Origin: Opitutia bacterium
GTDB lineage: Bacteria; Verrucomicrobiota; Verrucomicrobiia; Opitutales; Opitutaceae
DNA: 64,000 bases
Direction of reading: 5' to 3'
Assembly: GCA_016187925.1 (NCBI GenBank)
Contig: JACPIS010000026.1
Span: forward strand, 62,001 to 126,000
Under the pieces are notes generated by a model, which did no database searches, was not told the origin of the DNA, and worked only from the letters and a program-made list of their open reading frames with translations. Shown here one piece after another: positions 1-64,000 of this stretch. A program made the translations under genes and the position numbers. Numbering within the stretch: position 1 is the stretch's first letter; each line of letters opens with the position of its first letter.

Positions 1-759
1 GGCGGGGAGTTCGGCGTGCGCGTAGACGGTGGCGCCGCCGTTAAGGGTGAGTGAGCCCGCGGAGAGGCGGAGGGCGAGCCACTCGGGATGCGCGGATGCG
101 CCGATGACGCCCGTGGTCGTGAGGTCCTCGCGGACGGTGATGAGGACTGGTCCGACCACCTGCAGCGTGGCGTTGCTGTCGATGTTCAAGCGCTGGAAAT
201 GATAGACGGACGGCGCGGTGACCCCGGGGATGCCGAGAACAAACCCGGTGGTCTGCCGGGCGCTGAAACTGCCGTAGGCTCCGGGCGGCACGGTGACTTG
301 GCCGGCTCCGGCGTTGAGCGTGAGATCGCGGAGCGTGGTGTAATCACCGGGAGTTTGGGTGGTACTGTTCAACGTGACAGAGCGCGTGCCGGCGGGTGAT
401 TGCGGTGGCGCGACGGTCGGCAGGGGAACGGGATCTGTGCGCCGGATGACGTGACCGAGCTTGGCATTGCCGTTGAGCGTGACCCGGTGATTGGTCGGAG
501 TCGCAGAGCCGGTGCCGTCGAGCGTGCCGCCGTAAACGGGATTGCCGTTGAGGCGCACAGAGGGAGTGCCGGGGAGGAGGAGATTGCCCGTGACCTGAGC
601 GCCACCGTTGAGCGTGACATCCTCGGCGGTCATCACCTGCACGGAGCCCTCGATCTTGGCGTTGATCGCCAAGCCGTGGCGAACCTGGGCCTCTTGGGCG
701 AGGAGAGGAGCGACGGCGAGGAGTGACGCCAACGCGAGGGCGATGGAAATTTTTTTCAT
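1..759 (-). CDS. Secreted repeat-containing protein, C-terminus cut off by the window edge
   Basis: The frame starts at ATG 757-759 and stays open to base 1, so the protein continues to the left of the window (at least 253 residues). It begins MKKISIALALASLLAV followed by a hydrophobic core and a plausible signal-peptidase site after PLLAQ. The mature part is rich in short units built on 'LNGG/LNGN' (LNGGAQVTGN, LNGNPVYGG, LNGNAKLGH, LNAGAGQ), the spacing expected of a beta-helix or beta-solenoid exported protein. I do not recognise a named family. No clear Shine-Dalgarno precedes the start. Function is unknown; a surface or extracellular structural role is a guess from the signal peptide and repeats. 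Confidence 0.72.
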   Translation of the reverse strand, partial: MKKISIALALASLLAVAPLLAQEAQVRHGLAINAKIEGSVQVMTAEDVTLNGGAQVTGNLLLPGTPSVRLNGNPVYGGTLDGTGSATPTNHRVTLNGNAKLGHVIRRTDPVPLPTVAPPQSPAGTRSVTLNSTTQTPGDYTTLRDLTLNAGAGQVTVPPGAYGSFSARQTTGFVLGIPGVTAPSVYHFQRLNIDSNATLQVVGPVLITVREDLTTTGVIGASAHPEWLALRLSAGSLTLNGGATVYAHAELPA

Positions 760-1194
760 GGATTACGAATGTCCGGGGCGGACAAAACCAAGTCCTGTCA
801 CTGCGATTCGTGTTACGACTAAGTGAAGCTTCAGGCGCGTAGCAGACAATTGTGTCGAGACACGGCCCCGCCCTAAGCCGGACGCAGAGCAATTAGGATT
901 GGGCCAATAAAAATACACGCGATTGGGATACCCCCGCTTCGCGCTGCATGGCCCCACATCGCTCGGCAAGTGCGCGAGAGAAAGTCCGCAGGCCTTCTTC
1001 GCGTCAAGATTTTCGCTGTGAGGTTGTCACCTCATCTTGCTGCAAGAGTTGAACGACGCGCATTCGGGCACTTTTCCTTCCGCATACATACGCGCACATC
1101 GCACAAGCCGACGAAGCGTAGCCCTAACAGGTAACCCGTGCTTGATCCGCGCACGCTAAAAACAGGACAATAACCGGGCAGATAAAATTCCTAC
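760..1194. other. Intergenic stretch, no gene seen
   Basis: About 435 bases between the truncated secreted gene and the tRNA-Phe terminator. Short open frames exist here on both strands, but none shows a credible start, codon bias or recognisable protein. It is less GC-rich than its surroundings. It should hold the promoter of the minus-strand gene starting at 759, but I cannot point to a convincing -35/-10 pair. Confidence 0.5.
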
Positions 1195-1230
1195 AAAAAA
1201 GGCCGCAACCCCTGGGGGTTGCGGCCTTTT
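1195..1230 (-). terminator. Rho-independent terminator of tRNA-Phe
   Basis: A 12-bp perfect stem, 1201-1212 paired with 1215-1226, is extended by A-T pairs. On the minus strand it is followed by a six-T run (complement of 1195-1200). It lies directly downstream of the minus-strand tRNA-Phe gene. Confidence 0.85.
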
Positions 1231-1234
1231 AAAG

Positions 1235-1310
<76 letters not shown>

Positions 1311-1397
1311 ACGGGAGATAGAACGGCGAGTAAAGAGGGCTTCGCGACGGCCCGTCAACGGGAATTTCTCAAATTTGGAAATGCCTCTGCCGCACGC

Positions 1398-2786
1398 TCA
1401 ACGACCGGCCTCGAGGGTGTTCTTGAAGAGCTTTCCGTCCTTCATGATGAGGGCCAGGCTCGACTCGGGTTTCTCCAGGATCGAAATGTCCTTCAGGGGG
1501 TCGCCGTTGATGAGCAACAGGTCGGCCAGCGCGCCTTCCTCGATGACGCCGAACTTCCCGTAGCGGTTCAACGGGCCGCACATCGCGATGACCTGATAGC
1601 CTTCGCTGGTGGCCTGGCGGAGCACCTCGGCGGGCGTGAAGTGCGCGGCGCGCAGCGCGAACTCCTTGTTCTGATAATGCTGGTTGCCCACGAGGTCGGT
1701 GCCGAAGCCGGTGAGCACATGGTATTTCTTGATGTAGCCGGTGAGGTTGTTCATGCCGCGCTTCACCTCGAGCACCTTGGCGAGGTTCGCCTCGGAGAGG
1801 CCCTTGGACTTGCCGTATTCCTCCTCTTCCCAAACCCAGACGAGCTCGAACTCGATGACCGCGCCCTTCTCGGCGGCGAGTTTCACGGTGTCCTCGTCGA
1901 GCAGGTGGCCGTGCATGATCTGCTTCACGCCGTTCTCGAGCAGGCGGCGCACCGACTTCACGTTATAGGCGTGCGCCATCACGTAGGTGCCCCAGTCGCC
2001 CGCGGCCGTCACCGCCGCACGGATCTCCTCGGGCGTGAATTGCACGGTGAACAACGGGTCGAACTGCGAGAGCACGCCGCCGCCGGCGAGGATCTTGATC
2101 TGCGTGGCGCCGTTCTTGAGGTTCTCGCGCGCGGCGCGCAGCACTTCGTCGGGCCCGTCGACGAGCCAGCTCAGGCCCTTGGCCGCCAGCGCCTCGTTGG
2201 TGCGCGTGAAATACGGGTGCGCCGCATAGGGGGCGCGGCCATCGCCGTGGCCGCTCGTCTGCGACAGCGCCGGACCGGACGGGAAAATGCGCGGACCGTT
2301 GACGATGCCGCGCTCGACGAGGTCGGCAATGCTGCCGTCGGCGCCGCCGGCGTCGCGCACGGTCGTGAAGCCGCGCTGGAGCGTTTCCTCGAGCGACTTG
2401 CTCATGTAGACGCCGATCTGCCACGCCGAGGAGATGCGCGTCTGCGCGCCCGGCACCCAGGCCGAGGCGTGCACGTGCACGTCGACAAAACCCGGCGTCA
2501 GCGTGCGACCGGCGGCATCGATGACGAGCGCGCCTGCCGGGGCCTCGACCGCGTCCTTCGTCACCTTGGCAATCTTGTTGCCGACCACGAGCACGCTCAG
2601 GCCGTCGACGAGAGCATCGCCCTTGCCGTCGAACACCCGGGCATTGCGAATCAGCACCGCGGAGGGCGCCTGCGGCTTGGGCGCCACGGTCTCGAAGGCC
2701 GCCGCCGCGATGGGCAAGGCGGACACGGCAACGGCAAGGAGGCACACTGCCGCACGGCGGGAGGAGTGACGAAGCGTGGTCATCAT
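1398..2786 (-). CDS. Exported amidohydrolase (imidazolonepropionase/prolidase-like)
   Basis: A 462-residue metal-dependent amidohydrolase with an N-terminal signal peptide (residues 1-30, ending ALPIAAAA). Visible metal-site elements are HVH at 104-106 (GFVDVHVHA), a Lys in QIKILAGGG as in family members with a carboxylated lysine ligand, AHAY and MHGH histidines, and the late Asp in TGFGTD. This pattern fits the Xaa-Pro dipeptidase/imidazolonepropionase-like branch, which hydrolyses small amide or dipeptide substrates. The true substrate cannot be read from sequence. The frame is open upstream to about 2936, but the part before 2786 is the palindromic repeat, so I start at the tandem ATGs 2784-2786/2781-2783. 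Probably monocistronic and periplasmic. Confidence 0.88.
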   Translation of the reverse strand: MMTTLRHSSRRAAVCLLAVAVSALPIAAAAFETVAPKPQAPSAVLIRNARVFDGKGDALVDGLSVLVVGNKIAKVTKDAVEAPAGALVIDAAGRTLTPGFVDVHVHASAWVPGAQTRISSAWQIGVYMSKSLEETLQRGFTTVRDAGGADGSIADLVERGIVNGPRIFPSGPALSQTSGHGDGRAPYAAHPYFTRTNEALAAKGLSWLVDGPDEVLRAARENLKNGATQIKILAGGGVLSQFDPLFTVQFTPEEIRAAVTAAGDWGTYVMAHAYNVKSVRRLLENGVKQIMHGHLLDEDTVKLAAEKGAVIEFELVWVWEEEEYGKSKGLSEANLAKVLEVKRGMNNLTGYIKKYHVLTGFGTDLVGNQHYQNKEFALRAAHFTPAEVLRQATSEGYQVIAMCGPLNRYGKFGVIEEGALADLLLINGDPLKDISILEKPESSLALIMKDGKLFKNTLEAGR

Positions 2787-2855
2787 GCCGCGAGTCCAGC
2801 CGAACGGGCCTTCCGCCTCAATGCGGAACTGAGTTCCCGCCAATCGTGGCCCAGT

Positions 2856-2935
2856 TGTGGGAGGGGCTTTATGCCCCGACACGAACAATCGCCTGTTCAG
2901 TCGGGGTACAGTCGGGGCATAAAGCCCCTCCCACA
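2856..2935. repeat. Long perfect inverted repeat between amidohydrolase and glpX
   Basis: Arms 2856-2880 and 2911-2935 are perfect 25-nt reverse complements (TGTGGGAGGGGCTTTATGCC and onward). The loop carries a third partial copy (TCGGGGTAC). Such REP-like hairpins recur through the window. It lies upstream of the amidohydrolase and downstream-opposed to nothing, so it is not a simple terminator. Confidence 0.85.
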
Positions 2936-3033
2936 TGGGTTGACCAATGTTCCGCAGGGCGCGACCTTGCGTCGCGCCTTTCGCGGGAGGCCGTACGCCA
3001 AGGTGCGGCCCTACGACTCAGGAGCCGCATGGC

Positions 3034-4107
3034 TCAAATCAGAGTCTCGCGCGTCTTGCTGCGCAGGTAGATCGTCTTGTGGTCGAGATCGTGCACAGCC
3101 TGGATGTAGCGGACCGTGCGGCTGCGGGCGCGCATGAGGATGGAATGCGTCGTGGCCTTGCGGCCGACGAGCTTTACCCCGGGCAGCAGCCAGCTGGAGG
3201 TGATGCCGGTCGCGCAGAAGATGGCGCTGGAGCCCATGACAAGGTCGTCGGCGTGGAAGATTTTCTTCAGGTTCTTGGTCGCCGGATCGGAGGCGATGCG
3301 GGCGCGCTCGTCGTCGTCGCGCACCCACATGCGGAGCTGCTGGTCGCCGCCGAGCGCGCGGAGGGCCGCGGCCGTGAGCACGCCCTCGGGCGAGCCGCCG
3401 ATGCCGAGGTAGAGGTCGACGCTGCTGTCGGGCAGCGACGGGGCGATGGCCGCGGTGACGTCGCCATCGGAAATGAGGCGGAGCGCCGCGCCCATTTTGC
3501 GAATGCCCTTGATGATGCGTTCGTGGCGCGGACGGTCGAGGACGACGGCGACAACCTGGTGGACGTTCTTGCCGAGGATGCGTGCGGTCTTCTCGACGAT
3601 TTCCTCGACGGGCGTGTCGAGGTTGAAGGCGAGGGATTTGTCCCGCCGCATGGCGTCGGCGACCTGCGGGCCGTAGGCGAGTTTCTCCGAGTAGAACGTC
3701 GGGATGTTCAGCATCGCCGGGCCCTGCTCGGGGGCGATGACGGCGGCCATCACGGAGATCGAGTTGGGCAGGCCTTTCGAAATGTTCGTGGTGCCGTCGA
3801 TGGGGTCGAGAGCGATGTTGAACTTCGGCGAGCCGGGGGCCCAGGTGCCGAGCCGGTCGCCGAGAAAAATGCCGGGGGCCTCGTCCTTCTGGCCTTCGCC
3901 GATGACCACCTCGCCGCGCATGTCGATGTGGTCGAAGGTGCCGTTGATGGCGTCGCACGCGGCGGCGTCGGCCCCCTCCTTGTCGCCGCGGCCGATCCAA
4001 TGGACGCAGTTGAGGGCGGCATGCTCGGTGGCGCGGATAAACTCGAACTCGAGGCTGCGCTCGGGGTCGCGCTCGGTCAGGCTGAAACGTTTTTTGGCGG
4101 TGGTCAT
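3034..4107 (-). CDS. glpX: Fructose-1,6-bisphosphatase, class II (GlpX type)
   Basis: A 357-residue protein that hydrolyses fructose-1,6-bisphosphate to fructose-6-phosphate in gluconeogenesis, in the cytoplasm. The metal-binding signature DPIDGT is at residues 101-106, preceded by a glycine/glutamate-rich segment (VVIGEGQKDEAPG) typical of class II enzymes. The C-terminal half keeps GIGGSPEGV, which contacts substrate in this family. Length is close to the usual 320-360. I use ATG 4105-4107 (MTTAKKRF); an upstream in-frame ATG at 4155 would add 16 residues that look non-homologous. Class I Fbp is a different fold, so the assignment is firm. It stands alone between a repeat and an MFS gene. 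Confidence 0.94.
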   Translation of the reverse strand: MTTAKKRFSLTERDPERSLEFEFIRATEHAALNCVHWIGRGDKEGADAAACDAINGTFDHIDMRGEVVIGEGQKDEAPGIFLGDRLGTWAPGSPKFNIALDPIDGTTNISKGLPNSISVMAAVIAPEQGPAMLNIPTFYSEKLAYGPQVADAMRRDKSLAFNLDTPVEEIVEKTARILGKNVHQVVAVVLDRPRHERIIKGIRKMGAALRLISDGDVTAAIAPSLPDSSVDLYLGIGGSPEGVLTAAALRALGGDQQLRMWVRDDDERARIASDPATKNLKKIFHADDLVMGSSAIFCATGITSSWLLPGVKLVGRKATTHSILMRARSRTVRYIQAVHDLDHKTIYLRSKTRETLI

Positions 4108-4236
4108 GAGGTGGTCGATTTTGCCCGAGGAAAACGGGCACCCCCACCCGCGCAATCCGGGAGCGGTCGGGCCGGGCGACTATTAGATTATGACACGCGG
4201 GCGGAAGGCTGCGTGCATCCTGCGCGACCGGTCAAA

Positions 4237-5475
4237 TCAACCGCGCCGGGGCCCCTGCTCCTCCGGCGGCTTCACGCGGCGGAAGCTCCGCCACAGCGCG
4301 AGGTCGTAGACGATCTTGAGTCCGCCGGCGAAAAAGAACGGACCGCCGGCCAGGAGGGCCGCGGCCGGCATCACGCCCGCGCACAACGGCGCCAGCGCGG
4401 TGCCGAGCTGGCGCGCCGTGCCGGTGACGCCGTTCGCGGCCGAGCGCTCCGCCTCGGGCACGACGGCGCTGACGTAGGACTGGCGTGTCGGCACGTCCAT
4501 CTGCGAGATCATGTGCCGGGCCCAGAGCACCGCCGCCGCCCAGCCGAAGCTCGGCATCAGCGGCACGAGCATCAGCAGGACGTTCGACGGCAGATGCGTG
4601 AACACCATCGTGTTCACCAGCCCGATCCGGCGCGCCAGCGGCACGGCCGCGAGCGCGGACAGGCCCGAAAGCAGGTTGGTGCCGAAAAACACGCCGCCGA
4701 GCGCGCTTTCGCCCACGCCGAACCGCACATGAAACCAATAGACGAGAAAACTCTGCACGATGAAGCCGCCCGCAAAGGCATCGACGGAGAACAGCGCACT
4801 GAGCCGGAGCACCGTGCCGCGCGACTCACGCAAGCCGAACACCGCCCCGGCCTCCGCCGCGCGCGCGCGGGCCGGCGCCTCCACCGTGCCATCGAGGCGG
4901 GCAATCAGCCCGGCGATCACGAGACCCAGTCCGCCATAGGCCCAGAAGAGCGCCGCGTAGCTCTGCTGGTCGCTCCACCCGGCGTGTTGCAACGACTCGG
5001 ACAGCACACCGGCCACCAGCGCGCCGACGGCTGTGGCCGCGTAGCCCATGAGGTTGTACCAGGCGAAGAATCGCGTCCGCTCGGTCGCCGGCACCACCTG
5101 CGCCAGCCCCGCCTGCTCGACGGCGAGGAACGGACCGACCTCGTTGCCCGTCGGGCTGATGACGCCGATGGTCGCCGCGATGGTCAGCAGAATGAAGTCA
5201 CCCGTCAGCGCCATCACCACGCCGCCGAGCAGCATCAACGCCGCGCCGACCAGCAGCGCCTTCCGGCGGCCCCAGCGGTCGGCGTGCGTGCTCAGCCAGA
5301 GTGACACCACCGCGTCGCCCAGAAACGTGAGCGTCAGCAGCAATCCGATGCGCGCCTCGTCGAGACCGCGCGCCGCGAGGTAGAGCACGAGCACGACGCC
5401 GAGCAGCCCATAGGCGAACATCCGCACGATGCGTGCGGCGAACAGGAGTCGCACATTGCGTGGTGCATCGCCCAT
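4237..5475 (-). CDS. Major facilitator superfamily transporter
   Basis: A 412-residue inner-membrane protein with about 12 hydrophobic segments and a charged central loop near residues 190-210 that separates the two six-helix halves. The MFS loop signature appears between TM2 and TM3 as DRWGRRKAL (about residue 66). The second half carries WARHMISQMDVPTRQSY, a form common in uncharacterised drug-efflux-like MFS proteins. Substrate unknown; an exporter is more likely than a nutrient importer, but this is inference. Starts at ATG 5473-5475. The stop lies about 130 bases upstream of the glpX start, so co-transcription with glpX is possible. Confidence 0.88.
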   Translation of the reverse strand: MGDAPRNVRLLFAARIVRMFAYGLLGVVLVLYLAARGLDEARIGLLLTLTFLGDAVVSLWLSTHADRWGRRKALLVGAALMLLGGVVMALTGDFILLTIAATIGVISPTGNEVGPFLAVEQAGLAQVVPATERTRFFAWYNLMGYAATAVGALVAGVLSESLQHAGWSDQQSYAALFWAYGGLGLVIAGLIARLDGTVEAPARARAAEAGAVFGLRESRGTVLRLSALFSVDAFAGGFIVQSFLVYWFHVRFGVGESALGGVFFGTNLLSGLSALAAVPLARRIGLVNTMVFTHLPSNVLLMLVPLMPSFGWAAAVLWARHMISQMDVPTRQSYVSAVVPEAERSAANGVTGTARQLGTALAPLCAGVMPAAALLAGGPFFFAGGLKIVYDLALWRSFRRVKPPEEQGPRRG

Positions 5476-5540
5476 GCCCCAATCCTGTAGCGGTCACGCC
5501 GGCGAGCTAGCAATGCTCTTTCGCGCCGCCTGCGCGCCGC

Positions 5541-5984
5541 TCATTCCGGCGGCGCCGGCTTGATGCGGAAGGTGGCGGCGTGCCACTTGCCGTCGGTATC
5601 GAGGACCATCGTGATCGCCTCGATGGCGGGCGTGCCGTCGAAGCTCGTGGCGAACTCCAGCACCCAGTAATCACCCTTCGGCAGCCGCGGCACGTCGTGC
5701 GTGAAATTGGCGGTCTTGAACTCGCGGGACTGCACCGAACCCAACGGCTGGCGCACCTGCGTCATGGCATCCACCCAGCGTTGCTCGGTCGCCGTAGCCT
5801 GAAAGCGGGTCGAGGCCTGCTTCCAGCTGTCCGCGTAGTGTTCGTCGTCGATGAGTTTCACCCAGGCCAGCGCGGCGGCCTTGGCCTCGTCGGGTGAAGG
5901 TGGTTTCGGTTCTTCGGCGGCCAACGCGCGCGTGCAGGCGAACAGGCACGCCGCGGCGAGGAGGTGACGCAACGGGGTATTCAT
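5541..5984 (-). CDS. Exported DUF4019-family protein
   Basis: A 147-residue protein with a signal peptide (LLAAACLFACTRALAAEE, cleavage near residue 22). The mature part reads AAALAWVKLIDDEHYADSWKQ..., the pattern of DUF4019, a small periplasmic domain of unknown function. Tryptophans and the motif RQPLGSVQSRE are conserved features of that family. It precedes the MFS gene on the same strand with a 65-base gap. No catalytic motif is visible. Confidence 0.8.
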   Translation of the reverse strand: MNTPLRHLLAAACLFACTRALAAEEPKPPSPDEAKAAALAWVKLIDDEHYADSWKQASTRFQATATEQRWVDAMTQVRQPLGSVQSREFKTANFTHDVPRLPKGDYWVLEFATSFDGTPAIEAITMVLDTDGKWHAATFRIKPAPPE

Positions 5985-6135
5985 CGGGGTGTGTGCACCT
6001 CTTCGGTGCCATACCCCGGCAAAGGGGGCAAGCCTCAGCTTGCATCGGAGGCCTCGGCCGGACCCACGCTACGAGGCAAGGGCGTCGCCTGACGACGCCC
6101 GGGCGCAGCCGGGCCGCACCCCTGCCCCACCCGGT

Positions 6136-7386
6136 TCAGAGCTTGCGGAAGACGAGCGAGGCGTTGTGCCCGCCGAAGCCGAGGTTGTCGGTCAACACGG
6201 TGTCGACCTTCGCGCTGCGCTTCACGTTCGGCGTGTAGTCGAGGTCGCACTCGGGATCGGGCGTCTCGTAATTGATGGTCGGCGGGATCTCGCCGCTCTC
6301 GATGGTCTTGACGCTGATGACCGCCTCGATGCTGCCGGCAGCGCCGAGCAGGTGCCCGGTCATCGACTTGGTGGAGCTGATGTGGACCTGGCGGGCGTGG
6401 TCGCCGAAGACCTTCTTGAGGGCGATCGTCTCGAATTTGTCGTTGTAGGGTGTCGACGTGCCGTGGGCGTTGATGTAGTCGATGTCCTCGGGCTTCATGC
6501 GGGCGTCGCTGAGCGCGCGGGTCATGGAGAGGGACAAGCCCTTGCCGTCGGGATCGGGCGAAGTGATGTGGTAAGCGTCGCAGGTGGCGGCATAGCCGGC
6601 CAGCTCGGCATAGATGTGGGCGCCGCGGGCCAGGGCGTGCTCGAGGCTCTCGATGACGAGGATGGCGGAGCCTTCGCCCATGATGAAGCCGTCGCGGTTC
6701 AGGTCGAAGGGGCGCGAGGACTTCTGCGGGTTGTCGTTGCACGTGCTCATGGCCTTCATCGAGCAGAAGCCCGCGTAGGCCAGCGGGGTGATGGCGGCCT
6801 CGGCGCCGCCGCAGACCATCACGTCGGCCTCGCCGGTGCGGATCATGCGGAGCGATTCGCCGATGGCGTGCGTGGCGGTGGAGCAGGCGCTGACCACGCC
6901 GAAATTCGGACCGCGCGCGCCGAGCTCGATGGCGACGAGGCCGCCGCACATGTTGGAGATGAGCGCGGGGATCATGAACGGCGAGACCTTGCGCGGGCCG
7001 CGCTCCATCATGACCTTGTGCTGCGCCTCGATGGTCAACATGCCGCCGATGCCCGAACCGATGATGACGCCGACGCGGTCGGCATCCTCCTTGGTCATGT
7101 CGAGCTTGGCGTCGGCGATGGCCTGCTTGGCCGCGCAGAAACCGAAGTGCGTGTAGCGGTCGTTGCGCCGGACCTCCTTGGCATCCATGTGCTGGGTCGG
7201 ATCCCAGCCGCGCACCTCGGCGCCGATCTGGCAGGAATAATCCTTCGCGTCGAACAGCGACACGCGCTCGATGCCGCATTTGCCGGCGAGGAGGTTGGTC
7301 CAGAAATCGTTCACGTTGTGACCGAGCGAGGCGATGACGCCCATGCCGGTGACAACGACTCGTTTATGCGGGGAGACGGTTTCCAT
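6136..7386 (-). CDS. fabF: 3-oxoacyl-[acyl-carrier-protein] synthase II
   Basis: A 416-residue KAS II that condenses malonyl-ACP with acyl-ACP in fatty-acid elongation. The Cys-His-His triad is visible: C168 in VSACSTATHA, H308 in NAHGTSTPYND, and H345 in KSMTGHLLGAAG. The C-terminus GFGGHNASLVFRKL is diagnostic for FabF. Length is usual. It is third in the minus-strand cluster fabG-acpP-fabF, separated from acpP by an 80-base spacer that holds a terminator-like hairpin, so fabF may be expressed below acpP. Confidence 0.97.
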   Translation of the reverse strand: METVSPHKRVVVTGMGVIASLGHNVNDFWTNLLAGKCGIERVSLFDAKDYSCQIGAEVRGWDPTQHMDAKEVRRNDRYTHFGFCAAKQAIADAKLDMTKEDADRVGVIIGSGIGGMLTIEAQHKVMMERGPRKVSPFMIPALISNMCGGLVAIELGARGPNFGVVSACSTATHAIGESLRMIRTGEADVMVCGGAEAAITPLAYAGFCSMKAMSTCNDNPQKSSRPFDLNRDGFIMGEGSAILVIESLEHALARGAHIYAELAGYAATCDAYHITSPDPDGKGLSLSMTRALSDARMKPEDIDYINAHGTSTPYNDKFETIALKKVFGDHARQVHISSTKSMTGHLLGAAGSIEAVISVKTIESGEIPPTINYETPDPECDLDYTPNVKRSAKVDTVLTDNLGFGGHNASLVFRKL

Positions 7387-7404
7387 CAGGAGACACAGTG
7401 AAAA

Positions 7405-7452
7405 GAAAAAGGCGTTCTACCAGTCCGGAATTACCGAACGATAGAACGCCTT
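7405..7452 (-). terminator. Terminator/attenuator between acpP and fabF
   Basis: An 11-bp stem pairs 7442-7452 with 7409-7419. On the minus strand it is followed by a T-rich tract (TTTTTCTTTTC). It sits after acpP and just before fabF, so it may end most acpP transcripts while letting some continue. The loop is long (about 22 nt), so strength is uncertain. Confidence 0.6.
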
Positions 7453-7465
7453 GGTCAAAATCTAC

Positions 7466-7729
7466 TTACTTGGCGCCAGCCTTTTGCTCGATGTAGGTGA
7501 TCACATCGCCGACGGTCTGGAGCTTCTCCGCGTCGGACTCGGGGATCTCACCCTTGATCTCATTCTTGAACTCTTCCTCGAAAGCCATGATCAACTCGAC
7601 CGTGTCGAGTGAATCGGCGCCGAGGTCGTCGAGAAACGACGCTTCCTTGGTGATTTGCTCTTCGTTAACGTTCAATTGATTAACGATGATCTGCTTGACG
7701 CGCTGTTCGATGGTTTTCTGGTCGGCCAT
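7466..7729 (-). CDS. acpP: Acyl carrier protein
   Basis: An 87-residue acidic protein that carries growing acyl chains on a 4'-phosphopantetheine arm. The attachment serine is S40 in [10 protein letters not shown], the universal ACP motif. Charge pattern and four-helix layout fit the family; it is slightly longer than the usual 77-80 because of the C-terminal EQKAGAK tail. Start at ATG 7727-7729, 42 bases after fabG. Position between fabG and fabF confirms the fatty-acid role. Confidence 0.97.
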
Positions 7730-7771
7730 GTGTGATGAAAGGGGTCGGGCTAAAACGTTGGGAAACAGGCA

Positions 7772-8518
7772 TCACATCACCATGCCGCCGTCAACGGTAA
7801 AAACTTGGCCGGTGATGTAGCCCGCTTCCTCGGAGCAAAGATAGGCGGTCATATGCGCAATATCGGCCGCGTCGCCGAGACGTTTGAGCGGGATCACCGA
7901 GGAAATTTTCTCGGCGGCCTCGGGCGGCAGAGCGGCGGTCATGTCGGTCTGGATGAAACCGGGGGCGACGGCGTTGCAGGTGACGCTGCGGGCGGCGAAC
8001 TCCTTGGCGATGGCCTTGGTGAAGCCGATCATGCCGGCCTTGGCGGCGCAGTAGTTGGCCTGGCCGGCGTTGCCCATGATGCCGACCACGGAGGAAATGT
8101 TCACGATGCGGCCCCAGCGCTTCTGCGTCATCGGGCGGCCGATGAGCTTGGTCCAGTGGAAGCAGCTCGTGAGGTTCGTCGCGATGACGCTGCTCCAATC
8201 GGACTCGGACATGCGGAACAGCAGGCCGTCCTTCGTGATGCCGGCGTTGTTGATGAGGATGTCGATGTGGCCGAACTCGGCCAGCAGGTCCGCGCTGGCC
8301 TTCGCCACGGCGGCGCCGTCCGCGACGTCGACCGCGAGCGCCTTGGCCTTGCCGCCGGTGGCGGTGATGGCGGACGCCACGGCGCCGCAGCTGTCGGCCG
8401 ACTTGCTCACGCAGATGACCGTCACGCCGTTTTTGGCCAGCAACTCGGCGATGGCCTTGCCGATGCCGCGACCCGCGCCGGTGACCAGCGCCACACGATT
8501 GTTGAACGTCAGACTCAT
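7772..8518 (-). CDS. fabG: 3-oxoacyl-[acyl-carrier-protein] reductase
   Basis: A 248-residue short-chain dehydrogenase that reduces 3-oxoacyl-ACP with NADPH. The Rossmann glycine motif is TGAGRGIG (13-20), NNAG follows at about residue 90, and the catalytic Ser-Tyr-Lys lies in NISSVVGIMGNAGQANYCAAKAG. The C-terminus GQVFTVDGGMVM is the FabG ending. I start at ATG 8516-8518 (MSLTFNNRVALVTG); the open frame runs further upstream into repeat DNA but without homology. First gene of fabG-acpP-fabF. Confidence 0.95.
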   Translation of the reverse strand: MSLTFNNRVALVTGAGRGIGKAIAELLAKNGVTVICVSKSADSCGAVASAITATGGKAKALAVDVADGAAVAKASADLLAEFGHIDILINNAGITKDGLLFRMSESDWSSVIATNLTSCFHWTKLIGRPMTQKRWGRIVNISSVVGIMGNAGQANYCAAKAGMIGFTKAIAKEFAARSVTCNAVAPGFIQTDMTAALPPEAAEKISSVIPLKRLGDAADIAHMTAYLCSEEAGYITGQVFTVDGGMVM

Positions 8519-8624
8519 GGTGGCGCGGATGGGACGCGGAAGCCCCGCCGCGAGCAAGCGCGAAAAATCCGGCCAAAGAGCGGCGACGGAAAGGCACCAC
8601 GAATGCACACGCATGGCGGATCAG

Positions 8625-8716
8625 GTAGGGCGGAGCGGCCCGCTCCGCCGTGAACGCCCTGTTGTCTGCGTGGCGGAACGGGGGGCCGGGGAGTCCCGCG
8701 GGACTCCTCGCTCTAC
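8625..8716. repeat. GTAGGGCG-type palindromic repeat upstream of fabG
   Basis: This begins GTAGGGCGGAGCGG...CCGCTCCGCC and ends GAGTCCCGCGGGACTCCTCGCTCTAC, giving outer complementary ends (GTAG.../...CTAC) and two internal hairpins. It belongs to the same class as 16478-16551 and 17738-17803. The gene-free interval 8519-8894 otherwise contains a CACCACGAATGCACACGCATGG phrase near 8592-8616 and the 93-bp element at 8770. Confidence 0.7.
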
Positions 8717-8769
8717 CGGGAGCCAAGGCTTTTGCAGAAATATTCCGCCCCCACCCCAAGCCTCATCCG

Positions 8770-8862
8770 CACTCTGGACAACCCGCCTCCAATGCGCTGC
8801 ACTGCCAACCGCGATGACGACCACCCCACGAAATCATCTTTCGCCGTCGGGCGAATGACCCT
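8770..8862. repeat. 93-bp element, copy 1
   Basis: This aligns without gaps to 9786-9878 (I count 80 of 93 identical positions). Each copy lies directly upstream of an unrelated plus-strand gene, here the DoxX-like gene at 8895. The best-kept block is CGCGATGACGA with flanking CACTGCCAA. Function unknown: shared promoter/operator, mobile-element end or cassette recombination site are all possible. Confidence 0.8.
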
Positions 8863-8894
8863 GTTCGGTCGCGCGCTGGAAAGGTGGAAAAGCC

Positions 8895-9659
8895 ATGACC
8901 ACGGAAAAAACGACGACGGGCTTCGGCTGGCGGGCCTACGGGCTGGGCGTGATGGCGATCAGCATGCTCAGCCTGGCGTGGGGAACTTTCAACCAAGGGC
9001 AGCCGGTGCCCAAGGATTTTCCCCATCGCACCGTCCTGGCGTATGCCGCCGCCGCCTACATGTTCGTCGCGGCCGCGGCCGTCGTGTGGCGTCGGACCAC
9101 AGCCTGGGGCGCTGCCGCGCTCACCGCCTACTACGCGCTCATCGTCGTCGGCCTGATGTACGGCCGCGTCATGCTCGCCCATTACGCCGAGTTCCTGACC
9201 TACGAAGGCCTCGCCTTCCAACTCGCATTCACCGCGGGCGGGCTGATCGTCTACGCCGCCAGCGCCAAGATCGATGTGGCCCTGGCCGCCCGCCTCACGC
9301 GCGTGGGCCAGCTGGCGTTCGGAGTCTGTGCGCTGGTGTTCGGCACCGCGCATTTTGTCTACCTGAGCCTCACCGCCCCGCTGGTCCCCAAATGGCTGCC
9401 GCCTGCGCAAGCATTCTGGGCTTACGCGACCGGGATTGGATTCATCGCGGCGGGCGTGGCGATCCTGACCGGCGTGCAGGCCCGCCTCGCTGCGATCCTG
9501 CTGACCGCCATGCTCGCGTCCTTCACCCCGTTGATCCATGTGCCGATGCTTCTGGCCGATCCTGCCAGTCAATGGATCTGGAGCGAGAACGCATCGAATC
9601 TCGCCGTGATGGGCGCCGCGTGGGTCGTGGCGGACTCGCTGGCGCGGACGAGACGCTAG
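8895..9659 (+). CDS. DoxX-like integral membrane protein
   Basis: A 254-residue inner-membrane protein with seven to eight hydrophobic segments. The second half (GTAHFVYLSLTAPLVPKWLPP...FWAYATGIGFIAAGVAILTG) matches the DoxX-like pattern, in which a conserved His-Phe and a Pro-rich loop precede a helix with GxxFIAAGxAIL. DoxX-like proteins are linked to redox or sulfur metabolism in some organisms, but the role here is unknown. Starts at ATG 8895-8897. Flanked upstream by copy 1 of the 93-bp element and downstream by copy 2, so it sits as a discrete unit. Confidence 0.75.
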   Translation: MTTEKTTTGFGWRAYGLGVMAISMLSLAWGTFNQGQPVPKDFPHRTVLAYAAAAYMFVAAAAVVWRRTTAWGAAALTAYYALIVVGLMYGRVMLAHYAEFLTYEGLAFQLAFTAGGLIVYAASAKIDVALAARLTRVGQLAFGVCALVFGTAHFVYLSLTAPLVPKWLPPAQAFWAYATGIGFIAAGVAILTGVQARLAAILLTAMLASFTPLIHVPMLLADPASQWIWSENASNLAVMGAAWVVADSLARTRR

Positions 9660-9785
9660 TCCGCAGGAGCGAAAGAATCCGGCTCTGCTGACTACAGAAG
9701 GGAACCACGAATGAACCCGAATACACACCGATGGCGGAATTCGCGCCCCTGCCGTTCGCCTCGCGCCGGCCAAGAGCCTTGTGCA

Positions 9786-9878
9786 CACTCTGGACAACCC
9801 TCCCCCAATCCGTTGCACTGCCAAGCGCGATGACGACTACCCCACGACACCATCTTTCGCTGTCTGGTGTATGACTCT
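9786..9878. repeat. 93-bp element, copy 2
   Basis: Second copy of the element at 8770-8862, ending 12 bases before the start of the lipoprotein gene at 9891. Thirteen mismatches over 93 aligned positions by eye. The interval 9660-9785 before it carries the phrase GGGAACCACGAATGAACCC, a member of the TTCGTGGTT-type repeat family in inverse orientation. Confidence 0.8.
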
Positions 9879-9890
9879 CATCGGCAATAG

Positions 9891-10307
9891 ATGAAGCGAC
9901 TGTACTTAATTGGATTGGTTACACTCATATCACTACTCCAACAAGGGTGCGTCGCTTGGCGATATACCACGACGCCAGTTGCTACCGGACGAGTTCTTGA
10001 TGCCGACACCGGCAAGCCGGTCATCGGTGCCGAAGTAGGATTCAGAAAGCACGAGTCGGTAAGCACTCGCACGAAAGAAGACGGTAGCTTCAGTCTCGCT
10101 TCCGACCACAAGTGGGGGCCCGCAATTGGCATCCCATTTGAATTTACCCTCTGCGGCGGTGTTTTATACGTCGCGGCGCCAGGCTACGAGAGCTTTGAGA
10201 AGGACGTGGGGCAGAGAGTTTATCACCCAGTCGACCTTTCAGAGGTTCGTCTTAGGAAAAAAGCACCGCTCCAGCCACAGTCCGCCGTTCCCGGTGAGCG
10301 CGGCTGA
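9891..10307 (+). CDS. Lipoprotein with carboxypeptidase-regulatory-like (beta-sandwich) domain
   Basis: A 138-residue protein. The N-terminus MKRLYLIGLVTLISLLQQGC ends in a lipobox with Cys20 as the lipidation site. The mature part GRVLDADTGKPVIGAEVGF...TKEDGSFSL is the classic carboxypeptidase regulatory-like fold seen in surface and TonB-related proteins. Codon use is visibly more AT-rich than in its neighbours, suggesting recent acquisition. The C-terminal KKAPLQPQSAVPGERG looks like read-through into repeat sequence. No enzymatic motif. Confidence 0.78.
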   Translation: MKRLYLIGLVTLISLLQQGCVAWRYTTTPVATGRVLDADTGKPVIGAEVGFRKHESVSTRTKEDGSFSLASDHKWGPAIGIPFEFTLCGGVLYVAAPGYESFEKDVGQRVYHPVDLSEVRLRKKAPLQPQSAVPGERG

Positions 10308-10322
10308 GCTCACTATCCCGGC

Positions 10323-11486
10323 TCAGTACACGTCGCGCTGGTAGCGCTTGTCCTTCTTCATCTGCTTCACGTATTCCGCGGCGGCGGCGGTTTCCAGGCC
10401 GCCGTGTTGCACGATGATCTCGTGGAGCGCGGCGTCGACGTCCTTGGCCATGCGGTGGGCGTCGCCGCAGACGTAGAAGTGCGCGCCGCCCTTGAGCCAG
10501 GCCCAGAGCTCGGCGCCGGCCTCGCGCATGCGGTCCTGCACGTAGATTTTCTTCGCCTGGTCGCGGGAGAAGGCGAGGTCGATGCGGGCCACCTTCCCCT
10601 CGGCGAGGAGCTGTTTCCACTCGTTGCCGTAGAGATAGTCGGTCTTCTCGTGCTGATCGCCGAAGAACAGCCAGTTGCGGCCGGTGGCGCCGGTGGCCAC
10701 GCGCTCCTGCACGAACGCGCGGAACGGCGCGATGCCCGTGCCGGGGCCGATCATGATGACGTCCTTCGCGAGGTCCTCGGGCAGGCCGAAGTGCGACTCG
10801 GCGACGAAGACCGGGATGAGTGTCTTGCGGCGCGTCACGCGGTCGGCGAGGAAGGTCGAGCACACGCCGTAGCGGCGGCGGAAATTGGACTCGTAGCGCA
10901 CGGGCGCGACGGTGAGGTGCACCTGGCCCGGGTGCATCTTGGGCGAGGAGGCGATCGAGTAGAGGCGCGGCATCAGGCGGCGCAGGTGGTCGACGAATTC
11001 CTGCGGGGTCAGGCGGGCGCCGGGAAACTCCTCGAGCACGTCGATGTATTCGCGCTGGCCGATATAGATTTCCAGGGCCTCCTTGGCCTCGGGGGCGAGG
11101 AGCGCGGCGAGCTGCGCCTTCTCCTTCGGGTCGGTGGTCTTGGCGGCGATGGTCTCGAGGATCTTCTTGGTCGGGCCGGAGAGCGAAACCTTGGAGTTCA
11201 GCGCCTCGCGCAGGCTCACCGGGGCGGTGAGGCGCGGCAGGTTGACGGGCTCGTTGCCCGTGGCGCCGAGCAGCTCGATGATCTCCTCGACCAGCTGCGG
11301 GCGGTTCGTCGGATAAACGCCGAGGGAATCGCCCACGCTGTAGGTGAGGCCGCTGCCCGCGATGTCGATCACGAGGTGGCGCACGTCCTTGCTCGAACCG
11401 TCCTTGTTGAGCACGCGGTTCTCGAGCAGTTTGGCGGCAAGCGGGTTGTCCTTGGTGTAGGGATTGGGCGACGAAGCGGCAGTCAT
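10323..11486 (-). CDS. Sulfite reductase flavoprotein-like FAD/NADPH oxidoreductase, without flavodoxin domain
   Basis: A 387-residue member of the CysJ/cytochrome P450 reductase FNR group. It has the FAD-binding RLYSIASSP, a connecting domain, the FAD/phosphate segment YGVCSTFLADR, the NADPH-binding GPGTGIAPFRAF, YVCGDAHRMAKDV and a C-terminal RDVY aromatic. The N-terminal FMN/flavodoxin domain of full CysJ (about 600 residues) is absent: the protein opens with NPYTKDNPLAAKLLENR, which aligns to the start of the FAD domain. It could transfer electrons from NADPH to a separate flavodoxin, ferredoxin or siroheme reductase; no cysI is nearby. Starts at ATG 11484-11486. Confidence 0.88.
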   Translation of the reverse strand: MTAASSPNPYTKDNPLAAKLLENRVLNKDGSSKDVRHLVIDIAGSGLTYSVGDSLGVYPTNRPQLVEEIIELLGATGNEPVNLPRLTAPVSLREALNSKVSLSGPTKKILETIAAKTTDPKEKAQLAALLAPEAKEALEIYIGQREYIDVLEEFPGARLTPQEFVDHLRRLMPRLYSIASSPKMHPGQVHLTVAPVRYESNFRRRYGVCSTFLADRVTRRKTLIPVFVAESHFGLPEDLAKDVIMIGPGTGIAPFRAFVQERVATGATGRNWLFFGDQHEKTDYLYGNEWKQLLAEGKVARIDLAFSRDQAKKIYVQDRMREAGAELWAWLKGGAHFYVCGDAHRMAKDVDAALHEIIVQHGGLETAAAAEYVKQMKKDKRYQRDVY

Positions 11487-11616
11487 GGATGACGTGGCGA
11501 TAGGTTTATAGGAGCGGCGAAAATGCCACCGCGGACCGCTGCGTGGCAAGCTGGATACACGTCATCCGGGCAAATGTCGTTGCGCCGCACCGCGCCGCCT
11601 GCCAAGGCTGCGGCGC

Positions 11617-12399
11617 ATGGAGCCCGTCCGCATCCAGAAATACATCGCCGAGAGCGGCCTTTGCTCGCGCCGCGCCGCCGAGGCCCTGGTCGCGGCCGGC
11701 GAGGTCTATGTGAACGGCGGGAAGGCCGTCCTCGGCCAGAAGATCGAGCCGGGCACCGACAAGGTCACCGTCCGCGGCAAGCCCGTGCGCGCCCTCGCCC
11801 AGCCGAAGATCACCCTCGCGATGCATAAGCCGCGTGGCCTGGTCTGCAGCAACAGCGATCCGCACGCCGACGCCACCATCTTCGACCTGCTGCCGCGCGA
11901 GTGGGCCCGCCTCCGGCTCTTTTGCGCCGGCCGCCTCGACAAGGAGAGCGAGGGCCTCGTCATCCTCACCACCGACGGCGACCTGGCCAACCGTCTCATG
12001 CATCCGTCGAACGACATCGTGAAGCGCTACCACGTGACGCTCGAGGAGCCCTTCCCCGCCGGCCGCATCGGCCAGCTGCTCAAGGGCGTCACCATCGAGG
12101 GCGAGCACCTGCAGGTCGAGCGCGCCAACCTCCTCAACCCCTCGCGCGACAAGTCCTCCGCCAACCTCGACGTCCACCTGCACCACGGCAAGAAGCGCGA
12201 GATCCGCCTGCTCTTCCTCGCGCTCGGTTACCCCGTGAAGCGCCTCCGCCGCTACCAGATCGGCGCCTTCCCGCTGCGAGGAATTCCTTTGCGCGGCGTG
12301 AAACAACTTTCTACGAAGGAAATCTCACTGCTCTTCGCGACGCCCCGTCCGCACTTCACGCGAGACGCGGCCCCCGCACCCACCGTCCATGAAGACTAA
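11617..12399 (+). CDS. rRNA pseudouridine synthase, RsuA/RluB family
   Basis: A 260-residue enzyme that converts uridine to pseudouridine in rRNA. An N-terminal S4 RNA-binding domain (RIQKYIAESGLCSRRAAEALV, residues 5-25) precedes the catalytic domain. The active-site Asp lies in GRLDKESEGLVILTTDG, with RRYQIGAFPL near the end. RsuA, RluB, RluE and RluF share this layout and I cannot choose among them; RluB-like is most likely from the order of motifs. Start ATG 11617, divergent from the flavoprotein gene. It overlaps the next gene by 11 bases (12389-12399). Confidence 0.9.
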   Translation: MEPVRIQKYIAESGLCSRRAAEALVAAGEVYVNGGKAVLGQKIEPGTDKVTVRGKPVRALAQPKITLAMHKPRGLVCSNSDPHADATIFDLLPREWARLRLFCAGRLDKESEGLVILTTDGDLANRLMHPSNDIVKRYHVTLEEPFPAGRIGQLLKGVTIEGEHLQVERANLLNPSRDKSSANLDVHLHHGKKREIRLLFLALGYPVKRLRRYQIGAFPLRGIPLRGVKQLSTKEISLLFATPRPHFTRDAAPAPTVHED

Positions 12400-13159
12400 A
12401 CTCCTCCTCGCCGCCCTCGCCTTCGCCGCCGTCCGGCTCGCCGCCGACACGCTGACGGCCGACACCGCCGTGTTCGTGCAGGCCGACGCCAAGTCGCCCG
12501 TCATCACCCGCCTCAAGACCGGCTCCTCCATCATCTACACGGGCGACGCCCCCGCGGGCTGGCGCCGCGTCGAGCTCAGCGGTGAATTCGTCGCCTACGC
12601 CCACAGCCGCGACATCACCAAGGGCCTCGAGGTCCGCGAAGGCGCCAACATCCTCGCCGCGCCCGACAAGGGCTCCGCCGTCCTCACCGTCGCGCAGAAG
12701 GGCGACAAGACCGAGGTCACCGGCCTCCACGGCGACTACTGCCAGATCAAGCTCGAGAAGAAGCTCCAGGGCTTCATCGCCACCGGCGCCACCGCCAACA
12801 CCCCCGGCGTCGAGACCAAGCCCGTCTTCACCGTCCCCACCGTGAGCCCCTCCGCCGGCAGCTCCACCGCCCTCGGCCACCCCGTCCCGGTCACGGGCAA
12901 CACCGCCGACCTGCCCCGCCTGTTCACCGGCACGCTCGTCAGCGCCCGCCGCCCGATCATCAACCCGAACCCGCCCTACGATTATCAGCTGACCGACTCC
13001 AACGGCCGCCGCTTCGCCTACGTCGACACCAAGCGCCTCGTCCTCACCGACAAAATCGAGGCCCTGCTCAACATCCAGGTGGTCATCACCGGCACCGTCC
13101 GGAATACGGTCGATGGGAAGGACCTCGTGGTCGACGCCGAGGCCATGACACGAAAATAA
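12389..13159 (+). CDS. Exported protein with tandem SH3-like segments
   Basis: A 256-residue protein with a signal peptide (MKTKLLLAALAFAAVRLAAD). Residues about 24-75 (ADTAVFVQADAKSPVITRLK) and 85-140 (EGANILAAPDKGSAVLTV...GDKTEVTGLHGDYCQIKL) each look like bacterial SH3 repeats, which usually bind cell wall or protein ligands. The C-terminal third, after a Pro/Thr/Ser-rich linker, has PPYDYQLTDSNGRRFAYVD and resembles nothing I can name. It overlaps the pseudouridine synthase stop, so the two are probably co-transcribed, and a terminator follows. Confidence 0.75.
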   Translation: MKTKLLLAALAFAAVRLAADTLTADTAVFVQADAKSPVITRLKTGSSIIYTGDAPAGWRRVELSGEFVAYAHSRDITKGLEVREGANILAAPDKGSAVLTVAQKGDKTEVTGLHGDYCQIKLEKKLQGFIATGATANTPGVETKPVFTVPTVSPSAGSSTALGHPVPVTGNTADLPRLFTGTLVSARRPIINPNPPYDYQLTDSNGRRFAYVDTKRLVLTDKIEALLNIQVVITGTVRNTVDGKDLVVDAEAMTRK

Positions 13160-13170
13160 GTTTTGCCCTG

Positions 13171-13200
13171 AGCCGGCCCACGTGGCCGGCTTTTCTTTTT
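13171..13200 (+). terminator. Rho-independent terminator
   Basis: Stem GCCGGCC 13172-13178 with GGCCGGC 13184-13190, loop CACGT, then TTTTCTTTTTT. It closes the pseudouridine synthase/SH3 transcription unit just before folD. Confidence 0.85.
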
Positions 13201-13207
13201 TCTACCC

Positions 13208-14086
13208 ATGGAAATCATCGACGGTAACAAGATCGCCGCAGCCATCATCGCCGAACTCAAGGCCACAGTCGCCACCTTCCCCGGCCGCCGGCCCTGCATC
13301 GCGCTCATCCGCGTGGGCGACGACCCGGCCTCCGTTTCCTACGTGAAAAAGAAGCAGGCCAACGCCGCCGAGATCGGCATCGAGAGCCGCCTCATCCTCC
13401 CACCCGTCACCATCACGCCGGCCGAGCTCTTCGCCCTCGTCGACCAGCTCAACGCCGACGCCGGCGTCGACGGCATCCTCGTGCAGTCGCCCCTGCCCAA
13501 GGGCATCGACGAGGTCGCCGTCTTCCGCCGCATCGCCGCGCACAAGGACGTCGACGGCTTCCACACGATGAACCTCGGCAAGCTCGCGCAGGAGGACGAG
13601 ACCGGCTTCGTCGCCTGCACGCCCGCCGGCATCATGGAGCTGCTCCGCCGCAGCGGCGTCACTCTGGCGGGCAAGCACGTCGTCGTGCTCGGCCGCAGCC
13701 TCATCGTCGGCAAACCCGCCGCGCTCCTCGCCGTCCAGCGCAAGGCCTGGGCCAACGCCACCGTCACCCTCTGCCACTCGCAGACCGCCAACCTGCCCGC
13801 GCTCACGCGCCAGGCCGACATCCTCATCGCCGCCATCGGCAAGGCGGAATTCGTCACCGCCGACATGGTGAAACCCGGCGCGGTCGTCATCGACGTCGGC
13901 GTCAACCGCGTGCCCGACGCCACGAAGAAATCCGGCTACCGCCTCACCGGCGACGTGCATTTCCCGACCGTTTCCCCGCTGTGCGCCAAGATCACGCCCG
14001 TGCCCGGCGGCGTCGGCCCGATGACCGTTGCCATGCTGATGCAGAACACGGTGAAAGCCTACCGCCAGAATCTGGGCATCGCCTAG
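13208..14086 (+). CDS. folD: Bifunctional methylene-THF dehydrogenase/methenyl-THF cyclohydrolase
   Basis: A 292-residue cytoplasmic enzyme that interconverts 5,10-methylene-THF and 10-formyl-THF in one-carbon metabolism. Visible motifs are [15 protein letters not shown] (Tyr and catalytic Lys around residues 46-50), [47 protein letters not shown] (nucleotide-binding; GRS-IVGKP is the FolD signature) and [15 protein letters not shown] near the C-terminus. Length is usual. It starts at ATG 13208 directly after a terminator and is probably alone. Confidence 0.96.
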
Positions 14087-14155
14087 GGCATTCACACCGG
14101 TCGACGCGCGCTTGCCAGCGCGACCTAAAACCCGTTTCCTCCTCTTCACTTCCGC

Positions 14156-15274
14156 ATGGCCGCCCCAAAAATTCTCGTCGTCGACGACCAGCCCATCAAT
14201 GTGCAATTGCTCAAGCGCAAGCTCGAGCGCGAGGGCATGAATGTCGCCACCGCCTACTCCGGCCGCGAGGCCCTCGACCTGGTCGCGAAGGACAAGCCCG
14301 ACCTCATCCTCCTCGACGTGATGATGCCCGACATGGACGGCATCGAGGTCTGCCAACGGATCCAGGCCGACCGCGACACCAAGTCGATCCCCGTCATCTT
14401 CATCACCGCGCGCACCTCGAAGGAGGGCAAGATCGAGGGTCTCGGCGTCGGCGCCGTCGACTACATCACGAAGCCCATCGATCTCGACGAAACGCTTGCC
14501 CGCGTGCAGACGCAGTTGCGCTTCGTCGCCATCAACCGCGAGCTGATCGACCTGCAGCGCCGCCTCGGCGAGTCCCGCCGCGCCGCCACCATCGGCGCCG
14601 TCACCCAGGGCATCGCGCACAACCTCAACAATCTCCTCGGCGTCGTCATCGGCTACGTCGACCTCATCAAGGCCTATCACGACAAGCCCGAGCTCGTGAA
14701 GAAGAACGCCCAGAGCCTGGAGGACGCCGTCAACCGCATCGTCAGCATCATCAAGCAGCTCACCAACCTCGTGGTGAAAAACAAGCCGCCGGTCATGCGC
14801 GCCACCGTGCCGCAGATCGTCGACGGCGGCGTGCGCCGTTACCAGACCGAGTTCCGCATCGACCAGCCCGTCACCATCGTCAACCCCGCCGGCGACCTCG
14901 CGCTCGAGACGAACTACGAAGTGATCGAGGACGCCCTCGCCAAGCTGCTCATCAACGCCTGGGAGAGCTACGGCGACGCGCCCGACGACCAGCGCCCCAT
15001 CACCATCCGCACCGAAGTCACCGACAAGGGCGAGGACGGCAAACACCTGCTCATCCACGTCGAGGACAAGGGGCGCGGCATCGACGCCGAGGTGAAGGAC
15101 CATGTGTTCGAGCCGTTCATCAGCTCGAAGCACACCGTCGGCGTCGGCATGGGCCTGACCATCGCCCGCCACTCCATCCGCAATCTCGGCGGCGAGGTCT
15201 CGCTCTCCGACAATGCCGGCGGCGGCGCCATCGCCACCATCCGCCACCCGCTCGAGCGCAAGGGCCGGAGCTGA
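14156..15274 (+). CDS. Response-regulator receiver fused to a histidine kinase
   Basis: A 372-residue soluble hybrid. Residues 1-125 form a receiver domain with phospho-acceptor D54 (LILLDVMMPDMDG), the acidic pair near residues 10-11 and K107. A kinase core follows: the H-box has H155 in GAVTQGIAHNLNNLLG, a short HisKA, then an HATPase with N-box (KLLINAWESYG), G1 (VEDKGRGID) and G2 (GVGMGLTIARHS). There is no membrane segment or PAS domain, so input probably comes from phosphorylation of its own receiver by a partner kinase. No cognate regulator is adjacent. Confidence 0.87.
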   Translation: MAAPKILVVDDQPINVQLLKRKLEREGMNVATAYSGREALDLVAKDKPDLILLDVMMPDMDGIEVCQRIQADRDTKSIPVIFITARTSKEGKIEGLGVGAVDYITKPIDLDETLARVQTQLRFVAINRELIDLQRRLGESRRAATIGAVTQGIAHNLNNLLGVVIGYVDLIKAYHDKPELVKKNAQSLEDAVNRIVSIIKQLTNLVVKNKPPVMRATVPQIVDGGVRRYQTEFRIDQPVTIVNPAGDLALETNYEVIEDALAKLLINAWESYGDAPDDQRPITIRTEVTDKGEDGKHLLIHVEDKGRGIDAEVKDHVFEPFISSKHTVGVGMGLTIARHSIRNLGGEVSLSDNAGGGAIATIRHPLERKGRS

Positions 15275-15392
15275 GCGGCGCAGGTCTCCGGCCTGCCCGA
15301 GTTGAGTGTTGAGAGTTCTGCTCACACGACCGATAGGTCGCACGGAGCGCGGTTGCACCTTTCCCTTTGAAGTTACAATAGTCGTCCCTGTG

Positions 15393-15456
15393 GCAGGGCG
15401 AGTCGTCCCCCGACGGGCCGCTCCGGCGCACGGCTCATCCGGAGGATTCGCCCTAC
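15393..15456. repeat. GTAGGGCG-type palindromic repeat before proC
   Basis: GGCAGGGCGAGTCGTCCCC opposes ATCCGGAGGATTCGCCCTAC, the outer parts being imperfect reverse complements. Same family as 16478-16551. Just downstream (about 15521-15556) is a CTCAACTCCCACCCTCAACC phrase that recurs before the DNA glycosylase gene at 23731-23765. Confidence 0.65.
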
Positions 15457-15562
15457 CCGCCGCTTCGTCCCATCCTGCGGTAATCCTCGATAAGACTCGT
15501 TTTTCGCTCCCCTCCGGTCTCTCCGGTCGCTCAACTCCCACCCTCAACCCTCAGCTTCCGCC

Positions 15563-16369
15563 ATGTCCCGCAAAATCGCCTTTCTCGGCGCCGGCCGGCT
15601 CGCCTCCGCCATCGTCCGCGGCCTGCTTGCAAAAAGCGTCTGCGCGCCCGCTGACCTCGCCTGCACCAGCAAGGGCGGCACCACGGCGCAAAAGCTCGCG
15701 GCCGACACCGGCATCGCCTGCGAACCCGACCTCGCGCGCCTGCTCGGCCCGGCCGACATCGTCATCGTCGCCTTCAAACCACAATCCCTCGCCACCGCCG
15801 ACCCGCGCCTCGCCGAGCTGACCGCCGGCAAGCTCGTCGTTTCCCTCATGGCCGGCAAGCGACTGGCGCGCCTCGCCCAAAGCTTCCCGCGCGCCCGCGC
15901 GCTCGTCCGCACCATGCCCAACACGCCCGCCGCCATCGGCGCGGGCATCACGCCGTATTGCTCGCAGGCTCCGCTCGCTGACGCCGACCGCGCCGCCGTC
16001 GAGGCGTTGCTCGGCGCACTCGGGCAGTTTCTGCCACTGGAGGAAAAACATTTCGACGCCGTCACCGCGCTCAGCGCCAGCGGCCCGGCCTTCGTCTTCG
16101 AATTCGTGGCCGCGTTGCGCGACGGCGGGGTCGCCGCCGGCCTGCCGCGCGAAGTCGCCGCCCAACTCGCCCTCGAAACCGTGCTCGGCTCCGCGCGACT
16201 CGTCGCCCGCACCGGCTCCGAGCCCGAGGCGTTGCGCGACCAGGTCGTCTCGCCCAACGGCACCACCTACGCCGGCCTGCAGGTGCTGGCCGCCCGCCAG
16301 TTCCGTGAGACTCTCAAGGAAACCCTCCTCGCCGCCACCCGCCGCGCCGAAGAGCTCTCGCGCGACTGA
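15563..16369 (+). CDS. proC: Pyrroline-5-carboxylate reductase
   Basis: A 268-residue NAD(P)H-dependent enzyme for the last step of proline synthesis. The Rossmann start IAFLGAGRLASAIVRGLL is at residues 4-21, VAFKPQ follows, and RTMPNTPAAIGAGIT and TALSASGPAFVFEFVAALRDGGVAAGLPR carry the substrate and dimer helix contacts of P5CR. DQVVSPNGTTYAGLQVL is the C-terminal signature. Length is normal. Its start directly follows interspersed repeat DNA. Confidence 0.95.
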   Translation: MSRKIAFLGAGRLASAIVRGLLAKSVCAPADLACTSKGGTTAQKLAADTGIACEPDLARLLGPADIVIVAFKPQSLATADPRLAELTAGKLVVSLMAGKRLARLAQSFPRARALVRTMPNTPAAIGAGITPYCSQAPLADADRAAVEALLGALGQFLPLEEKHFDAVTALSASGPAFVFEFVAALRDGGVAAGLPREVAAQLALETVLGSARLVARTGSEPEALRDQVVSPNGTTYAGLQVLAARQFRETLKETLLAATRRAEELSRD

Positions 16370-16477
16370 GCCGTCGCCGTAGCCGTCACTGTAGGGTTCG
16401 ACCTTGTCACTGTAGGGCTCGACCTTGCGTCGAGCCTTCTGACAGCGCGGCACAAGCCCGCTGCCTACACGTGCAAG

Positions 16478-16551
16478 GTAGGGCGAATCCTCCGGACGAG
16501 CCGTGGTTCGCTGCGATCATCACGTCGGCTCGTCCGGAGGACTCGCCCTAC
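16478..16551. repeat. GTAGGGCG-type inverted repeat, best-preserved copy
   Basis: GTAGGGCGAATCCTCCGGAC and onward (16478 to about 16503) is mirrored by CGGCTCGTCCGGAGGACTCG...CCCTAC ending at 16551. The arms are about 26 nt with one mismatch (GAATCC/GGACTC) and the loop about 20 nt. In the same gap, around 16390-16440, are two short direct copies of CACTGTAGGGTTCGACCTTG. The phrase GTGTTCATTCGTGTCCATTA at 16581-16608 abuts the hldD start. Confidence 0.85.
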
Positions 16552-16618
16552 CTTTGGAGACCAGACGGTGCCAAAATTTAGTGTTCATTCGTGTCCATTA
16601 GTGGTTTCTCCTAGCCCC

Positions 16619-17620
16619 ATGTCTTCCCTCGCCTCAGGCCGAATTCTCGTCACCGGCGGCGCCGGCTTCATCGGCAGCGCGCTCGTCTGGGCGCTTAACC
16701 AGCGCGGCGCGTCCGACATCGTCGTGACCGACCTGCTGGGCTCCGACGAGAAGTGGAAGAACCTCGTCGCGCTCAAGTTCGCCGACTACGTCGAGGCGGG
16801 CGATTTCCGCGCGCGGCTGGCGGCGGATCCGAAAGCCTTCGGCAAGTTCACGCACGTCTTCCACCTCGGCGCCAACTCGGCCACGACCGAGAAGAATGCC
16901 GCGCACCTCATCGACAACAATTTCAACTACACGAAGGAGCTCGCCGCCTGGGCCCTCGCACAGGACGCCCGCTTCGTCTACGCCTCCTCCGCCGCCACCT
17001 ACGGCGACGGCGCCCGCGGCATGGACGACAAGTCCGACGACCTCGCCGCGCTGCGCCCGCTCAACATGTACGGCTACTCGAAACACCTCTTCGACCTCTA
17101 CGCGCAGCGCGCCGGCTGGCTGAAACACATCGTCGGCGTGAAGTATTTCAACGTTTTCGGCCCGAACGAGGACCACAAGGGCGACATGCGCTCGCTCGTG
17201 AACAAGGCCTTCGAGCAGATCAACACCACCGGCAGGCTGAAGCTCTTCAAGAGCCACCGCCCCGACTTCAAGGACGGCGAGCAGAAGCGCGACTTCCTTT
17301 ACGTGAAGGACACCGTGGAGATGACGCTGCATTTCGCCGAGTCCGCGCCGACCGCCGGCGGCCTCTACAACCTCGGCTCGGGCGAGGCCAACACCTGGCT
17401 CGCGCTCGCCGGCGCGATTTTCTCCGCCATGGGCAAGCCGCAGAACATCGAGTTCATCGAGATGCCCGCCGAGCTCCGCGGCAAGTACCAGTATTTCACG
17501 CAGGCCGACACCGCGAAGCTCCGCGCCAGCGGCTACGCCCGGGCCATGACGTCCCTCGCCGCCGCCGTGCGCGACTACGTGCAGAATTACATGATGCTGG
17601 GCAAAAAGCTCGGCGAGTGA
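16619..17620 (+). CDS. hldD: ADP-L-glycero-D-manno-heptose 6-epimerase
   Basis: A 333-residue extended short-chain dehydrogenase that converts ADP-D-glycero- to ADP-L-glycero-manno-heptose for the LPS inner core. It has RILVTGGAGFIGSALVWAL (NADP-binding), HLGANSATTEKN, SSAATYGDG (Ser), NMYGYSKHLFD (Tyr-x3-Lys), KYFNVFGPNEDHKGDMRS and RDFLYVKD, all HldD features. I start at ATG 16619-16621; an earlier ATG at 16568 would add residues translated from the TTCGTGT repeat. The heptose kinase and phosphatase lie separately at 22170-23683. Confidence 0.95.
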   Translation: MSSLASGRILVTGGAGFIGSALVWALNQRGASDIVVTDLLGSDEKWKNLVALKFADYVEAGDFRARLAADPKAFGKFTHVFHLGANSATTEKNAAHLIDNNFNYTKELAAWALAQDARFVYASSAATYGDGARGMDDKSDDLAALRPLNMYGYSKHLFDLYAQRAGWLKHIVGVKYFNVFGPNEDHKGDMRSLVNKAFEQINTTGRLKLFKSHRPDFKDGEQKRDFLYVKDTVEMTLHFAESAPTAGGLYNLGSGEANTWLALAGAIFSAMGKPQNIEFIEMPAELRGKYQYFTQADTAKLRASGYARAMTSLAAAVRDYVQNYMMLGKKLGE

Positions 17621-17634
17621 GGCTGGTCATTTTT

Positions 17635-17803
17635 GTAGGGCGGGGTCGCGACGAGTGCGTCAGCCTTGGCGACCGCCCCGCCGCCCCGGGAACCGCAGCG
17701 GGCTTGCCCGCGCCCGAGTGGGCCCTCGCCCTCAACCGTAGGGCCTGACCTCGCGTCAGGCCAAAGGCGCGAGGCCAAGGCGCGGCGCAAGGGCGCGCCC
17801 TAC
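17635..17803. repeat. Two consecutive GTAGGGC-type palindromic repeats
   Basis: The first (from 17635) reads GTAGGGCGGGGTCGCG...GCGACCGCCCCGCC. The second (17738-17803) reads GTAGGGCCTGACCTCGCGTC...GGGCGCGCCCTAC with internal GGCCTGAC/GTCAGGCC. They fill the space between the converging hldD and LolA-like genes and could act as bidirectional transcription barriers. Confidence 0.65.
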
Positions 17804-17815
17804 ATCATCAGGCGC

Positions 17816-18568
17816 TCAGCGCGCCTTCGCCGGCGCGGTCTTCAGCTCCGGCCAGCCCTCGGGCGCGGCGAACACGGCATCGGTGACCTGCGCGGAGTTC
17901 GCCTCCATCCTCGAGATCACCATCAGGTAGAGTGTGCGCTCGCCGAGCTTGGTCTCGATCCGGTGCGGCTGCAGCACGCCGCCCACCTCGCGGAAATCGC
18001 TGAACGTGGTCTCGACCATGACTCGTTGCCCGCCCGACACGCGGAAGACGCCGCGCTTCACCACCTCGTGCGTCTGGGCGTCGAGCCAGAGAAAGAAGAT
18101 GTCGTCGCTCGCACTCATCACGAGCAGCTTGCCGGCCTTGCGGCCATCGATGGTGTCTTCGCCCGCATAGTCGACCGTGTAGCCTTTGGCGGCGAAGTCG
18201 ACCAGTGCGCCGTCGAAGTCGGCGTTGGCGAGAAAATCCTTCCGTTCGCCGACGGACATCGGTTGCGGCGCGCCCGCTTTCGCCTCGCTGTGGCTGATCC
18301 ACGGCTCGTGCTTCCCGTCGAACACTTGCACCACCCGGCGCTGGTCGGTGACGCTCTCGAAGCGCAGCTGGTCGGGCCGGCGCGCCCAGAGCTTGAAAGG
18401 CACACTCTCGTCGTTGATGAGCGTCCGCCCCTCGGCGTAGAGCGATTGGAGTTTCGCCAGCCGGTCACCCGCCCGGTGCGCGTGCTGCTCCGCGATCTCG
18501 CGGCCATATTCATCCGCCCGGAGGGCGACGGTTGCGAGCAACAGGAGGAGGCAGGCGGGCCAGCGCAT
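17816..18568 (-). CDS. Exported LolA-like outer-membrane lipoprotein-sorting-type protein
   Basis: A 250-residue protein with a signal peptide (MRWPACLLLLLATVALRAD). The mature part is the half-barrel pattern of LolA/LolB-like proteins: DRLAKLQSLYAEGRTLIND, FKLWARRPDQLRFES, VVQVFDGKHEPWISH, then DGRKAGKLLVMS and FFLWLDAQTHEVVKR, where a protein binds a lipid or lipoprotein acyl chain. Similar to DUF2092-type proteins; the ligand is unknown. Start ATG 18566-18568, overlapping by two bases the upstream extension of the divergent gene at 18657. Converges with hldD. Confidence 0.72.
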   Translation of the reverse strand: MRWPACLLLLLATVALRADEYGREIAEQHAHRAGDRLAKLQSLYAEGRTLINDESVPFKLWARRPDQLRFESVTDQRRVVQVFDGKHEPWISHSEAKAGAPQPMSVGERKDFLANADFDGALVDFAAKGYTVDYAGEDTIDGRKAGKLLVMSASDDIFFLWLDAQTHEVVKRGVFRVSGGQRVMVETTFSDFREVGGVLQPHRIETKLGERTLYLMVISRMEANSAQVTDAVFAAPEGWPELKTAPAKAR

Positions 18569-18656
18569 GGCCGCGATAAAGCGCAGCGCGCGCGCCGGGT
18601 CGATAGCGGATTCTCGGCGCTTGCCGCGGCCCGGGGAACCGTTACGGCTACGGCTT

Positions 18657-18893
18657 ATGGAATTCGGCTGGTGGTCCAAAGACGACGAAGGCAAGAAGTG
18701 GCAGATCTCCGTGCGCTTTCACGGCGGCAACGTCACGTTCAGCCGCAAACACGGTCACCACACCTCGTGGGAGGACTACGAGCCCACCGACGAGGAGTGG
18801 GACAAGCTCCTCAGCGAAGCCGACAAGCGCCTCCCCCGGCGCCTGATGAGTCAGAAGCAATACAACCAGCTCAAGGCCCAGCGCCCGCAGTGA
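18657..18893 (+). CDS. Small hypothetical protein
   Basis: A 78-residue soluble protein starting at ATG 18657 (MEFGWWSKDDEGKKWQ). It is rich in charged and aromatic residues, with HGGNVTFSRKHGHHTSWEDY and a C-terminal basic helix (EADKRLPRRLMSQKQYNQLK). I do not recognise a family. Codon use is typical of the genome and the frame is cleanly terminated, supporting a real gene; an upstream ATG at 18567 would overlap the divergent gene's start and reads as non-protein sequence. Confidence 0.65.
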   Translation: MEFGWWSKDDEGKKWQISVRFHGGNVTFSRKHGHHTSWEDYEPTDEEWDKLLSEADKRLPRRLMSQKQYNQLKAQRPQ

Positions 18894-19011
18894 GGCGCCC
18901 GCGCTCTTTGCCGGCGGCAATAGACCTTTGGAGGGCGCAGCTCCCGCTGCGCCGCGTGGAACCCGACCCGCGCCCAGACCCGACCCAAGGCACCGTCCGA
19001 CGAATGCCGCC

Positions 19012-19530
19012 TTACGGCTGCAGCCGCCCGCGCGCGAGCGGCCACAGCAGCACGAAGGCGCTGGCGATCTCGCCGGGCCGCTCCCGCACCCAGTGGTCGA
19101 TCTCCTCGGGCGAAAACCAGCCGCCGCACTCGATCTCGTCCGGCTGCAGCGTGAACGGCCCCTCGGCCTCGACGCGGTAAACCCAGACGAATTCCCAGCC
19201 CGTCTCGGGCCGCGCCGCGATCTTGAACAGCCGTTGCGGTGGCACCGCCGGCCGGCAGCCGAGTTCCTCCTCCAGTTCGCGCGACGCCGTGCGATCGTAA
19301 GTCTCCCCCGCCCCGACATGTCCGGCGCACGACGTGTCCCACGCGCCCGGGTAAACGTCCTTTTGCATCGAGCGCTTGTGCAGGAACACCCGGCCCGCGC
19401 GGTTGACCACCAGCACGTGCACCGCCCGGTGCCGCCAGCCGCGCGCATGCACCTCGTGCCGCGGCGCCCGGCCGGTCACCCGGTCCTGCTCGTCCACCAC
19501 GTCGAAAAGTTCGTTCAGGTCTTGGCCCAC
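19012..19530 (-). CDS. NUDIX hydrolase (IPP-isomerase-like branch)
   Basis: A 172-residue NUDIX protein. The box G-x5-E-x7-RE-x2-EE-x-G is GAGETYDRTASRELEEELG (about residues 80-98), which binds Mg2+ and the pyrophosphate of the substrate. The opening ELFDVVDEQDRVTGRAPRHE and VHARGWRHRAVHVLVVNR place it in the YfcD/isopentenyl-diphosphate-isomerase-like branch. Substrate unknown. No ATG lies near the homologous start, so I use GTG 19528-19530. That codon lies inside a TTCGTGT/TTCGTGGGTTT repeat (19528-19553). Longer starts up to 19809 would translate repeat DNA. Confidence 0.82.
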   Translation of the reverse strand: MGQDLNELFDVVDEQDRVTGRAPRHEVHARGWRHRAVHVLVVNRAGRVFLHKRSMQKDVYPGAWDTSCAGHVGAGETYDRTASRELEEELGCRPAVPPQRLFKIAARPETGWEFVWVYRVEAEGPFTLQPDEIECGGWFSPEEIDHWVRERPGEIASAFVLLWPLARGRLQP

Positions 19531-19641
19531 GAAACCCACGAATGGACACGAAAGGCCCGAAGTCGAGCCGACAGCCCGGCGACAACGCCCTCGCGCGGTC
19601 CCTCCGGGCGTAGGGGTAAATCCACCCCTAGGTTTCGTTGC

Positions 19642-19730
19642 TGTCATTCTGAGCGTAGCGAAGAATCCATGCCTGCCGGGACCGCGCCCCATACGAACCA
19701 GCAGATCCTTCGCTCCGCGCCGGATGACAC
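19642..19730. repeat. TGTCATCCTGAGCG-type inverted pair
   Basis: TGTCATTCTGAGCGTAGCGA (from 19642) is mirrored by AGATCCTTCGCTCCGCGCCG...GATGACAC ending at 19730. Same family as 20325-20413 and 26689-26829. It is followed at 19755-19786 by TTTTTCGTGTCC...GTTTCGTGGTTC, directly before the gene at 19802. The gap 19531-19801 therefore consists almost entirely of repeats. Confidence 0.75.
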
Positions 19731-19801
19731 TTGGCCTGCTGAAGTACCTTAACTTTTTTCGTGTCCTTTCGCGGGTTTCGTGGTTCATCCTGCCCTTTCC
19801 C

Positions 19802-20290
19802 ATGGCCAAAATCGAAGTCAGTCAGGTCGCCGACATCCTCAAGAAGCACAAGCTCGACCCCTCGCTCCTCCGCGAGATCGTCGAGGAGATGAACGAGGTC
19901 ACCGCGCCCGCCGCGGACGAGGACATCAAGCCACCGCCGCCCAAGAAGCAGTTCGTCATCCTGCTCTCCGATCCCGAGGGCAAACTGCCGGAGAAGGATA
20001 TGGTCGGCTGGGTCGTGCAGATCCCGGAGAACGCGAGCCCCTACTCGACCACCGATCGCATTTTCAAGGGCGCCTACGACTTCAACGCCTCCAAGCGCGG
20101 CCGCATGCTGCCGGTCAAGTCCGTCGGCGAGGCGCTCGAGAGCGCCAGCGCGAAGTATTTCAAGGAGTCCGAACTCTGGGTGAAGACCAAGCTGCCCGTC
20201 GCCGTCGTGAAGACCGACAACATCCTGCCGAAGGACGAATTCAAGATCGAGAAGGTCGACAAGCGCCGCAAGGACGAGGCGGAGGATTGA
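19802..20290 (+). CDS. Conserved hypothetical protein
   Basis: A 162-residue soluble protein starting at ATG 19802 (MAKIEVSQVADILKKHKLDP). The N-terminal helical part is followed by a proline/lysine linker (DIKPPPPKKQ) and an alpha/beta region (FVILLSDPEGKLPEKDMVGWV), then a basic C-terminus (KVDKRRKDEAED). I do not recognise it. Strong codon bias supports a real gene. Repeats flank it on both sides, so it is probably transcribed alone. Confidence 0.75.
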   Translation: MAKIEVSQVADILKKHKLDPSLLREIVEEMNEVTAPAADEDIKPPPPKKQFVILLSDPEGKLPEKDMVGWVVQIPENASPYSTTDRIFKGAYDFNASKRGRMLPVKSVGEALESASAKYFKESELWVKTKLPVAVVKTDNILPKDEFKIEKVDKRRKDEAED

Positions 20291-20324
20291 GCGGCTTTCA
20301 GAGCACGCGCCCGCCCACGGAGCG

Positions 20325-20413
20325 TGTCATCCTGAGCGAAGCGAAGGATCCATGCGGCCGGAAGCGGTATCACGCCCGTTTCCGTGGATTCCTCACTGCG
20401 TTCAAAATGACAA
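20325..20413. repeat. TGTCATCCTGAGCG-type inverted pair
   Basis: TGTCATCCTGAGCGAAGCGA at 20325 is mirrored by GTGGATTCCTCACTGCGTTC...ATGACA ending at 20413. The pair lies between the convergent hypothetical and DUF192 genes. Confidence 0.8.
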
Positions 20414-20432
20414 AGCAGTTTAACGGCGCAGG

Positions 20433-20957
20433 TTAATCCCGCAGCCCCGCCGCCTCGGGCTTGAGGCCGCGGGCGGTCAGCGCGGCGGCGACGGCTTTGA
20501 GGTCGAGCTTCGCGCCGGGCTTCACGCCGCGGTCCTTGAACCAGCCCTGGTTCATCTCGAGGCAGAACTGGATGTCGCGGCTGCGCGAGGTGACCGTGCG
20601 CTCGTCGAGCGGGTACATCGGGTAGATTTCCTTCAGTTCGCCGTTGGAGTCGAAATAGCCGATGTCGAGCGGCAGCGTGGTGTTGCGCATCCAGAAACCC
20701 ATCTGCTGCGTCGTAGTGAAGACGAAGAGCATGCCTTCGTCGCGCCCCATCGACGAGCGATACATCAGGCCGCGCTGCAGTTCGTCGGGCAGCGCCGCGA
20801 CCTGCGCCTGCACGGTGGCGTCGCCGACCTTGAGGGCGAAGCGGTCCTCGGCGGTCTTGGGCGCGGCGTCCTTGGCGGCGTCCTTGCCGCCACAGGCGGT
20901 GAGCGCACCGAGGAGGAAAACGGCCAGGACGGGGAGCGGAGCGAGTCGGGAAAACAT
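20433..20957 (-). CDS. DUF192-family lipoprotein
   Basis: A 174-residue protein. The N-terminus MFSRLAPLPVLAVFLLGALTAC has a lipobox with Cys22. The mature region contains the DUF192 pattern: LPDELQRGLMYRSSMGRDEGMLFVF, MGFWMRNTTLPLDIGYFDSNG and CLEMNQGWFKDRGVKPG. The family (related to archaeal TK-type proteins) has no defined biochemical role. Starts at ATG 20955-20957, 21 bases from the divergent M24 peptidase start, so the two genes must share overlapping control regions. Confidence 0.85.
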   Translation of the reverse strand: MFSRLAPLPVLAVFLLGALTACGGKDAAKDAAPKTAEDRFALKVGDATVQAQVAALPDELQRGLMYRSSMGRDEGMLFVFTTTQQMGFWMRNTTLPLDIGYFDSNGELKEIYPMYPLDERTVTSRSRDIQFCLEMNQGWFKDRGVKPGAKLDLKAVAAALTARGLKPEAAGLRD

Positions 20958-20978
20958 TTTTGCGTTTTGCTGGGATTC

Positions 20979-22151
20979 ATGGCTAGACACCTGCCTCCAA
21001 AACTCAATCCCACATCGCCCTTGCGCTCCCCCCTGCCTCCCCTGCTCTACGCCGACACCCACGCCAGCACCGACATGCTGTATTTCGGGCGGGTGGAGGT
21101 GCACGATCCGTTCATCGCCTTCGGGGCGCGCGGCAAGAAGATCACCGTGCAGAGCGCGCTGGAGTTCGGTCGCGTGAAACGCACGGGCGACTTCGACGTC
21201 GTGCTGCCGCGCGAGGTGTGGCAAGAGAAGGCCCGCACCCGTTACGGCAAGAAGGCCGGCATCGCCGAGATGATCGCCTGCCTCGCCAAGGCCTACAAGG
21301 TGCGCGGCTTCCGCGTCGCCGATGATTTCTCCGCCAGCCTTTACCTGAAGCTCCGCCAACTCGGCATCCGGCTCGAGCTGGCGGGCGGTTCGCTGTTCCC
21401 CGAGCGCGAGATCAAGGCGCCGTGGGAGGCCGAGGCCGTGCGCGAGGGCAACCGGCTGTGCTCGGTCGGCTACGCGACCGCCGAGAAAATCCTCCGCGCC
21501 GCCCGCAGCAAGGGCCGCACGCTCGTCTGGCAGGGCCGCCCGCTGACGTCGGAGCTGCTGCGCTTCCATATCGAGGTTGCCATCAAGGCGCAGGGCGGCG
21601 ACGCGCGCGACACCATCGTCGCGGGCGGCGACCAGGCCTGCGACCCGCACGAGCGCGGCACCGGCCCGCTGCGCCCGAATGAACTCATCATCATCGATAT
21701 TTTCCCGCGCGTGGTGAAGACGGGCTATTACGGCGACATGACACGCACCTACCTCAAGGGTCGCGCGTCCGAGGCGCAGCAGAAGCTCGTCGCCACCGTG
21801 CTCGCCGCCCAGCGCGCCGCCATCCGCCTCGTCACCGCCGGAATCGACGGCCTCGACGTGCACGAGCTCGTCCAACACATCTTCCAGGAGGCCGGCTACG
21901 AGACGAAGCGCGGCAAGCACGGCTCCGTGGGCTTCATCCACGGCACCGGTCACGGCCTCGGCCTCGCCGTCCACGACCCCGGCCGCATCAGCGCCATCTC
22001 CGCCGTGCTCAAGGCGGGCGCTGTCCTGACCGTCGAGCCGGGCCTTTATTACCCGGGCCTCGGGGGTTGCCGCTGGGAGGACGTCGTCCAAGTCACCAAA
22101 GGCTCCGCCAAAATGCTCTCGCGTCATCCCTACAACTGGGAAATCCGTTAA
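20979..22151 (+). CDS. M24-family metallopeptidase (Xaa-Pro aminopeptidase-like)
   Basis: A 390-residue protein with a creatinase-like N-terminal domain (YADTHASTDMLYFGR) and a pita-bread catalytic domain. The five metal ligands of M24 are visible: Asp in IIIDIFPR, Asp in YYGDMTRTY, His in IHGTGHGLGL, Glu in LTVEPGLYY and Glu in CRWEDVV. It should cleave N-terminal residues before proline or act on related amides. Starts at ATG 20979; shorter starts would cut the N-domain. Downstream, 18 bases lead into the heptose kinase gene, so they may share a transcript. Confidence 0.88.
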   Translation: MARHLPPKLNPTSPLRSPLPPLLYADTHASTDMLYFGRVEVHDPFIAFGARGKKITVQSALEFGRVKRTGDFDVVLPREVWQEKARTRYGKKAGIAEMIACLAKAYKVRGFRVADDFSASLYLKLRQLGIRLELAGGSLFPEREIKAPWEAEAVREGNRLCSVGYATAEKILRAARSKGRTLVWQGRPLTSELLRFHIEVAIKAQGGDARDTIVAGGDQACDPHERGTGPLRPNELIIIDIFPRVVKTGYYGDMTRTYLKGRASEAQQKLVATVLAAQRAAIRLVTAGIDGLDVHELVQHIFQEAGYETKRGKHGSVGFIHGTGHGLGLAVHDPGRISAISAVLKAGAVLTVEPGLYYPGLGGCRWEDVVQVTKGSAKMLSRHPYNWEIR

Positions 22152-22169
22152 CCGCTCCCCCCTTTCACG

Positions 22170-23141
22170 ATGAAATCCCTCCTCAACCGAATCTCCCGCC
22201 TGCATGTCCTGGTCATTGGCGACGTGATGCTCGACCACTACATCTGGGGCGACGCCCAGCGCATCTCGCCCGAGGCCCCGGTGCCGGTGATCGACGTTGA
22301 GCGCGATTCCTACAGCGCCGGCGGCGCCGCCAACGTCGCGCTCAACCTCGCCTCGCTCGGCGCCAAGGCCACCATCGCGGGCTTCTTCGGCCGCGACGAC
22401 GCCGGCAAGCGCCTCAGCGGCATCCTCACCCAGAAGGGCATCACGACCATCGCCACGCCGGGCAGCGGCTCCACCATCGTCAAGACCCGCATCCTCGTCC
22501 GCCGCCAGCAGCTCTGCCGCCTCGACCGCGAGTCGCCGCAGCACCACTACGCCATCGATCCCGAAAAAATCGAGGAGACCTTCGACAAGGTCATCCGCAA
22601 GGTCGATGCGGTCATCTTCTCCGACTACGCCAAGGGCCTGCTGACCGACGAACTTGTCGCCAAGGTCACCGCCCTCGCCCGCGCGCAGAAGAAGCTCGTC
22701 GCCCTCGACCCGAAACCGCGCCGCAAGCTCAAGTTCTACCAGCCCGACCTCATCACGCCCAACCGCAAGGAAGCCCTGCAGCTCGCCGGCATCGAGCCCG
22801 AGCCGCACCAGCCCTTCCCCGCCGCCGAGGTCTGCGCCCGCATCTACGAGCAATACCGCCCGAAGCACCTCGTCATCACGCTCAGCGAGGACGGCATGCT
22901 CCTGTCGCACAACGGCAGGGCCGGCCGCATCATCCCCACGATGGCGCGCGAGGTGTTCGATGTCTCCGGCGCGGGCGACACCGCGATCGCCGCCCTCACG
23001 CTCGGCCTCGCCGCCGGCGCCGTGCTGGAGGAAGCCGCCCAATTCGCCAACATCGCCTCGGGCGTCGTGGTCGGCAAACTCGGCACCGCCACCGTCACGC
23101 CCGAGGAAATCCTCGCGCACGCCGACACGGAGGAGAACTGA
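22170..23141 (+). CDS. hldE: D-glycero-beta-D-manno-heptose-7-phosphate kinase (HldE kinase domain only)
   Basis: A 323-residue PfkB-type sugar kinase that phosphorylates heptose-7-phosphate at C1 for LPS core synthesis. The RfaE domain I signature is clear: VLVIGDVMLDHYIWGDAQRI, SPEAPVPVIDVE, AGGAANVALNLASLGA, then ALDPKPRR and the PfkB ending VFDVSGAGDTAIAALTLGLA with catalytic Asp. The nucleotidyltransferase half of full HldE is missing, so an HldC-type partner must be encoded elsewhere. Followed after 11 bases by gmhB. Confidence 0.93.
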   Translation: MKSLLNRISRLHVLVIGDVMLDHYIWGDAQRISPEAPVPVIDVERDSYSAGGAANVALNLASLGAKATIAGFFGRDDAGKRLSGILTQKGITTIATPGSGSTIVKTRILVRRQQLCRLDRESPQHHYAIDPEKIEETFDKVIRKVDAVIFSDYAKGLLTDELVAKVTALARAQKKLVALDPKPRRKLKFYQPDLITPNRKEALQLAGIEPEPHQPFPAAEVCARIYEQYRPKHLVITLSEDGMLLSHNGRAGRIIPTMAREVFDVSGAGDTAIAALTLGLAAGAVLEEAAQFANIASGVVVGKLGTATVTPEEILAHADTEEN

Positions 23142-23152
23142 CCCGCCCGGTC

Positions 23153-23683
23153 ATGGCCAAGGCGCTCTTCCTCGACCGCGACGGCACGCTGATCGTCGAC
23201 AAGGATTACCTCGCCGACCCGGCGGGCGTGGAGCTCATCTCCGGTGCCGCCGACGCCCTGCGCCGCGCCCGCGCGCTCGGCTACCGGCTGTTCCTCTTCA
23301 CCAACCAGTCCGGCATCGGCCGCGGCTATCACACGATCGAGGACACCCACCGTTGCAACGCGCGCATGGAGGAGCTGCTCGCCCTGCCCGCGCCGGTGTT
23401 CGACGGTGTCTGCATCGCGCCCGAGGCGCCGCACCAGCCCTCGCACTACCGCAAGCCCTCGCCGAACTTCATCCACGAGACCATCGCGCAATTCCAGCTC
23501 GACCCCGCGCAATGCTGGATGGTCGGCGACCGCGAGAGCGACATCGACGCCGGGCGCAACGCCGGCATCCGCACCGCCGCCGTCTGCACCGGCAAGCTCG
23601 ACGCCGCCGCCTGGCGCGCCCGCCCCTACCCCGGCCTCGGCATCTACGCGGATTTCTCCGCCCTCGTCGCGACCTTGAAATGA
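23153..23683 (+). CDS. gmhB: D-glycero-beta-D-manno-heptose-1,7-bisphosphate 7-phosphatase
   Basis: A 176-residue HAD phosphatase that removes the 7-phosphate from heptose bisphosphate made by the preceding kinase. Motif I is FLDRDGTLIVDKDYL with the nucleophile Asp, motif II is FTNQSGIGRGYH, and motif IV is MVGDRESDIDAGRNAG. RKPSP before it is the GmhB/HisB-N pattern. One change from usual GmhB is that the zinc-loop region (FDGVCIAPEAPHQPSHYRKP) keeps only one Cys and several His. Context with the kinase makes the heptose role convincing. Confidence 0.9.
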   Translation: MAKALFLDRDGTLIVDKDYLADPAGVELISGAADALRRARALGYRLFLFTNQSGIGRGYHTIEDTHRCNARMEELLALPAPVFDGVCIAPEAPHQPSHYRKPSPNFIHETIAQFQLDPAQCWMVGDRESDIDAGRNAGIRTAAVCTGKLDAAAWRARPYPGLGIYADFSALVATLK

Positions 23684-23767
23684 GGCCGCGCCCGCGACGC
23701 AGCCGCCGATCGGCGTGAGCCCGGAGCCGGCTCTCAACTCTCAGCGCTCAACCCTCACCCTTCCCTC

Positions 23768-24625
23768 ATGCCCGAGCTGGCTGAAGTCGAGTTCTTCCGC
23801 AGACGCTGGAGCGTCGGCCATGATGATCGCGTGCTGAACGTTCTGACGCACGATCGCGCCAAGATTTTCCGCGCCTGCATGGTCGCCCGGCTGAAGAAAA
23901 GTCTCACCGGCGCCACGCTGCGCGGCTCCGCCGCCGCGGCGAAGCAGATGCTCTTCCGCTTCTCGGGCGGCGGCCTTCCCCGCGCCGCGTCGACCGGCTG
24001 GCTCGGCGTCCACCTCGGCATGAGCGGCGAACTGCGCGCCGAGCCGCCGGGCTACGCGCCGCAGAAGCACGACCATCTCGTGTTGCGGCAAAAGGCCCGC
24101 TCCCTCGTCTTCACCGACCCGCGCATGTTCGGCGCCGTGCTGTTCTCCACCGGCCGGGCCGCCCCGGAGTGGTGGACGGGCATCGCCCCGGCGATTCTCT
24201 CCGACGCCTTCACTGTCGAAGCGGTCGCCGCGTTTCTCCGCCGTCGCGGGCGCGCGCCGATCAAGGCCGTGCTCCTCATGCAGGAACGCTTCCCCGGCAT
24301 CGGCAACTGGATGGCCGACGAGGTGCTGTGGCGCGCCGGCATTCATCCGAAGCGCCTGGCCGGCTCGCTGAGTCCGGCCGAGGTGCGCACCCTGCACCGC
24401 GAGTGCCGCCGCGTTTGCCAGCTGGCGTTGCGCACCATCGCCGGCGAGGGCGGCGCTCTGCCGCCCGATCTCAACGTCCACATCCCGAAGTGGTGGCTGT
24501 TTTGGCATCGCTGGGAGGATGGCGGCCGTTGTCCGCGCACCGGCGTGAAGCTCCTGCGCGAAACCGTCGGCGGTCGCACGACGTGCTGGTCGCCGGGAAG
24601 GCAGAGGTTGAAAGTCGAAGGTTGA
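23768..24625 (+). CDS. mutM: Fpg/Nei-family DNA glycosylase with degenerate zinc finger
   Basis: A 285-residue base-excision repair glycosylase/AP lyase. Pro2 and Glu3 (MPELAEVE), the catalytic pair, are present, as is Lys near residue 60 (AAAKQMLF). The helix-two-turn-helix reads RFPGIGNWMADEVLWRAGIHP. The C-terminal finger is altered: in RCPRTGVKLLRETVGGRTTC and WSPGRQ only one of the usual four zinc Cys positions remains in place (others align to Thr, Ser and Arg), while the DNA-contacting Arg of GGR-T is kept. This suggests a zincless finger. The last residues RLKVEG are encoded by a CTTTCAAC-type repeat. Fpg versus Nei specificity cannot be read. Confidence 0.85.
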   Translation: MPELAEVEFFRRRWSVGHDDRVLNVLTHDRAKIFRACMVARLKKSLTGATLRGSAAAAKQMLFRFSGGGLPRAASTGWLGVHLGMSGELRAEPPGYAPQKHDHLVLRQKARSLVFTDPRMFGAVLFSTGRAAPEWWTGIAPAILSDAFTVEAVAAFLRRRGRAPIKAVLLMQERFPGIGNWMADEVLWRAGIHPKRLAGSLSPAEVRTLHRECRRVCQLALRTIAGEGGALPPDLNVHIPKWWLFWHRWEDGGRCPRTGVKLLRETVGGRTTCWSPGRQRLKVEG

Positions 24626-24745
24626 AAGAGATTGGAAGGGCTGAGGTTCGAGGAGGAAATCCATCCCTTGGGTCGCATGGGCGTCCGGCTGCTTTGCCTT
24701 GTCCCCCATTTCCGTCTTTCAACTTTCCACCTTCAACTTTCAACT
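24606..24745. repeat. CTTTCAAC-type inverted pair flanking the mutM/tlyA junction
   Basis: GGTTGAAAGTCGAAGGTTGA (24606-24628) is mirrored by CTTTCAACTTTCCACCTTCA...CTTTCAA (24715-24745). The left arm overlaps the mutM stop codon; the right arm ends 11 bases before the tlyA ATG. Related CTCAACTCTCAGCGCTCAAC-like phrases occur at 15521-15556 and 23731-23765. Confidence 0.75.
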
Positions 24746-24755
24746 GGCGGTCTGC

Positions 24756-25505
24756 ATGGCCGCCAAAACCCGACTCGACGAACTGCTGGTCGCCCGCGGG
24801 CTCTGCGCCTCCCGCTCGCAGGCGAAGGCGCTCATCATGTCCGGCCGCGTCCGCCACGGCACCGAGCGGCTCGACAAACCCGGCAAGGAATACGCGGCCG
24901 ACTTCGAGCTGAGCATCGACCAGCCCCCGCGCTTCGTCAGCCGCGGCGGTGAGAAGCTCACCGCCTACCTCGAGAAATTTCCCGTCGACCTGTCCGGCGC
25001 GCACCTGCTCGACGTCGGCGCCTCGACCGGCGGTTTCACCGACTGCGCGCTGCAGGCCGGCGCGGCGTCCGCCACCTGCGTCGACGTCGGCACGGCCCAG
25101 CTGCACGACAAGCTCCGGCGCGACCCGCGCGTGACCAACCTCGAGAAAGTCAACGCCCGCCACCTCGCGCCCGGCAGCCTGCCGCGCGCGAGCTACGACG
25201 TGGTGGTGATGGACCTCTCCTTCATTTCGCTCAAAAGCGTGCTGCCCGCCGTGTGGCCGTTTCTCGGGCGCAACGGCACGCTCATCGCGCTCGTGAAACC
25301 GCAGTTCGAGGCCGGCAAGGCCGAGGTCGACCGCGGCCAGGGCGTCATCCGCGACGACGCCGTGCGCGCCCGCGTGCTGGCCGAGGTGCGCGATTTCGCG
25401 CTGCGCGAGCTGCCCGGCGCCGGGTTGCACGGCGAGATGGAGTGCCCGGTGCACGGCGCCGACGGCAACCGCGAGTTTCTACTGGGGCTGCGAAAAAAGG
25501 ATTAA
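24756..25505 (+). CDS. tlyA: TlyA-family rRNA 2'-O-ribose methyltransferase
   Basis: A 249-residue protein with an N-terminal S4 RNA-binding domain ([20 protein letters not shown], residues 5-24) and an FtsJ/RrmJ-type methyltransferase domain with SAM motif [30 protein letters not shown] and [10 protein letters not shown]. The family modifies 16S/23S rRNA ribose and is often misnamed hemolysin A. I use ATG 24756-24758; the longer frame from 24699 translates the CTTTCAAC repeat. It precedes nadK by 72 bases, an arrangement seen in many bacteria. Confidence 0.93.
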
Positions 25506-25577
25506 CCGCGCTAACAGCAGCCGATGCGGAGAAATTGATATTCCCAAACGCGCGGGGCCCGCTAGCCTGCGTCCGCC

Positions 25578-26417
25578 ATGCCGCCCTTCCGCCGCCTCGC
25601 CTTCGTTGTGAATCCGGACAAGCCCGGCGCCGCCGAGCTCACCCAGGAACTCATGGAAATCGCCGGCCGCGCCGGCGTGAAGCAGGTGAAGCTCAACAAG
25701 GGCCGCAAGCTTCCCCGCGGCTACTTCAAGGGCTGTGACGCCTGCTGCGTCGTCGGCGGCGACGGCACGCTGCTGGGCGCCGTGCGCGATGCCGCGCGCC
25801 AAGGCATCCCCATCATCGGCGTCAACCGCGGCAGCCTCGGCTTCCTCACGACCTTCTCCGCCGAAGAGGCGCGGACGAAGTTCGGTATCCTGCTCGGCGG
25901 CGCCTACCGCCTCGCCTCGCGCTCGCTGCTCGAATGCAAGATCGGCCCCGGCCGCCGCGACGTCGCCCTCAACGACGTGCTCATCAAGAACGAGGTCAAC
26001 TCCCGCCTCGTGCGCCTGGAGGTCTTCGCCGACGGCGAGCTCGTGACCGACTATTACTGCGACGGCATCATCTTCTCCTCCCCGACCGGCTCGACCGCGT
26101 ACAACCTCGCCGCCGGCGGCCCGATCATCCACCCGGATGCGCCCGTCATCGCGATGACGCCCATCTGCCCGCACACGCTGAGCAACCGCACGATCATTTT
26201 TCGCGACAAGGTGAAGCTGCGCATCTTCAACCGCACGGAGGACTCGCGCCTGCTCGTGGCGATGGACGGCCAGCGCAACTCCGTCGTCACCGAGGCTTCG
26301 ATCGAGATTTCCCTCGCCCCGCGCCGCCTGCTGCTCGCGCAAGGTCGCGACTACTCTCACTTCGGCGTCATGCGCCAGAAGCTCAAGTGGAGCGGCGGCC
26401 TGACGGATAAGAAGTGA
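25578..26417 (+). CDS. nadK: NAD kinase
   Basis: A 279-residue cytoplasmic enzyme that phosphorylates NAD+ to NADP+. GGDGTLLGAVR (residues 60-70) is the conserved phosphate-binding and catalytic motif, followed by IIGVNRGSLGFLT and the late motif SPTGSTAYNLAAGGPIIHP. DGQRN near the C-terminus is also typical. Length is normal. Starts at ATG 25578. Confidence 0.95.
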   Translation: MPPFRRLAFVVNPDKPGAAELTQELMEIAGRAGVKQVKLNKGRKLPRGYFKGCDACCVVGGDGTLLGAVRDAARQGIPIIGVNRGSLGFLTTFSAEEARTKFGILLGGAYRLASRSLLECKIGPGRRDVALNDVLIKNEVNSRLVRLEVFADGELVTDYYCDGIIFSSPTGSTAYNLAAGGPIIHPDAPVIAMTPICPHTLSNRTIIFRDKVKLRIFNRTEDSRLLVAMDGQRNSVVTEASIEISLAPRRLLLAQGRDYSHFGVMRQKLKWSGGLTDKK

Positions 26418-27000
26418 GCCCGGACTTCCGTCCGGGGTGCGGGAGCTAATACCAAGCGCCCGCAGGAAATAGATTATCGGGCTAGGTTCGACGAGGTAGG
26501 GCGCGACCGCTGGGCGCGCCGTAAGGATTCTACTGGCCAACAGAACGGACGGCCCGGCGGTCCGTCCCTACCGGCGCTGCCGCGCCAAAGTCCAAATGCT
26601 ACGGCGTTTGATATAAGCGGCTGCACCGATTCCCGGCGGTCTGTGACCACAGCCGTCCCACAAGAACTCGTTTCGGTCCTCTTTTGCATGTCATCCTGAG
26701 CGAAGCGAAGGATCCACGTGCTCGGGCGCGATGCAGGATTCGCACGCGTGGATTCTTCGCTGCGCTCAGAATGACAGGATACGATTCGCACGCGTGGATT
26801 CTTCGCTGCGCTCAGAATGACAGGATACGAAGTTGGCGCCGGAAGTCGGGTGCGCTGTGGGATGTCTGTGGTCGCAGACCAGAGCTACAGCCATGGAGAC
26901 ACGGCGCCCTCGCCGCGTTCGGGAGATTTCCGCGCCGGGGGCGGCGCGGCTCCAAGGCACGGCGCGGAGCCAATCGACTGTTCCGGGCGGAGCCGCGACA
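26418..27000. repeat. Gene-free block of interspersed and tandem repeats
   Basis: No credible gene lies here. From left to right: a GTAGGGCG-type unit (26496-26571); TGTCATCCTGAGCGAAGCGA at 26689; and a perfect 46-bp tandem duplication, 26738-26783 and 26784-26829, carrying the inverse TTCTTCGCTGCGCTCAGAAT motif. A 24-nt inverted repeat surrounds this core (26638-26661 versus 26857-26880, I count 20 of 24 pairs). The nested symmetry suggests successive insertions of small non-coding elements. Confidence 0.8.
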
Positions 27001-27028
27001 CAAAAAACCCCGGATGTCTCCGGGGTTT
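27001..27028 (-). terminator. Rho-independent terminator of the EF-hand gene
   Basis: Perfect 10-bp stem 27005-27014/27019-27028 with loop TGTC, followed on the minus strand by six T (complement of 27002-27007). It lies 27 bases after the EF-hand gene stop. Confidence 0.85.
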
Positions 27029-27054
27029 GTACTGCCAAGCTGGCCCTCGGCGGG

Positions 27055-27549
27055 TCAGTTCTGTTTTTCCTTGGGCTCGTCCTTCGCGGTCTTCTGGGCG
27101 TCATGCTCGGCCTTCTTCGCCTCGCGCTCCGCCTTCTTCGCGGCGTGCTCGGCTTGGCGCTTTTCCTTCTCCGCCTTGTGATCGGCTTCCATCTGCGCCT
27201 TCTCCTCGGGGTCGAGCTTCCCGTTTTTGTTGGCGTCGTATTTCTCGAGTGCCTTCTCCTTGAGCTCCTCGCGGTGCGCTTTCGCGTCTTCCTTCATCCT
27301 GGCTTTCTCCTCGTCGCTGAGCTGGCCGTCCTTGTCGGCGTCGTATTTCGCCTTCTTGGTCTCGCGCTTCTCCTTTTGCTCCGCGACGTAGGCCCGGAAC
27401 CCGGATTTGCCGCGGCTTGTGAGTGACGTCGAGCGGTTGGAGCGGTTGAGCTGCTGCGCCTGGTCGGCGGGCAGGGCGAAGGCGGGGATCGAAACCGACA
27501 GCGCCAGCAGCGCCGCGGTGAGGAGGGAGCGGGGAGACTTGGGATTCAT
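27055..27549 (-). CDS. Exported EF-hand protein with charged helical regions
   Basis: A 164-residue protein with a signal peptide (LLTAALLALSVSIPAFA). Two canonical calcium loops are present: DADKDGQLSDEE (about 70-81) and DANKNGKLDPEE (about 104-115), each followed by Lys/Glu/Ala-rich helices. The C-terminus is a long KAEKEKRQAEHAAKK-type charged helix. This suits a periplasmic Ca2+-binding protein; its partner is unknown. Starts at ATG 27547-27549, a short gap from the M16 peptidase stop at 27615; a terminator follows, so it may be the last gene of that transcript. Confidence 0.82.
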   Translation of the reverse strand: MNPKSPRSLLTAALLALSVSIPAFALPADQAQQLNRSNRSTSLTSRGKSGFRAYVAEQKEKRETKKAKYDADKDGQLSDEEKARMKEDAKAHREELKEKALEKYDANKNGKLDPEEKAQMEADHKAEKEKRQAEHAAKKAEREAKKAEHDAQKTAKDEPKEKQN

Positions 27550-27614
27550 CGCGGCCGAAATTACCTGTCGTCCGACCTGCGGCAACCAACACGACAACCG
27601 GAAATCAGGCGCTT

Positions 27615-30173
27615 TCAGGGCTTGACGACCAGCTGCGTGCGCTGGGCGGCGGTGAAATATTTCTTAGCGAACTTCTGCAGGTCGGCCAGCGTGACGCCGT
27701 CGATGTGCGCGTCGTAGTTGCGCCAGTCGTTGACGGGCAGGCCGTAGACCGCATTGAGCGCAGCCTGCGTGGCGCGGGCGGAGTTGGTCTGCATCGCCAT
27801 GCGCTTGCCGGCCTTCAGCCGCGTCTGGCAGCGGCGCAGCTCGTCGGCGGTCACGCCGCCCGACGACACGCGCGCGATCTCGAGGGCGAACTCCTCCAGC
27901 ACCTCCGGGTAGCGCTGCGGGTTGGTGCCGGCATAGAAGTAGAACATCGCGGTGCCGAGCCCGACCACGCGGCTGGAGCGCACGAAATACGCCAGGCTCT
28001 TCTGCTCGCGCACGCGCTCGAAGAGGTTCGACGACATGCCGCTGAACAGCTCCTCGGCGACCTCGCTCACGAAATAATCCGGCGCGTGCAGGCCCGGGCC
28101 GGGGAACGCCTGGAAGACGACCGCCTGCTGGCGCGGCTGCGTCTCGGTGAACTCGCCCACGCTCTGCTTCACGACGGCCGGCGAATGCGCCGCCGCGCCG
28201 CGCGGGAGCTTCGCGAGGAACGCCTTCAGCTTCGGCGCGAGTTTCTTCGCATCGAAGTCGCCCGCGACCGCGAGCACGGTGTTGCCCGCCACGAGCAGCT
28301 GCCGGTGCAGCGCCTTGAGGTCGGCCACGCCGATCGCCTTCAGGCCGGCCTCGTTGCCGACGCTCTCGATGCCGAAGGGATGCGCGCCGAAGAATTTTTC
28401 GCGGAGCTTCTTCCGGCCGACGGTCACGACGTCGTCCAGCGCCTCGCGCAGGCCGGCGAGCGCGGACTCGCGCTCGATCTCGAGCCGCGCGGGCTTGAAC
28501 GCCGGCCGCAGCACGGCGTCGCCAAGCAGTTCCAAGGCGAGGCCGGCGTCGGCCGGCAGCACCTCGGCGGCGAGGCCGAAGCTGTTGTTGCCCGAAAAAT
28601 CCGTGAACGAGCCGCCCACCTCCTCGATGGCGCGTGCGACCTGCTCGGCCGTGCGCTTCGTCGTGTCTTTCGTGAGCAACGTGGACAGCAGGGCGTTCAG
28701 GCCGCGCAGGCCGGCCGGCTCGAACAGCGGGCCGCCGGCGAACGCCAGTTTGAAATGCAGGTTGGGCAGCTGCCGGTTCGGCTGGAGCAGCAGGCGCGCG
28801 CCGTTGGGCAGCTTGATCTCCTCGAAGTCGAGCGACGCGGCTGTCTTCGCCGCCTCGCCACCCGCCTTGGCTTCCGCGCCGGTCGGATTCGACGACACGA
28901 CGGTCAGCCGCTCGGGCACGAGATAGGTCTGCAGCACGCGCTTGAGGTCGGCGGGCGTCAGCGCGAACAACCGCTCGAAGTACCGGCGCGTGTAGTTGAC
29001 GTCGCCCACCACGACCTCGCCGGCGCCGAGGCGCGAGGCCTGGCCGGACATCGTCTTGCGCATGTTGATCTCGGACGTGACGGCCTGCCGCACGGTCTTG
29101 GCGAGCGCCCTGGCGCTGATGCCGTCGCGGGCGAGGCGCGCGAGTTCGCGCAACACCGCCGTCTCGGCGGCGGCGCGCTTGTCCGGATCGGCGAGGTAGG
29201 AAACGTAGAACAGGCCGCTGGTGCCGGGACTCCACGTCATCGCGTCGATGGTGTGGACCAGCCGCTTCTGCTCGCGGATGGCCTGCCAGAGGATGGAGCT
29301 GTCGCCGTGGCCGAGCACCATGGCGAGCATGTCGAGCGCGGGCGCGTCGGCGTGCGTGAGGCCGGGGATCTGCCAGCCGAGGCCGCAGCGCGAGACCTGC
29401 ACGTCCTCGAAAAGGTGGCGGTCACGCCGCGCGAGCTGCGCGGGCTCGTCGGGCACGAGCACGGGCGCGAGGCGGCGGCGCGGCGCTTTCCCGAAATGCT
29501 CGGCGATGGCCGCGTGCGTGGCGGCGGGGTCGAAATCGCCCACGATGACCACGACGAGATTGTTGGGCGCGTAACGCTCCTGGTAGTAGGCGACGAGGTC
29601 GTCGCGCGAGTTGGCGGCGAAGACATCGCGGTGGCCGATGATCGGCTGGCGATACGGATGCGCGCGGAAGGCCGTCTCGAAGAGCGCCTGCGACAGGCGC
29701 TGGTCGGGATCGTCGAGGCACATGTCGATCTCGCGCAGGATGACTTCCTTTTCCTTTAGAACTTCCTCGGCGGGCAGCGTGGAGCGCAGCGCGGCGTCGG
29801 CGAGCAGGTCGATGGCGACGGGTGTGTGCTCGGCGGGGATGTCGATGTAGTAGACGGTGCGGTCGAAGGTCGTGTAGGCGTTGATGTAGCCGCCGTACGC
29901 CTGGACGGTCGCGGAGATGTCGCGGCCGGCGCGGCGCTCGGTGCCCTTGAAGAGCATGTGCTCGAGGAAGTGCGAGAGGCCCGCGCCGAGGTGCGCGCCC
30001 TCGTGGATGCTGCCGGTCTTCACCCACACCTGCACGGAGGCGACGGGCGCGGCCGTGTCGCGCTTGAGGAGGACGGTCAGGCCGTTGGGCAGCGTGTAGC
30101 GCTCGACGGATTCGCGCCAGAGGGATTCGAGCAGGCTGAGGTCGCGCGCGCGCGCGGAGGTGGGCTTGGGCAT
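27615..30173 (-). CDS. M16-family zinc peptidase, two-half fusion
   Basis: An 852-residue protein made of two M16 halves in one chain. The first half has the inverted zinc motif HFLEH (residues 68-72) with the third ligand at E148 in EVILREID, so it is predicted active. The second half (from about residue 430, KLPNGARLLLQPNRQLPNLH) shows the fold but no HxxEH, as in the inactive partner subunit. Many bacteria encode these halves as separate genes of about 430 residues. There is no evident signal peptide at the chosen start ATG 30171-30173 (MPKPTSARARDLS), so it may be cytoplasmic; a periplasmic location is not excluded. Confidence 0.9.
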   Translation of the reverse strand: MPKPTSARARDLSLLESLWRESVERYTLPNGLTVLLKRDTAAPVASVQVWVKTGSIHEGAHLGAGLSHFLEHMLFKGTERRAGRDISATVQAYGGYINAYTTFDRTVYYIDIPAEHTPVAIDLLADAALRSTLPAEEVLKEKEVILREIDMCLDDPDQRLSQALFETAFRAHPYRQPIIGHRDVFAANSRDDLVAYYQERYAPNNLVVVIVGDFDPAATHAAIAEHFGKAPRRRLAPVLVPDEPAQLARRDRHLFEDVQVSRCGLGWQIPGLTHADAPALDMLAMVLGHGDSSILWQAIREQKRLVHTIDAMTWSPGTSGLFYVSYLADPDKRAAAETAVLRELARLARDGISARALAKTVRQAVTSEINMRKTMSGQASRLGAGEVVVGDVNYTRRYFERLFALTPADLKRVLQTYLVPERLTVVSSNPTGAEAKAGGEAAKTAASLDFEEIKLPNGARLLLQPNRQLPNLHFKLAFAGGPLFEPAGLRGLNALLSTLLTKDTTKRTAEQVARAIEEVGGSFTDFSGNNSFGLAAEVLPADAGLALELLGDAVLRPAFKPARLEIERESALAGLREALDDVVTVGRKKLREKFFGAHPFGIESVGNEAGLKAIGVADLKALHRQLLVAGNTVLAVAGDFDAKKLAPKLKAFLAKLPRGAAAHSPAVVKQSVGEFTETQPRQQAVVFQAFPGPGLHAPDYFVSEVAEELFSGMSSNLFERVREQKSLAYFVRSSRVVGLGTAMFYFYAGTNPQRYPEVLEEFALEIARVSSGGVTADELRRCQTRLKAGKRMAMQTNSARATQAALNAVYGLPVNDWRNYDAHIDGVTLADLQKFAKKYFTAAQRTQLVVKP

Positions 30174-30261
30174 GAGGGAAATTGAAAGAAAAGACGGACT
30201 TGGCGCGGACACGGAGCGGCTCGTCGGGACGACTCGCCCCACCTGCCGGGCGGCGTGCGGG

Positions 30262-30750
30262 TCAGGCCTTGCCGAGCTCGGTCGGGCCGGACGCGCCGGG
30301 TTCGCCCGGGCTGGCGGCGCCGCGACCGGACGGGCCGAGCGAGGCGCGGCGGGGTTTGCGCGCGGGCACGAAAGGTTTCACGAACGCCTCGTCGAACTCG
30401 TAGATGTCCGCGAAGTCCTCGCGGCGGTCGTTCTCGGTTTTGCTGAAGACATTGTACTCGATCAGATTGAAGACGATGTCGCCGAAGTCGCGGCAGCGCG
30501 TGATGCCCCAGGTGTTGAGCACGGTCTTGGCGAGCGGGCCGAACTGCTCAAGCGCGTAGGCGCGGATACCCTCCAGCAGCTCGGCGCCGGTGACGTGCTG
30601 GGACTTGGTCGTGCGGTCGGGCTGCTTTTTTTTGAGGTCCTTGACCGTGCTGTCGAGCGCCTGCCGGACGAAGGTGTAGGCCTTGCGGTCGAACCGGTTG
30701 TCCTCCTTGCAGATGAGCTCCACCACTTCGCTGAATTCCAAGTCTTGCAT
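30262..30750 (-). CDS. Minf_1886-family conserved protein
   Basis: A 162-residue protein: MQDLEFSEVVELICKEDNRFDRKAYTFV..., SQHVTGAELLEGIRAYALEQFGPLA, and VLNTWGITRCRDFGDIVFNLIE. This is the layout of the Minf_1886 family, which I know as largely confined to Verrucomicrobiota and Planctomycetota. Function unknown. The last 35 residues (ARKPRRASLGPSGRGAASPG) are low-complexity and probably variable. Starts at ATG 30748-30750, upstream of the M16 gene with an 88-base gap. Confidence 0.85.
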   Translation of the reverse strand: MQDLEFSEVVELICKEDNRFDRKAYTFVRQALDSTVKDLKKKQPDRTTKSQHVTGAELLEGIRAYALEQFGPLAKTVLNTWGITRCRDFGDIVFNLIEYNVFSKTENDRREDFADIYEFDEAFVKPFVPARKPRRASLGPSGRGAASPGEPGASGPTELGKA

Positions 30751-30900
30751 TTAGTTAAGCCAGCACCGCTAGCACAGCGCGCGCCGCTCCGCAATCCCTC
30801 CCATGCCGGACGCGCGTGTCAGCCGCCGCTTTCTTTTACGACCGGGTGAGCGGCGTGCCCCGGCCCGGCCAACTTTGCCCCTCGCTTTCCGGTGGAAAAG

Positions 30901-31440
30901 ATGCAAATTGCCCGACTTAACATGATTTCCGCGACCCAATCCAACCACCCGCTGTCCGGTGTGATCAAGCCGGGTGAGTCGCCGCTCGAGACCGCCTGCG
31001 GGCACCTGCGCCAGGCCCGGATGCGCATCACCAAGCCCCGCATCGCCATCATCGAGGCCCTGCTCCAGCGCGAGGCGCCCGTCGCCATCGAGCAGCTGCA
31101 CCAGGAACTCCAACGCCACCAGTGCGACCTCGTCACGGTCTACCGCTGCCTCGCCGCGTTCGAGGACATCGGCATCGTGCGCCGCAGCTTCCAGCACAAC
31201 GGCACCAGCCTCTACGAGCTCACGCTCGGCGCGCAGCCCAAGCACTACCACGTCGCCTGCAAGGCCTGCGGCCGCACCGACCGCGTGGACTACTTCCCCG
31301 TCGAGGGCCCCGAGCGCATGCTCGCGGAGCGCGGCTACACGCAGATCACGCACATCGTCGAGTTCTTCGGCCTGTGCCCCGCCTGCAGCAAGAAGCACGC
31401 GCGCAACGCCGCCCCCGCCATCCCGGCGACCCGGCTCTGA
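30901..31440 (+). CDS. Fur-family transcriptional regulator
   Basis: A 179-residue winged-helix repressor. The DNA-binding part is LRQARMRITKPRIAIIEALLQ...VTVYRCLAAFEDIGIVRR, where VYR-L-FE-G is the recognition-helix signature. The dimer/metal part has HYHVACKACGRTDRVDYF and a second CPAC near the C-terminus, so a four-Cys structural zinc site is present. Fur, Zur and PerR cannot be separated from sequence alone. A GTG at 30892 and an ATG at 30922 are alternative starts; I prefer ATG 30901. Divergent from the Minf_1886 gene, with a terminator after it. Confidence 0.88.
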   Translation: MQIARLNMISATQSNHPLSGVIKPGESPLETACGHLRQARMRITKPRIAIIEALLQREAPVAIEQLHQELQRHQCDLVTVYRCLAAFEDIGIVRRSFQHNGTSLYELTLGAQPKHYHVACKACGRTDRVDYFPVEGPERMLAERGYTQITHIVEFFGLCPACSKKHARNAAPAIPATRL

Positions 31441-31465
31441 CGCCTCCGTCAACCCCACCCTTTTC

Positions 31466-31492
31466 AGCGCGGCCCGCCGGCCGCGCTTTTTT
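31466..31492 (+). terminator. Rho-independent terminator of the Fur-family gene
   Basis: Stem GCGCGGCC (31467-31474) with GGCCGCGC (31479-31486), loop CGCC, then six T. It lies 26 bases after the stop codon. Confidence 0.88.
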
Positions 31493-31588
31493 GTGCCGGG
31501 GAGATAAATCCGCCCCTGTTCCGGGCGGAAACCCCGCGCGCCACGCTTGCCATTGCCGGACAGGCGGCTGGCCTGTTCTCTCGCTCCG

Positions 31589-32029
31589 ATGAAGCTTCCC
31601 CACCCCGCCGCCCAACTCGCCGGCTGCTGCTGGCTGCCACGCCTCGCCGCCAAGACGCGCGTGTTTCTCCAAGGCGAGATGCCGCTCAGCTACCGCATCG
31701 CCTTCGGCAGCCGCCGCGGCATCGACGGCTATTTTCTCCGGCATTTCCGGCTCGAGATGCGCAAGGTCGTGTCCGCCGTGAAGCACGCGGAGAACGATGC
31801 CGCGCTGGTCGCGTGGTTCCTCCAGCAGCCGGGAGTTTCACCGCAGACTATCGCGGCATGGAACGAATTCGCCCCGCGCCTCGGCGCCAAGGGACACCCC
31901 GCCTACGCCACCCGCCAGATCGTGAAATGGTTCCTCTACCCCAAGTCCATCCTCCACCCCGTCGGCAGTCTCTTTGAGATGATCGTGCAGGACGAGGATC
32001 TCGGCGACGGCCATACACCCGGCCATTGA
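31589..32029 (+). CDS. DUF5069-family protein
   Basis: A 146-residue protein: PHPAAQLAGCCWLPRLAAKTRVFLQGEMP followed by a central AFGSRRGIDGYFLRHFRL. This fits the DUF5069 pattern (a small cytoplasmic domain of unknown function, frequent in Verrucomicrobiota). Starts at ATG 31589. Codon use matches the core genome, so it marks the left edge of the accessory stretch that follows. Confidence 0.78.
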   Translation: MKLPHPAAQLAGCCWLPRLAAKTRVFLQGEMPLSYRIAFGSRRGIDGYFLRHFRLEMRKVVSAVKHAENDAALVAWFLQQPGVSPQTIAAWNEFAPRLGAKGHPAYATRQIVKWFLYPKSILHPVGSLFEMIVQDEDLGDGHTPGH

Positions 32030-32148
32030 CGCCGCCATATTGGGTGCGTATGTGACCTGACCATCCGGGAAGCCGAGGGCCAGCGGCACCGACCAGAAAA
32101 ATGGTGAACCATTTTAAACATAACCCTCGACACGCCTTCTCGTGGAAG

Positions 32149-32280
32149 CCGCCAGAGAACAACGCGCGGGATGTGACCTAAATCACATGCTCCGTTTTCG
32201 CTCGGCATTTTCCGTAGTTCAAAAGGACTCACCCCACGCTCGCCCGCGCGTGTCTCATCGGTGAACTATGGGCTAACGAG
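32149..32280. repeat. Cassette-type repeat, copy A
   Basis: This begins with a 36-nt block that is identical at 33482-33517 (CCGCCAGAGAACAACGCGCG and onward) and then continues with alignable but diverged sequence to the ATG of the next gene. Shared features are GCATTTTCC, GTTCAAAAGG, CTCACCCCACGCTCGCCCGC and CTCATCGGTGA. It ends GGGCTAACGAG next to the ATG at 32281. The adjoining 32030-32148 shows no gene. Confidence 0.85.
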
Positions 32281-32790
32281 ATGTTCTGCCGCTTCTACTC
32301 AACTCTCCTTCTCTCTTGCATCGGCGCTGCCGTGGCGAGCGCGACATCGGTCGTCGAGACTCCGCTCGAAAGTCAGGTTCGTGACGCTGCGTTTATCGTC
32401 ACTGGAAGAGTCGTTGACGTGAAGATGAAAGGACGTTTCGGGCTGTCCGTTTCCGATCCCGCCGCCAAGACCGGTCCCGGAAGCCCCTATTCACTTTGGC
32501 TCATCGTCGAGTTTGACCAGTCTACGGTGCTGAAGGGCGACGTTGCGAGGTTACCCAGCAAGAAAGTGCTCCCGCTATGGAAGTCTTGGATCAAGTCCTT
32601 GGCTAGCGAACGCGAGGCAAGTTTGGGGCGAAGCTTCATCTTCTTTTTGGATTCTGCTTTCTCGTCCGCATCAGAGCATTTTCAGCACTTTGATTTCGAG
32701 CGGCCTGCGATCGAAAGCGCCGTTGCGCTCGAAAAGAACGAGCCCATCCAGCCGGCACAGCCGGCTCGGGGCAAAGCCCCTCGTGGCTGA
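32281..32790 (+). CDS. Exported hypothetical protein in the accessory array
   Basis: A 169-residue protein with a signal peptide (MFCRFYSTLLLSCIGAAVAS, cleavage near ASA-TS). The mature part (DAAFIVTGRVVDVKMKGRFG, ILVEF-like strands, VLPLWKSWIKSLASE) looks like a small beta-rich periplasmic protein of a kind seen as one-gene units in many genomes. I do not recognise it. Base composition is visibly less GC-rich than the core genes. The last residues (PAQPARGKAPRG) are encoded by two small hairpins, and the stop codon lies in the junction repeat 32782-32811. Confidence 0.6.
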   Translation: MFCRFYSTLLLSCIGAAVASATSVVETPLESQVRDAAFIVTGRVVDVKMKGRFGLSVSDPAAKTGPGSPYSLWLIVEFDQSTVLKGDVARLPSKKVLPLWKSWIKSLASEREASLGRSFIFFLDSAFSSASEHFQHFDFERPAIESAVALEKNEPIQPAQPARGKAPRG

Positions 32791-32811
32791 CCTCAATCGT
32801 TGGCAGAAGAA
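32782..32811. repeat. Junction repeat between accessory genes, copy 1
   Basis: CGTGGCTGACCTCAATCGTT and the next ten bases align to 33136-33166 (CGTGGCTGATCCGAGTCGAT...). Both begin within the last codons of one gene (the TGA is the stop) and end AGAAGAA just before the next start. Preceded by two GC-rich mini-hairpins (about 32750-32780). Confidence 0.6.
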
Positions 32812-32820
32812 AAACCTCCC

Positions 32821-33144
32821 GTGACCAAAGCGCTGAGATCGAAGCCGTCCCTGGTGTTCTTGCCCTACATCGCAAACGTCGGGCTGTATCTTTTCCTTCA
32901 GCTACGCGGCGCACGCGGCACCGGCATTTTCATCAGCGCGCTCATGGCGGCTGCTGGCTTGGTGTTCCTTTATCTCATCATTAAGAAGGGATTCGTTTGG
33001 GGAAGAGGCGCGCGCTATTCGATCGACGGCGATCCAAGAGCTATTTGGGCGAGTGCAGGATTTTGTTTTTGCTGGTATCTGGTCGTCACGCTCGCGGCCG
33101 TCGCTTTCTATTTCCAAGATCGCGCGCCCGGCGGGCGTGGCTGA
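32821..33144 (+). CDS. Small membrane protein in the accessory array
   Basis: A 107-residue protein with three hydrophobic segments (SLVFLPYIANVGLYLFLQL, GIFISALMAAAGLVFLYLII, WYLVVTLAAVAFYF). No family recognised. The start is uncertain: GTG 32821 (VTKALRSK) is chosen; TTG 32800 would add MAEEKPP. The C-terminus RAPGGRG and stop fall in the second junction repeat. Composition is less GC-rich than the core genome. Confidence 0.55.
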   Translation: MTKALRSKPSLVFLPYIANVGLYLFLQLRGARGTGIFISALMAAAGLVFLYLIIKKGFVWGRGARYSIDGDPRAIWASAGFCFCWYLVVTLAAVAFYFQDRAPGGRG

Positions 33145-33166
33145 TCCGAGTCGATCGACGGAAGAA
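33136..33166. repeat. Junction repeat between accessory genes, copy 2
   Basis: Counterpart of 32782-32811: CGTGGCTGA at the stop codon, then TCGATCGACGGAAGAA leading straight to the ATG at 33167. The GGAAGAA part also serves as a plausible ribosome-binding site. Confidence 0.6.
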
Positions 33167-33463
33167 ATGAACGCGCCAGCAAAGCTCATCATCGGTCGGG
33201 TCGCGGCTTGGACGTATATCGTCAGTGCTGTCCTTGCCGTGGTCTTCACGATCAGTTTCTTCGATTTTCCTGGTGGCCCCGCGACGATGGGTTACGCAGT
33301 CGTATTTCTGTTTTTGCTGGCGTGTGCTGTCGGCGCAGTCGCGTCAATTGCCGCAGTTGGAGCTTGGAAAGAAAAGAAGAAGATAGTTTTTGTCGGTGCA
33401 CTGGCGTGGCCGCTCCCGATCTATTATTCGACGCTCATTGTTCGCGCGATTCTTGGCCTATGA
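33167..33463 (+). CDS. Small membrane protein in the accessory array
   Basis: A 98-residue protein with three predicted helices (IIGRVAAWTYIVSAVLAVVF, GYAVVFLFLLACAVGAVASI, IVFVGALAWPLPIYYSTLIV). Start ATG 33167 with GGAAG five bases upstream. I do not recognise it. It is followed at once by copy B of the cassette-type repeat. Confidence 0.58.
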   Translation: MNAPAKLIIGRVAAWTYIVSAVLAVVFTISFFDFPGGPATMGYAVVFLFLLACAVGAVASIAAVGAWKEKKKIVFVGALAWPLPIYYSTLIVRAILGL

Positions 33464-33481
33464 AGACCGAGCCGAACCAAA

Positions 33482-33614
33482 CCGCCAGAGAACAACGCGC
33501 GGGATGTGACCTAAATCGTATGTGCCTGCTCCGCTCAGCATTTTCCCTCGTTCAAAAGGGCTCACTCCACGCTCGCCCGCCTGAGTCTCATCGGTGACGT
33601 CTGGGCAAAATGAG
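33482..33614. repeat. Cassette-type repeat, copy B
   Basis: Starts with the same 36-nt block as copy A, then aligns through CTCACTCCACGCTCGCCCGC and GTCTCATCGGTGACGTCTGG to GCAAAATGAG. In copy A the equivalent end is the gene start; here the ATG (33610) opens only a very short frame, so the unit that followed may have been lost. Confidence 0.85.
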
Positions 33615-33639
33615 TAAGCCTCTAACGTTAGCCAAATCC

Positions 33640-33694
33640 GGAAGGGCTCACTCTCCGCTTGCCCGCGCGCGGCACATTTCTAACGATCGGCAAA
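33640..33694. repeat. Cassette-type repeat, partial copy C
   Basis: GGAAGGGCTCACTCTCCGCT...GCCCGCGCGCGGCAC...TCGGCAAA aligns to the right half of copy B (AAGGGCTCACTCCACGCTCG...GGGCAAA). It ends at the ATG of the acetyltransferase gene. A CTAACGTTAG palindrome lies just before it (33622-33631). Confidence 0.65.
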
Positions 33695-34171
33695 ATGGAA
33701 GAGCGTGTTTCACTCCGTCCTATTAAGACTGATGATCTCCCGATCTTCTTCGTTCATCAGCTCGATCCCGAGGCCACCAAGCTCGCCGCATTCCCTTCGC
33801 GGGATCGAGATGCGTTCTTTACCCATTGGACCACCAATATCCTCGGCAATCCCGCGGCCGTAAACCGCACCATTCTCGCGGGCGACCAGGTGGCCGGAAA
33901 CATTGGCGCATGGACCGACGCCGCATCCAACGAGCGACTCATATCCTATTGGATCGGTCGTGAGTTCTGGGGCCGAGGCATCGCCTCCGCTGCCTTGGCG
34001 CAGTTCCTTCGCTTGGAGTCCACGCGGCCACTTAATGCGCGCGTTGCCAGCCACAACTTCGGCTCGATTCGCGTGCTTGAGAAAGCAGGATTCACTCGCG
34101 TCGGCGAAGAGGCGTTTTCCTTGCCGAGCGGCGCCCGATTGGAAGAGTTCATCTATTTTCTCGCCACTTGA
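33695..34171 (+). CDS. GNAT-family N-acetyltransferase
   Basis: A 158-residue RimJ/RimL-like acetyltransferase. SLRPIKTDDLPIFFVHQLDP is the N-terminal strand-helix; ISYWIGREFWGRGIASAALAQF contains the acetyl-CoA pyrophosphate loop (R/Q-x-x-G-x-G/A form, here GRGIAS); RVASHNFGSIRVLEKAGFTRVGE is the C-terminal signature. Target unknown; N-terminal protein or small-molecule acetylation are both possible. Starts at ATG 33695, directly after partial repeat copy C. Such genes are common cargo of integron-type cassettes. Confidence 0.85.
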   Translation: MEERVSLRPIKTDDLPIFFVHQLDPEATKLAAFPSRDRDAFFTHWTTNILGNPAAVNRTILAGDQVAGNIGAWTDAASNERLISYWIGREFWGRGIASAALAQFLRLESTRPLNARVASHNFGSIRVLEKAGFTRVGEEAFSLPSGARLEEFIYFLAT

Positions 34172-34192
34172 TCCGATCACTGCCGATCAAGT

Positions 34193-34238
34193 CGCCGAGC
34201 GGGTTGACCGCGCGGACCGATGCGGCGCGAGGCGTGCC
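34193..34238. repeat. Left 46-bp repeat: duplicated end of the ferredoxin gene
   Basis: This aligns without gaps to 34863-34908 (I count 38 of 46 identical, with an exact 21-nt run 34198-34218 = 34868-34888). The right copy encodes the C-terminus of the 2Fe-2S protein (VRAVNPLGGA); the left one, read on the minus strand, still gives VRAVNPLG. The two copies are in the same orientation and bracket the antitoxin/toxin pair. Confidence 0.85.
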
Positions 34239-34273
34239 TTGACTTTGCGGGTGGCCGATGACTTTTTGCCGGC

Positions 34274-34453
34274 GTGAAACTCAAGTCGCACCGCATCGTT
34301 TCTCCCCGGGCCAAGGCCAGGAACGGACGGCGTGCGCCTTCCAAGCGTCTGCCGAGTTTTGCCGAGGCGGCAAAGCGGGTGGCCGGCATGATGGAGGGCG
34401 ATTACCACCTCTCGAGCCGTGAAGGCTTTGGCCCAACCAAGCTATCTCGTTGA
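34274..34453 (+). CDS. Putative antitoxin overlapping the PIN toxin gene
   Basis: A 59-residue frame from GTG 34274 to TGA 34451-34453. The N-terminal part is very basic (VKLKSHRIVSPRAKARNGRR), followed by LPSFAEAAKRVAGMMEGDYH and SSREGFGPTKLSR, which looks like a helix plus an extended tail of the kind that wraps a PIN toxin. It overlaps the start of the downstream PIN gene by 35 bases in another frame. I do not recognise the exact antitoxin family. The call rests on size, position and charge. Confidence 0.55.
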   Translation: MKLKSHRIVSPRAKARNGRRAPSKRLPSFAEAAKRVAGMMEGDYHLSSREGFGPTKLSR

Positions 34454-34844
34454 TGCCGGTCCGCTGATCGCGTTGTTCGCCAGACGGGACCGCTGGCACG
34501 GTTGGGCAAGGGATATCTTCTTCTCCATCACGGAGCCGCTTTGGACAGGCGAACTGGTGGTTTGCGAAGTGGCTTGGAATCTCGGGCAAAATACGGCCGA
34601 AGCCCGGGAACTGCTCAGCTTCATCCATCGCGGCGAACTCGGTGCACTGCCGATTCTCGGACAACACGCCGCGCGACTCGGCCAGCTCATGGCCAAATAC
34701 GAGCGGATGGACGTCTGCGATGGCTCGCTGGTCGTGCTGTCGGAGCAGTTTCCCAAGGCGAGGATCATCACCGTCGATACCCGCGACTTCCCGGTCTATC
34801 GCCGCTTCGGCCGCGAGCCGCTGCCGCTGATCATGCCGGAGTAG
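34419..34844 (+). CDS. PIN-domain ribonuclease toxin (VapC-like)
   Basis: A 141-residue PIN protein. Acidic metal-binding residues sit in the expected places: D in YLVDAGPLIALF (residue 11 region), E in VCEVAWNL, D in DVCDGSLVVLS and D in TVDTRDFPVY. It should cleave RNA until neutralised by its antitoxin. GTG 34419 is the only start that keeps the first strand; no ATG is available upstream. The module is bracketed by 46-bp direct repeats, one at the end of the next gene. Confidence 0.85.
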   Translation: MKALAQPSYLVDAGPLIALFARRDRWHGWARDIFFSITEPLWTGELVVCEVAWNLGQNTAEARELLSFIHRGELGALPILGQHAARLGQLMAKYERMDVCDGSLVVLSEQFPKARIITVDTRDFPVYRRFGREPLPLIMPE

Positions 34845-34854
34845 GCAGGGAGCT

Positions 34855-35190
34855 TCACGCGCCGCCCAGCGGGTTGACCGCGCGGACCCATTCTGCGACG
34901 GGAGTGCCGCCTTCGAGGTGTTCGCGGCGGATGCGGTCGAAGCGCTCGGGCGTGACGTGCGAATACCAGATGCCCTCGGGATAGACGACGAGCCACGGGC
35001 CCTCGGCGCAGAGACGGAAGCAGGCGGCCTTCGTGCGCAGCACGGGGAGCTGATGCTCCTTCACCGCGCCCTTGAGATGCTCCCAACTCGCCTGCCCCTG
35101 CTCCGGCGTGCAGCAGCGCGGCCCGGCGCAGAGGAACAGGTGCCGCCGCGCGCCGGGTTGGCCGATCTCGTCGAAGGATTTAGCGGTCAT
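34855..35190 (-). CDS. Thioredoxin-like [2Fe-2S] ferredoxin-domain protein
   Basis: A 111-residue protein. It has HLFLCAGPRCCTPEQGQASW near the N-terminus and KAACFRLCAEGPWLVVYPEG: the Cys pattern of thioredoxin-fold 2Fe-2S ferredoxins, with two Cys before and two after a central helix region. WYSHVTPERFDRIRREHL follows, as in stand-alone NuoE-like ferredoxins. Likely a small electron carrier. Its 3' end (34863-34908) is duplicated at 34193-34238, suggesting that foreign DNA entered at this gene's end. Confidence 0.88.
   Translation of the reverse strand: MTAKSFDEIGQPGARRHLFLCAGPRCCTPEQGQASWEHLKGAVKEHQLPVLRTKAACFRLCAEGPWLVVYPEGIWYSHVTPERFDRIRREHLEGGTPVAEWVRAVNPLGGA
34863..34908. repeat. Right 46-bp repeat inside the ferredoxin gene end
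   Basis: The intact counterpart of 34193-34238, within the last codons of the ferredoxin gene. Direct orientation relative to the left copy; together they delimit a segment of about 670 bases holding the toxin-antitoxin pair. Confidence 0.85.
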
Positions 35191-35560
35191 GGTCGGAACC
35201 GGAATGAGTCAGATTTTCACCACGAAACACACGAACGACACGAAAGCAGATCAAGAACTCATTTCAAAGCCTGTCATTGCGAGAAGCGCCGCGACGAAGC
35301 AATCCATCTGAAATCCAGCTGGATCGCCACGCCCGGCTGCGCCAAGCTCGCGATGACAAGGCAGGTTTTGAAATGAGCCCTAAGCACGACCGGGCTGATT
35401 CATTTTTAGCCACAAAAAAGCGCGAAAAATCCGACGGCGAACAAAGTGATCAGGCGTCTATCGGCCTTCGCCCAAGCTTCGGCTCGACAGGTGGAAGCCC
35501 GGCGGAGTTCGTTCACCACCGAAGTTTTTGAGTTTCTTTGCGCCTCTTTGTGGCAACCCC
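35191..35560. repeat. Repeat-filled gap between ferredoxin and SOD genes
   Basis: No gene seen. 35213-35247 is a TTCACCACGAAACACACGAA phrase. 35272-35358 is an inverted pair starting TGTCATTGCGAGAAGCGCCG and ending GCTCGCGATGACA, of the same family as 55154-55229. 35405 onward has AGCCACAAAAAAGCGCG, mirrored by CTTTGCGCCTCTTTGTGGCA around 35535-35555. Three different families are nested in 370 bases. Confidence 0.75.
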
Positions 35561-36319
<759 letters not shown>

Positions 36320-36398
36320 GCGCGCAACGTTGCCGAGAAATCCGCGCAAAGCAAGCGGCCCACCCCGGGGCTTTCGGCCCAGTCGGGCCCGCCCGCGC

Positions 36399-37109
36399 TC
36401 ACGGCTGCATGTCGTAGCGGTAGCCGACGCCGTGCACGGTCACGATGGCCCGCGGCGCGTCGGGCTCGGGCTCCACCTTCTTGCGCAGCTGGGCGACATG
36501 CTGGTCGAGCGTGCGCGTGGTGCCGAAGTAACCGACGCCCCACCCCGCGTTGAGCAGCGCGTCACGCGTGAGCACCTCGCCCGGATGCGCGGCGAACACC
36601 TCGGCGAGCTTCAGCTCGCGCGCGGTGAGCGCCGCCGTGCGGCCCGCCACCACGGCGGTGAATTTCCGGCGGTCGATCTCGGCCGCGCCGAGCCGGAAGA
36701 CCGGCGGCAGCTCCGCTCCGGCCGCGGCGGGCAGATGCGCCGTGCGGGCGCGCCGGAGCAACGCCTCGACGCGCGCCAGCAGCTCGTGCACGCCGAAAGG
36801 TTTCAGCACGTAGTCGTCGGCGCCGAGCTTGAGGCCCACGACCTTGTCGACCTCCTCGCCCTTGGCGGTGAGAAACAAAATCGGCACCGCACTGCCTTTG
36901 GCGCGCAGCTCGCGGCAGACATCGTAGCCGCTCTTCTGCGGCATCATCACGTCGAGGATGACGACATCGAACTTCTCCTGCGGGAACAAGCGGAGCGCCT
37001 GCGCGCCGTCGCTCGCAGCGGTCACGGCGTAGCCGTCGCTCTCCAGCGTGGCGATGAGCCCCAGCCGGATGTTCGCGTCGTCCTCGGCGATCAGGATGCG
37101 GGCTTTCAT
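36399..37109 (-). CDS. OmpR/PhoB-family response regulator
   Basis: A 236-residue two-component regulator. The receiver domain has acceptor D53 ([15 protein letters not shown]), the acidic pair at residues 10-11 and K103 (YVLKPFG). The C-terminal winged helix ([20 protein letters not shown]...[17 protein letters not shown]...[11 protein letters not shown]) is the OmpR type. It overlaps the kinase gene stop by 4 bases (37106-37109), so translation is coupled. Target genes are not evident; the linked vWA gene may be one. Confidence 0.95.
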
Positions 37110-38962
37110 GGCAGTTCGAGGATGAAGGCCGCGCCTCCGTCCGTGCGCGGCTCGTAGCGGAGGTCGCCGCCGAGGCCGCGGGCGAGCTGGCGGGCGATGC
37201 TGAGGCCGAGGCCCGTGCCGCTTTTCTCGGCGATGAGCGTGTCGTCCACGCGGTGGAATTTCTCGAAAATCCGGTCGCGGTGCTCCGGCGGCACGCCGGG
37301 GCCGCGGTCGAGCACGCGCACCACCGCGCCGCCCGCCGGGCGCGCCGCCAGCTCGACCGTCACCTCGCCGCCGGCTGCGGCGTATTTGGCGGCATTGTCC
37401 AAAAGGTTGAGCACGATCTGGCCGAGTGCATCGCGGTCGGAAGTCACGGCCACCGGCCCCGTGGGCAGGCTGCGATGCAACACGAGGCCCGCCTCGGCGA
37501 GGCGCGGCGCGTGCGTGTCGAGCAGGCGGGCCAGCTCGGCCCGGAGGTCGAGCGGCTCGCGGGCGTATTTCTTGCGGCCCTGCTCGAGGCGGCTGAAGTC
37601 GAGCGCGTTGCCGACGAGCCGCGCCAGCCGCTCGGTCTCGCGGCCGATGGTGCGCAGGTAGTCGGTGCGCTTCGCCTCCTCCGCCACGCGCCCCTGTTCG
37701 AGCAGCTCGGCGTAAAGGCGGATGGTGGTGAGCGGCGTCTTGAATTCGTGGGAAACGTTGGCGACGAACGAGGTTTTCTGCACCGCCTCGGCCTCGCTGC
37801 GCCGCGCCTGCCAGAGCAGCAGCGAGCCGCCCGCGAGGATGGCGACGATCAGGATGCCGATCAGCAACGAGCCGACCAGCAGCAGACCCGGGCCCGCGGC
37901 CGAGCTGCGCGCGGGCGCGTCGAGGAAGGCGACCACGGTCCAGCCGGGCAGCGTCGTGGCGGACAACTCCACGCGCGCGGCCGGCTCGGCGCCGCTGCGC
38001 GGAATCCAGCCGGTCTGGTGCATGATGCGGCCCTTGTCGTCGCGCAGCGCGTAGCCCTCGCCCGCGCCGGTCTCGGCGGGCAGCACGCCGCCCAGCCGCG
38101 CGATGAGCGCCTCCAGCTTCACCTCGACGCCGCGCACTTCGCCGAGCGCGGGCTGGTCGAGCCAGCCGAGCAAATGCAACCGGCCGTCCGTGGTCCACGG
38201 CAGCCAGCCGCTGCGCGTGGCGCCAAAATCGTTTCCCAACGCCGGTGTTGCGACCGCCGCTCCGCTCGCGCTGTCATAGGAGTCGTAGGCCGTCTTCTTG
38301 TCGGCAAGCTGCCCGGCGTCGGCCTCGGTGGACGCCATCATGGTCGGCGCCGTGGACGAGCCGGCGGTGCGGTACGCTTTGTATTTCGCCACGTCCTGCG
38401 CCTCGCGGCGGGCGCTCTGGACTTTGGCCACGTTTTGCAGCGCCTGCTGTTGCGCGACGTATTCGTCCTTGCGCTGACCGGCCGCCTGCTCGGCCTCGGG
38501 CGAGGCGACCCGGGAAGCTTGCGCATAGCCCGCGGGCTGCCGCCACGGCGGGTTGCCCTCGAACAGCGGCGCGAAACGCCGGCGGAAGGCGCGCGCCTCC
38601 TCGTCGGCGCCGGCGGGCGGATGCATGATGCGGCCGTCGGGCGTGCAGCGGAACGCGGTGCGGACGAGCGGATTGTTTTTCTGCCAGAGCGTCAGCTCGG
38701 CATCGAGGCCCGCGGTCGGCATGGCTCCGAGCGTGTCGAGCAGGCCGGCCGTCACGTCGCCGACGAGCAGCTCCATGTTCTCCACGATGAGTCCGGCGCG
38801 GGCGGCGACGGCGGCGCGGCGCGCGCCGCTGGCGTAGGATTCCTGTTCGCCCAGCCGCGCCTGTTCGCGTCGCAGAAGCTGGATGGCGCCGACGCCCACC
38901 ACGAGAGTGGGCACGAGCAGCAGGAGCCAGTAGGCGATGATGCGGCGCGAGGCGGGAGACAC
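37106..38962 (-). CDS. Membrane sensor histidine kinase
   Basis: About 618 residues. TM1 (RIIAYWLLLLVPTLVVGVGAI) is followed by a large periplasmic region of about 330 residues, TM2 (LLLVGSLLIGILIVAILAGG), then the kinase core: H-box VANVSHEFKTPLTTIRLY, N-box LLDNAAKY, G1 VLDRGPGVP, G2 GTGLGLSIARQLA. The periplasmic part has an Ala/Gln/Lys-rich helical insert (QRKDEYVAQQQALQNVAK) containing KYKAYRTAGSS, echoed by RKAYRTESS in the tail of the neighbouring vWA protein. No ATG fits; GTG 38960-38962 is chosen, GTG 39044-39046 is possible. Confidence 0.88.
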   Translation of the reverse strand: MSPASRRIIAYWLLLLVPTLVVGVGAIQLLRREQARLGEQESYASGARRAAVAARAGLIVENMELLVGDVTAGLLDTLGAMPTAGLDAELTLWQKNNPLVRTAFRCTPDGRIMHPPAGADEEARAFRRRFAPLFEGNPPWRQPAGYAQASRVASPEAEQAAGQRKDEYVAQQQALQNVAKVQSARREAQDVAKYKAYRTAGSSTAPTMMASTEADAGQLADKKTAYDSYDSASGAAVATPALGNDFGATRSGWLPWTTDGRLHLLGWLDQPALGEVRGVEVKLEALIARLGGVLPAETGAGEGYALRDDKGRIMHQTGWIPRSGAEPAARVELSATTLPGWTVVAFLDAPARSSAAGPGLLLVGSLLIGILIVAILAGGSLLLWQARRSEAEAVQKTSFVANVSHEFKTPLTTIRLYAELLEQGRVAEEAKRTDYLRTIGRETERLARLVGNALDFSRLEQGRKKYAREPLDLRAELARLLDTHAPRLAEAGLVLHRSLPTGPVAVTSDRDALGQIVLNLLDNAAKYAAAGGEVTVELAARPAGGAVVRVLDRGPGVPPEHRDRIFEKFHRVDDTLIAEKSGTGLGLSIARQLARGLGGDLRYEPRTDGGAAFILELP

Positions 38963-39052
38963 GGCGGCGAGGCTAGGCGGATTGGTGGATTTGGGAAGAC
39001 GGGAAAAGCGGGGCGGTCCGCACCAGTGCGAGCCGCCCCGCGCCACGGGCGC

Positions 39053-40402
39053 TCATGGGCGGCTGCCGGGGGAGGATTGCTGGGCTTTCACCTGCGAGCT
39101 TTCGGTGCGGTAGGCCTTGCGTTTGGCGTTATCGAGTCCCTCGCGGGCCAGGCGGTCGGCCTCGGGCGCGGCGGCGGCGGCGCTCTGCGAGACGGCGGCG
39201 TTGCCGTAGGTGTCGCCCAGCGTCTTGAGTTCCTGGGCCTGGAGCGCCAGCATCTGGCCGGCCTCGTCCTTCCGGCCGGCGTCGACCAGCGCGATGGCCT
39301 TGTCCTTGGCGACGGCCAGCGCATTGGCGGCGTAGTCGGCCTGGACCTTGTGATCCGCGGAGCTGATGACCACCCGCCGGTCGGTGCTGAACTGCACCTT
39401 GCGCGAGGCGTTGAGCGTCGCGGAGCGGGAGCTGACCGCGTCCTCGTAGCTGACGCGGGCGCGCGCGATCTCGCGTTCGCTGCCCGGCTCGGACGGATCG
39501 ACCTCGACCTCGACGAGGGCGAACTTCTCCTGGCCGCCGTAGAGCTGGTTGAGCGTGAGCTCGGCGCGCTGGCCGCGGATGACGCCGTCGCGGCCCACGA
39601 AGTTCAGCGGGCGCACGCCGGCGGGAAAATCGATCTCGATGACGACCTTGCGGGCCACGACGTTGAGCACGTCGCCCAGCTCGGCGGCGAAGATGCCCGG
39701 GAGCTCCGAGCTCTCGGCGACGAAGTAGGTGTTGCCGTCGCTGCGCTGCGCGAGACGCGTCATGAGATCCTCGTTGAAGCCGAGACCGAGGCCGATGGTC
39801 GTGACGGAGATGCCCTCGCGCACGAGCGAGGCGCCGAGCCGGCCGAGTTCCTCGGGCGAGCTGGGGCCGACGTTGGCCTGGCCGTCGGAGAGCAGGATGA
39901 CGCGGTGCACATAGCGGCGGTCCTCCGCGTGGCGGCGGACCTCGGCGGCGCCGCAACTGACACCGCCGTAGAGGGCGGTGTTGCCCCGCGCCTCGAGCGA
40001 GCAGATGGCCGCCTCGAGTCCGCGGGCCTGGCGCACGCGCTGGGCCGGCACGAGCACGTCGACCTCGGTGTCGTAGGCGACGAGCGAGATGATGTCGTCG
40101 GGGCCGAGCCGGCGGACGAGCTCGAGCGCGGCCTCGCGGGCCTTGGCGATCTTGTCGCCGCTCATCGAGCCGGAGCGGTCGATCACGAGCGAGAGGTTGA
40201 CCGGCGGGCGGGTGCCGTGGCGCGGCGGCCGGAGGCAATCGAGGCCGATCTTGACCACCGCGTGCTCGGTGGTGCCGGCGGGCAGGATGGCGCGATCCAG
40301 GTCGATCTGGAGGCGGACCGGTTCGGCGGTATCCTTGGCGAAAAGCGATGCCACACTGGAGAGCGCGGCCGCGAGGAGAAACGGGAGGAGGTTGGATTTC
40401 AT
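39053..40402 (-). CDS. Exported von Willebrand factor A-domain protein
   Basis: A 449-residue protein with a signal peptide (LLPFLLAAALSSVASLFA). The vWA domain spans about residues 68-240 with an intact MIDAS: DRSGSMSG (D75, S77, S79), the Thr of ARGNTALYGG and the Asp of ILLSDGQAN, so it should bind Mg2+ and a protein ligand. YfbK-like proteins share this form with a C-terminal beta-domain. The tail is Ala/Gln-rich. It is first in a minus-strand run vWA-kinase-regulator, suggesting it feeds the sensor kinase. Confidence 0.88.
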   Translation of the reverse strand: MKSNLLPFLLAAALSSVASLFAKDTAEPVRLQIDLDRAILPAGTTEHAVVKIGLDCLRPPRHGTRPPVNLSLVIDRSGSMSGDKIAKAREAALELVRRLGPDDIISLVAYDTEVDVLVPAQRVRQARGLEAAICSLEARGNTALYGGVSCGAAEVRRHAEDRRYVHRVILLSDGQANVGPSSPEELGRLGASLVREGISVTTIGLGLGFNEDLMTRLAQRSDGNTYFVAESSELPGIFAAELGDVLNVVARKVVIEIDFPAGVRPLNFVGRDGVIRGQRAELTLNQLYGGQEKFALVEVEVDPSEPGSEREIARARVSYEDAVSSRSATLNASRKVQFSTDRRVVISSADHKVQADYAANALAVAKDKAIALVDAGRKDEAGQMLALQAQELKTLGDTYGNAAVSQSAAAAAPEADRLAREGLDNAKRKAYRTESSQVKAQQSSPGSRP

Positions 40403-40644
40403 GTTGGATGGCGGTTACAGGGCCATTGAAACAGAAACCGGGCTTGGGGTTGTCACCGCGCGGTCACGAAGTTGTCAGGGAATTGTCATAGCCTCCGTGT
40501 CGCGGTCACTCCCACGAGAGGCGCTGCCCGCGCGCACGGGCTTCGCCGGGCGGCAGCCGCGGCCGGAAGCCGAGTTTTTCCAAAAAATCCGCTCATGCAC
40601 GCGGAGCTTGAGCCGTCTGAAAGGTTACTCTAGTCGTCCCCACC

Positions 40645-41427
40645 GTGCTGATCTTCAAACGCATTCTCAATTTCAAGGAGGAGACCGTCCAGGCCAGCGA
40701 ACAGCGCCAGACCACCCGCTACGCGGTCGGGCCGACGTTCCCGTTCAAGACCGTCCTGACCCTCCAGGCGCACGACGCCGACGGGCATCTCATCGTCACC
40801 GACACGTCCGGCCGCGACTGGGCGGGCCGGCTGATGAACCTCTCCTCCACCGGGGCCAGCATCCAGCTCCACAACGCCGCGGCCGGCGCGCGGGGCGAGG
40901 CCTGCTACCTCCGGTTCAGCCTCGACAATTACCACCTGCAGCTGGCCGGCACGATCGCGCACTTCCGGGTCTACCGTGACTACGCGCTCTGCGGCCTGTC
41001 GTTCACCTTCCCCGATTTTCCCACGCAGAAGGCCTACCTGCAGCTGCTGGAGCCGGTGGCCATCGGCGCCTCCCTCGCCCCGATCGATCCGAAGAAGATC
41101 AAGCAGACCGCGCCCGACCTGCACATGGAGCAATACTCCGGCGACTCCTCCGCGCTGCTGACCATCTGGCGCTCGGGCTCCGCCGGCGCGCTGCACAGTT
41201 TCGATTTCCGGATGAACAATTACGGCGTCCGCTGGGGCTCGGGCATGACCGAGCTCGACACCTACGGCCTCACCGATCCCGCCGGCAAGAGATCACCCGT
41301 CCCGCTGCGCCTCACCGAGGCCCAGCAGGAGGAGGTGCGCTGGCTGTTCTGCCTCGCCGTGCCCAACCTCGCCAAGGCCGTGCCGATCGACGTGCGGAAA
41401 TTCCTCAACCAGCTCGTGTCCGCCTGA
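40645..41427 (+). CDS. PilZ-domain protein, first of a tandem pair
   Basis: A 260-residue soluble protein. The two c-di-GMP-binding elements of PilZ are present: RQTTR at 21-25 (RxxxR) and NLSSTG at 65-70 (D/NxSxxG). The remainder (FSLDNYHLQLAGTIAHFRVY, then about 120 residues ending VPIDVRKFLNQL) is shared with the next gene and unrecognised. It starts at GTG 40645, the only start keeping the N-terminal helix. Probably a c-di-GMP effector; partner unknown. Confidence 0.78.
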   Translation: MLIFKRILNFKEETVQASEQRQTTRYAVGPTFPFKTVLTLQAHDADGHLIVTDTSGRDWAGRLMNLSSTGASIQLHNAAAGARGEACYLRFSLDNYHLQLAGTIAHFRVYRDYALCGLSFTFPDFPTQKAYLQLLEPVAIGASLAPIDPKKIKQTAPDLHMEQYSGDSSALLTIWRSGSAGALHSFDFRMNNYGVRWGSGMTELDTYGLTDPAGKRSPVPLRLTEAQQEEVRWLFCLAVPNLAKAVPIDVRKFLNQLVSA

Positions 41428-41438
41428 CGCCTCCGCCC

Positions 41439-42203
41439 GTGTCCTTCTTCCGGAGCATCCTCGATTTCAAGCGGGACACCGTCAACCAGCGCGAGCAACG
41501 GCTGTCGCAGCGCTACAACGTCGGCGCCGGCTTCCCGCTGCAGGCCACGCTCATCCTCCTCGGCCCCGGCGGCAAACCGCGCGAGCTCGCCGGCGTCATC
41601 ACGGACCTGTCCATCACCGGCGCCAATGTCCAGCTGGCCCCCGACGTGACGGCCATGCGCGGCGAGCGCTGCTCGCTCCGGTTGGTGCTGGGCCCGCACA
41701 ACCTCGTGATCGACGGCACGGTCGCGCATTTCCGCGCCGGCCCGCCGCACGCCAGTTGCGGCCTCGCGCTGCGCTTCGACGAGTTCAACACCCAGAAGGC
41801 CTACCAGCAGCTCTTCGAGACGGTGGTGCTCGGCGCCTCGCTGACGCCCGCCCCCGCCGAGCTCGTGCGGCAGGACGCGCCCGGCGAGCACAAGGAGCAA
41901 TACCGCGGCGACGAGGAGGCCCAGCTCACCGTGTGGCGCGCCGCACCCGGCGGCGCGATCAACGGCTTCGAGTTCCGCATGCTGAATTATTTCGCCCGCG
42001 GCAACAAGCTGCGGCCCGTGCTCGAGGTCTACTCGCAGGAGGAGGTCAAGGACGAGCACAAGGCCCACTACCCCGCGCCCGCGCTCCACTCCCTGCGCGA
42101 GCGCAGCAACGAGATCCAACAGCTCTACGCGTGGACCGTGCCCAACCTCGCCCCGGTCATCCCGGCCGACGTGCGGGCCTTCCTGGGAAAATTCGCCCGC
42201 TGA
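41439..42203 (+). CDS. PilZ-domain protein, second of a tandem pair
   Basis: A 254-residue paralogue of the preceding gene, 11 bases downstream, beginning at GTG 41439. It keeps RLSQR (21-25) and DLSITG (56-61), so both copies should bind c-di-GMP. Similar order throughout: AHFRAGPPHASCGLALRF, KAYQQLFETVVLGASL, VPNLAPVIPADVRAFLGKF. The shared C-terminal domain after residue 140 is not a family I can name. A local gene duplication that diverged. Confidence 0.78.
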   Translation: MSFFRSILDFKRDTVNQREQRLSQRYNVGAGFPLQATLILLGPGGKPRELAGVITDLSITGANVQLAPDVTAMRGERCSLRLVLGPHNLVIDGTVAHFRAGPPHASCGLALRFDEFNTQKAYQQLFETVVLGASLTPAPAELVRQDAPGEHKEQYRGDEEAQLTVWRAAPGGAINGFEFRMLNYFARGNKLRPVLEVYSQEEVKDEHKAHYPAPALHSLRERSNEIQQLYAWTVPNLAPVIPADVRAFLGKFAR

Positions 42204-42242
42204 GAAACCCGGCGCGGAGCAGGACACGCTCCGGGCGCAGGC

Positions 42243-44705
42243 TCACGCGCGCACCGTCATCGAGCCATCGGCGGTGATCGCCTGCTGGATTTTGGCGAAC
42301 GAGGCGTTCACCTCGTCGTCCGTCAGCGTGCGCTCGGCGGAGCGGAACGTGAGGGAGAACGCGAGGCTCTTCTTCCCCTCGGGCAGGCCGGTGCCCGTGT
42401 AGACGTCGAACACCTCGACCGCTTCCACGGCGAAGGCCGTGCCCGCCGCCTCGCGCGCCACCTTGAGCAACTGGCCGCGGACTTCCTCGGCATGGCGGTG
42501 CGAGCCGACCACGAGCGCGAGATCGCGCAGCGCGGCGGGGAACAGGCTGAAGTCCTGATAACGGCGGCGGACGGTCGCGCCCGCGAGTTTTTCGGGGAGG
42601 ATGACGAACGAGCACGCCCAGACCTTGCCCTCGATACCGAGCGCGCGGGTCATGGACAGGTTCAGCAGGCCGAACCGGGCGGTCCAGCCGTCCTTCATCT
42701 CGCCGGCGGCGGCGGAGTGATCCTCCTGCCAGCCCCAGTAGGCGCCGCGCACGGGCACCATCTCGTGCTGGGCCAGCTCGACGCCGGCGGCGCGGGCGAC
42801 GATCTCGGCGTGGCGCTTCACGGTGTAGAAATCCGGCGCCGGGCGGGCGAGCCACGCGCGGTCCTTTTCATTGTGGCAGATCGCGAAGCCGACGGAGGCG
42901 CACTCGTGCACCGTGCCGTTGGTCTCCAGGAACACGCGGCCGGTCTCGAAGAGGCGCGAGACGCTGTTGCCGCGCGACTGGTTGAGCCGGAGCGACTCGA
43001 GCAGGCAGAGCACGAGGCTCGGGCGAAGGTGCGACTGGTCCTCGACGAACGGGTTGGCGAGCGCCAGCTCCTGCACGGCGGCGTCGGACACCCACGTCTT
43101 CAGCTCCTTCTCGGAGCGGAGCGTGTAGTTCACCACCTCGTGGAAATGCTGGCCGACGAGGTATTCGCTGACCTGGCGGTTGTAGATCACCGCCGGGTCG
43201 TCGTCGTGCGAGACGAGGGCCGGGCCGGTGCACGGCGCGGGTGGCACCTTGTAGGTACCGTAGAGGCGCAACACTTCCTCGACGAGGTCGATGGGCCGGT
43301 CGAGGTCGCCGCGATAGCTGGGGATGTCGACCGTCCACTCGGGCGAGCCGTCCTGCAGCATGCTCTCGCCCACGATGGCGAGGTTGAGCGCCTTGAGCGC
43401 GTCGCGCATGGCGTCGTCAGGAATGTCGAAGCCGAGCTTTGAGCGGATGTAGGCCGGCGTGATCTTGATCTCGCGCGACCACGGGCGGTCGCCGCCGACC
43501 TGGAACGACGGACCGACCACGGTGCCGCCGGCGGTCTCGAGCAGGAGATCGACGGCGCGCTGCGCGGCCTCGAGCGTGCTGTGCGGATCGACGCCGCGCT
43601 CGAAGCGGTAGGAGGAATCGGACGCGAGGCCGAGGCGCTTGGCAGTCCAGCGGATCGACTGCGGACGGAAATACGCGGCCTCGAGCACCACGTCGGTGGT
43701 GGTCGCGTCGACCTCGGCGCTCGCGCCGCCCATGATGCCGGCGACGACCATCGGCTTCGTCTCGTCGGCGATGACGAGCATGCGGCTGTTGAGCTGGCGC
43801 TCCTTGCCATCGAGCGTGGTGAGCGACTCGCCGTCGGCGGCGCGGCGGACGACGATCTTGCGCCCGCCGATCTTCTTCGCGTCGAACACGTGCAGCGGCT
43901 GGCCGAGCTCGAGCATGACGTAGTTGCCCACGTCGACGAGGTTGTTGATCGGGCGCAGGCCGACGGCGGCGAGGCGGTCCTGCATCCACTGCGGGCTCGG
44001 GCCGACCTTCACGCCGGCGAGGGCGATGCCGACGTAGAGCGGGCAGTCCTCGGCCGCCTCGACGCGGATCTCCGAGAGGATGTCGGGGCGATGGCCCTGG
44101 GTTTCGTTGCGGAACTTGATCTCCGGGAACTTGAGATTGCGGCGGAACCACGCGGCCAGCTCGCGGGCGATGCCCATGTGGCTGAGCGCGTCGGGCCGGT
44201 TGGGCGTGATCTCGAGGTCGAAGACGGTGTCGCCGCCCGGCATGACCTCGTTGAGCGGCGCGCCGATGGGGAACACCGGATTGAGGATGAGCAGACCGGC
44301 GTGCTCGGCGCCGAGGCCGAGCTCGTCGGGCGCGCACATCATGCCGTCGGACTGCTGGCCGCGGATCTTGGACTGCTTGATCTTGAAATCGCCCGGCAGG
44401 ACGGCGCCGGGGAGCGCGACCGGGACGCGGTTGCCCGCGTCGCAGTTGGGCGCGCCGCACACGATGGTGCGGAGGCCGCCGAGGGCCGCGCCGACGTCGA
44501 CCGTGCAGACGGAGAGCTTGTCGGCGTTGGGGTGCTTGGCGCGCGTCTTGATCTCACCGACGACGACGTGCGCCAGCGGCGGCAGCCCGGTGTTGACGAC
44601 GCCCTCGACCTCGAAGCCGAGGAACGTGATGGCGCGCTGCAGCTCGTCGGTGGAGACGCCGTCGAGGTTCAGGTATTGCTTAAGCCAATTGAGAGAGATT
44701 TTCAC
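42243..44705 (-). CDS. pheT: Phenylalanine-tRNA ligase beta subunit
   Basis: An 820-residue bacterial PheT, normal length. Domains in order: N-terminal region (KISLNWLKQYLNL), tRNA-binding OB domain (ADKLSVCTVDVG...RTIVCGAPNC), B3/B4 editing domain (ITPNRPDALSHMGIARELA and following), B5 domain (ITPAYIRSKLGFDIPDD), catalytic-core-like region, and C-terminal FDX-ACB domain (YQDFSLFPAALRDLALVV). With pheS it forms the alpha2beta2 enzyme. Separated from pheS by 86 bases of repeat DNA. Confidence 0.97.
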   Translation of the reverse strand: MKISLNWLKQYLNLDGVSTDELQRAITFLGFEVEGVVNTGLPPLAHVVVGEIKTRAKHPNADKLSVCTVDVGAALGGLRTIVCGAPNCDAGNRVPVALPGAVLPGDFKIKQSKIRGQQSDGMMCAPDELGLGAEHAGLLILNPVFPIGAPLNEVMPGGDTVFDLEITPNRPDALSHMGIARELAAWFRRNLKFPEIKFRNETQGHRPDILSEIRVEAAEDCPLYVGIALAGVKVGPSPQWMQDRLAAVGLRPINNLVDVGNYVMLELGQPLHVFDAKKIGGRKIVVRRAADGESLTTLDGKERQLNSRMLVIADETKPMVVAGIMGGASAEVDATTTDVVLEAAYFRPQSIRWTAKRLGLASDSSYRFERGVDPHSTLEAAQRAVDLLLETAGGTVVGPSFQVGGDRPWSREIKITPAYIRSKLGFDIPDDAMRDALKALNLAIVGESMLQDGSPEWTVDIPSYRGDLDRPIDLVEEVLRLYGTYKVPPAPCTGPALVSHDDDPAVIYNRQVSEYLVGQHFHEVVNYTLRSEKELKTWVSDAAVQELALANPFVEDQSHLRPSLVLCLLESLRLNQSRGNSVSRLFETGRVFLETNGTVHECASVGFAICHNEKDRAWLARPAPDFYTVKRHAEIVARAAGVELAQHEMVPVRGAYWGWQEDHSAAAGEMKDGWTARFGLLNLSMTRALGIEGKVWACSFVILPEKLAGATVRRRYQDFSLFPAALRDLALVVGSHRHAEEVRGQLLKVAREAAGTAFAVEAVEVFDVYTGTGLPEGKKSLAFSLTFRSAERTLTDDEVNASFAKIQQAITADGSMTVRA

Positions 44706-44713
44706 GGAAGAGA

Positions 44714-44794
44714 TTTTTCACCACTAATGGCCACTAAGACCGCACTAATAAAACGGAGCGGATCCGTGTCCCGTTAGTGTGGATTAGTGGTTCA
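44714..44794. repeat. CACCACTAATGG-type inverted repeat between pheS and pheT
   Basis: TTTTCACCACTAATGGCCAC near 44714 is mirrored by GTGTCCCGTTAGTGTGGATT and TAGTGGTTC ending about 44794. It occupies the pheS-pheT spacer and is of the same kind as the GTGTTCATTCGTGTCCATTA phrase before hldD (16581-16608). Confidence 0.7.
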
Positions 44795-45835
44795 AGAAAA
44801 CTGTTTCAGGAAGCGGACGTCGTTCTGGTAGAAGTAGCGGATGTCATCGATGCCGTAGACGAGCATCGCGAGGCGCTCGAGGCCCATGCCGAAGGCGTAG
44901 CCGCTCCACACCGCGGGATCGTAGCCGACGGCCTCGAACACGGAGGGGTCGACCATGCCGCAGCCGCCGATCTCGATCCATTCCTTCTTCACCTTGGGCA
45001 GGTGCTTGGCGGAGAGATCGACCTCGAACGACGGCTCGGTGTAGCCGAAGTAGTGCGGACGGAAGCGCGTCTTCGTGTCCTTGCCGAGCAGCGAGGCGAA
45101 GATGTAGTCGAGCAGCGCCTTCAGGTCGCGTACGGTGACGTTCTTGTCGACGTAGAGGCACTCGAGCTGGTGGAAGTTGGCGCTGTGCGTGGCGTCGGTG
45201 GTGTCGCGGCGGTAGACGCGGCCGGGCGAGACGATGCGGATGGGCGGCTGGCCCTGGAGCATGGTGCGGATCTGCACCGAGGAGGTGTGCGTGCGCAGGA
45301 GGTATTTTTCCTCCGGCACCTTCTTGGTGACGTTGCCGAAACGGGCCGGCGTCGGGAAGTAGAACGTGTCCTGCGCGTCGCGCGCCGGGTGGTCGGCGGG
45401 CGTGTTGAGCGCGTCGAAGCAGTAATACTCGGTCTCGACCTCCGGGCCGTCGGCGACGCTGAAGCCGGCCTTGCGGAGGATGCGGCACATCTCCTCGCGG
45501 ACGAGCGTGAGCGGGTGGTAGGTGCCCGGGCCGGCGTCGGGCGACGGGAGCGTGGGATCGACGGCGGGCCCGAGCTGGGCGGCGATCTCGGCGTCGGCGA
45601 TGCGCTGGAGCGTGGCGTCGAGCTGCGTCTGCAGGCGGGCCTTGGCCTCGTTGATGAGCTTGCCCATGACGGGGCGCTGCTCCTTCGGCACGGTGCCGAG
45701 CTGCTTCATGAGCGCGGTGAACTCGCCGTGCGGGCCGACGTAGCGGGCCTTGGCGGCCTCGAACTCGGCGCGCGTGGTCAGCGCGGCCAGCTCGGCGGGG
45801 GCCTTGGCGAGGAGAGCGGAGAGGGTGTCTTGCAT
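44792..45835 (-). CDS. pheS: Phenylalanine-tRNA ligase alpha subunit
   Basis: A 347-residue class II aminoacyl-tRNA synthetase alpha chain. The N-terminal coiled coil (LSALLAKAPAELAALTTRAE) is followed by motif 2 (FHQLECLYVDKNVTVRDLK) and motif 3 (GYAFGMGLERLAMLVYGIDD). TRFRPHYFGYTEPSFEVD is the amino-acid binding region. Normal length; start ATG 45833-45835. Confidence 0.97.
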   Translation of the reverse strand: MQDTLSALLAKAPAELAALTTRAEFEAAKARYVGPHGEFTALMKQLGTVPKEQRPVMGKLINEAKARLQTQLDATLQRIADAEIAAQLGPAVDPTLPSPDAGPGTYHPLTLVREEMCRILRKAGFSVADGPEVETEYYCFDALNTPADHPARDAQDTFYFPTPARFGNVTKKVPEEKYLLRTHTSSVQIRTMLQGQPPIRIVSPGRVYRRDTTDATHSANFHQLECLYVDKNVTVRDLKALLDYIFASLLGKDTKTRFRPHYFGYTEPSFEVDLSAKHLPKVKKEWIEIGGCGMVDPSVFEAVGYDPAVWSGYAFGMGLERLAMLVYGIDDIRYFYQNDVRFLKQFS

Positions 45836-45875
45836 CGGGAAAATTCAGGGGACCAGCGCGGGCGGAGCCGGATCG

Positions 45876-45927
45876 TGGAGGGCCCAGCTCCCGCTGGGCC
45901 GCGGCCCGTCGGGAGACGGGCCCTCCA
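45876..45927. repeat. Palindromic repeat between rplT and pheS
   Basis: TGGAGGGCCCAGCTCCCGCT...GGGAGACGGGCCCTCCA has complementary ends and an inner GGCCCAGC/GCTGGGCC hairpin. A related GGAGGGCGCAGCTCCCGCTG unit lies near 18930. Confidence 0.75.
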
Positions 45928-45959
45928 AGAAACAGTGCACCGAACAGGCGGAGGGTGGA

Positions 45960-45998
45960 AAAAACAAAAGGACGGGACTCGCGGGGAGACCCGTCCTT
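45960..45998 (-). terminator. Terminator after rplT
   Basis: Stem 45990-45998 with 45968-45976 (9 bp); on the minus strand it is followed by TTGTTTTTT. It lies about 100 bases after the rplT stop and before pheS, so rpmI-rplT and pheS are probably separate units. Confidence 0.75.
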
Positions 45999-46095
45999 CA
46001 GGGAAGTGGTTTCTGAAACCGAAGGCGAGCCTGTTAGCCGGCTCGCGTTGTCGGGTGGGCGGTTCGTCGGGGACGACCCGCCCTGCCCTTTGTCG

Positions 46096-46470
46096 TCAGG
46101 CCTTGGCGGCCTTGGCCTTCAACGCGCTCTGGGCTTGCTTGACCAGGCCGGTAAACGCCACGGCGTCGGCGATCGCGATCTCGGAGAGCTGGCGACGGTC
46201 GAGCTGGATGTTGGCGGCCTTCAGCCCCTCGATGAAGCGGCTGTAGGTGATGCCGGCCTCGCGGCAGGCGGCGTTCAGACGCACGATCCAAAGGCCGCGC
46301 ATGTTGGCCTTCTTCTTCTTGCGGTCGATGTAGGCGTATTGCCAGGCGTGCTGGACCGCTTCCTTGGCGTAGCGGAACAGCTTCGATTTGCTGCCGAAAT
46401 AGCCCTTGGCGTATTTCAGCACTTTCTTGCGGCGCTTGCGCGACGCGGGGGAGTTGGTGACACGAGCCAT
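46096..46470 (-). CDS. rplT: 50S ribosomal protein bL20
   Basis: A 124-residue protein: MARVTNSPASRKRRKKVLKY, then GYFGSKSKLFRYAKEAVQHAWQYAY and RIVRLNAACREAG-like helices that bind 23S rRNA. Slightly longer than the usual 118 residues because of the Ala/Lys tail (LKAKAAKA). It follows rpmI by 87 bases. In many bacteria bL20 represses its own operon; infC is not seen upstream here. Confidence 0.97.
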   Translation of the reverse strand: MARVTNSPASRKRRKKVLKYAKGYFGSKSKLFRYAKEAVQHAWQYAYIDRKKKKANMRGLWIVRLNAACREAGITYSRFIEGLKAANIQLDRRQLSEIAIADAVAFTGLVKQAQSALKAKAAKA

Positions 46471-46557
46471 GTTTAGTGGAGGTTGGGTCGCCGGCAGGTC
46501 GGTTCGTTAGACGGTCACCTGCCTGGCGAAGTTATGGTTTTCGCTTCGGCTGTCGGG

Positions 46558-46752
46558 TTAGAGCCCAAAGGGCAGACAGCGCTTGAGCGGCTCGGCATGG
46601 CCATCGGCCACGAGCTTGTCCCGGGAGGCACGGCGTTTGGACTTCGTGCTCTTCGAGGCCAGCAGGTGACGGAAGCCAGGCGTGCGCCGGATCAGCTTGC
46701 CCTTGGCGGACAGCTTGAAGCGCTTGGCAACGGACTTTTTGGTCTTTTGCAT
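46558..46752 (-). CDS. rpmI: 50S ribosomal protein bL35
   Basis: A 64-residue basic protein (MQKTKKSVAKRFKLSAKGKL; RTPGFRHLLASKSTKSKRR). This is the complete bL35 pattern. Start ATG 46750-46752; longer in-frame starts are not homologous. First gene of an rpmI-rplT pair, divergent from the DapB-like gene. infC, which commonly precedes rpmI, is not in the window. Confidence 0.96.
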   Translation of the reverse strand: MQKTKKSVAKRFKLSAKGKLIRRTPGFRHLLASKSTKSKRRASRDKLVADGHAEPLKRCLPFGL

Positions 46753-46928
46753 GACGGAGAGCGGACGAAAACAGAGAGCCGATGCACGCTTGGCAAGTGT
46801 TTTGTCGGGAAAAGTGCTTCCGCCCCCTCTCCTCCTCCGGCCTAACCGCCCGGCATGGAGGCGGCTACAACGGCGGTCCGCCGCGCGCACGCTTTACTTT
46901 GGGCCGCGCGCGGCGCTCAATAGGGCAA

Positions 46929-47936
46929 ATGAAGAAAGTGAAGGTCGCGCAGTTCGGGCTCGGCCCGATCGGACTGGAATCGCTCAAGCTCGCCGCCACC
47001 CTGCCCTGGATCGAGGTGATCGGCGCGGTCGACAAGGACCCGGCCAAGGCCGGACGCCCGCTGACCGAATTGACCGGCCTCGGCTCGCTCGACGGCCTGT
47101 GCGTCTCGCGCGATCTCGAGCAGTTGTTCCGCGAGACGCCGCCCGAGGTGATCCTGCACACGGCATCGTCGAGCGCGGCCACCTCGCTCGCGCAGATGCG
47201 CCCCGCGCTGGAGCTCGGCGTGAACGTGGCCTCGACCTGCGAGGAACTGATTTTCCCGGCGCACAAATCGCCCAAGCTGGCGAAGGAATACGATGCGCTC
47301 TGCCGGCACACCGGCGCGCGCCTGACCGCCACCGGCGTGAATCCCGGCTTCGTGATGGACGTGCTGCCGCTCTGCCTGACCGGCGTCAGCCGCACGGTGG
47401 ACAGCATATATGTAGAGCGCGTCGTGGACGCCGCGACACGCCGCCAGCCGCTGCAGGCCAAGATCGGCAGCGGGCAGGACTCCGAGGAATTCCGCGCGAA
47501 ACTGCAAACCGGCGCCGCGGGCCACGCGGGCCTGTGCGAATCGGTGGCGCTCATCGCGCACGCGCTCGGCTGGGCGCTGGACGAAATCACCGAGGCCGGC
47601 GAACCCGTGGTCGCGCAGCGGGAAGTCCGCACGAAATTTTTTCAGGTGCCGCCCGGCCGGACGACCGGCATCCACCAGCGCGCCATCGGCCGGCGCGGCG
47701 ATGCGGAAAAAATCGTGCTCGATATCCGGATGTACCTCGACGCACCGGAGCCGCACGACCGCATCCTCATCCGGGGACAACCTCCACTCGACGTGCTCGT
47801 GTCAGGCGGCGTGGCGGGCGACGACGCCACCGTCGCGGCACTGATCAACACGGTGCCGCGCCTGCTCGCCGCGCCGCCCGGATTGCACCTGCCGAGCGAT
47901 CTCGCGCTGCCGAAATGGGCCGCGCCGAACGCGTGA
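46929..47936 (+). CDS. DapB/diaminopentanoate-dehydrogenase-like NAD(P)-dependent oxidoreductase
   Basis: A 335-residue protein: KVAQFGLGPIGLESLKLAAT (Rossmann), IEVIGAVDKDPAKAGRPL, EVILHTASSS, then TGVNPGFVMDVLPLCLTGVS and AGLCESVALIAHALGW. This is the dihydrodipicolinate-reductase-like fold, closest in pattern to 2,4-diaminopentanoate dehydrogenase (Ord) rather than true DapB. The substrate is uncertain; a short amino or oxo acid is likely. Starts at ATG 46929. It stands alone upstream of a tRNA cluster. Confidence 0.82.
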   Translation: MKKVKVAQFGLGPIGLESLKLAATLPWIEVIGAVDKDPAKAGRPLTELTGLGSLDGLCVSRDLEQLFRETPPEVILHTASSSAATSLAQMRPALELGVNVASTCEELIFPAHKSPKLAKEYDALCRHTGARLTATGVNPGFVMDVLPLCLTGVSRTVDSIYVERVVDAATRRQPLQAKIGSGQDSEEFRAKLQTGAAGHAGLCESVALIAHALGWALDEITEAGEPVVAQREVRTKFFQVPPGRTTGIHQRAIGRRGDAEKIVLDIRMYLDAPEPHDRILIRGQPPLDVLVSGGVAGDDATVAALINTVPRLLAAPPGLHLPSDLALPKWAAPNA

Positions 47937-48003
47937 GCGGGCGGATTTTTTGCCCGCGCAAAAACCAATTTTCTCCTCTGGCGCGCAGAATCGGGAAAAG
48001 GGG

Positions 48004-48032
48004 TTGACAAGGTCCGGCCAATATCAACTTTT
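48004..48032 (+). promoter_or_regulatory. Possible promoter of the tRNA-Lys/Thr/Gln cluster
   Basis: A perfect TTGACA hexamer lies at 48004-48009, 38 bases before tRNA-Lys. The -10 region is weak (TATCAACTT stretch at 48022-48030), so only the -35 is convincing. Confidence 0.4.
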
Positions 48033-48047
48033 GCCCGTCTTGCTTCC

Positions 48048-48122
<75 letters not shown>

Positions 48123-48171
48123 AGCTTGTGTTGTTTGTCAATTTCTCCGACTCTCATGCGCAGCGCGCCAC

Positions 48172-48246
48172 GCCGGCGTAGCTCAACGGTAGAGCACCTG
48201 TTTTGTAAACAGGCGGTTGCGGGTTCGAATCCAGTCGCCGGCTCCA
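48172..48246 (+). tRNA. tRNA-Thr (anticodon TGT)
   Basis: A 75-nt cloverleaf. Acceptor GCCGGCG/CGCCGGC, anticodon stem CCTGT/ACAGG with loop TTTGTAA, T-loop TTCGAAT, CCA at 48244-48246. Confidence 0.96.
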
Positions 48247-48304
48247 CTTCCCCACGGGGCGGCGCTCATCGCTCATTTCGCGACCTTCGTCGATTTTTTC
48301 CCAC

Positions 48305-48378
48305 TGCCCGATGGTGTAATGGTAGCACGAACGACTCTGACTCGTTCTGTCTAGGTTCGAGTCCTAGTCGGGCAGCCA
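48305..48378 (+). tRNA. tRNA-Gln (anticodon CTG)
   Basis: A 74-nt cloverleaf. Acceptor TGCCCGA/TCGGGCA, anticodon loop CTCTGAC, T-loop TTCGAGT, CCA at 48376-48378. About 240 bases later the Ton cluster begins; the spacer 48379-48620 holds no gene but has a TTGACA at 48412-48417 that could drive it. Confidence 0.96.
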
Positions 48379-48620
48379 CACGTGAAAAAAAATTCCGGCA
48401 CAGAAAGCGCATTGACAGTCGAAAGCAGTTCCAAACAACATTCGCCCCCGTACCAGTTCACCTCTTGCCCCCGCAGTCAAAGCACACACCCACTTTCCCG
48501 GCCGACCTGAATACGAGGCAGGCGCGAGCTTGAATGCTCGGCTGCCCACCGGCCCGTGTCCCGAGATTTTCCCCAACCAACGTCGATTCCGACTAACTTC
48601 AATCCACATCTAATCGCATT

Positions 48621-49286
48621 ATGATCACTGCACACATGCCCCTGGCGTTCCTGATGAATCAGACTCCGATGGAGTTGTTTAAGCACGGCGGCCCCATCAT
48701 GTGGCCGATTCTCCTCGTCTCGTTCCTCATGATCACGGTCGCCATGGAGCGCATCATTTTCATTTTCCGCGAGAACTCCCGCCGCCAGCCCGACGTTGTT
48801 GAAAAAATGCTGGAGAAGGTCGAGGCCCGCGACATCGACGGCGCCGTCGAGCTGGGCAAGAAGTCCAACGATTACGTCGCCCGCATCATGGTTTACGCCC
48901 TCACCCACAAGGAACACTCGCTCGGCAACGCCTTCACCCGCGCCGCCAACCAGGAACTGCAGCGCTTCAGCCAGGGCCTCCCCACGCTCGACACCTGCAT
49001 CACCGCCGCACCGCTGCTCGGCCTCCTCGGCACGGTCACGGGCATGATGAACACCTTCGGCGCCCTCTCGGGCGGTGACATCGCCGCCGCCGCCGGCCAG
49101 ATCACCGGTGGTGTCGCCGAGGCGCTCATCGCCACGGCCTGCGGTCTGATGGTCGCGGTCACCGGCCTGCTGCCCTACAATTATCTCAATGCCCGCCTGG
49201 AGGAAGCCCGCCACGAAGTCGAGGACGCCTCCAATTCGCTCGAGATCATCATCAACAAGAGCGAGAGTGCCCACGCCGCCCACTGA
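48621..49286 (+). CDS. exbB: ExbB/TolQ/MotA-family proton channel protein
   Basis: A 221-residue inner-membrane protein with three helices (about residues 26-48, 122-146, 163-185). APLLGLLGTVTGMMNTFGAL is the MotA/ExbB signature around TM2, and GGVAEALIATACGLMVAV forms TM3 with the conserved Thr/Ala lining. It uses the proton gradient to drive TonB. First gene of exbB-exbD-exbD-tonB. Confidence 0.95.
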   Translation: MITAHMPLAFLMNQTPMELFKHGGPIMWPILLVSFLMITVAMERIIFIFRENSRRQPDVVEKMLEKVEARDIDGAVELGKKSNDYVARIMVYALTHKEHSLGNAFTRAANQELQRFSQGLPTLDTCITAAPLLGLLGTVTGMMNTFGALSGGDIAAAAGQITGGVAEALIATACGLMVAVTGLLPYNYLNARLEEARHEVEDASNSLEIIINKSESAHAAH

Positions 49287-49330
49287 GCGCGCGCTGAGCA
49301 TTCTTTCGGCAACCCTTAATCCCTACTGAT

Positions 49331-49750
49331 ATGCACGGTGGTGGCGGCGGTACAGGCCCCGGCGGCGTCAAGAAGGCACGCATTGAGATCATCCCTCTCA
49401 TTGACGTCATCTTCTTCCTGCTCGCCACGTTCGTCCTGTTCACTCTTTCGCTCAACAAATCGAACGGCCTGAATGTCCAGCTGCCCGTCTCGGCGACCAG
49501 CGAGCCCCGCGATCCTGCCGGCTCGGTCACCATCACGGTCACGGACGAGGGCACCCTCGCGTGGAACAAGGACCTCGTCACCCTCGACGAGTTTCTCCAA
49601 CGCCTGCAGCAATACCGTGTTCAGGAGCCGGAAGGTCGCATCCTGATCAACGGCGACGAGCGCGCGTTCTTCGCGCAGGCGATTTACGTCTTCGACGAGG
49701 CCCGCAAAGCCGGCTTCACGAAGGTCTACATCGAGACTCGCGTCCGCTGA
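49331..49750 (+). CDS. exbD: ExbD-family biopolymer transport protein, copy 1
   Basis: A 139-residue protein. A short glycine-rich N-terminus (MHGGGGGTGPGGVKKAR) precedes one transmembrane helix (IEIIPLIDVIFFLLATFVLF) that carries the essential Asp. The rest is the periplasmic ExbD domain with VTITVTDEGTLAWNKDLVTL. Partner of ExbB and TonB. The polyglycine start is unusual. Confidence 0.93.
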   Translation: MHGGGGGTGPGGVKKARIEIIPLIDVIFFLLATFVLFTLSLNKSNGLNVQLPVSATSEPRDPAGSVTITVTDEGTLAWNKDLVTLDEFLQRLQQYRVQEPEGRILINGDERAFFAQAIYVFDEARKAGFTKVYIETRVR

Positions 49751-49813
49751 CGCCAGCGCACGTCTCTAATAAAACAGTTCCACGCGCGTATAACCGACAA
49801 AGCAGCCACCCTC

Positions 49814-50245
49814 ATGGAAGGCATCAAAATCAAAGTTTCGAATCGCAAGAAGGCGCGCATCGAGATCATCCCGCTCATCGACGTCATTTTCTTTCTGCTG
49901 GCGACCTTTGTGCTGTTCACCCTCTCGCTGAACCGCATCCAGTCGGTGCCGGTCAACCTCCCCGTCGCGGCGCCACCCAGCAACACGCCGCCCAACGAGA
50001 AGGACACCGCCACCATCCAGATTTCCGGCGAAGGCGCCCTGTTCTGGAACCGCGAGCTCATCGACCTCGCCGAGTTGCCCGCCCGTATCGCCCACATGAA
50101 GACCCAGTCCGAGGATCCCCGCATCCTTATCGCCGGTGACGAGAAGGCCCGCTTCGGCGCCACCATCACGGTGCTCGACGAGGTCCGCAAGGCCGGCATC
50201 GAGAAGTTCTCGGTTGAAACCCGCACCCGCCCGACGGGCAAATAA
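49814..50245 (+). CDS. exbD: ExbD-family biopolymer transport protein, copy 2
   Basis: A 143-residue paralogue of copy 1 with the same TM segment (EIIPLIDVIFFLLATFVLFT) and conserved Asp. The periplasmic part has NEKDTATIQISGEGALFWNR. Two different ExbD proteins in one locus could form a hetero-dimer in the ExbB pore. 15 bases before tonB. Confidence 0.93.
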   Translation: MEGIKIKVSNRKKARIEIIPLIDVIFFLLATFVLFTLSLNRIQSVPVNLPVAAPPSNTPPNEKDTATIQISGEGALFWNRELIDLAELPARIAHMKTQSEDPRILIAGDEKARFGATITVLDEVRKAGIEKFSVETRTRPTGK

Positions 50246-50260
50246 TCCGGAGACGCCCCC

Positions 50261-50920
50261 ATGCGCAAAGACCTGATTGTTGGTATCCTCGCCTCCGTGC
50301 TCCTGCACGTGACGTTCCTCTTCGGCTTCAACACCAAGGCCGTCAAGAAGGCCAAGACCGTGGAAGAAAAGCAGGAGCTCATCCAGATGGAGATGCCGCC
50401 CATCGAGCCGGACAAGGAAGAGACCGTCGACGAGCTCCCCGAGGAGCAGGTGACCAACCAGCTCGCCCCGCCCAGCCTCGTAGACCTCCCCTCCGTCGTT
50501 CCCGTCAACGCCTTCACCCAGCCCCTTCAGCCCCCGCCTCCTCCCGGCCTCACCGCCGCCAAGGGCGCCATCTCGATCCCAGTCACCAAGCCGGGCGCGC
50601 AGTTCGGCAAGGGCATGAAGGATCTGTTCGACGTCGCCAACCTCGATCAGGTGCCCCAGGCGCGCGTCCAGCCGGCCCCGGCCTATCCCTTTGAAATGCG
50701 CCGCGCCGGCATCAGCGGCGAGGTCACCATCGGCTTCATCGTCACCAGCTCCGGCGACGTCGTGGAGGCCTACGTGATCAAGTCCAGCCAGCGCGAATTC
50801 GAGGTGCCCGCCCTGCAGGCCGTCCAGAAATGGAAGTTCCGTCCGGGCAAGAAGGGCGGCCGCGCGGTCAATACGAAGATGCAGGTCCCGCTCGTGTTCA
50901 ACCTCAACGAAGACTCCTAA
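50261..50920 (+). CDS. tonB: TonB-family energy transducer
   Basis: A 219-residue protein. An N-terminal anchor (LIVGILASVLLHVTFLFGF) with the His typical of TonB is followed by a Lys/Glu- and Pro-rich periplasmic spacer (PPIEPDKEETVDELPEEQ, QPPPPPGL) and the C-terminal TonB domain (PAYPFEMRRAGISGEVTIGF...ALQAVQKWKFRPGKKGG). It transmits ExbB/ExbD energy to outer-membrane receptors. No receptor gene is nearby. Confidence 0.94.
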   Translation: MRKDLIVGILASVLLHVTFLFGFNTKAVKKAKTVEEKQELIQMEMPPIEPDKEETVDELPEEQVTNQLAPPSLVDLPSVVPVNAFTQPLQPPPPPGLTAAKGAISIPVTKPGAQFGKGMKDLFDVANLDQVPQARVQPAPAYPFEMRRAGISGEVTIGFIVTSSGDVVEAYVIKSSQREFEVPALQAVQKWKFRPGKKGGRAVNTKMQVPLVFNLNEDS

Positions 50921-50926
50921 GCTGCC

Positions 50927-52273
50927 ATGTTGAAGTCATTTTCCTCCCTGCGTCTTGCCCTCGCCGCGCCCGTCGCCGCCCTCGTGCTGGCATCGAGCGC
51001 CGCCGCCCAGGAGCAGCCCGAGCGCACCTACTCTCTCTCGGAATCCGTCAGCGAAGCCCTCGGCTCCGGTTACAAGACCGCCGCCGACGCCAAGAATTAC
51101 GACGCGGCCCTCGCCGTCCTCGACGCCCAACTGGCCAAGGTCGTGGACAAGACCAGCTACGACGCCGCCGTTCTCCTCCAGATCAAGGCCCAAACCCTCC
51201 TGCAGAAGAACGAGTACGGCCGCTCCATCGAGCCGCTCGAGCAGTGCCTGCAGCTCTCCGATACGCACACCCCCGCCTACTTCGACGAGCGCATCTCCCA
51301 GGAGCTTACTTTTTATCTCGCCCAGCTCTACTTCCAGGAGGCCACGACGACCAAGAATGCGACCTTGGTGGTGAGCTATTACGACAAGTCGGAGAAATAC
51401 ATGACCCGCTGGGTCAAGAACACCAAGAAGCCTACGGTGGACGCGCTGCTCTTCTACTCCTCCCTGCTCTATAATCGCGCCATTCAGGACGCCGACCACC
51501 CCGACACGCAGACCATCGCTCGCGCGCTCGAGGTCGTTGACAAGGCCCTCCACCTCACGGCCCATCCGAAGGACAACCTCTACGTCCTGAAGCTCGTCTG
51601 CCTCCAGCAGCTCAACCGCAACAGCGAGGCCACCGAGCTCCTCGAGCTCCTCGTGAAGCAGAAACCCGAGAACAAGACCTACTGGACGCAGCTCGCCGCC
51701 CTCTACCTGAACCAGCAGCAGGACATCCGCGCCATCGTCACCTTCGAGCGCGCTCAAGCCAACGGGTTCATGAACGCCCCGAAGGATAACTTCAACCTCG
51801 TGGGCATCCATTTCAACCTTGGCCAGTATTCCCGCGCCGCCGAGCTGCTGGAAAAGGGCCTCAAGGACGGCTCCATCGACAACGAGCAGAAGAACTGGGA
51901 ACTCCTCGCCTACTCCTACCAGCAGCTCAACCGCGACCTGAAGGCCATCGATGTCCTCAAGGAGGCCACGAAGGTGTTTCCGAAGGACGGGCAGCTCGAA
52001 TACCAGATCGCCCAGAACTACTACGGCCTCGAAAAGCTCCCCGAGGCGCTCACCCATATCCAAGCCTGCGCCACCAAGGGCGGCGGCCACAAGCCCCACC
52101 AAGCCTACCTCTTCCTCGCCTACATCGCGTTCGAACTGAAGAAATTCGATATCGCTCTCGAAGCCGCCAAGAAGGCCATGACCTACCCCGACGGTGCCAA
52201 GGAAGCCAAACGCATGCTCTCCGCCATCGAGGACGCCATCAAGGACCGCGAGGCCAAGATGAACAAAATGTAA
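50927..52273 (+). CDS. Exported TPR-repeat protein of the Ton locus
   Basis: A 448-residue protein with a signal peptide (LRLALAAPVAALVLASSAAAQ) and about eight TPR-like helical pairs, e.g. NYDAALAVLDAQLAKVVDKT, YSRAAELLEKGLKDG and LPEALTHIQACATKGGG. Six bases after tonB, so co-translated. TPR proteins next to TonB are common in Bacteroidota/Verrucomicrobiota-type Ton loci and may assemble the periplasmic part of the machine; this is inference. Confidence 0.85.
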   Translation: MLKSFSSLRLALAAPVAALVLASSAAAQEQPERTYSLSESVSEALGSGYKTAADAKNYDAALAVLDAQLAKVVDKTSYDAAVLLQIKAQTLLQKNEYGRSIEPLEQCLQLSDTHTPAYFDERISQELTFYLAQLYFQEATTTKNATLVVSYYDKSEKYMTRWVKNTKKPTVDALLFYSSLLYNRAIQDADHPDTQTIARALEVVDKALHLTAHPKDNLYVLKLVCLQQLNRNSEATELLELLVKQKPENKTYWTQLAALYLNQQQDIRAIVTFERAQANGFMNAPKDNFNLVGIHFNLGQYSRAAELLEKGLKDGSIDNEQKNWELLAYSYQQLNRDLKAIDVLKEATKVFPKDGQLEYQIAQNYYGLEKLPEALTHIQACATKGGGHKPHQAYLFLAYIAFELKKFDIALEAAKKAMTYPDGAKEAKRMLSAIEDAIKDREAKMNKM

Positions 52274-52294
52274 CCTTTTAGAGATCCCCCGCAC

Positions 52295-52828
52295 ATGAAC
52301 AAAATCTACATCCTAATCCCGCTGGTCGGCGTGCTGGTCTTCGGCGGATTCTACCTCAACTTCACCAAGACCTACGAGGCGCGCATTGCCGAGGCCAAGG
52401 CCAAGGTCGAGGAGGAGCGCAAGCTCAAGGCCAAGCGCGACATCGCTGCCCGCGAGCAAGCCATCAAGGCCGCCGTCGAGGCCCAGGAAAAACGCAAGAA
52501 GGAGCGCGAGGAGAAGGAACTCGTCGAGGAGGGCAAGAAGAAGGCCCGCCTCGAAGCCGAGGATCGCCGCCAGCGTACCTTCGACGAGCGCAAGCGCTTC
52601 CGCGACCAGGTCGACCGCCTCAAGAAGGACATCGACGCCGTGAAGGCCGAGATCGCCAAGCTCACCGACGAAAAGACGCACCATGTCGACGAGCAGTCGT
52701 TCCTGCGTGACTACATCAAGAAGGCCGAGGCCAACGTGAAGACCTATTACGACCTCATCGACAAGATTGCGGCCGCCGACGCCGCCAAGGCCGCCGCCGA
52801 CGCCGCAGCCGCCGCCCGCAAAGGCTAA
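52295..52828 (+). CDS. Membrane-anchored coiled-coil protein, first of a pair
   Basis: A 177-residue protein with one N-terminal transmembrane segment (IYILIPLVGVLVFGGFYL) and then an almost continuous highly charged helix (AEAKAKVEEERKLKAKRD, RFRDQVDRLKKDIDAVKAEI) ending in a TYYDLIDKIAAADAAKAAAD tail. Topology suggests a periplasmic coiled coil reminiscent of TolA domain II. No named family. Immediately downstream of the TPR gene and paralogous to the next gene. Confidence 0.75.
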   Translation: MNKIYILIPLVGVLVFGGFYLNFTKTYEARIAEAKAKVEEERKLKAKRDIAAREQAIKAAVEAQEKRKKEREEKELVEEGKKKARLEAEDRRQRTFDERKRFRDQVDRLKKDIDAVKAEIAKLTDEKTHHVDEQSFLRDYIKKAEANVKTYYDLIDKIAAADAAKAAADAAAAARKG

Positions 52829-52849
52829 CCCGCACCACCCTCTCGCCAC

Positions 52850-53380
52850 ATGAACAAGTATTACCTCATCGTCCCCGCCGTTCTCCTCGGCACCTTCCTG
52901 TTCTTCTACAACGGTGCCCTGAAAGAGATGGCCGCCAAGGAAGCCACCAAGACGGCCGAGAAGGCCGCCATCAAGGCCGCCGAGGACAAACGCAAGGCCG
53001 AGATCGAGGCCAAGGCCTCCGCGGACGCCAAGCGCCGCCAGGAAGAGCGCGACGCCGAAGAGCGCGCCCGCGCCGAGAAGAAGGAGAAGGACTACCTCGA
53101 CGCCATGAAGAAACTCAAGGACGAGGCCGACAACTACTCCGCCGAGTCGGACAAGCTCGCCAAGGAAGCCGCCGACCTCGACATTCAGCTCGGCTCCCTC
53201 CGCACGCAGAAGGAAAAGTCCACCCGTGAGGTCTTCGAACTGGCCAAGCAGGTCGAGCTCGCGAAGGTCAGCCGCCGCAACGCCGAAATCGAGATCCAGC
53301 GCATGGTCGAGATGCTCGGCACCAAGGCGGGTGCCAGCACCCTCGCGACCATCCCTCCTCCCCCAGCTCCCAAAAACTGA
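52850..53380 (+). CDS. Membrane-anchored coiled-coil protein, second of a pair
   Basis: A 176-residue paralogue of the previous gene: N-terminal anchor (YYLIVPAVLLGTFLFFYNG), a charged Ala/Lys/Glu helix (AEKAAIKAAEDKRKAEIEAK), a heptad-like segment (LDIQLGSLRTQKEKSTREVF) and a Pro-rich C-terminus (IPPPPAPKN). Last gene before a strong terminator, so the whole exbB-to-here run is one transcription unit. Confidence 0.75.
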   Translation: MNKYYLIVPAVLLGTFLFFYNGALKEMAAKEATKTAEKAAIKAAEDKRKAEIEAKASADAKRRQEERDAEERARAEKKEKDYLDAMKKLKDEADNYSAESDKLAKEAADLDIQLGSLRTQKEKSTREVFELAKQVELAKVSRRNAEIEIQRMVEMLGTKAGASTLATIPPPPAPKN

Positions 53381-53402
53381 GCGAGGACCGGAATCCTCCC
53401 CG

Positions 53403-53430
53403 AGCCGCGTCATCCGACGCGGCTTTTTTC
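53403..53430 (+). terminator. Rho-independent terminator of the Ton locus
   Basis: Stem AGCCGCGTC 53403-53411 with GACGCGGCT 53416-53424, loop ATCC, then six T. It closes the exbB-to-coiled-coil operon. Confidence 0.92.
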
Positions 53431-53544
53431 TTGCCCAAACCCGCGCGCCAAAACGCTTAGCAGGCTCATGAAGATTTTGTTTGCCCTGCCTCCGCGCACA
53501 CCCTTTGTTGGCCCCTCATTCCGGCGCCGAGCCGGTTCTAGGAT

Positions 53545-53621
<77 letters not shown>

Positions 53622-53623
53622 CT

Positions 53624-54466
53624 TCAGACGAGGAACGGATTGAATCTCCGCTCATTGGCCACCGTCGTCAGCGGGCCATGCCCGGGGGCGATCAGCATGT
53701 CGCCGGGCAGCAGTTCGAGCACGCGTCGCGCATGCTTGAGCTGGCGTTGACAGCAGAAATATCCGCCACCCAGCGAACCGGCAAAAATCAGGTCGCCGGA
53801 AATCAGCAAGTTGCCGGGACCGGATTTTCCCGCCAACCCGATCGTGTAGCAATTGTGCTCCGGCGCGTGGCCGGGCGTGTGCAGCGCCGTGATTTTCAAT
53901 CCTGCCACCTCCACGCTCTGCCCCTCGCCCAACCCCCGGCATTGGGGCCAGCGGCCCGTGGGCGGGCCGTAGAAACGGCCCAATTCGGTCTCCCGCAGCA
54001 CGGTCTCCAATCCGCCGATGTGCTCGGCCTCGTAGTGCGTGACAAACACCGCCTCGATCCGCGTGATGGCGGCGGGCCACGCCCGGTGCAGTTCGGCGTG
54101 GCTCGCCCCGGTATCGAAGAGCACGGCGCTGTCCCCGCCGGTCGAGACGAGATAGGCGTTGGCGACGCCGACTCCGAAAGGCATGCGCAGCGGATGCAGC
54201 CGGAACGGCAGGCCGCAGTCCTCGGGAGTGGGATAACGCCCCTGGGCCAGCGCGCACAATCCCACTTCGTTGAGGTGCAGCACCCGGGCCAGCCGGCCGA
54301 GCTCCGCCTGGGTCAGCTCCGAGCGGTAATCGAGGGCATCCTTGATCCGGCCCATCTCCACGTCCGCCAGCGCGGCGATTTTTTCCATGGGCACGCCGAC
54401 GTGCCGGGCGGCCTTTTCGAGCACATCGCCCAGTTCATCCTCGAGTGCGGGCACGGCGGGATTCAT
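53624..54466 (-). CDS. HTH domain fused to a metallo-beta-lactamase-fold hydrolase with altered metal motif
   Basis: A 280-residue protein. Residues 1-80 (ALEDELGDVLEKAARHVGVP...MEKIAALADVEMGRIKDALD) look like a XRE-type helix-turn-helix region. Residues about 95-280 form a glyoxalase-II-like MBL fold: FDTGASHAELH, THYEAEHIGG, LHTPGHAPEHNCYTIG, LISGDLIFAGS and APGHGPLTTV. The usual HxHxDH metal motif is HYEAEH (144-149): the second His and the Asp are both Glu. The remaining His and Asp ligands are kept. It may bind a different metal, or use the fold for sensing. Start ATG 54464-54466. Confidence 0.82.
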   Translation of the reverse strand: MNPAVPALEDELGDVLEKAARHVGVPMEKIAALADVEMGRIKDALDYRSELTQAELGRLARVLHLNEVGLCALAQGRYPTPEDCGLPFRLHPLRMPFGVGVANAYLVSTGGDSAVLFDTGASHAELHRAWPAAITRIEAVFVTHYEAEHIGGLETVLRETELGRFYGPPTGRWPQCRGLGEGQSVEVAGLKITALHTPGHAPEHNCYTIGLAGKSGPGNLLISGDLIFAGSLGGGYFCCQRQLKHARRVLELLPGDMLIAPGHGPLTTVANERRFNPFLV

Positions 54467-54478
54467 GGCGGAAACGAT

Positions 54479-54499
54479 GGAAAATGAATTCCATTTTCC
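54479..54499. promoter_or_regulatory. Palindrome in the divergent MBL/pyrE promoter region
   Basis: GGAAAATG (54479-54486) and CATTTTCC (54492-54499) are perfect 8-bp reverse-complement arms around AATTC. It lies in the 58-base interval between the divergent starts and is a candidate operator, perhaps for the HTH protein itself. An in-frame ATG for pyrE at 54477 would fall beside it. Confidence 0.5.
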
Positions 54500-54524
54500 C
54501 GGTGAATGCCACACGTTTCGCGGC

Positions 54525-55094
54525 ATGGATGCCGTCCAGCAAGAAGTCACCGACATTTTCACGCGCACCAAGGCCCTGTTGCAGGGGCATTTCGTGCTCC
54601 GCTCCGGATTGCACAGCGGGCATTTCTTCCAGTGCGCCCAAGTCTGCCAATACATGCCCGAGGTGGAGCGCCTCGGCACGCTGCTCATGGGCCGGCTCGC
54701 CGGGCTGAAATACACCACCGTGCTGGCGCCAGCCATGGGCGGTCTGGTCATCGGCCAGGAAGTCGCCCGGCAGTCGAAATGCCGCTTCATTTTCGCCGAA
54801 AAGGAAAACAACTCCCTCGTCCTGCGCCGCGGCTTCACGTTCGCGCCCGGCGAGAAGGTGCTGGTGGTCGAGGATGTCATCACGCGCGGCGGCCGCGTGC
54901 AGGAGTGCCTTGACATCGTCGCCCGGGGTGGCGGCACCGCCGTCGCGGTGGCCGTGCTGGTCGACCGCAACCAGGGTCAGGCCAAGTTCAGTGTCCCCAC
55001 CTGCTCGCTGCTCGAAATGAGCTACCCGACCTACCCGGCAGACCAACTGCCCCCGGAGCTGGCCAAACTCCCGGCGAGCAAGCCCGGCAGCTGA
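54525..55094 (+). CDS. pyrE: Orotate phosphoribosyltransferase
   Basis: A 189-residue PRTase that makes OMP from orotate and PRPP in pyrimidine synthesis. The PRPP-binding motif is VLVVEDVITRGGRVQEC; LAPAMGGLVIGQEVAR and FIFAEKENNSLVLRRGF are typical OPRT segments. The frame is open upstream; ATG 54525 (MDAVQQEVTD) fits the family's start, ATG 54477 would add 16 residues. prs, which makes its substrate PRPP, is nearby on the other strand. Confidence 0.92.
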   Translation: MDAVQQEVTDIFTRTKALLQGHFVLRSGLHSGHFFQCAQVCQYMPEVERLGTLLMGRLAGLKYTTVLAPAMGGLVIGQEVARQSKCRFIFAEKENNSLVLRRGFTFAPGEKVLVVEDVITRGGRVQECLDIVARGGGTAVAVAVLVDRNQGQAKFSVPTCSLLEMSYPTYPADQLPPELAKLPASKPGS

Positions 55095-55153
55095 GCCGGG
55101 ATTGGCCGGCGGCTTCGGCTGGCTTGAATTGAACTGCCGTGGTTTCGCCTTTC

Positions 55154-55229
55154 TGTCATCGCGAGGTGCGCGCAGCACCCCGTGGCGACCCAGCTGGATT
55201 GCTTCGTCGCGGTGCTCCTCGCAATGACA
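55154..55229. repeat. TGTCATTGCGAG-type inverted pair
   Basis: TGTCATCGCGAGGTGCGCGC at 55154 is mirrored by GGTGCTCCTCGCAATGACA ending at 55229, with CAGCTGGATTGCTTCGTCGC inside. Same family as 35272-35358. It lies between the convergent pyrE and htrA genes. Confidence 0.8.
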
Positions 55230-55278
55230 AGACTCATGACCACGAGATGATCCCATTGCCCTGGCCCACCGCGCCACG

Positions 55279-55308
55279 AAAAAAGGCGCGCCCAGCCGGC
55301 GCGCCTTT
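55279..55308 (-). terminator. Terminator of htrA
   Basis: Perfect 11-bp stem 55282-55292/55298-55308 with loop CAGCC; on the minus strand it is followed by a six-T run (complement of 55279-55284). 26 bases after the htrA stop. Confidence 0.88.
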
Positions 55309-55334
55309 GCTTTAAACTGCAGGTCAGATGTCGT

Positions 55335-56744
55335 TCACCGGACGGTGAAGACCACGTAGCGGTAGCCACCGCGGTAGTTGATGAGCGCCATGTTCCGGCC
55401 TTCGCGCATGGCCCGCCGCGCTGTGGCGAGATCGGTGACCGCCATCCGGTTGATCTGCTCGATGATGGCACCGACCGGAAACACGTCACCGTAGCGGGAC
55501 GTCGGCTTGATGTCGGTGATGACGATGCCCTCGACGCGGTTGTCGACGCGCAGTTCGCGGCGGAGATCGTCGGTCAACGGCGAGATGTTGACGCCGGGCA
55601 GCAGTTCGCCCTCGGCATCCGCTTCCTCCTGCAGCTTGCCGAGCGTGGCCTCGACGGTCTGCGGCTTGCCGTCGCGCAGGTATTTCACGGAAATCTTGGT
55701 GCCGGGCGGCGTCTGCGCGATAAGGAGACGGAGATCGTCGCGTGAGTTCACCGGCTTGCCGTTGATGCCGACGATGATGTCCTCGCGCTTGAGGCCGGCC
55801 TTGGCCGCCGGACCGTTGGCGGGATTGAGATCGGTGACGATGACGCCCTTCGTGTCCTTCGGCAGGTTGAAGGACTCGGCGATCTCGGGTGTGAGCGGAT
55901 CGGTGGTGACGCCGAGGTAGCCGCGCGCGACCGTGCCGGTCTCGATCAGGCTGTTCATGATGCTCCGGGCAAGATTGAGCGGAATGGCGAAGCCGATGCC
56001 GACGCTGCCCTGGTTGTTGGAAATGATGGCGGAGTTGATGCCGATGAGGCGGCCCTTGGCGTCGATCAGCGCGCCACCGGAGTTGCCCTTGTTGATCGGG
56101 GCGTCCGTCTGGATGAAGTCCTCGTAGCCGGCGACCTCGTCGAGGATGCCGACGCGGCGGCTGGTGGCGGAGATGATGCCCATCGTCACCGTCTGGCCGA
56201 CGCCGAGGGGATTGCCGATGGCGAAGACCACGTCGCCCACGCGCAGCTTGTCGCTGTCGGCCACGGTCGCGAAGGGCAGCTTGTCGGCCTCGATCTTGAT
56301 GACGGCGATGTCGGTCTTCGGATCGGTGCCAACCACCTTGGCGGTGAATTCGCGGTCGTCGTTCAGCAGCACTTTCAGCTCGTCGGCGTCTGCCACGACG
56401 TGGTTGTTGGTGAGGATGAAACCGTCGGACGAGATGAGCACGCCCGAGCCGAGGCCCTCCAATTTTTGCTCCCGATCGGGCACGTTGTAGAGCTGGCGCA
56501 GGATCGCGGGGGCCTGTTCGCGAACGATCTTGCTCGAGTACACCGAAACCACCGCCGGGCGGATGCCCTCGAGGATGTCGGCGTAGCTGGTGAGGACGGG
56601 GGCCTTGCCTTCGCCGACCGGCGAGGCGTCGAGCTTGAGCTCGGGTTTCTTGAGCGGGGTCTTGTCGCGGGCCTTGGTATCGGCTCCGACCAGAAGCAAC
56701 GCCACGCCGAGGGAAAGAAGAGCGGCCACCAGTTTGGTTTTCAT
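55335..56744 (-). CDS. degP: DegP/HtrA-family periplasmic serine protease
   Basis: A 469-residue protein with a signal peptide (LVAALLSLGVALLLVGAD). The trypsin-fold catalytic triad is H115 (TNNHVVAD), D145 (KTDIAVIK) and S222 (GNSGGALID). Two PDZ domains follow: about 265-350 (GYLGVTTDPL...GLKREDIIVGINGKPV) and 385-465. It degrades misfolded envelope proteins. The second PDZ ends YRYVVFTVR. Start ATG 56742-56744. Confidence 0.95.
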   Translation of the reverse strand: MKTKLVAALLSLGVALLLVGADTKARDKTPLKKPELKLDASPVGEGKAPVLTSYADILEGIRPAVVSVYSSKIVREQAPAILRQLYNVPDREQKLEGLGSGVLISSDGFILTNNHVVADADELKVLLNDDREFTAKVVGTDPKTDIAVIKIEADKLPFATVADSDKLRVGDVVFAIGNPLGVGQTVTMGIISATSRRVGILDEVAGYEDFIQTDAPINKGNSGGALIDAKGRLIGINSAIISNNQGSVGIGFAIPLNLARSIMNSLIETGTVARGYLGVTTDPLTPEIAESFNLPKDTKGVIVTDLNPANGPAAKAGLKREDIIVGINGKPVNSRDDLRLLIAQTPPGTKISVKYLRDGKPQTVEATLGKLQEEADAEGELLPGVNISPLTDDLRRELRVDNRVEGIVITDIKPTSRYGDVFPVGAIIEQINRMAVTDLATARRAMREGRNMALINYRGGYRYVVFTVR

Positions 56745-56797
56745 AGAAAAGGGCAAGGCTCCGACAATAGCCCTCCCACCCGGTTCCGCAATCCGTC

Positions 56798-57745
56798 TTA
56801 GAAGCCCTTGATCTTGAAAAGGCTCGTGACGCTCTCGTTGCTGTTGATGCGGAGGATGGCCTCGCCCAGCAGCGGAGCGATGCTCAGGACCGTGATGGGC
56901 AGCCCGCGCGGGTCGACGGGGACGGAATTGGTGGTGATCAGCTCGTCGATGACCCCGCCCTTGAGGCGCTCGTAGGCGACATCGTTGAGCACCGCGTGGC
57001 TGACGGCGGCCCGGATGCTGGTGGCGCCGTGCTCGCGGAGGATCTTGGCGGCGGCGGTGAGCGTGCCGGCCGTCTCGGTGATGTCGTCGACCAGCAGCAC
57101 ATCGCAACCGGCGACTTCGCCGACGATGTTGATGGCCTCGACCGTGGTCGCGTTGACGCGCTTCTTGGCCACGAGGCTGAGGGAGGCGCCGAGCACGTCG
57201 GCGTAGGCGGCGGCCATCTTCATGCCGCCGACATCGGGCGAGCAGACGACCAGCTTGTTGCTGCGCTTGGTGGCGAGGTATTGGAAGAAGACCGGCGAAG
57301 CGAAGAGGTGATCGACCGGCACGTCGAAGAAGCCCTGGATCTGCTGGCTGTGCAGGTCCATGGTGAGCGCGCGGTTGGCGCCGGCCGCGGTGAGCAGGTT
57401 GGCGACGAGCTTGGCCGTGATCGGCACGCGGGGCTGGTCCTTGCGATCCTGCCGGGCGTAGCCGTAGAAGGGAATGACGGCGGTGATGCGCTGGGCCGAC
57501 GCGCGCTTGGCGGCGTCGATCATGATCAGCATCTCCATCAGGTGATGGTTCGTCGGCGGGCAGGTCGACTGGATGATATAGACGTCGGCGCCGCGGACGT
57601 TCTCGTTGATCTTTACGAAGGACTCGCCGTCCGGGAAGCAGGTGACGGTCGCCTCGCCGAGCGGCACGCCGATGGACTTGCAGATTTCCTCTGCGAGTGC
57701 GCGATTGGATGATCCGGAAAAAATTTTAAGCCTCGTGTCCCTCAT
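56798..57745 (-). CDS. prs: Ribose-phosphate pyrophosphokinase
   Basis: A 315-residue PRPP synthetase. Visible are IFSGSSNRALAEEICKSIG, FPDGESFVKI, QSTCPPTNHHLMEML, PFYGYARQDRKDQPRVPITAK, MDLHSQQIQGFFD (metal-binding His), SPDVGGMK and the PRPP loop LLVDDITETAGTLT. This is class I Prs. It feeds nucleotide, histidine and tryptophan synthesis. Starts at ATG 57743-57745, 39 bases after the lpxD stop. Confidence 0.97.
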   Translation of the reverse strand: MRDTRLKIFSGSSNRALAEEICKSIGVPLGEATVTCFPDGESFVKINENVRGADVYIIQSTCPPTNHHLMEMLIMIDAAKRASAQRITAVIPFYGYARQDRKDQPRVPITAKLVANLLTAAGANRALTMDLHSQQIQGFFDVPVDHLFASPVFFQYLATKRSNKLVVCSPDVGGMKMAAAYADVLGASLSLVAKKRVNATTVEAINIVGEVAGCDVLLVDDITETAGTLTAAAKILREHGATSIRAAVSHAVLNDVAYERLKGGVIDELITTNSVPVDPRGLPITVLSIAPLLGEAILRINSNESVTSLFKIKGF

Positions 57746-57784
57746 GCAGCCGCGAGCTAAAGGGAATTACGCCGGGGCGGAAGC

Positions 57785-58816
<1,032 letters not shown>

Positions 58817-58888
58817 GGGGATTGGGCGGGTGACTCGGTGCTCGCCCGCCGGTCCAGATTTCTGGCCGGCGAAAAGCGGGGCACGGAC

Positions 58889-58920
58889 ACAAAAAAGCCC
58901 TGTTCGGTGGAACAGGGCTT
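58889..58920 (-). terminator. Terminator between skp and lpxD
   Basis: Stem 58895-58905 with 58910-58920 (11 bp), loop GGTG, followed on the minus strand by a six-T run. It separates bamA-skp from the downstream lpxD-prs-htrA genes. Confidence 0.88.
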
Positions 58921-58931
58921 GGCAAGATTTC

Positions 58932-59621
58932 TTACGGCTTCTTCGGCGTCACGTTCGGCACGTTGAACTGCACCGGGGCGGCGTTGTTCGCCGGGGCCGT
59001 GGCGGCCGGCGGCGTCGCCGCGGGCGGCGTGGCGGCGGCGGGAGCCGGCGGGCGGTCCTTGTTCACTTCCTTCACGACATCGTCGGTGATGTCGTAGCCG
59101 GCGTCGGCGTAGATGACGGCGGAGATGCCGGAGGCGGTGAGGCCGGACTTGTCGAGGACGAGCGTGGCGCCCCGGGCGCGGGAGATGTCCTTCACGACCT
59201 TGGTGATTTCCTCGAGGACGAGGTCGTGGTGCGTCTTCATGCGCTGCTGGAGCGAGCGCTGGGTGTTGACGCGGAAGTTCTGGGCGTCGTTCTGCAGGCG
59301 CTGGATGGTCTCGAGCTTCTTCTGGGCCTCGGCCTCGGCGTTGGAGCGGACCTCGGGCTTGAGGACGGTGTTCTTGGACTGCTCGACCAGATCCTTGTAC
59401 TGGTCGGCGAGGCCCTGCACCTGCTTGGCGAGCTCGTCGAGCTGCTCCTGGGCCTTCTGGGCGGCCTCGTTGAACTTGGCGTTGGCCTCCTCGGTCTTGT
59501 AATGGGTTTCGTAGACCTTGGCCATGTCGACCGTCACGAGCTTGATGGCCGACTGGGCCTGCAGCGTGGCGGCGACCCCGAGGGCGGCCAGGGTGATAAG
59601 CGAGCGGATGACTTTATTCAT
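58932..59621 (-). CDS. skp: OmpH/Skp-family periplasmic chaperone
   Basis: A 229-residue protein with a signal peptide ([16 protein letters not shown]). [20 protein letters not shown] is the start of the OmpH domain, followed by a long helical hairpin ([20 protein letters not shown]...). This is the jellyfish-like Skp chaperone for outer-membrane proteins. The C-terminus carries an extra Pro/Ala/Thr-rich tail ([17 protein letters not shown]) not present in standard Skp. Follows bamA by 21 bases. Confidence 0.9.
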
Positions 59622-59642
59622 GATGGGTAAAGCTAGCAGGGT

Positions 59643-61994
59643 TTAGAAGCGGGTGCCGAACGAGAAATTGAACTGGCTGCCCTTCTTGTTGAACTTGTCA
59701 CCGGTCAGAGGGATGCCGAAGTCGAGACTGAGGGGCGCGCCGGCGACGAAGAGGCGGAGGCCGAAGCCGAAGTTGTCGTTGTAGTTCTTCGGGTTGAAGT
59801 CGTACGCGCCGAGGTTCACGAAGCCGGCGTCGTAGAACAGGGCGAAGCGGATGGGCTTCACGACGTCGAACGAGTACTCGGCGCTGAAGAAGCCGTAGGT
59901 CTTGCCGCCGATCGGCTCGCCGAAGGTGTCGCGCGGACCGACATCACGGAACTCGAAGCCGCGCAGGGTCTGCGGGCCGCCGAGGAAGTAGCGGTCGAAG
60001 AACGGCACGGTCTTGCTGTCGCCGAAATTGTTGACGACACCGGCGCGGCCGATGAGCGAGAGCACCTGCTGCTGGAAGGAGAAGACCGGCAGGAACTGCG
60101 AGCCTTGGAACTCGAGACGGTAGTAGTTCACGTCGCCCGAGAGCGGGCCGCCGGCGAGCTCGGTCGTGAGCATCATGCGGTTGCCGTTCGTCGTGTTGAC
60201 GATCTTGTCGCGCGTGTCGCGGCCGAGCGTGAAGCTGAGTTTCGAGACCTTGGTCTGGCCCGCGAGCGAGCGGATGAGCTCCGAGGCGTTCGGATCGACG
60301 TTCTGAATGTCGACGATCTCGTAGGTGTAGCTCAGCGTGCCCTCGACGAGACCGAAGAGCCGCTTGCGGAGGTAAATCTGACCGCCGACGCGGATTTCCT
60401 CATAGAAGGCGCTGTTGAAGTCCGAGGTCGTGCGGAAGATCTGGAAGCCGAGCGCCAGTTCGCGCTCGAAGAGCCACGGTTCCTCGAAGGCGAGGATGAC
60501 CTCGCTCGAGCGCGAGCCGAGCTGCAGGCGGAGGCGGAACTTCTGGCCCGCGCCCTGGAAGAACGACTTGCGATTGAAGAGGTCGAAGTTCGACTGGGTG
60601 AGCTCGGTGAAGATGACGGCCTTCTCCAGCGAGCTGAAGCCGGCGCCGAAGGTCAGGTTGCCGGTGCGGGCCTCGTGCAGGGTGATCTTGAGGTTGCGGC
60701 GGCCGGGGATGTTCGTCGACTCGTTCGTGGCGTTCACGTCCTCGAAGAAGCGCGTGTTCTCGAGGCGGAGCTTGGAAATTTTCAGGCGCACGGAGTCGAA
60801 CACGTCGCCGGGGGCGAGCACGAGTTCGCGGAGGATGACGGTGCTCTTGGTCTTGGTGTTGCCCTCGATCTTGATGGACTCGACCTGGAAGCGCTCGCTC
60901 TCCTCGATCTTGTACTCGATGTCGATGTCGCCGGTCTGGAGGTTGGGCTTGCGGACGAGGCGCGCGCGGGTGTCGAGGTGGCCGTCGCGGCCGTAGAAGT
61001 CCTCGAGGTTCTCGACGTCCTTATCGAGCTTGGACGGTCGGAAGATCATGCCCTTTTTCTGCTTCAACAGCAGGTTGAGCAGGCGGCTGTCGTGAATCTT
61101 GTTGCCCGAGAAAGCAATGTCGCCGATGCGGTAGCGGCGGCCCTCGTTGATGCGGATGGTGATGTAGAGCTTGCCGGCGGACGGGTAGTCGAAGCTGACC
61201 TTGTCCTCGGCGATTTCGACGTCGAGGTAGCCCTGCTCCTTGTAGTAGTCGCGCAGCTTGTCGAGGTCCTCGTCGAACTTGTCGTCCTTGAAGCGGCCGC
61301 CGCCGGTGAGCCAGGAGAACGGATGCCAGGTGGCGGTCTCCATCTCCTTCTTGAGCCGGCGGACCTTCACGTGGTCGTTGCCGACGAACTTGATGCCCGA
61401 GATGCGGACCTTGGCACCCTCGCGGACCTTGAAGATGACGGTGCCGAAGCCCGTGCTGCGGTTGCGGTCGACCGTGTAGCTGACCTGCGCCTGGTTATAG
61501 CCGTTCTTCTGGTAGAACTCGTAGAGTTTCTGGGAATCGTCCTTCACCTGGCGCTCGTCGAGCGCGCCGTTCTGGGTGCTCTTGATCTCCTTGAGCAGGC
61601 GCTTCTCCTTGTAGGCCTTGTTGCCCTCGAAGCGGATGTTGAGCACGCGGTACTTCGGCGTCACCTCGACGACGAGGTTCACCACGTTGCCGGGCGCGTT
61701 GTCGCGCTTGACCTCGATGAACTCGAAGAGACCGGTCCTGTAGAGCGTGCGGATGTCGCGATCGATGATCGACTCGTCGAGATCGGTGCCCTCGCGCAAC
61801 GCCATGTTGGCGCGCACGACCTGCTCGCTGACGTTGGCCACGCCGATGAACTTCACGTTCAGCGTGCCGATTTTCTGGGCGGGGCCCTGCGGCGCCGCGG
61901 GAGCCTCCTGGGCGAAGAGCCCGGTCAGCCCGGCGACGAAGACAAAAACGAGGAGGAGAGCCCGAATCGCCGGGCTACGGTGTGAAGTTTTCAA
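59643..61994 (-). CDS. bamA: Outer-membrane protein assembly factor BamA
   Basis: A 783-residue protein: signal peptide (ALLLVFVFVAGLTGLFAQ), five POTRA-type units from about residue 38 (IGTLNVKFIGVANVSEQVVR, VEVTPKYRVLNIRFEGNKAY, REGAKVRISGIKFVGNDHVK, NEGRRYRIGDIAFSGNKIHD, ESERFQVESIKIEGNTKTKS), then the C-terminal beta-barrel with GGPQTLRGFEFRDVGP (the loop-6 RGF motif) and the terminal Phe in FSFGTRF. It inserts outer-membrane proteins. Its first codons overlap the end of dnaB by 20 bases. Confidence 0.97.
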   Translation of the reverse strand: MKTSHRSPAIRALLLVFVFVAGLTGLFAQEAPAAPQGPAQKIGTLNVKFIGVANVSEQVVRANMALREGTDLDESIIDRDIRTLYRTGLFEFIEVKRDNAPGNVVNLVVEVTPKYRVLNIRFEGNKAYKEKRLLKEIKSTQNGALDERQVKDDSQKLYEFYQKNGYNQAQVSYTVDRNRSTGFGTVIFKVREGAKVRISGIKFVGNDHVKVRRLKKEMETATWHPFSWLTGGGRFKDDKFDEDLDKLRDYYKEQGYLDVEIAEDKVSFDYPSAGKLYITIRINEGRRYRIGDIAFSGNKIHDSRLLNLLLKQKKGMIFRPSKLDKDVENLEDFYGRDGHLDTRARLVRKPNLQTGDIDIEYKIEESERFQVESIKIEGNTKTKSTVILRELVLAPGDVFDSVRLKISKLRLENTRFFEDVNATNESTNIPGRRNLKITLHEARTGNLTFGAGFSSLEKAVIFTELTQSNFDLFNRKSFFQGAGQKFRLRLQLGSRSSEVILAFEEPWLFERELALGFQIFRTTSDFNSAFYEEIRVGGQIYLRKRLFGLVEGTLSYTYEIVDIQNVDPNASELIRSLAGQTKVSKLSFTLGRDTRDKIVNTTNGNRMMLTTELAGGPLSGDVNYYRLEFQGSQFLPVFSFQQQVLSLIGRAGVVNNFGDSKTVPFFDRYFLGGPQTLRGFEFRDVGPRDTFGEPIGGKTYGFFSAEYSFDVVKPIRFALFYDAGFVNLGAYDFNPKNYNDNFGFGLRLFVAGAPLSLDFGIPLTGDKFNKKGSQFNFSFGTRF

Positions 61995-63393
61995 AGCGCG
62001 TAATTTCTTGAAGGAAAGTTAGTTTCAAATCACCTACCGGGCCGTTACGTTGCTTGGCAACGATTAAATCGGCCGCCCCGGCAGCGGTCTGGAAACGTTC
62101 GTCGGCATCTTTGGGGCGGGAGAGCATGAGCACCACGTCGGCGTCCTGCTCGATGGAGCCGGATTCACGCAAATCCGACAGACGCGGGGTGCGGTTCTCC
62201 TTCTCCGACGAGCGGTTGAGCTGGCTTAGAACAATGACCGGCAGGTCGAGTTCCTTCGCCATCGCCTTTAATCCGCGGGAAACTTCGGCCACCTGCTGCT
62301 CGCGCGGGGCGCGGGGGTCGGAGCCGCTGACCAGTTGGAGATAGTCGACCACGATCAGGCCGAGTTTCTTGCGGGCGTAGATGCGGCGGGCTTTGGCGCG
62401 CATTTCCATGATCGTGAGATTGCTCGAATCGTCGATCAGGATGGGGGCGCGCTTGAACTCCTCGGCGGTCTGGCCGAGGGCGTTGACCTCGCGGCCGTCG
62501 CGCGAGACGAGGCCGTCGCGCAGCAGCTTCAGGTTCACCCGGGCGCGCGAGCAGAGCATGCGCAACGCGAGCTGCGACGAGCTCATTTCGAGCGAGAACA
62601 CGAGGGTCGGCACCGGGTCGCCCTTGCCGGGCTTCGGCATGGCGGCGGCCTCCGCGATGTTGAGGGCAAAGCTCGTCTTGCCCATCGAGGGACGGGCCGC
62701 GACGATGATCATTTCCTGTCGCTGGAAGCCGAACGTCATCGCGTCGAGGTCCTTGAAGCCCGACGTCACGCCCGTCAGCTCGCCCTTTTTCATGAGCAGC
62801 TTGGCGATGACGGTGTTGGCCTCCTTGATGGAATCCTTGATCTCCTCGGCGCTGTCGCTCACGCGGTCCTGCGTGACCTTGAAGAGGTCCTGCTCGACCT
62901 TGTCGACGAACTCCTCGAGGCCGCCCGAGAAGCTGTAGCACTGCTCGACGGCGCCGGTGGCGGTCTTGATCAGCTCGCGCAGCAGGTGCTTCTCGCGGAC
63001 CTTCTCGATGAAATAGCCGGCGTGCGCGGTCGTCGGGATCTTGCTCGTGACCTGCATCAGGTACGGGAAGCCGCCCACCGCCTCGAGCTGGCGGCGCGTC
63101 TTCAGTTCCTCGGCGAGAATCTCCAGGGAAACGGGCGGGCTCTTCTGATAGAGGTCGAGCATGACCTCGAACAGCAGGCGGTTGGCCGGCAGGTAAAACG
63201 AATCCGCCGACACGCGCGCCTCGAGGCAGCGCGCGATCGTGTCGCTGCCGTCGAGCAGGCAGCACGCGATGACGTGCTCTTCCGCCTCGGCCGAGTGCGG
63301 CGGCGAGCGGTCCGGCGCGGACGCGGGCAGGCCGGACTCGGTGGTCCGGCGGGAATAGCCGCTGCGACGGGGTTCTGTGACGGCTTCAGCCAT
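61975..63393 (-). CDS. dnaB: Replicative DNA helicase
   Basis: A 472-residue hexameric helicase. The N-terminal domain PHSAEAEEHVIACCLLDGSD is followed by a linker and the RecA-like core: Walker A ARPSMGKTSFALN, Walker B LGLIVVDYLQL, VIVLSQLNRSSE and RLSDLRESGSIEQDADVVLM. It unwinds DNA at the fork and loads primase. The unusual basic/proline N-terminal 30 residues precede the domain. Stop lies inside bamA; the chain of genes dnaB-bamA-skp is likely a transcript. Confidence 0.96.
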   Translation of the reverse strand: MAEAVTEPRRSGYSRRTTESGLPASAPDRSPPHSAEAEEHVIACCLLDGSDTIARCLEARVSADSFYLPANRLLFEVMLDLYQKSPPVSLEILAEELKTRRQLEAVGGFPYLMQVTSKIPTTAHAGYFIEKVREKHLLRELIKTATGAVEQCYSFSGGLEEFVDKVEQDLFKVTQDRVSDSAEEIKDSIKEANTVIAKLLMKKGELTGVTSGFKDLDAMTFGFQRQEMIIVAARPSMGKTSFALNIAEAAAMPKPGKGDPVPTLVFSLEMSSSQLALRMLCSRARVNLKLLRDGLVSRDGREVNALGQTAEEFKRAPILIDDSSNLTIMEMRAKARRIYARKKLGLIVVDYLQLVSGSDPRAPREQQVAEVSRGLKAMAKELDLPVIVLSQLNRSSEKENRTPRLSDLRESGSIEQDADVVLMLSRPKDADERFQTAAGAADLIVAKQRNGPVGDLKLTFLQEITRFENFTP

Positions 63394-63480
63394 GAAAGCT
63401 CAGATTGGCTTGGAAAAAGGAGCCCCGAGCAACCTCGAATTCAGTCATTTGTTCAAGAGTGCGGTGTCCACAACTTGCCC

Positions 63481-63512
63481 ACAAAAAAGCTGCGATGGGA
63501 CCATCGCAGCTT
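63481..63512 (-). terminator. Terminator of rplI
   Basis: Perfect 12-bp stem 63487-63498/63501-63512 with a two-base loop and a six-T run on the minus strand (complement of 63483-63488). 21 bases after the rplI stop. The remaining gap 63394-63480 should hold the dnaB promoter. Confidence 0.9.
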
Positions 63513-63533
63513 CGTGAGCTAGATTGACCGGTT

Positions 63534-64000
63534 TCAGGCCTGCGCGGGCTCGATCGGGTGCTCGGAGACGACCTCGAAGGTGAAGTCGACCGTCACCTCG
63601 GGGTGCAGCTTGATCTTCACCTCGTGCTTGCCGAGGGTCTTGACCGGCTGGCCGAGTTGGATGCGGCGCTTGTCGATGGTGACGCCCGCGGCGGCGAGCT
63701 TGTCGTGCAGGTCGTTGGCCGTGACGGCACCGAAGAGCTTGCCGCCCTCGCCCGTCTTCACGGCGATGGCGATCGCGGTCTTCTCGATCTGCTTGGCCAG
63801 TTCCTGGGCGCCGCCCAGTTCCTTGGCCTCGCGCAGGCCGCGGGCCTTCTTGAGCGCGTCCACCTGCTTGCGGTTGGACTGGGTGAGCGGCACCGCCATG
63901 CCCTGCGGCAGGAGGAAATTGCGGGCGTAGCCGGCGCGGACTTTGACTTGGTCGCCTTCGGCACCGAGGCCGTCGACCGGTTTGAGGAGGAGCACTTCGC
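63534..64000 (-). CDS. rplI: 50S ribosomal protein bL9, start beyond the window
   Basis: At least 155 residues: KPVDGLGAEGDQVKVRAGYARNFLLPQGMA is the bL9 N-terminal domain that binds 23S rRNA, then a connecting helix (ELAKQIEKTAIAIAVK) and C-terminal domain (LHPEVTVDFTFEVVSE). A GTG at 63993-63995 could be read as a start, but the frame continues (Glu before Val) to the window edge. bL9 usually has a few residues before the 'V-LL' strand, so I treat it as truncated. Upstream genes such as rpsR/ssb often adjoin it but lie outside. Confidence 0.93.
   Translation of the reverse strand, partial: EVLLLKPVDGLGAEGDQVKVRAGYARNFLLPQGMAVPLTQSNRKQVDALKKARGLREAKELGGAQELAKQIEKTAIAIAVKTGEGGKLFGAVTANDLHDKLAAAGVTIDKRRIQLGQPVKTLGKHEVKIKLHPEVTVDFTFEVVSEHPIEPAQA

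Follow-up and report, generated by a model that had tools for sequence, protein, structure and literature searches.

A conserved seven-gene Ton cassette in Opitutaceae with a TPR protein and two anchored coiled-coil proteins: a candidate extended Ttp-like system

We analyzed a 64,000-nucleotide stretch of an Opitutia bacterium genome (the window) and found that seven of its genes, encoding a Ton motor, a TPR protein and two coiled-coil proteins (CC1 and CC2), are one real conserved unit. Read from sequence, this unit joins a conserved gene order and conserved motor residues to a TonB domain, a TPR protein similar to those of Ttp-type loci and two long helices of heptad character, with neither DUF3450 nor TtpC encoded in the cassette. 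By analogy with the Ttp systems of Vibrio, we consider it fairly likely that the cassette is an extended Ttp-like Ton system for energized uptake, in which an unrelated coiled-coil pair would take the DUF3450/TtpC role. The features are as follows.

48621–49286, plus strand: exbB, proton-channel subunit, 221 aa (Pfam MotA_ExbB, 5.3e-28)
49331–49750, plus strand: exbD1, 139 aa (Pfam ExbD, 2.7e-25)
49814–50245, plus strand: exbD2, paralogue of exbD1, 143 aa (Pfam ExbD, 2e-25)
50261–50920, plus strand: tonB, force transducer, 219 aa (Pfam TonB_C, 4.1e-20, whole profile)
50927–52273, plus strand: TPR protein, TtpD-like, 448 aa (Pfam TPR families, best 1.6e-13)
52295–52828, plus strand: CC1, an N-terminal anchor followed by a long, charged coiled coil, 177 aa (no curated family)
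52850–53380, plus strand: CC2, paralogue of CC1, 176 aa (AlphaFold2 helix; no curated family)
53402–53425, plus strand: intrinsic-terminator-like hairpin downstream of CC2 (stem of 10 pairs, T tail)

All seven open reading frames were confirmed on the plus strand within 48621–53380. A terminator scan placed the hairpin start ~21 nt past the CC2 stop and found zero plus-strand sites between the seven genes, in agreement with the preliminary description of exbB, two different exbD genes, tonB, a TPR gene and two coiled-coil genes as closely spaced and running to one terminator. Among relatives, hairpins followed CC2 in 29 of 53 cases and internal stops of the cassette in 13 of 312. A sigma-70-like promoter scan of positions 47000–55000 returned zero sites, against 1.1 expected in shuffles, and is uninformative on where the unit starts. 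The start of exbB itself is possibly Met17 (48669), which is conserved, rather than Met1.

Conservation and distribution of the cassette

The seven-gene order was complete in 50 of 57 verrucomicrobial loci, the remaining seven being interrupted by contig ends, and the identical order occurred in 12 loci from 11 further genomes. For this count, neighboring repeats of one gene were merged and segments below 35 bits were dropped; one gene was split over two open reading frames in L164 (exbD2) and L167 (CC1), and L197, L199 and L207 had two CC1 copies. One of the locus scans was queried with the TPR profile and thus favors loci that have the TPR gene, whereas the genome counts of CC1 and CC2 came from their own profiles and are independent of that scan. 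These searches found CC1 and CC2 each in 33 of 387 genomes of the phylum, with presence in 32 of 36 sampled Opitutaceae genomes versus 1 of 351 others. A CC1-like match in G018 (L082) was solitary and was left out of the cassette counts. The possibility that the coiled-coil genes are usually located away from exbBD and tonB, which would have refuted the unit, was not borne out: CC1 and CC2 lay side by side in all 33 genomes having them, and the gap between the TPR gene and CC1 had a median of 24 nt (54 loci).

Of the 57 loci, 18 were checked for tRNA genes, and in all but two of them (16 of 18, the exceptions being L155 and L189) the pair tRNA-Thr and tRNA-Gln preceded exbB; because of this shared position a recent mobile island is unsupported within the family. 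The cassette of G020, a genome of another family, nests among Opitutaceae cassettes, which suggests a transfer as a single block. No neighboring gene qualified as a further member of the cassette, as the most shared one, located upstream, was present in only 18 of 50 other loci.

Motor, TonB and TPR protein

All the features of a Ton motor (MotA_ExbB, ExbD and TonB_C) were present over the Pfam cut-offs and with conserved residues. The ExbB core GLLGTVxGMMxTF (54 sequences), the membrane aspartates Asp25 of ExbD1 and Asp23 of ExbD2 (55 sequences each) and the TonB anchor His16 (56 sequences) were each at least 95% conserved. ExbB stayed below the cut-offs of the NCBIfam equivalog models for ExbB/TolQ. 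The same genome encodes three further ExbB-ExbD sets, 15 matches to TonB_C spread over about 13 frames (including the cassette tonB) and 24 receptor plug matches, the last in keeping with receptor-mediated uptake. The three further ExbB-ExbD sets and the 15 TonB_C matches weigh against linking particular receptors with the cassette.

The N-terminus of the TPR protein resembled a signal peptide when judged by eye, and AlphaFold2 predicted helical repeats over residues 39–447 (pLDDT 93). Its alignment to six TPR proteins of Ttp-type loci was strong (hhalign 99.6%, 2.7e-24, 343 columns), although TPRs share general similarity and the comparison had no unrelated-TPR control. The Ttp-type loci in this comparison were those of relatives. 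With the cassette TPR profile, L081 and L208 scored 147 and 154 bits, L246, L247, L249 and L252 just 28–38 bits, and the TPR protein of L251 gave no match at 1e-3. A locus was available for 18 of the 25 distant TPR matches, and 10 of these 18 had tonB or exbD as neighbors; L027 and L029, two of the eight away from motor genes, scored within or above most of those beside motor genes. A fold search with the TPR model was uninformative, returning general TPR superhelices (O-GlcNAc transferase, APC/C) with query TM-scores of 0.26–0.43 among the 50 matches listed.

Coiled-coil proteins and alternative readings of the cassette

CC1 and CC2 are paralogous to each other (hhalign 99.2%), and neither reached a curated cut-off in Pfam or NCBIfam, where matches were of coiled-coil level and below cut-off only; the earlier reading of them as anchored coiled-coil paralogues belonging to no named family is upheld. 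AlphaFold2 predicted CC2 as a single 159-residue helix (residues 4–162, mean pLDDT 90), the hydrophobic period was 3.48 in both proteins, as in a heptad pattern, and CC2 had a conserved C-terminal patch (R143–R151). The net charge of CC1 was +1.5 before the anchor and +1.05 after it, so that charges do not fix the topology, while Lys or Arg at residues 2–4 (56/56 CC1, 52/55 CC2) favors an N-terminus inside.

The preliminary description had called these proteins TolA-like, which held for their layout of an N-terminal anchor and a long charged helix and went no further. The TolA anchor helix carries a conserved histidine in an SHLS-type motif (PMC12204202). In contrast, the anchors of CC1 and CC2 had no His column at 95% conservation (56 and 55 sequences), with some His within residues 1–24 in 16/56 CC1 and 26/55 CC2, even though the cassette TonB keeps His16. 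Pfam detected no TolA/TonB C-terminal domain in either protein, and NCBIfam TolA matched CC2 on the helix at 0.04–0.09 only, below cut-off. Also unlike TolA, CC1 and CC2 occur as two paralogues alongside a TonB that is a protein of its own. The missing anchor His and C-terminal domain rule out CC1 and CC2 as TolA, and the cassette is not a TolA system.

A Tol-like envelope-stabilizing or division machine is an unlikely alternative; in a family without clear TolB, the motor and the TonB-type protein, together with the TPR protein and the rods, would hold the outer membrane during constriction. TolB_N occurred in just 3 of 37 family genomes (22–28 bits, over cut-off) and was absent from the bacterium's own genome; for ExbB, ExbD1 and ExbD2 the NCBIfam TolQ/TolR models gave higher scores than the ExbB/ExbD ones, with none reaching its cut-off; and the locus, with its tRNA pair, looks old and inherited. 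However, the transducer carries a full TonB_C domain, neither TolB nor Pal is encoded in the cassette, another ExbB-ExbD-TonB_2 set of the bacterium's own genome, at L243, could serve the Tol role, and the four family genomes without the cassette have a Ttp-type locus instead. The TolQ-TolR-TolR-TPR-vWA loci described in the PVC group likewise combine one TolQ-like protein, paired TolR-like proteins and a TPR gene, but their transducer is a vWA protein, whereas that of the cassette is TonB_C, accompanied by coiled coils (PMC12204202).

The topology and database matches of CC1 and CC2 also bear on another reading, which we regard as improbable, that they form a stalk which restrains the ExbBD motor from the cytoplasm and does not cross the periplasm. 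The b/b' proteins of F-ATPase are a paralogous pair with a short N-terminus, one anchor and a long helix, a layout that CC1 and CC2 share. In searches of PDB sequences, the CC1 profile matched an ATP synthase subunit b chain (1.3e-4) and CC2 a "multifunctional fusion protein" (0.038), which we interpret as an ATP synthase subunit that includes b. Nevertheless, such scores are ordinary for coiled coils: CC2 matched keratin at 8e-4, and the matches to kinesin, ATP synthase b and other proteins were likewise of coiled-coil level; the N-terminal Lys/Arg and the secreted appearance of the TPR protein also argue against this stalk. A motor for surface motility or polymer export, like that of AglRQS/Glt, is a very improbable alternative. 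Such machines combine a single TolQ-type protein and a pair of TolR-type proteins with TonB-like and TPR components, which would fit the one ExbB, the two ExbD and the sub-cut-off NCBIfam matches of TonB to GltG and to the C-terminal model of AgmX/PglI; against it, TonB_C was matched over its whole profile above cut-off and no known gliding gene is among the seven.

Comparison with Ttp-type systems and proposed function

The four Opitutaceae genomes of the 36 without CC1 and CC2 carry DUF3450-TtpC-ExbD-ExbD-TPR loci. Like the cassette, six verrucomicrobial Ttp-type loci (L081, L246, L247, L249, L251 and L252) cluster two exbD genes with a TPR gene, but they begin with DUF3450 and TtpC and have no CC1 or CC2; tonB was recognized in L081 and L251 and not in the other four. 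The cassette's own genome had no DUF3450 match at 0.001, and TtpC, a second MotA/ExbB protein with a periplasmic N-terminal part, is absent from the cassette, which has one ExbB of 221 aa. Avoidance between CC sets and DUF3450 was not significant across 132 genomes (Fisher p 0.065) and is confounded by kinship; both coexisted, with DUF3450 over cut-off, in 3 of 12 CC genomes (G020, G105 and G126), and a further five of the 12 had DUF3450 matches below cut-off. Homology of CC1 and CC2 to DUF3450 is likewise unsupported, with a best hhalign probability of 37% over 64 coiled-coil columns, so that a replacement of DUF3450 by the pair would be one of analogy.

In Vibrio, the TonB2 and TonB3 systems comprise, in order, TtpB, TtpC, ExbB, ExbD, TonB and TtpD. 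The cassette differs in having no DUF3450 TtpB, no TtpC and two ExbD, and in placing two anchored coiled coils, not DUF3450-homologous by profile, after the TPR gene. The resemblance lies in an ExbBD-TonB operon with a coiled-coil accessory and a TPR accessory (PMC6957404). In Vibrio vulnificus, the coiled-coil protein TtpB2 (DUF3450) and the TPR protein TtpD2 are essential for TonB2 function, and strains without TonB1 lose TonB2-dependent growth and the use of siderophores when either is deleted (PMC6957404). The earlier proposal of a distinct, larger energized machine stands for an enlarged Ton machine, while "distinct" is too strong, as a DUF3450/leucine-zipper protein and a TPR protein already accompany ExbBD-TonB in the TonB2 system of Vibrio (PMC6957404).

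Under the extended Ttp-like reading that we favor, ExbB with ExbD1 and ExbD2, possibly as a heterodimer, would draw on the proton gradient to power TonB, and TonB would pull the plugs of TonB-dependent outer-membrane receptors for putative substrates. CC1 and CC2, anchored in the inner membrane, may pair as a coiled coil on the periplasmic side, and the pair probably bridges motor, TonB and TPR protein across the periplasm; these rods, in their presumed orientation, could dock with TonB and the secreted TPR hub and keep them in place or guide them. Their job would be that of TtpB and of TtpC's periplasmic portion in Vibrio-type systems, in the role presumed for those proteins. More tentatively, Opitutaceae may have rebuilt the Ton machine, with the DUF3450/TtpC module displaced by an unrelated pair of ~20 nm rods acting as trans-periplasmic stalk (stator) for ExbB/ExbD1/ExbD2 and the TPR hub at its tip, a possibility that we consider less likely than not.

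The route by which TonB is led across the periplasm, from its motor in the inner membrane to receptors, is an unsettled question, and two unrelated solutions with the same kinds of parts (motor, TonB, TPR and two coiled-coil parts) would indicate a common need. If the stalk reading is true, the two-coiled-coil scaffold would be convergent and such Ton motors would need a stalk. CC1 and CC2 represent two protein families matching no curated model, and the cassette offers a compact genetic handle in Opitutaceae, as losing two small genes should disable the machine while leaving the motor untouched.

A conserved seven-gene unit

The seven open reading frames of the preliminary description were recovered where it had placed them, all on the + strand (exbB, exbD1, exbD2, tonB, a TPR gene, and CC1 and CC2, encoding paralogous N-terminally anchored coiled-coil proteins; window 48621-53380). 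Pfam named the first five, and CC1 and CC2 stayed below every cut-off in Pfam and NCBIfam. The residues expected of such a motor are in place: the membrane Asp of both ExbD proteins and the anchor His16 of TonB were each kept in at least 95% of 55–56 sequences. Met17 of ExbB was conserved at 95%, and residues 1–16 were not (window 48621-48669); judged from this alignment, exbB may start at 48669.

In single-protein searches, TPR, CC1, and CC2 co-occurred in 12 of 132 genomes of the order, ten of them from the window's own family, taken here as Opitutaceae, the others being G020 and G105. The order exbB-exbD-exbD-tonB-TPR-CC-CC was present in 12 of 14 annotated stretches, from 11 genomes; L081, also among the 14, is a Ttp-type locus, that is, an extended Ton system as in Vibrio TonB2. 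Scores for the divergent locus L080 separated neither ExbD1 from ExbD2 nor CC1 from CC2 clearly, and a weak CC1-like match stood alone in L082 (G018), away from any cassette. At 1e-5, the CC1 and CC2 profiles picked out the same 33 genomes among 387 sampled from the phylum, comprising 32 of the 36 Opitutaceae as listed plus G020, and both genes were adjacent in all 33, as read from the listings. G105 was outside these 33 and may not be within the 387 sampled.

A TPR-profile scan of named genomes returned 58 loci: 57 verrucomicrobial by title, except L169 ('Acidobacteria'), and L208, a Natronospirales MAG. All seven genes occurred in order in 50 of the 57, and a contig end truncates seven (L157, L169, L173, L175, L183, L195, and L205). 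Both the seven-gene unit and the enlarged Ton machine proposed earlier are borne out. The G020 cassette (L074), from another family, nests within the tree of the Opitutaceae, which suggests transfer as one block.

Several loci depart in detail. Locus L079 keeps the cassette order with an extra CC1 copy. Like L197, L199, and L207, it is an Ereboglobus-type locus, and in all four a single CC2 is joined by two CC1-like genes, giving three coiled-coil genes. In two metagenome bins with otherwise intact cassettes, exbD2 is split over two ORFs (L164) or CC1 is split (L167), through either sequencing error or decay. L169 ('Acidobacteria bacterium'; last three genes) and L190 ('Akkermansia muciniphila') carry a typical cassette and are possibly mislabelled bins.

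Probable transcription unit and genomic site

Median gaps from exbB to CC2 were 48, 47, 18, 13, 24, and 21 nt (measured in 51, 35, 53, 13, 54, and 54 loci, respectively), and three TPR-CC1 gaps of 574–589 nt correspond to the length of an extra CC1 copy. Terminator-like hairpins followed CC2 in 29 of 53 loci versus 13 of 312 internal stops, and a scan of 47000-55000 for promoter-like sites listed none. The cassette is flanked in the window by the following features:

48048-48378, tRNA-Lys, tRNA-Thr, and tRNA-Gln, just before the cassette
53402-53425, + strand, terminator-like hairpin 3' of CC2 (ten pairs, T tail)
53545-53621, tRNA-Pro, just after the cassette

The commonest flanking gene was present in 18 of 50 other loci. 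Of 18 loci examined for tRNAs, 16 have tRNA-Thr and tRNA-Gln ahead of exbB, which suggests an old site.

The coiled-coil proteins

By hhalign, CC1 is a paralogue of CC2 (99.2%, E 2e-19, 143 columns, a score that composition may inflate). Both have a short basic N-terminus, an anchor in which Tyr5 and Phe16 are conserved, and then a charged helix, with a hydrophobic period of 3.48 residues in each family (power 0.81 and 0.35 versus at most 0.22 in 100 shuffles). CC2 was predicted as a single helix (residues 4–162, mean pLDDT 90). At 1.5 Å per residue, its length would be about 24 nm, and the part beyond the membrane, about 21 nm, is near the width of a periplasm. The C-terminal end of CC2 bears a conserved patch (R143, A145, E146, E148, Q150, R151), likely a docking surface. 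No His column was conserved at 95% in either anchor, and some His occurred within residues 1–24 in 16 of 56 CC1 and 26 of 55 CC2 sequences. Lys/Arg at residues 2–4 is near universal and favours an N-in orientation; since the far side of the anchor is also weakly positive, the helices are only likely periplasmic. The earlier comparison with TolA holds for layout and for nothing beyond it.

Relation to Ttp and Tol systems

The tonB2 operon of Vibrio vulnificus has ttpB2 (DUF3450, leucine zipper) first and ttpD2 (TPR) last, and TonB1-less strains deleted for either gene lose their TonB2-dependent growth and use of siderophores (PMC6957404). Across the order, 71 of 132 genomes had DUF3450, the TtpB family, above its cut-off, versus one of ten Opitutaceae; five more of the ten had matches below it. 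Loci of G020, G028, and L208 read DUF3450-TtpC-ExbB-ExbD(-ExbD)-TonB-TPR, and G126 (L250) has a Ttp-type order less clearly read. Four Opitutaceae without CC1/CC2 (G328, G393, G412, and G437) have DUF3450-TtpC-ExbD-ExbD-TPR; no recognised tonB or separate exbB was found in Ttp-type loci L246, L247, L249, and L252, from family genomes without CC1/CC2.

The cassette TPR may be TtpD-like: it aligned to six Ttp-locus TPRs with 99.6% probability, a score to which the general likeness among TPR proteins may contribute. Under the cassette profile, the TPR of L208 scored 154 bits, that of L081 147, and those of the four family genomes lacking CC1/CC2 28–38, and the L251 TPR was not matched at 1e-3. 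Among 25 distant TPR matches, 18 had a fetched locus, ten of these beside tonB/exbD; these ten outscored the other eight (p 0.016), two of which (L027, L029) scored equally high. TtpB is related to the N-terminal portion of TtpC (93%, 77 columns beyond the coiled coil), so a pair of related helical parts is present in each system, but profile comparison found no homology between CC1/CC2 and DUF3450. One source describes DUF3450 as a channel-subunit appendage without known function (PMC12505986).

PVC TolQ-TolR-TolR-TPR-vWA loci differ from the cassette in transducer (PMC12204202). TolB_N is rare in the family (3 of 37 genomes, 22–28 bits) and was not found in the genome containing the window, so the cassette may have a Tol-like role. 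In that genome, receptor plugs gave 24 matches and TonB_C gave 15, the latter spread over about 13 frames (the cassette tonB included). Three other ExbB-ExbD sets are also present, so the cassette is one of several Ton-type sets. A second set, ExbB-ExbD-TonB_2 (L243:4239-6259), lies beside genes resembling, by eye, thymidylate kinase and a DNA polymerase III subunit.

We did not find the cassette described in the literature searched on Ton, Ttp, and DUF3450 systems, which covered neither subscription papers nor preprints; a report on an alginate degrader lists Ton genes (PMC13274419). The cassette is a genuine variant of the extended Ton type, spread throughout the family.
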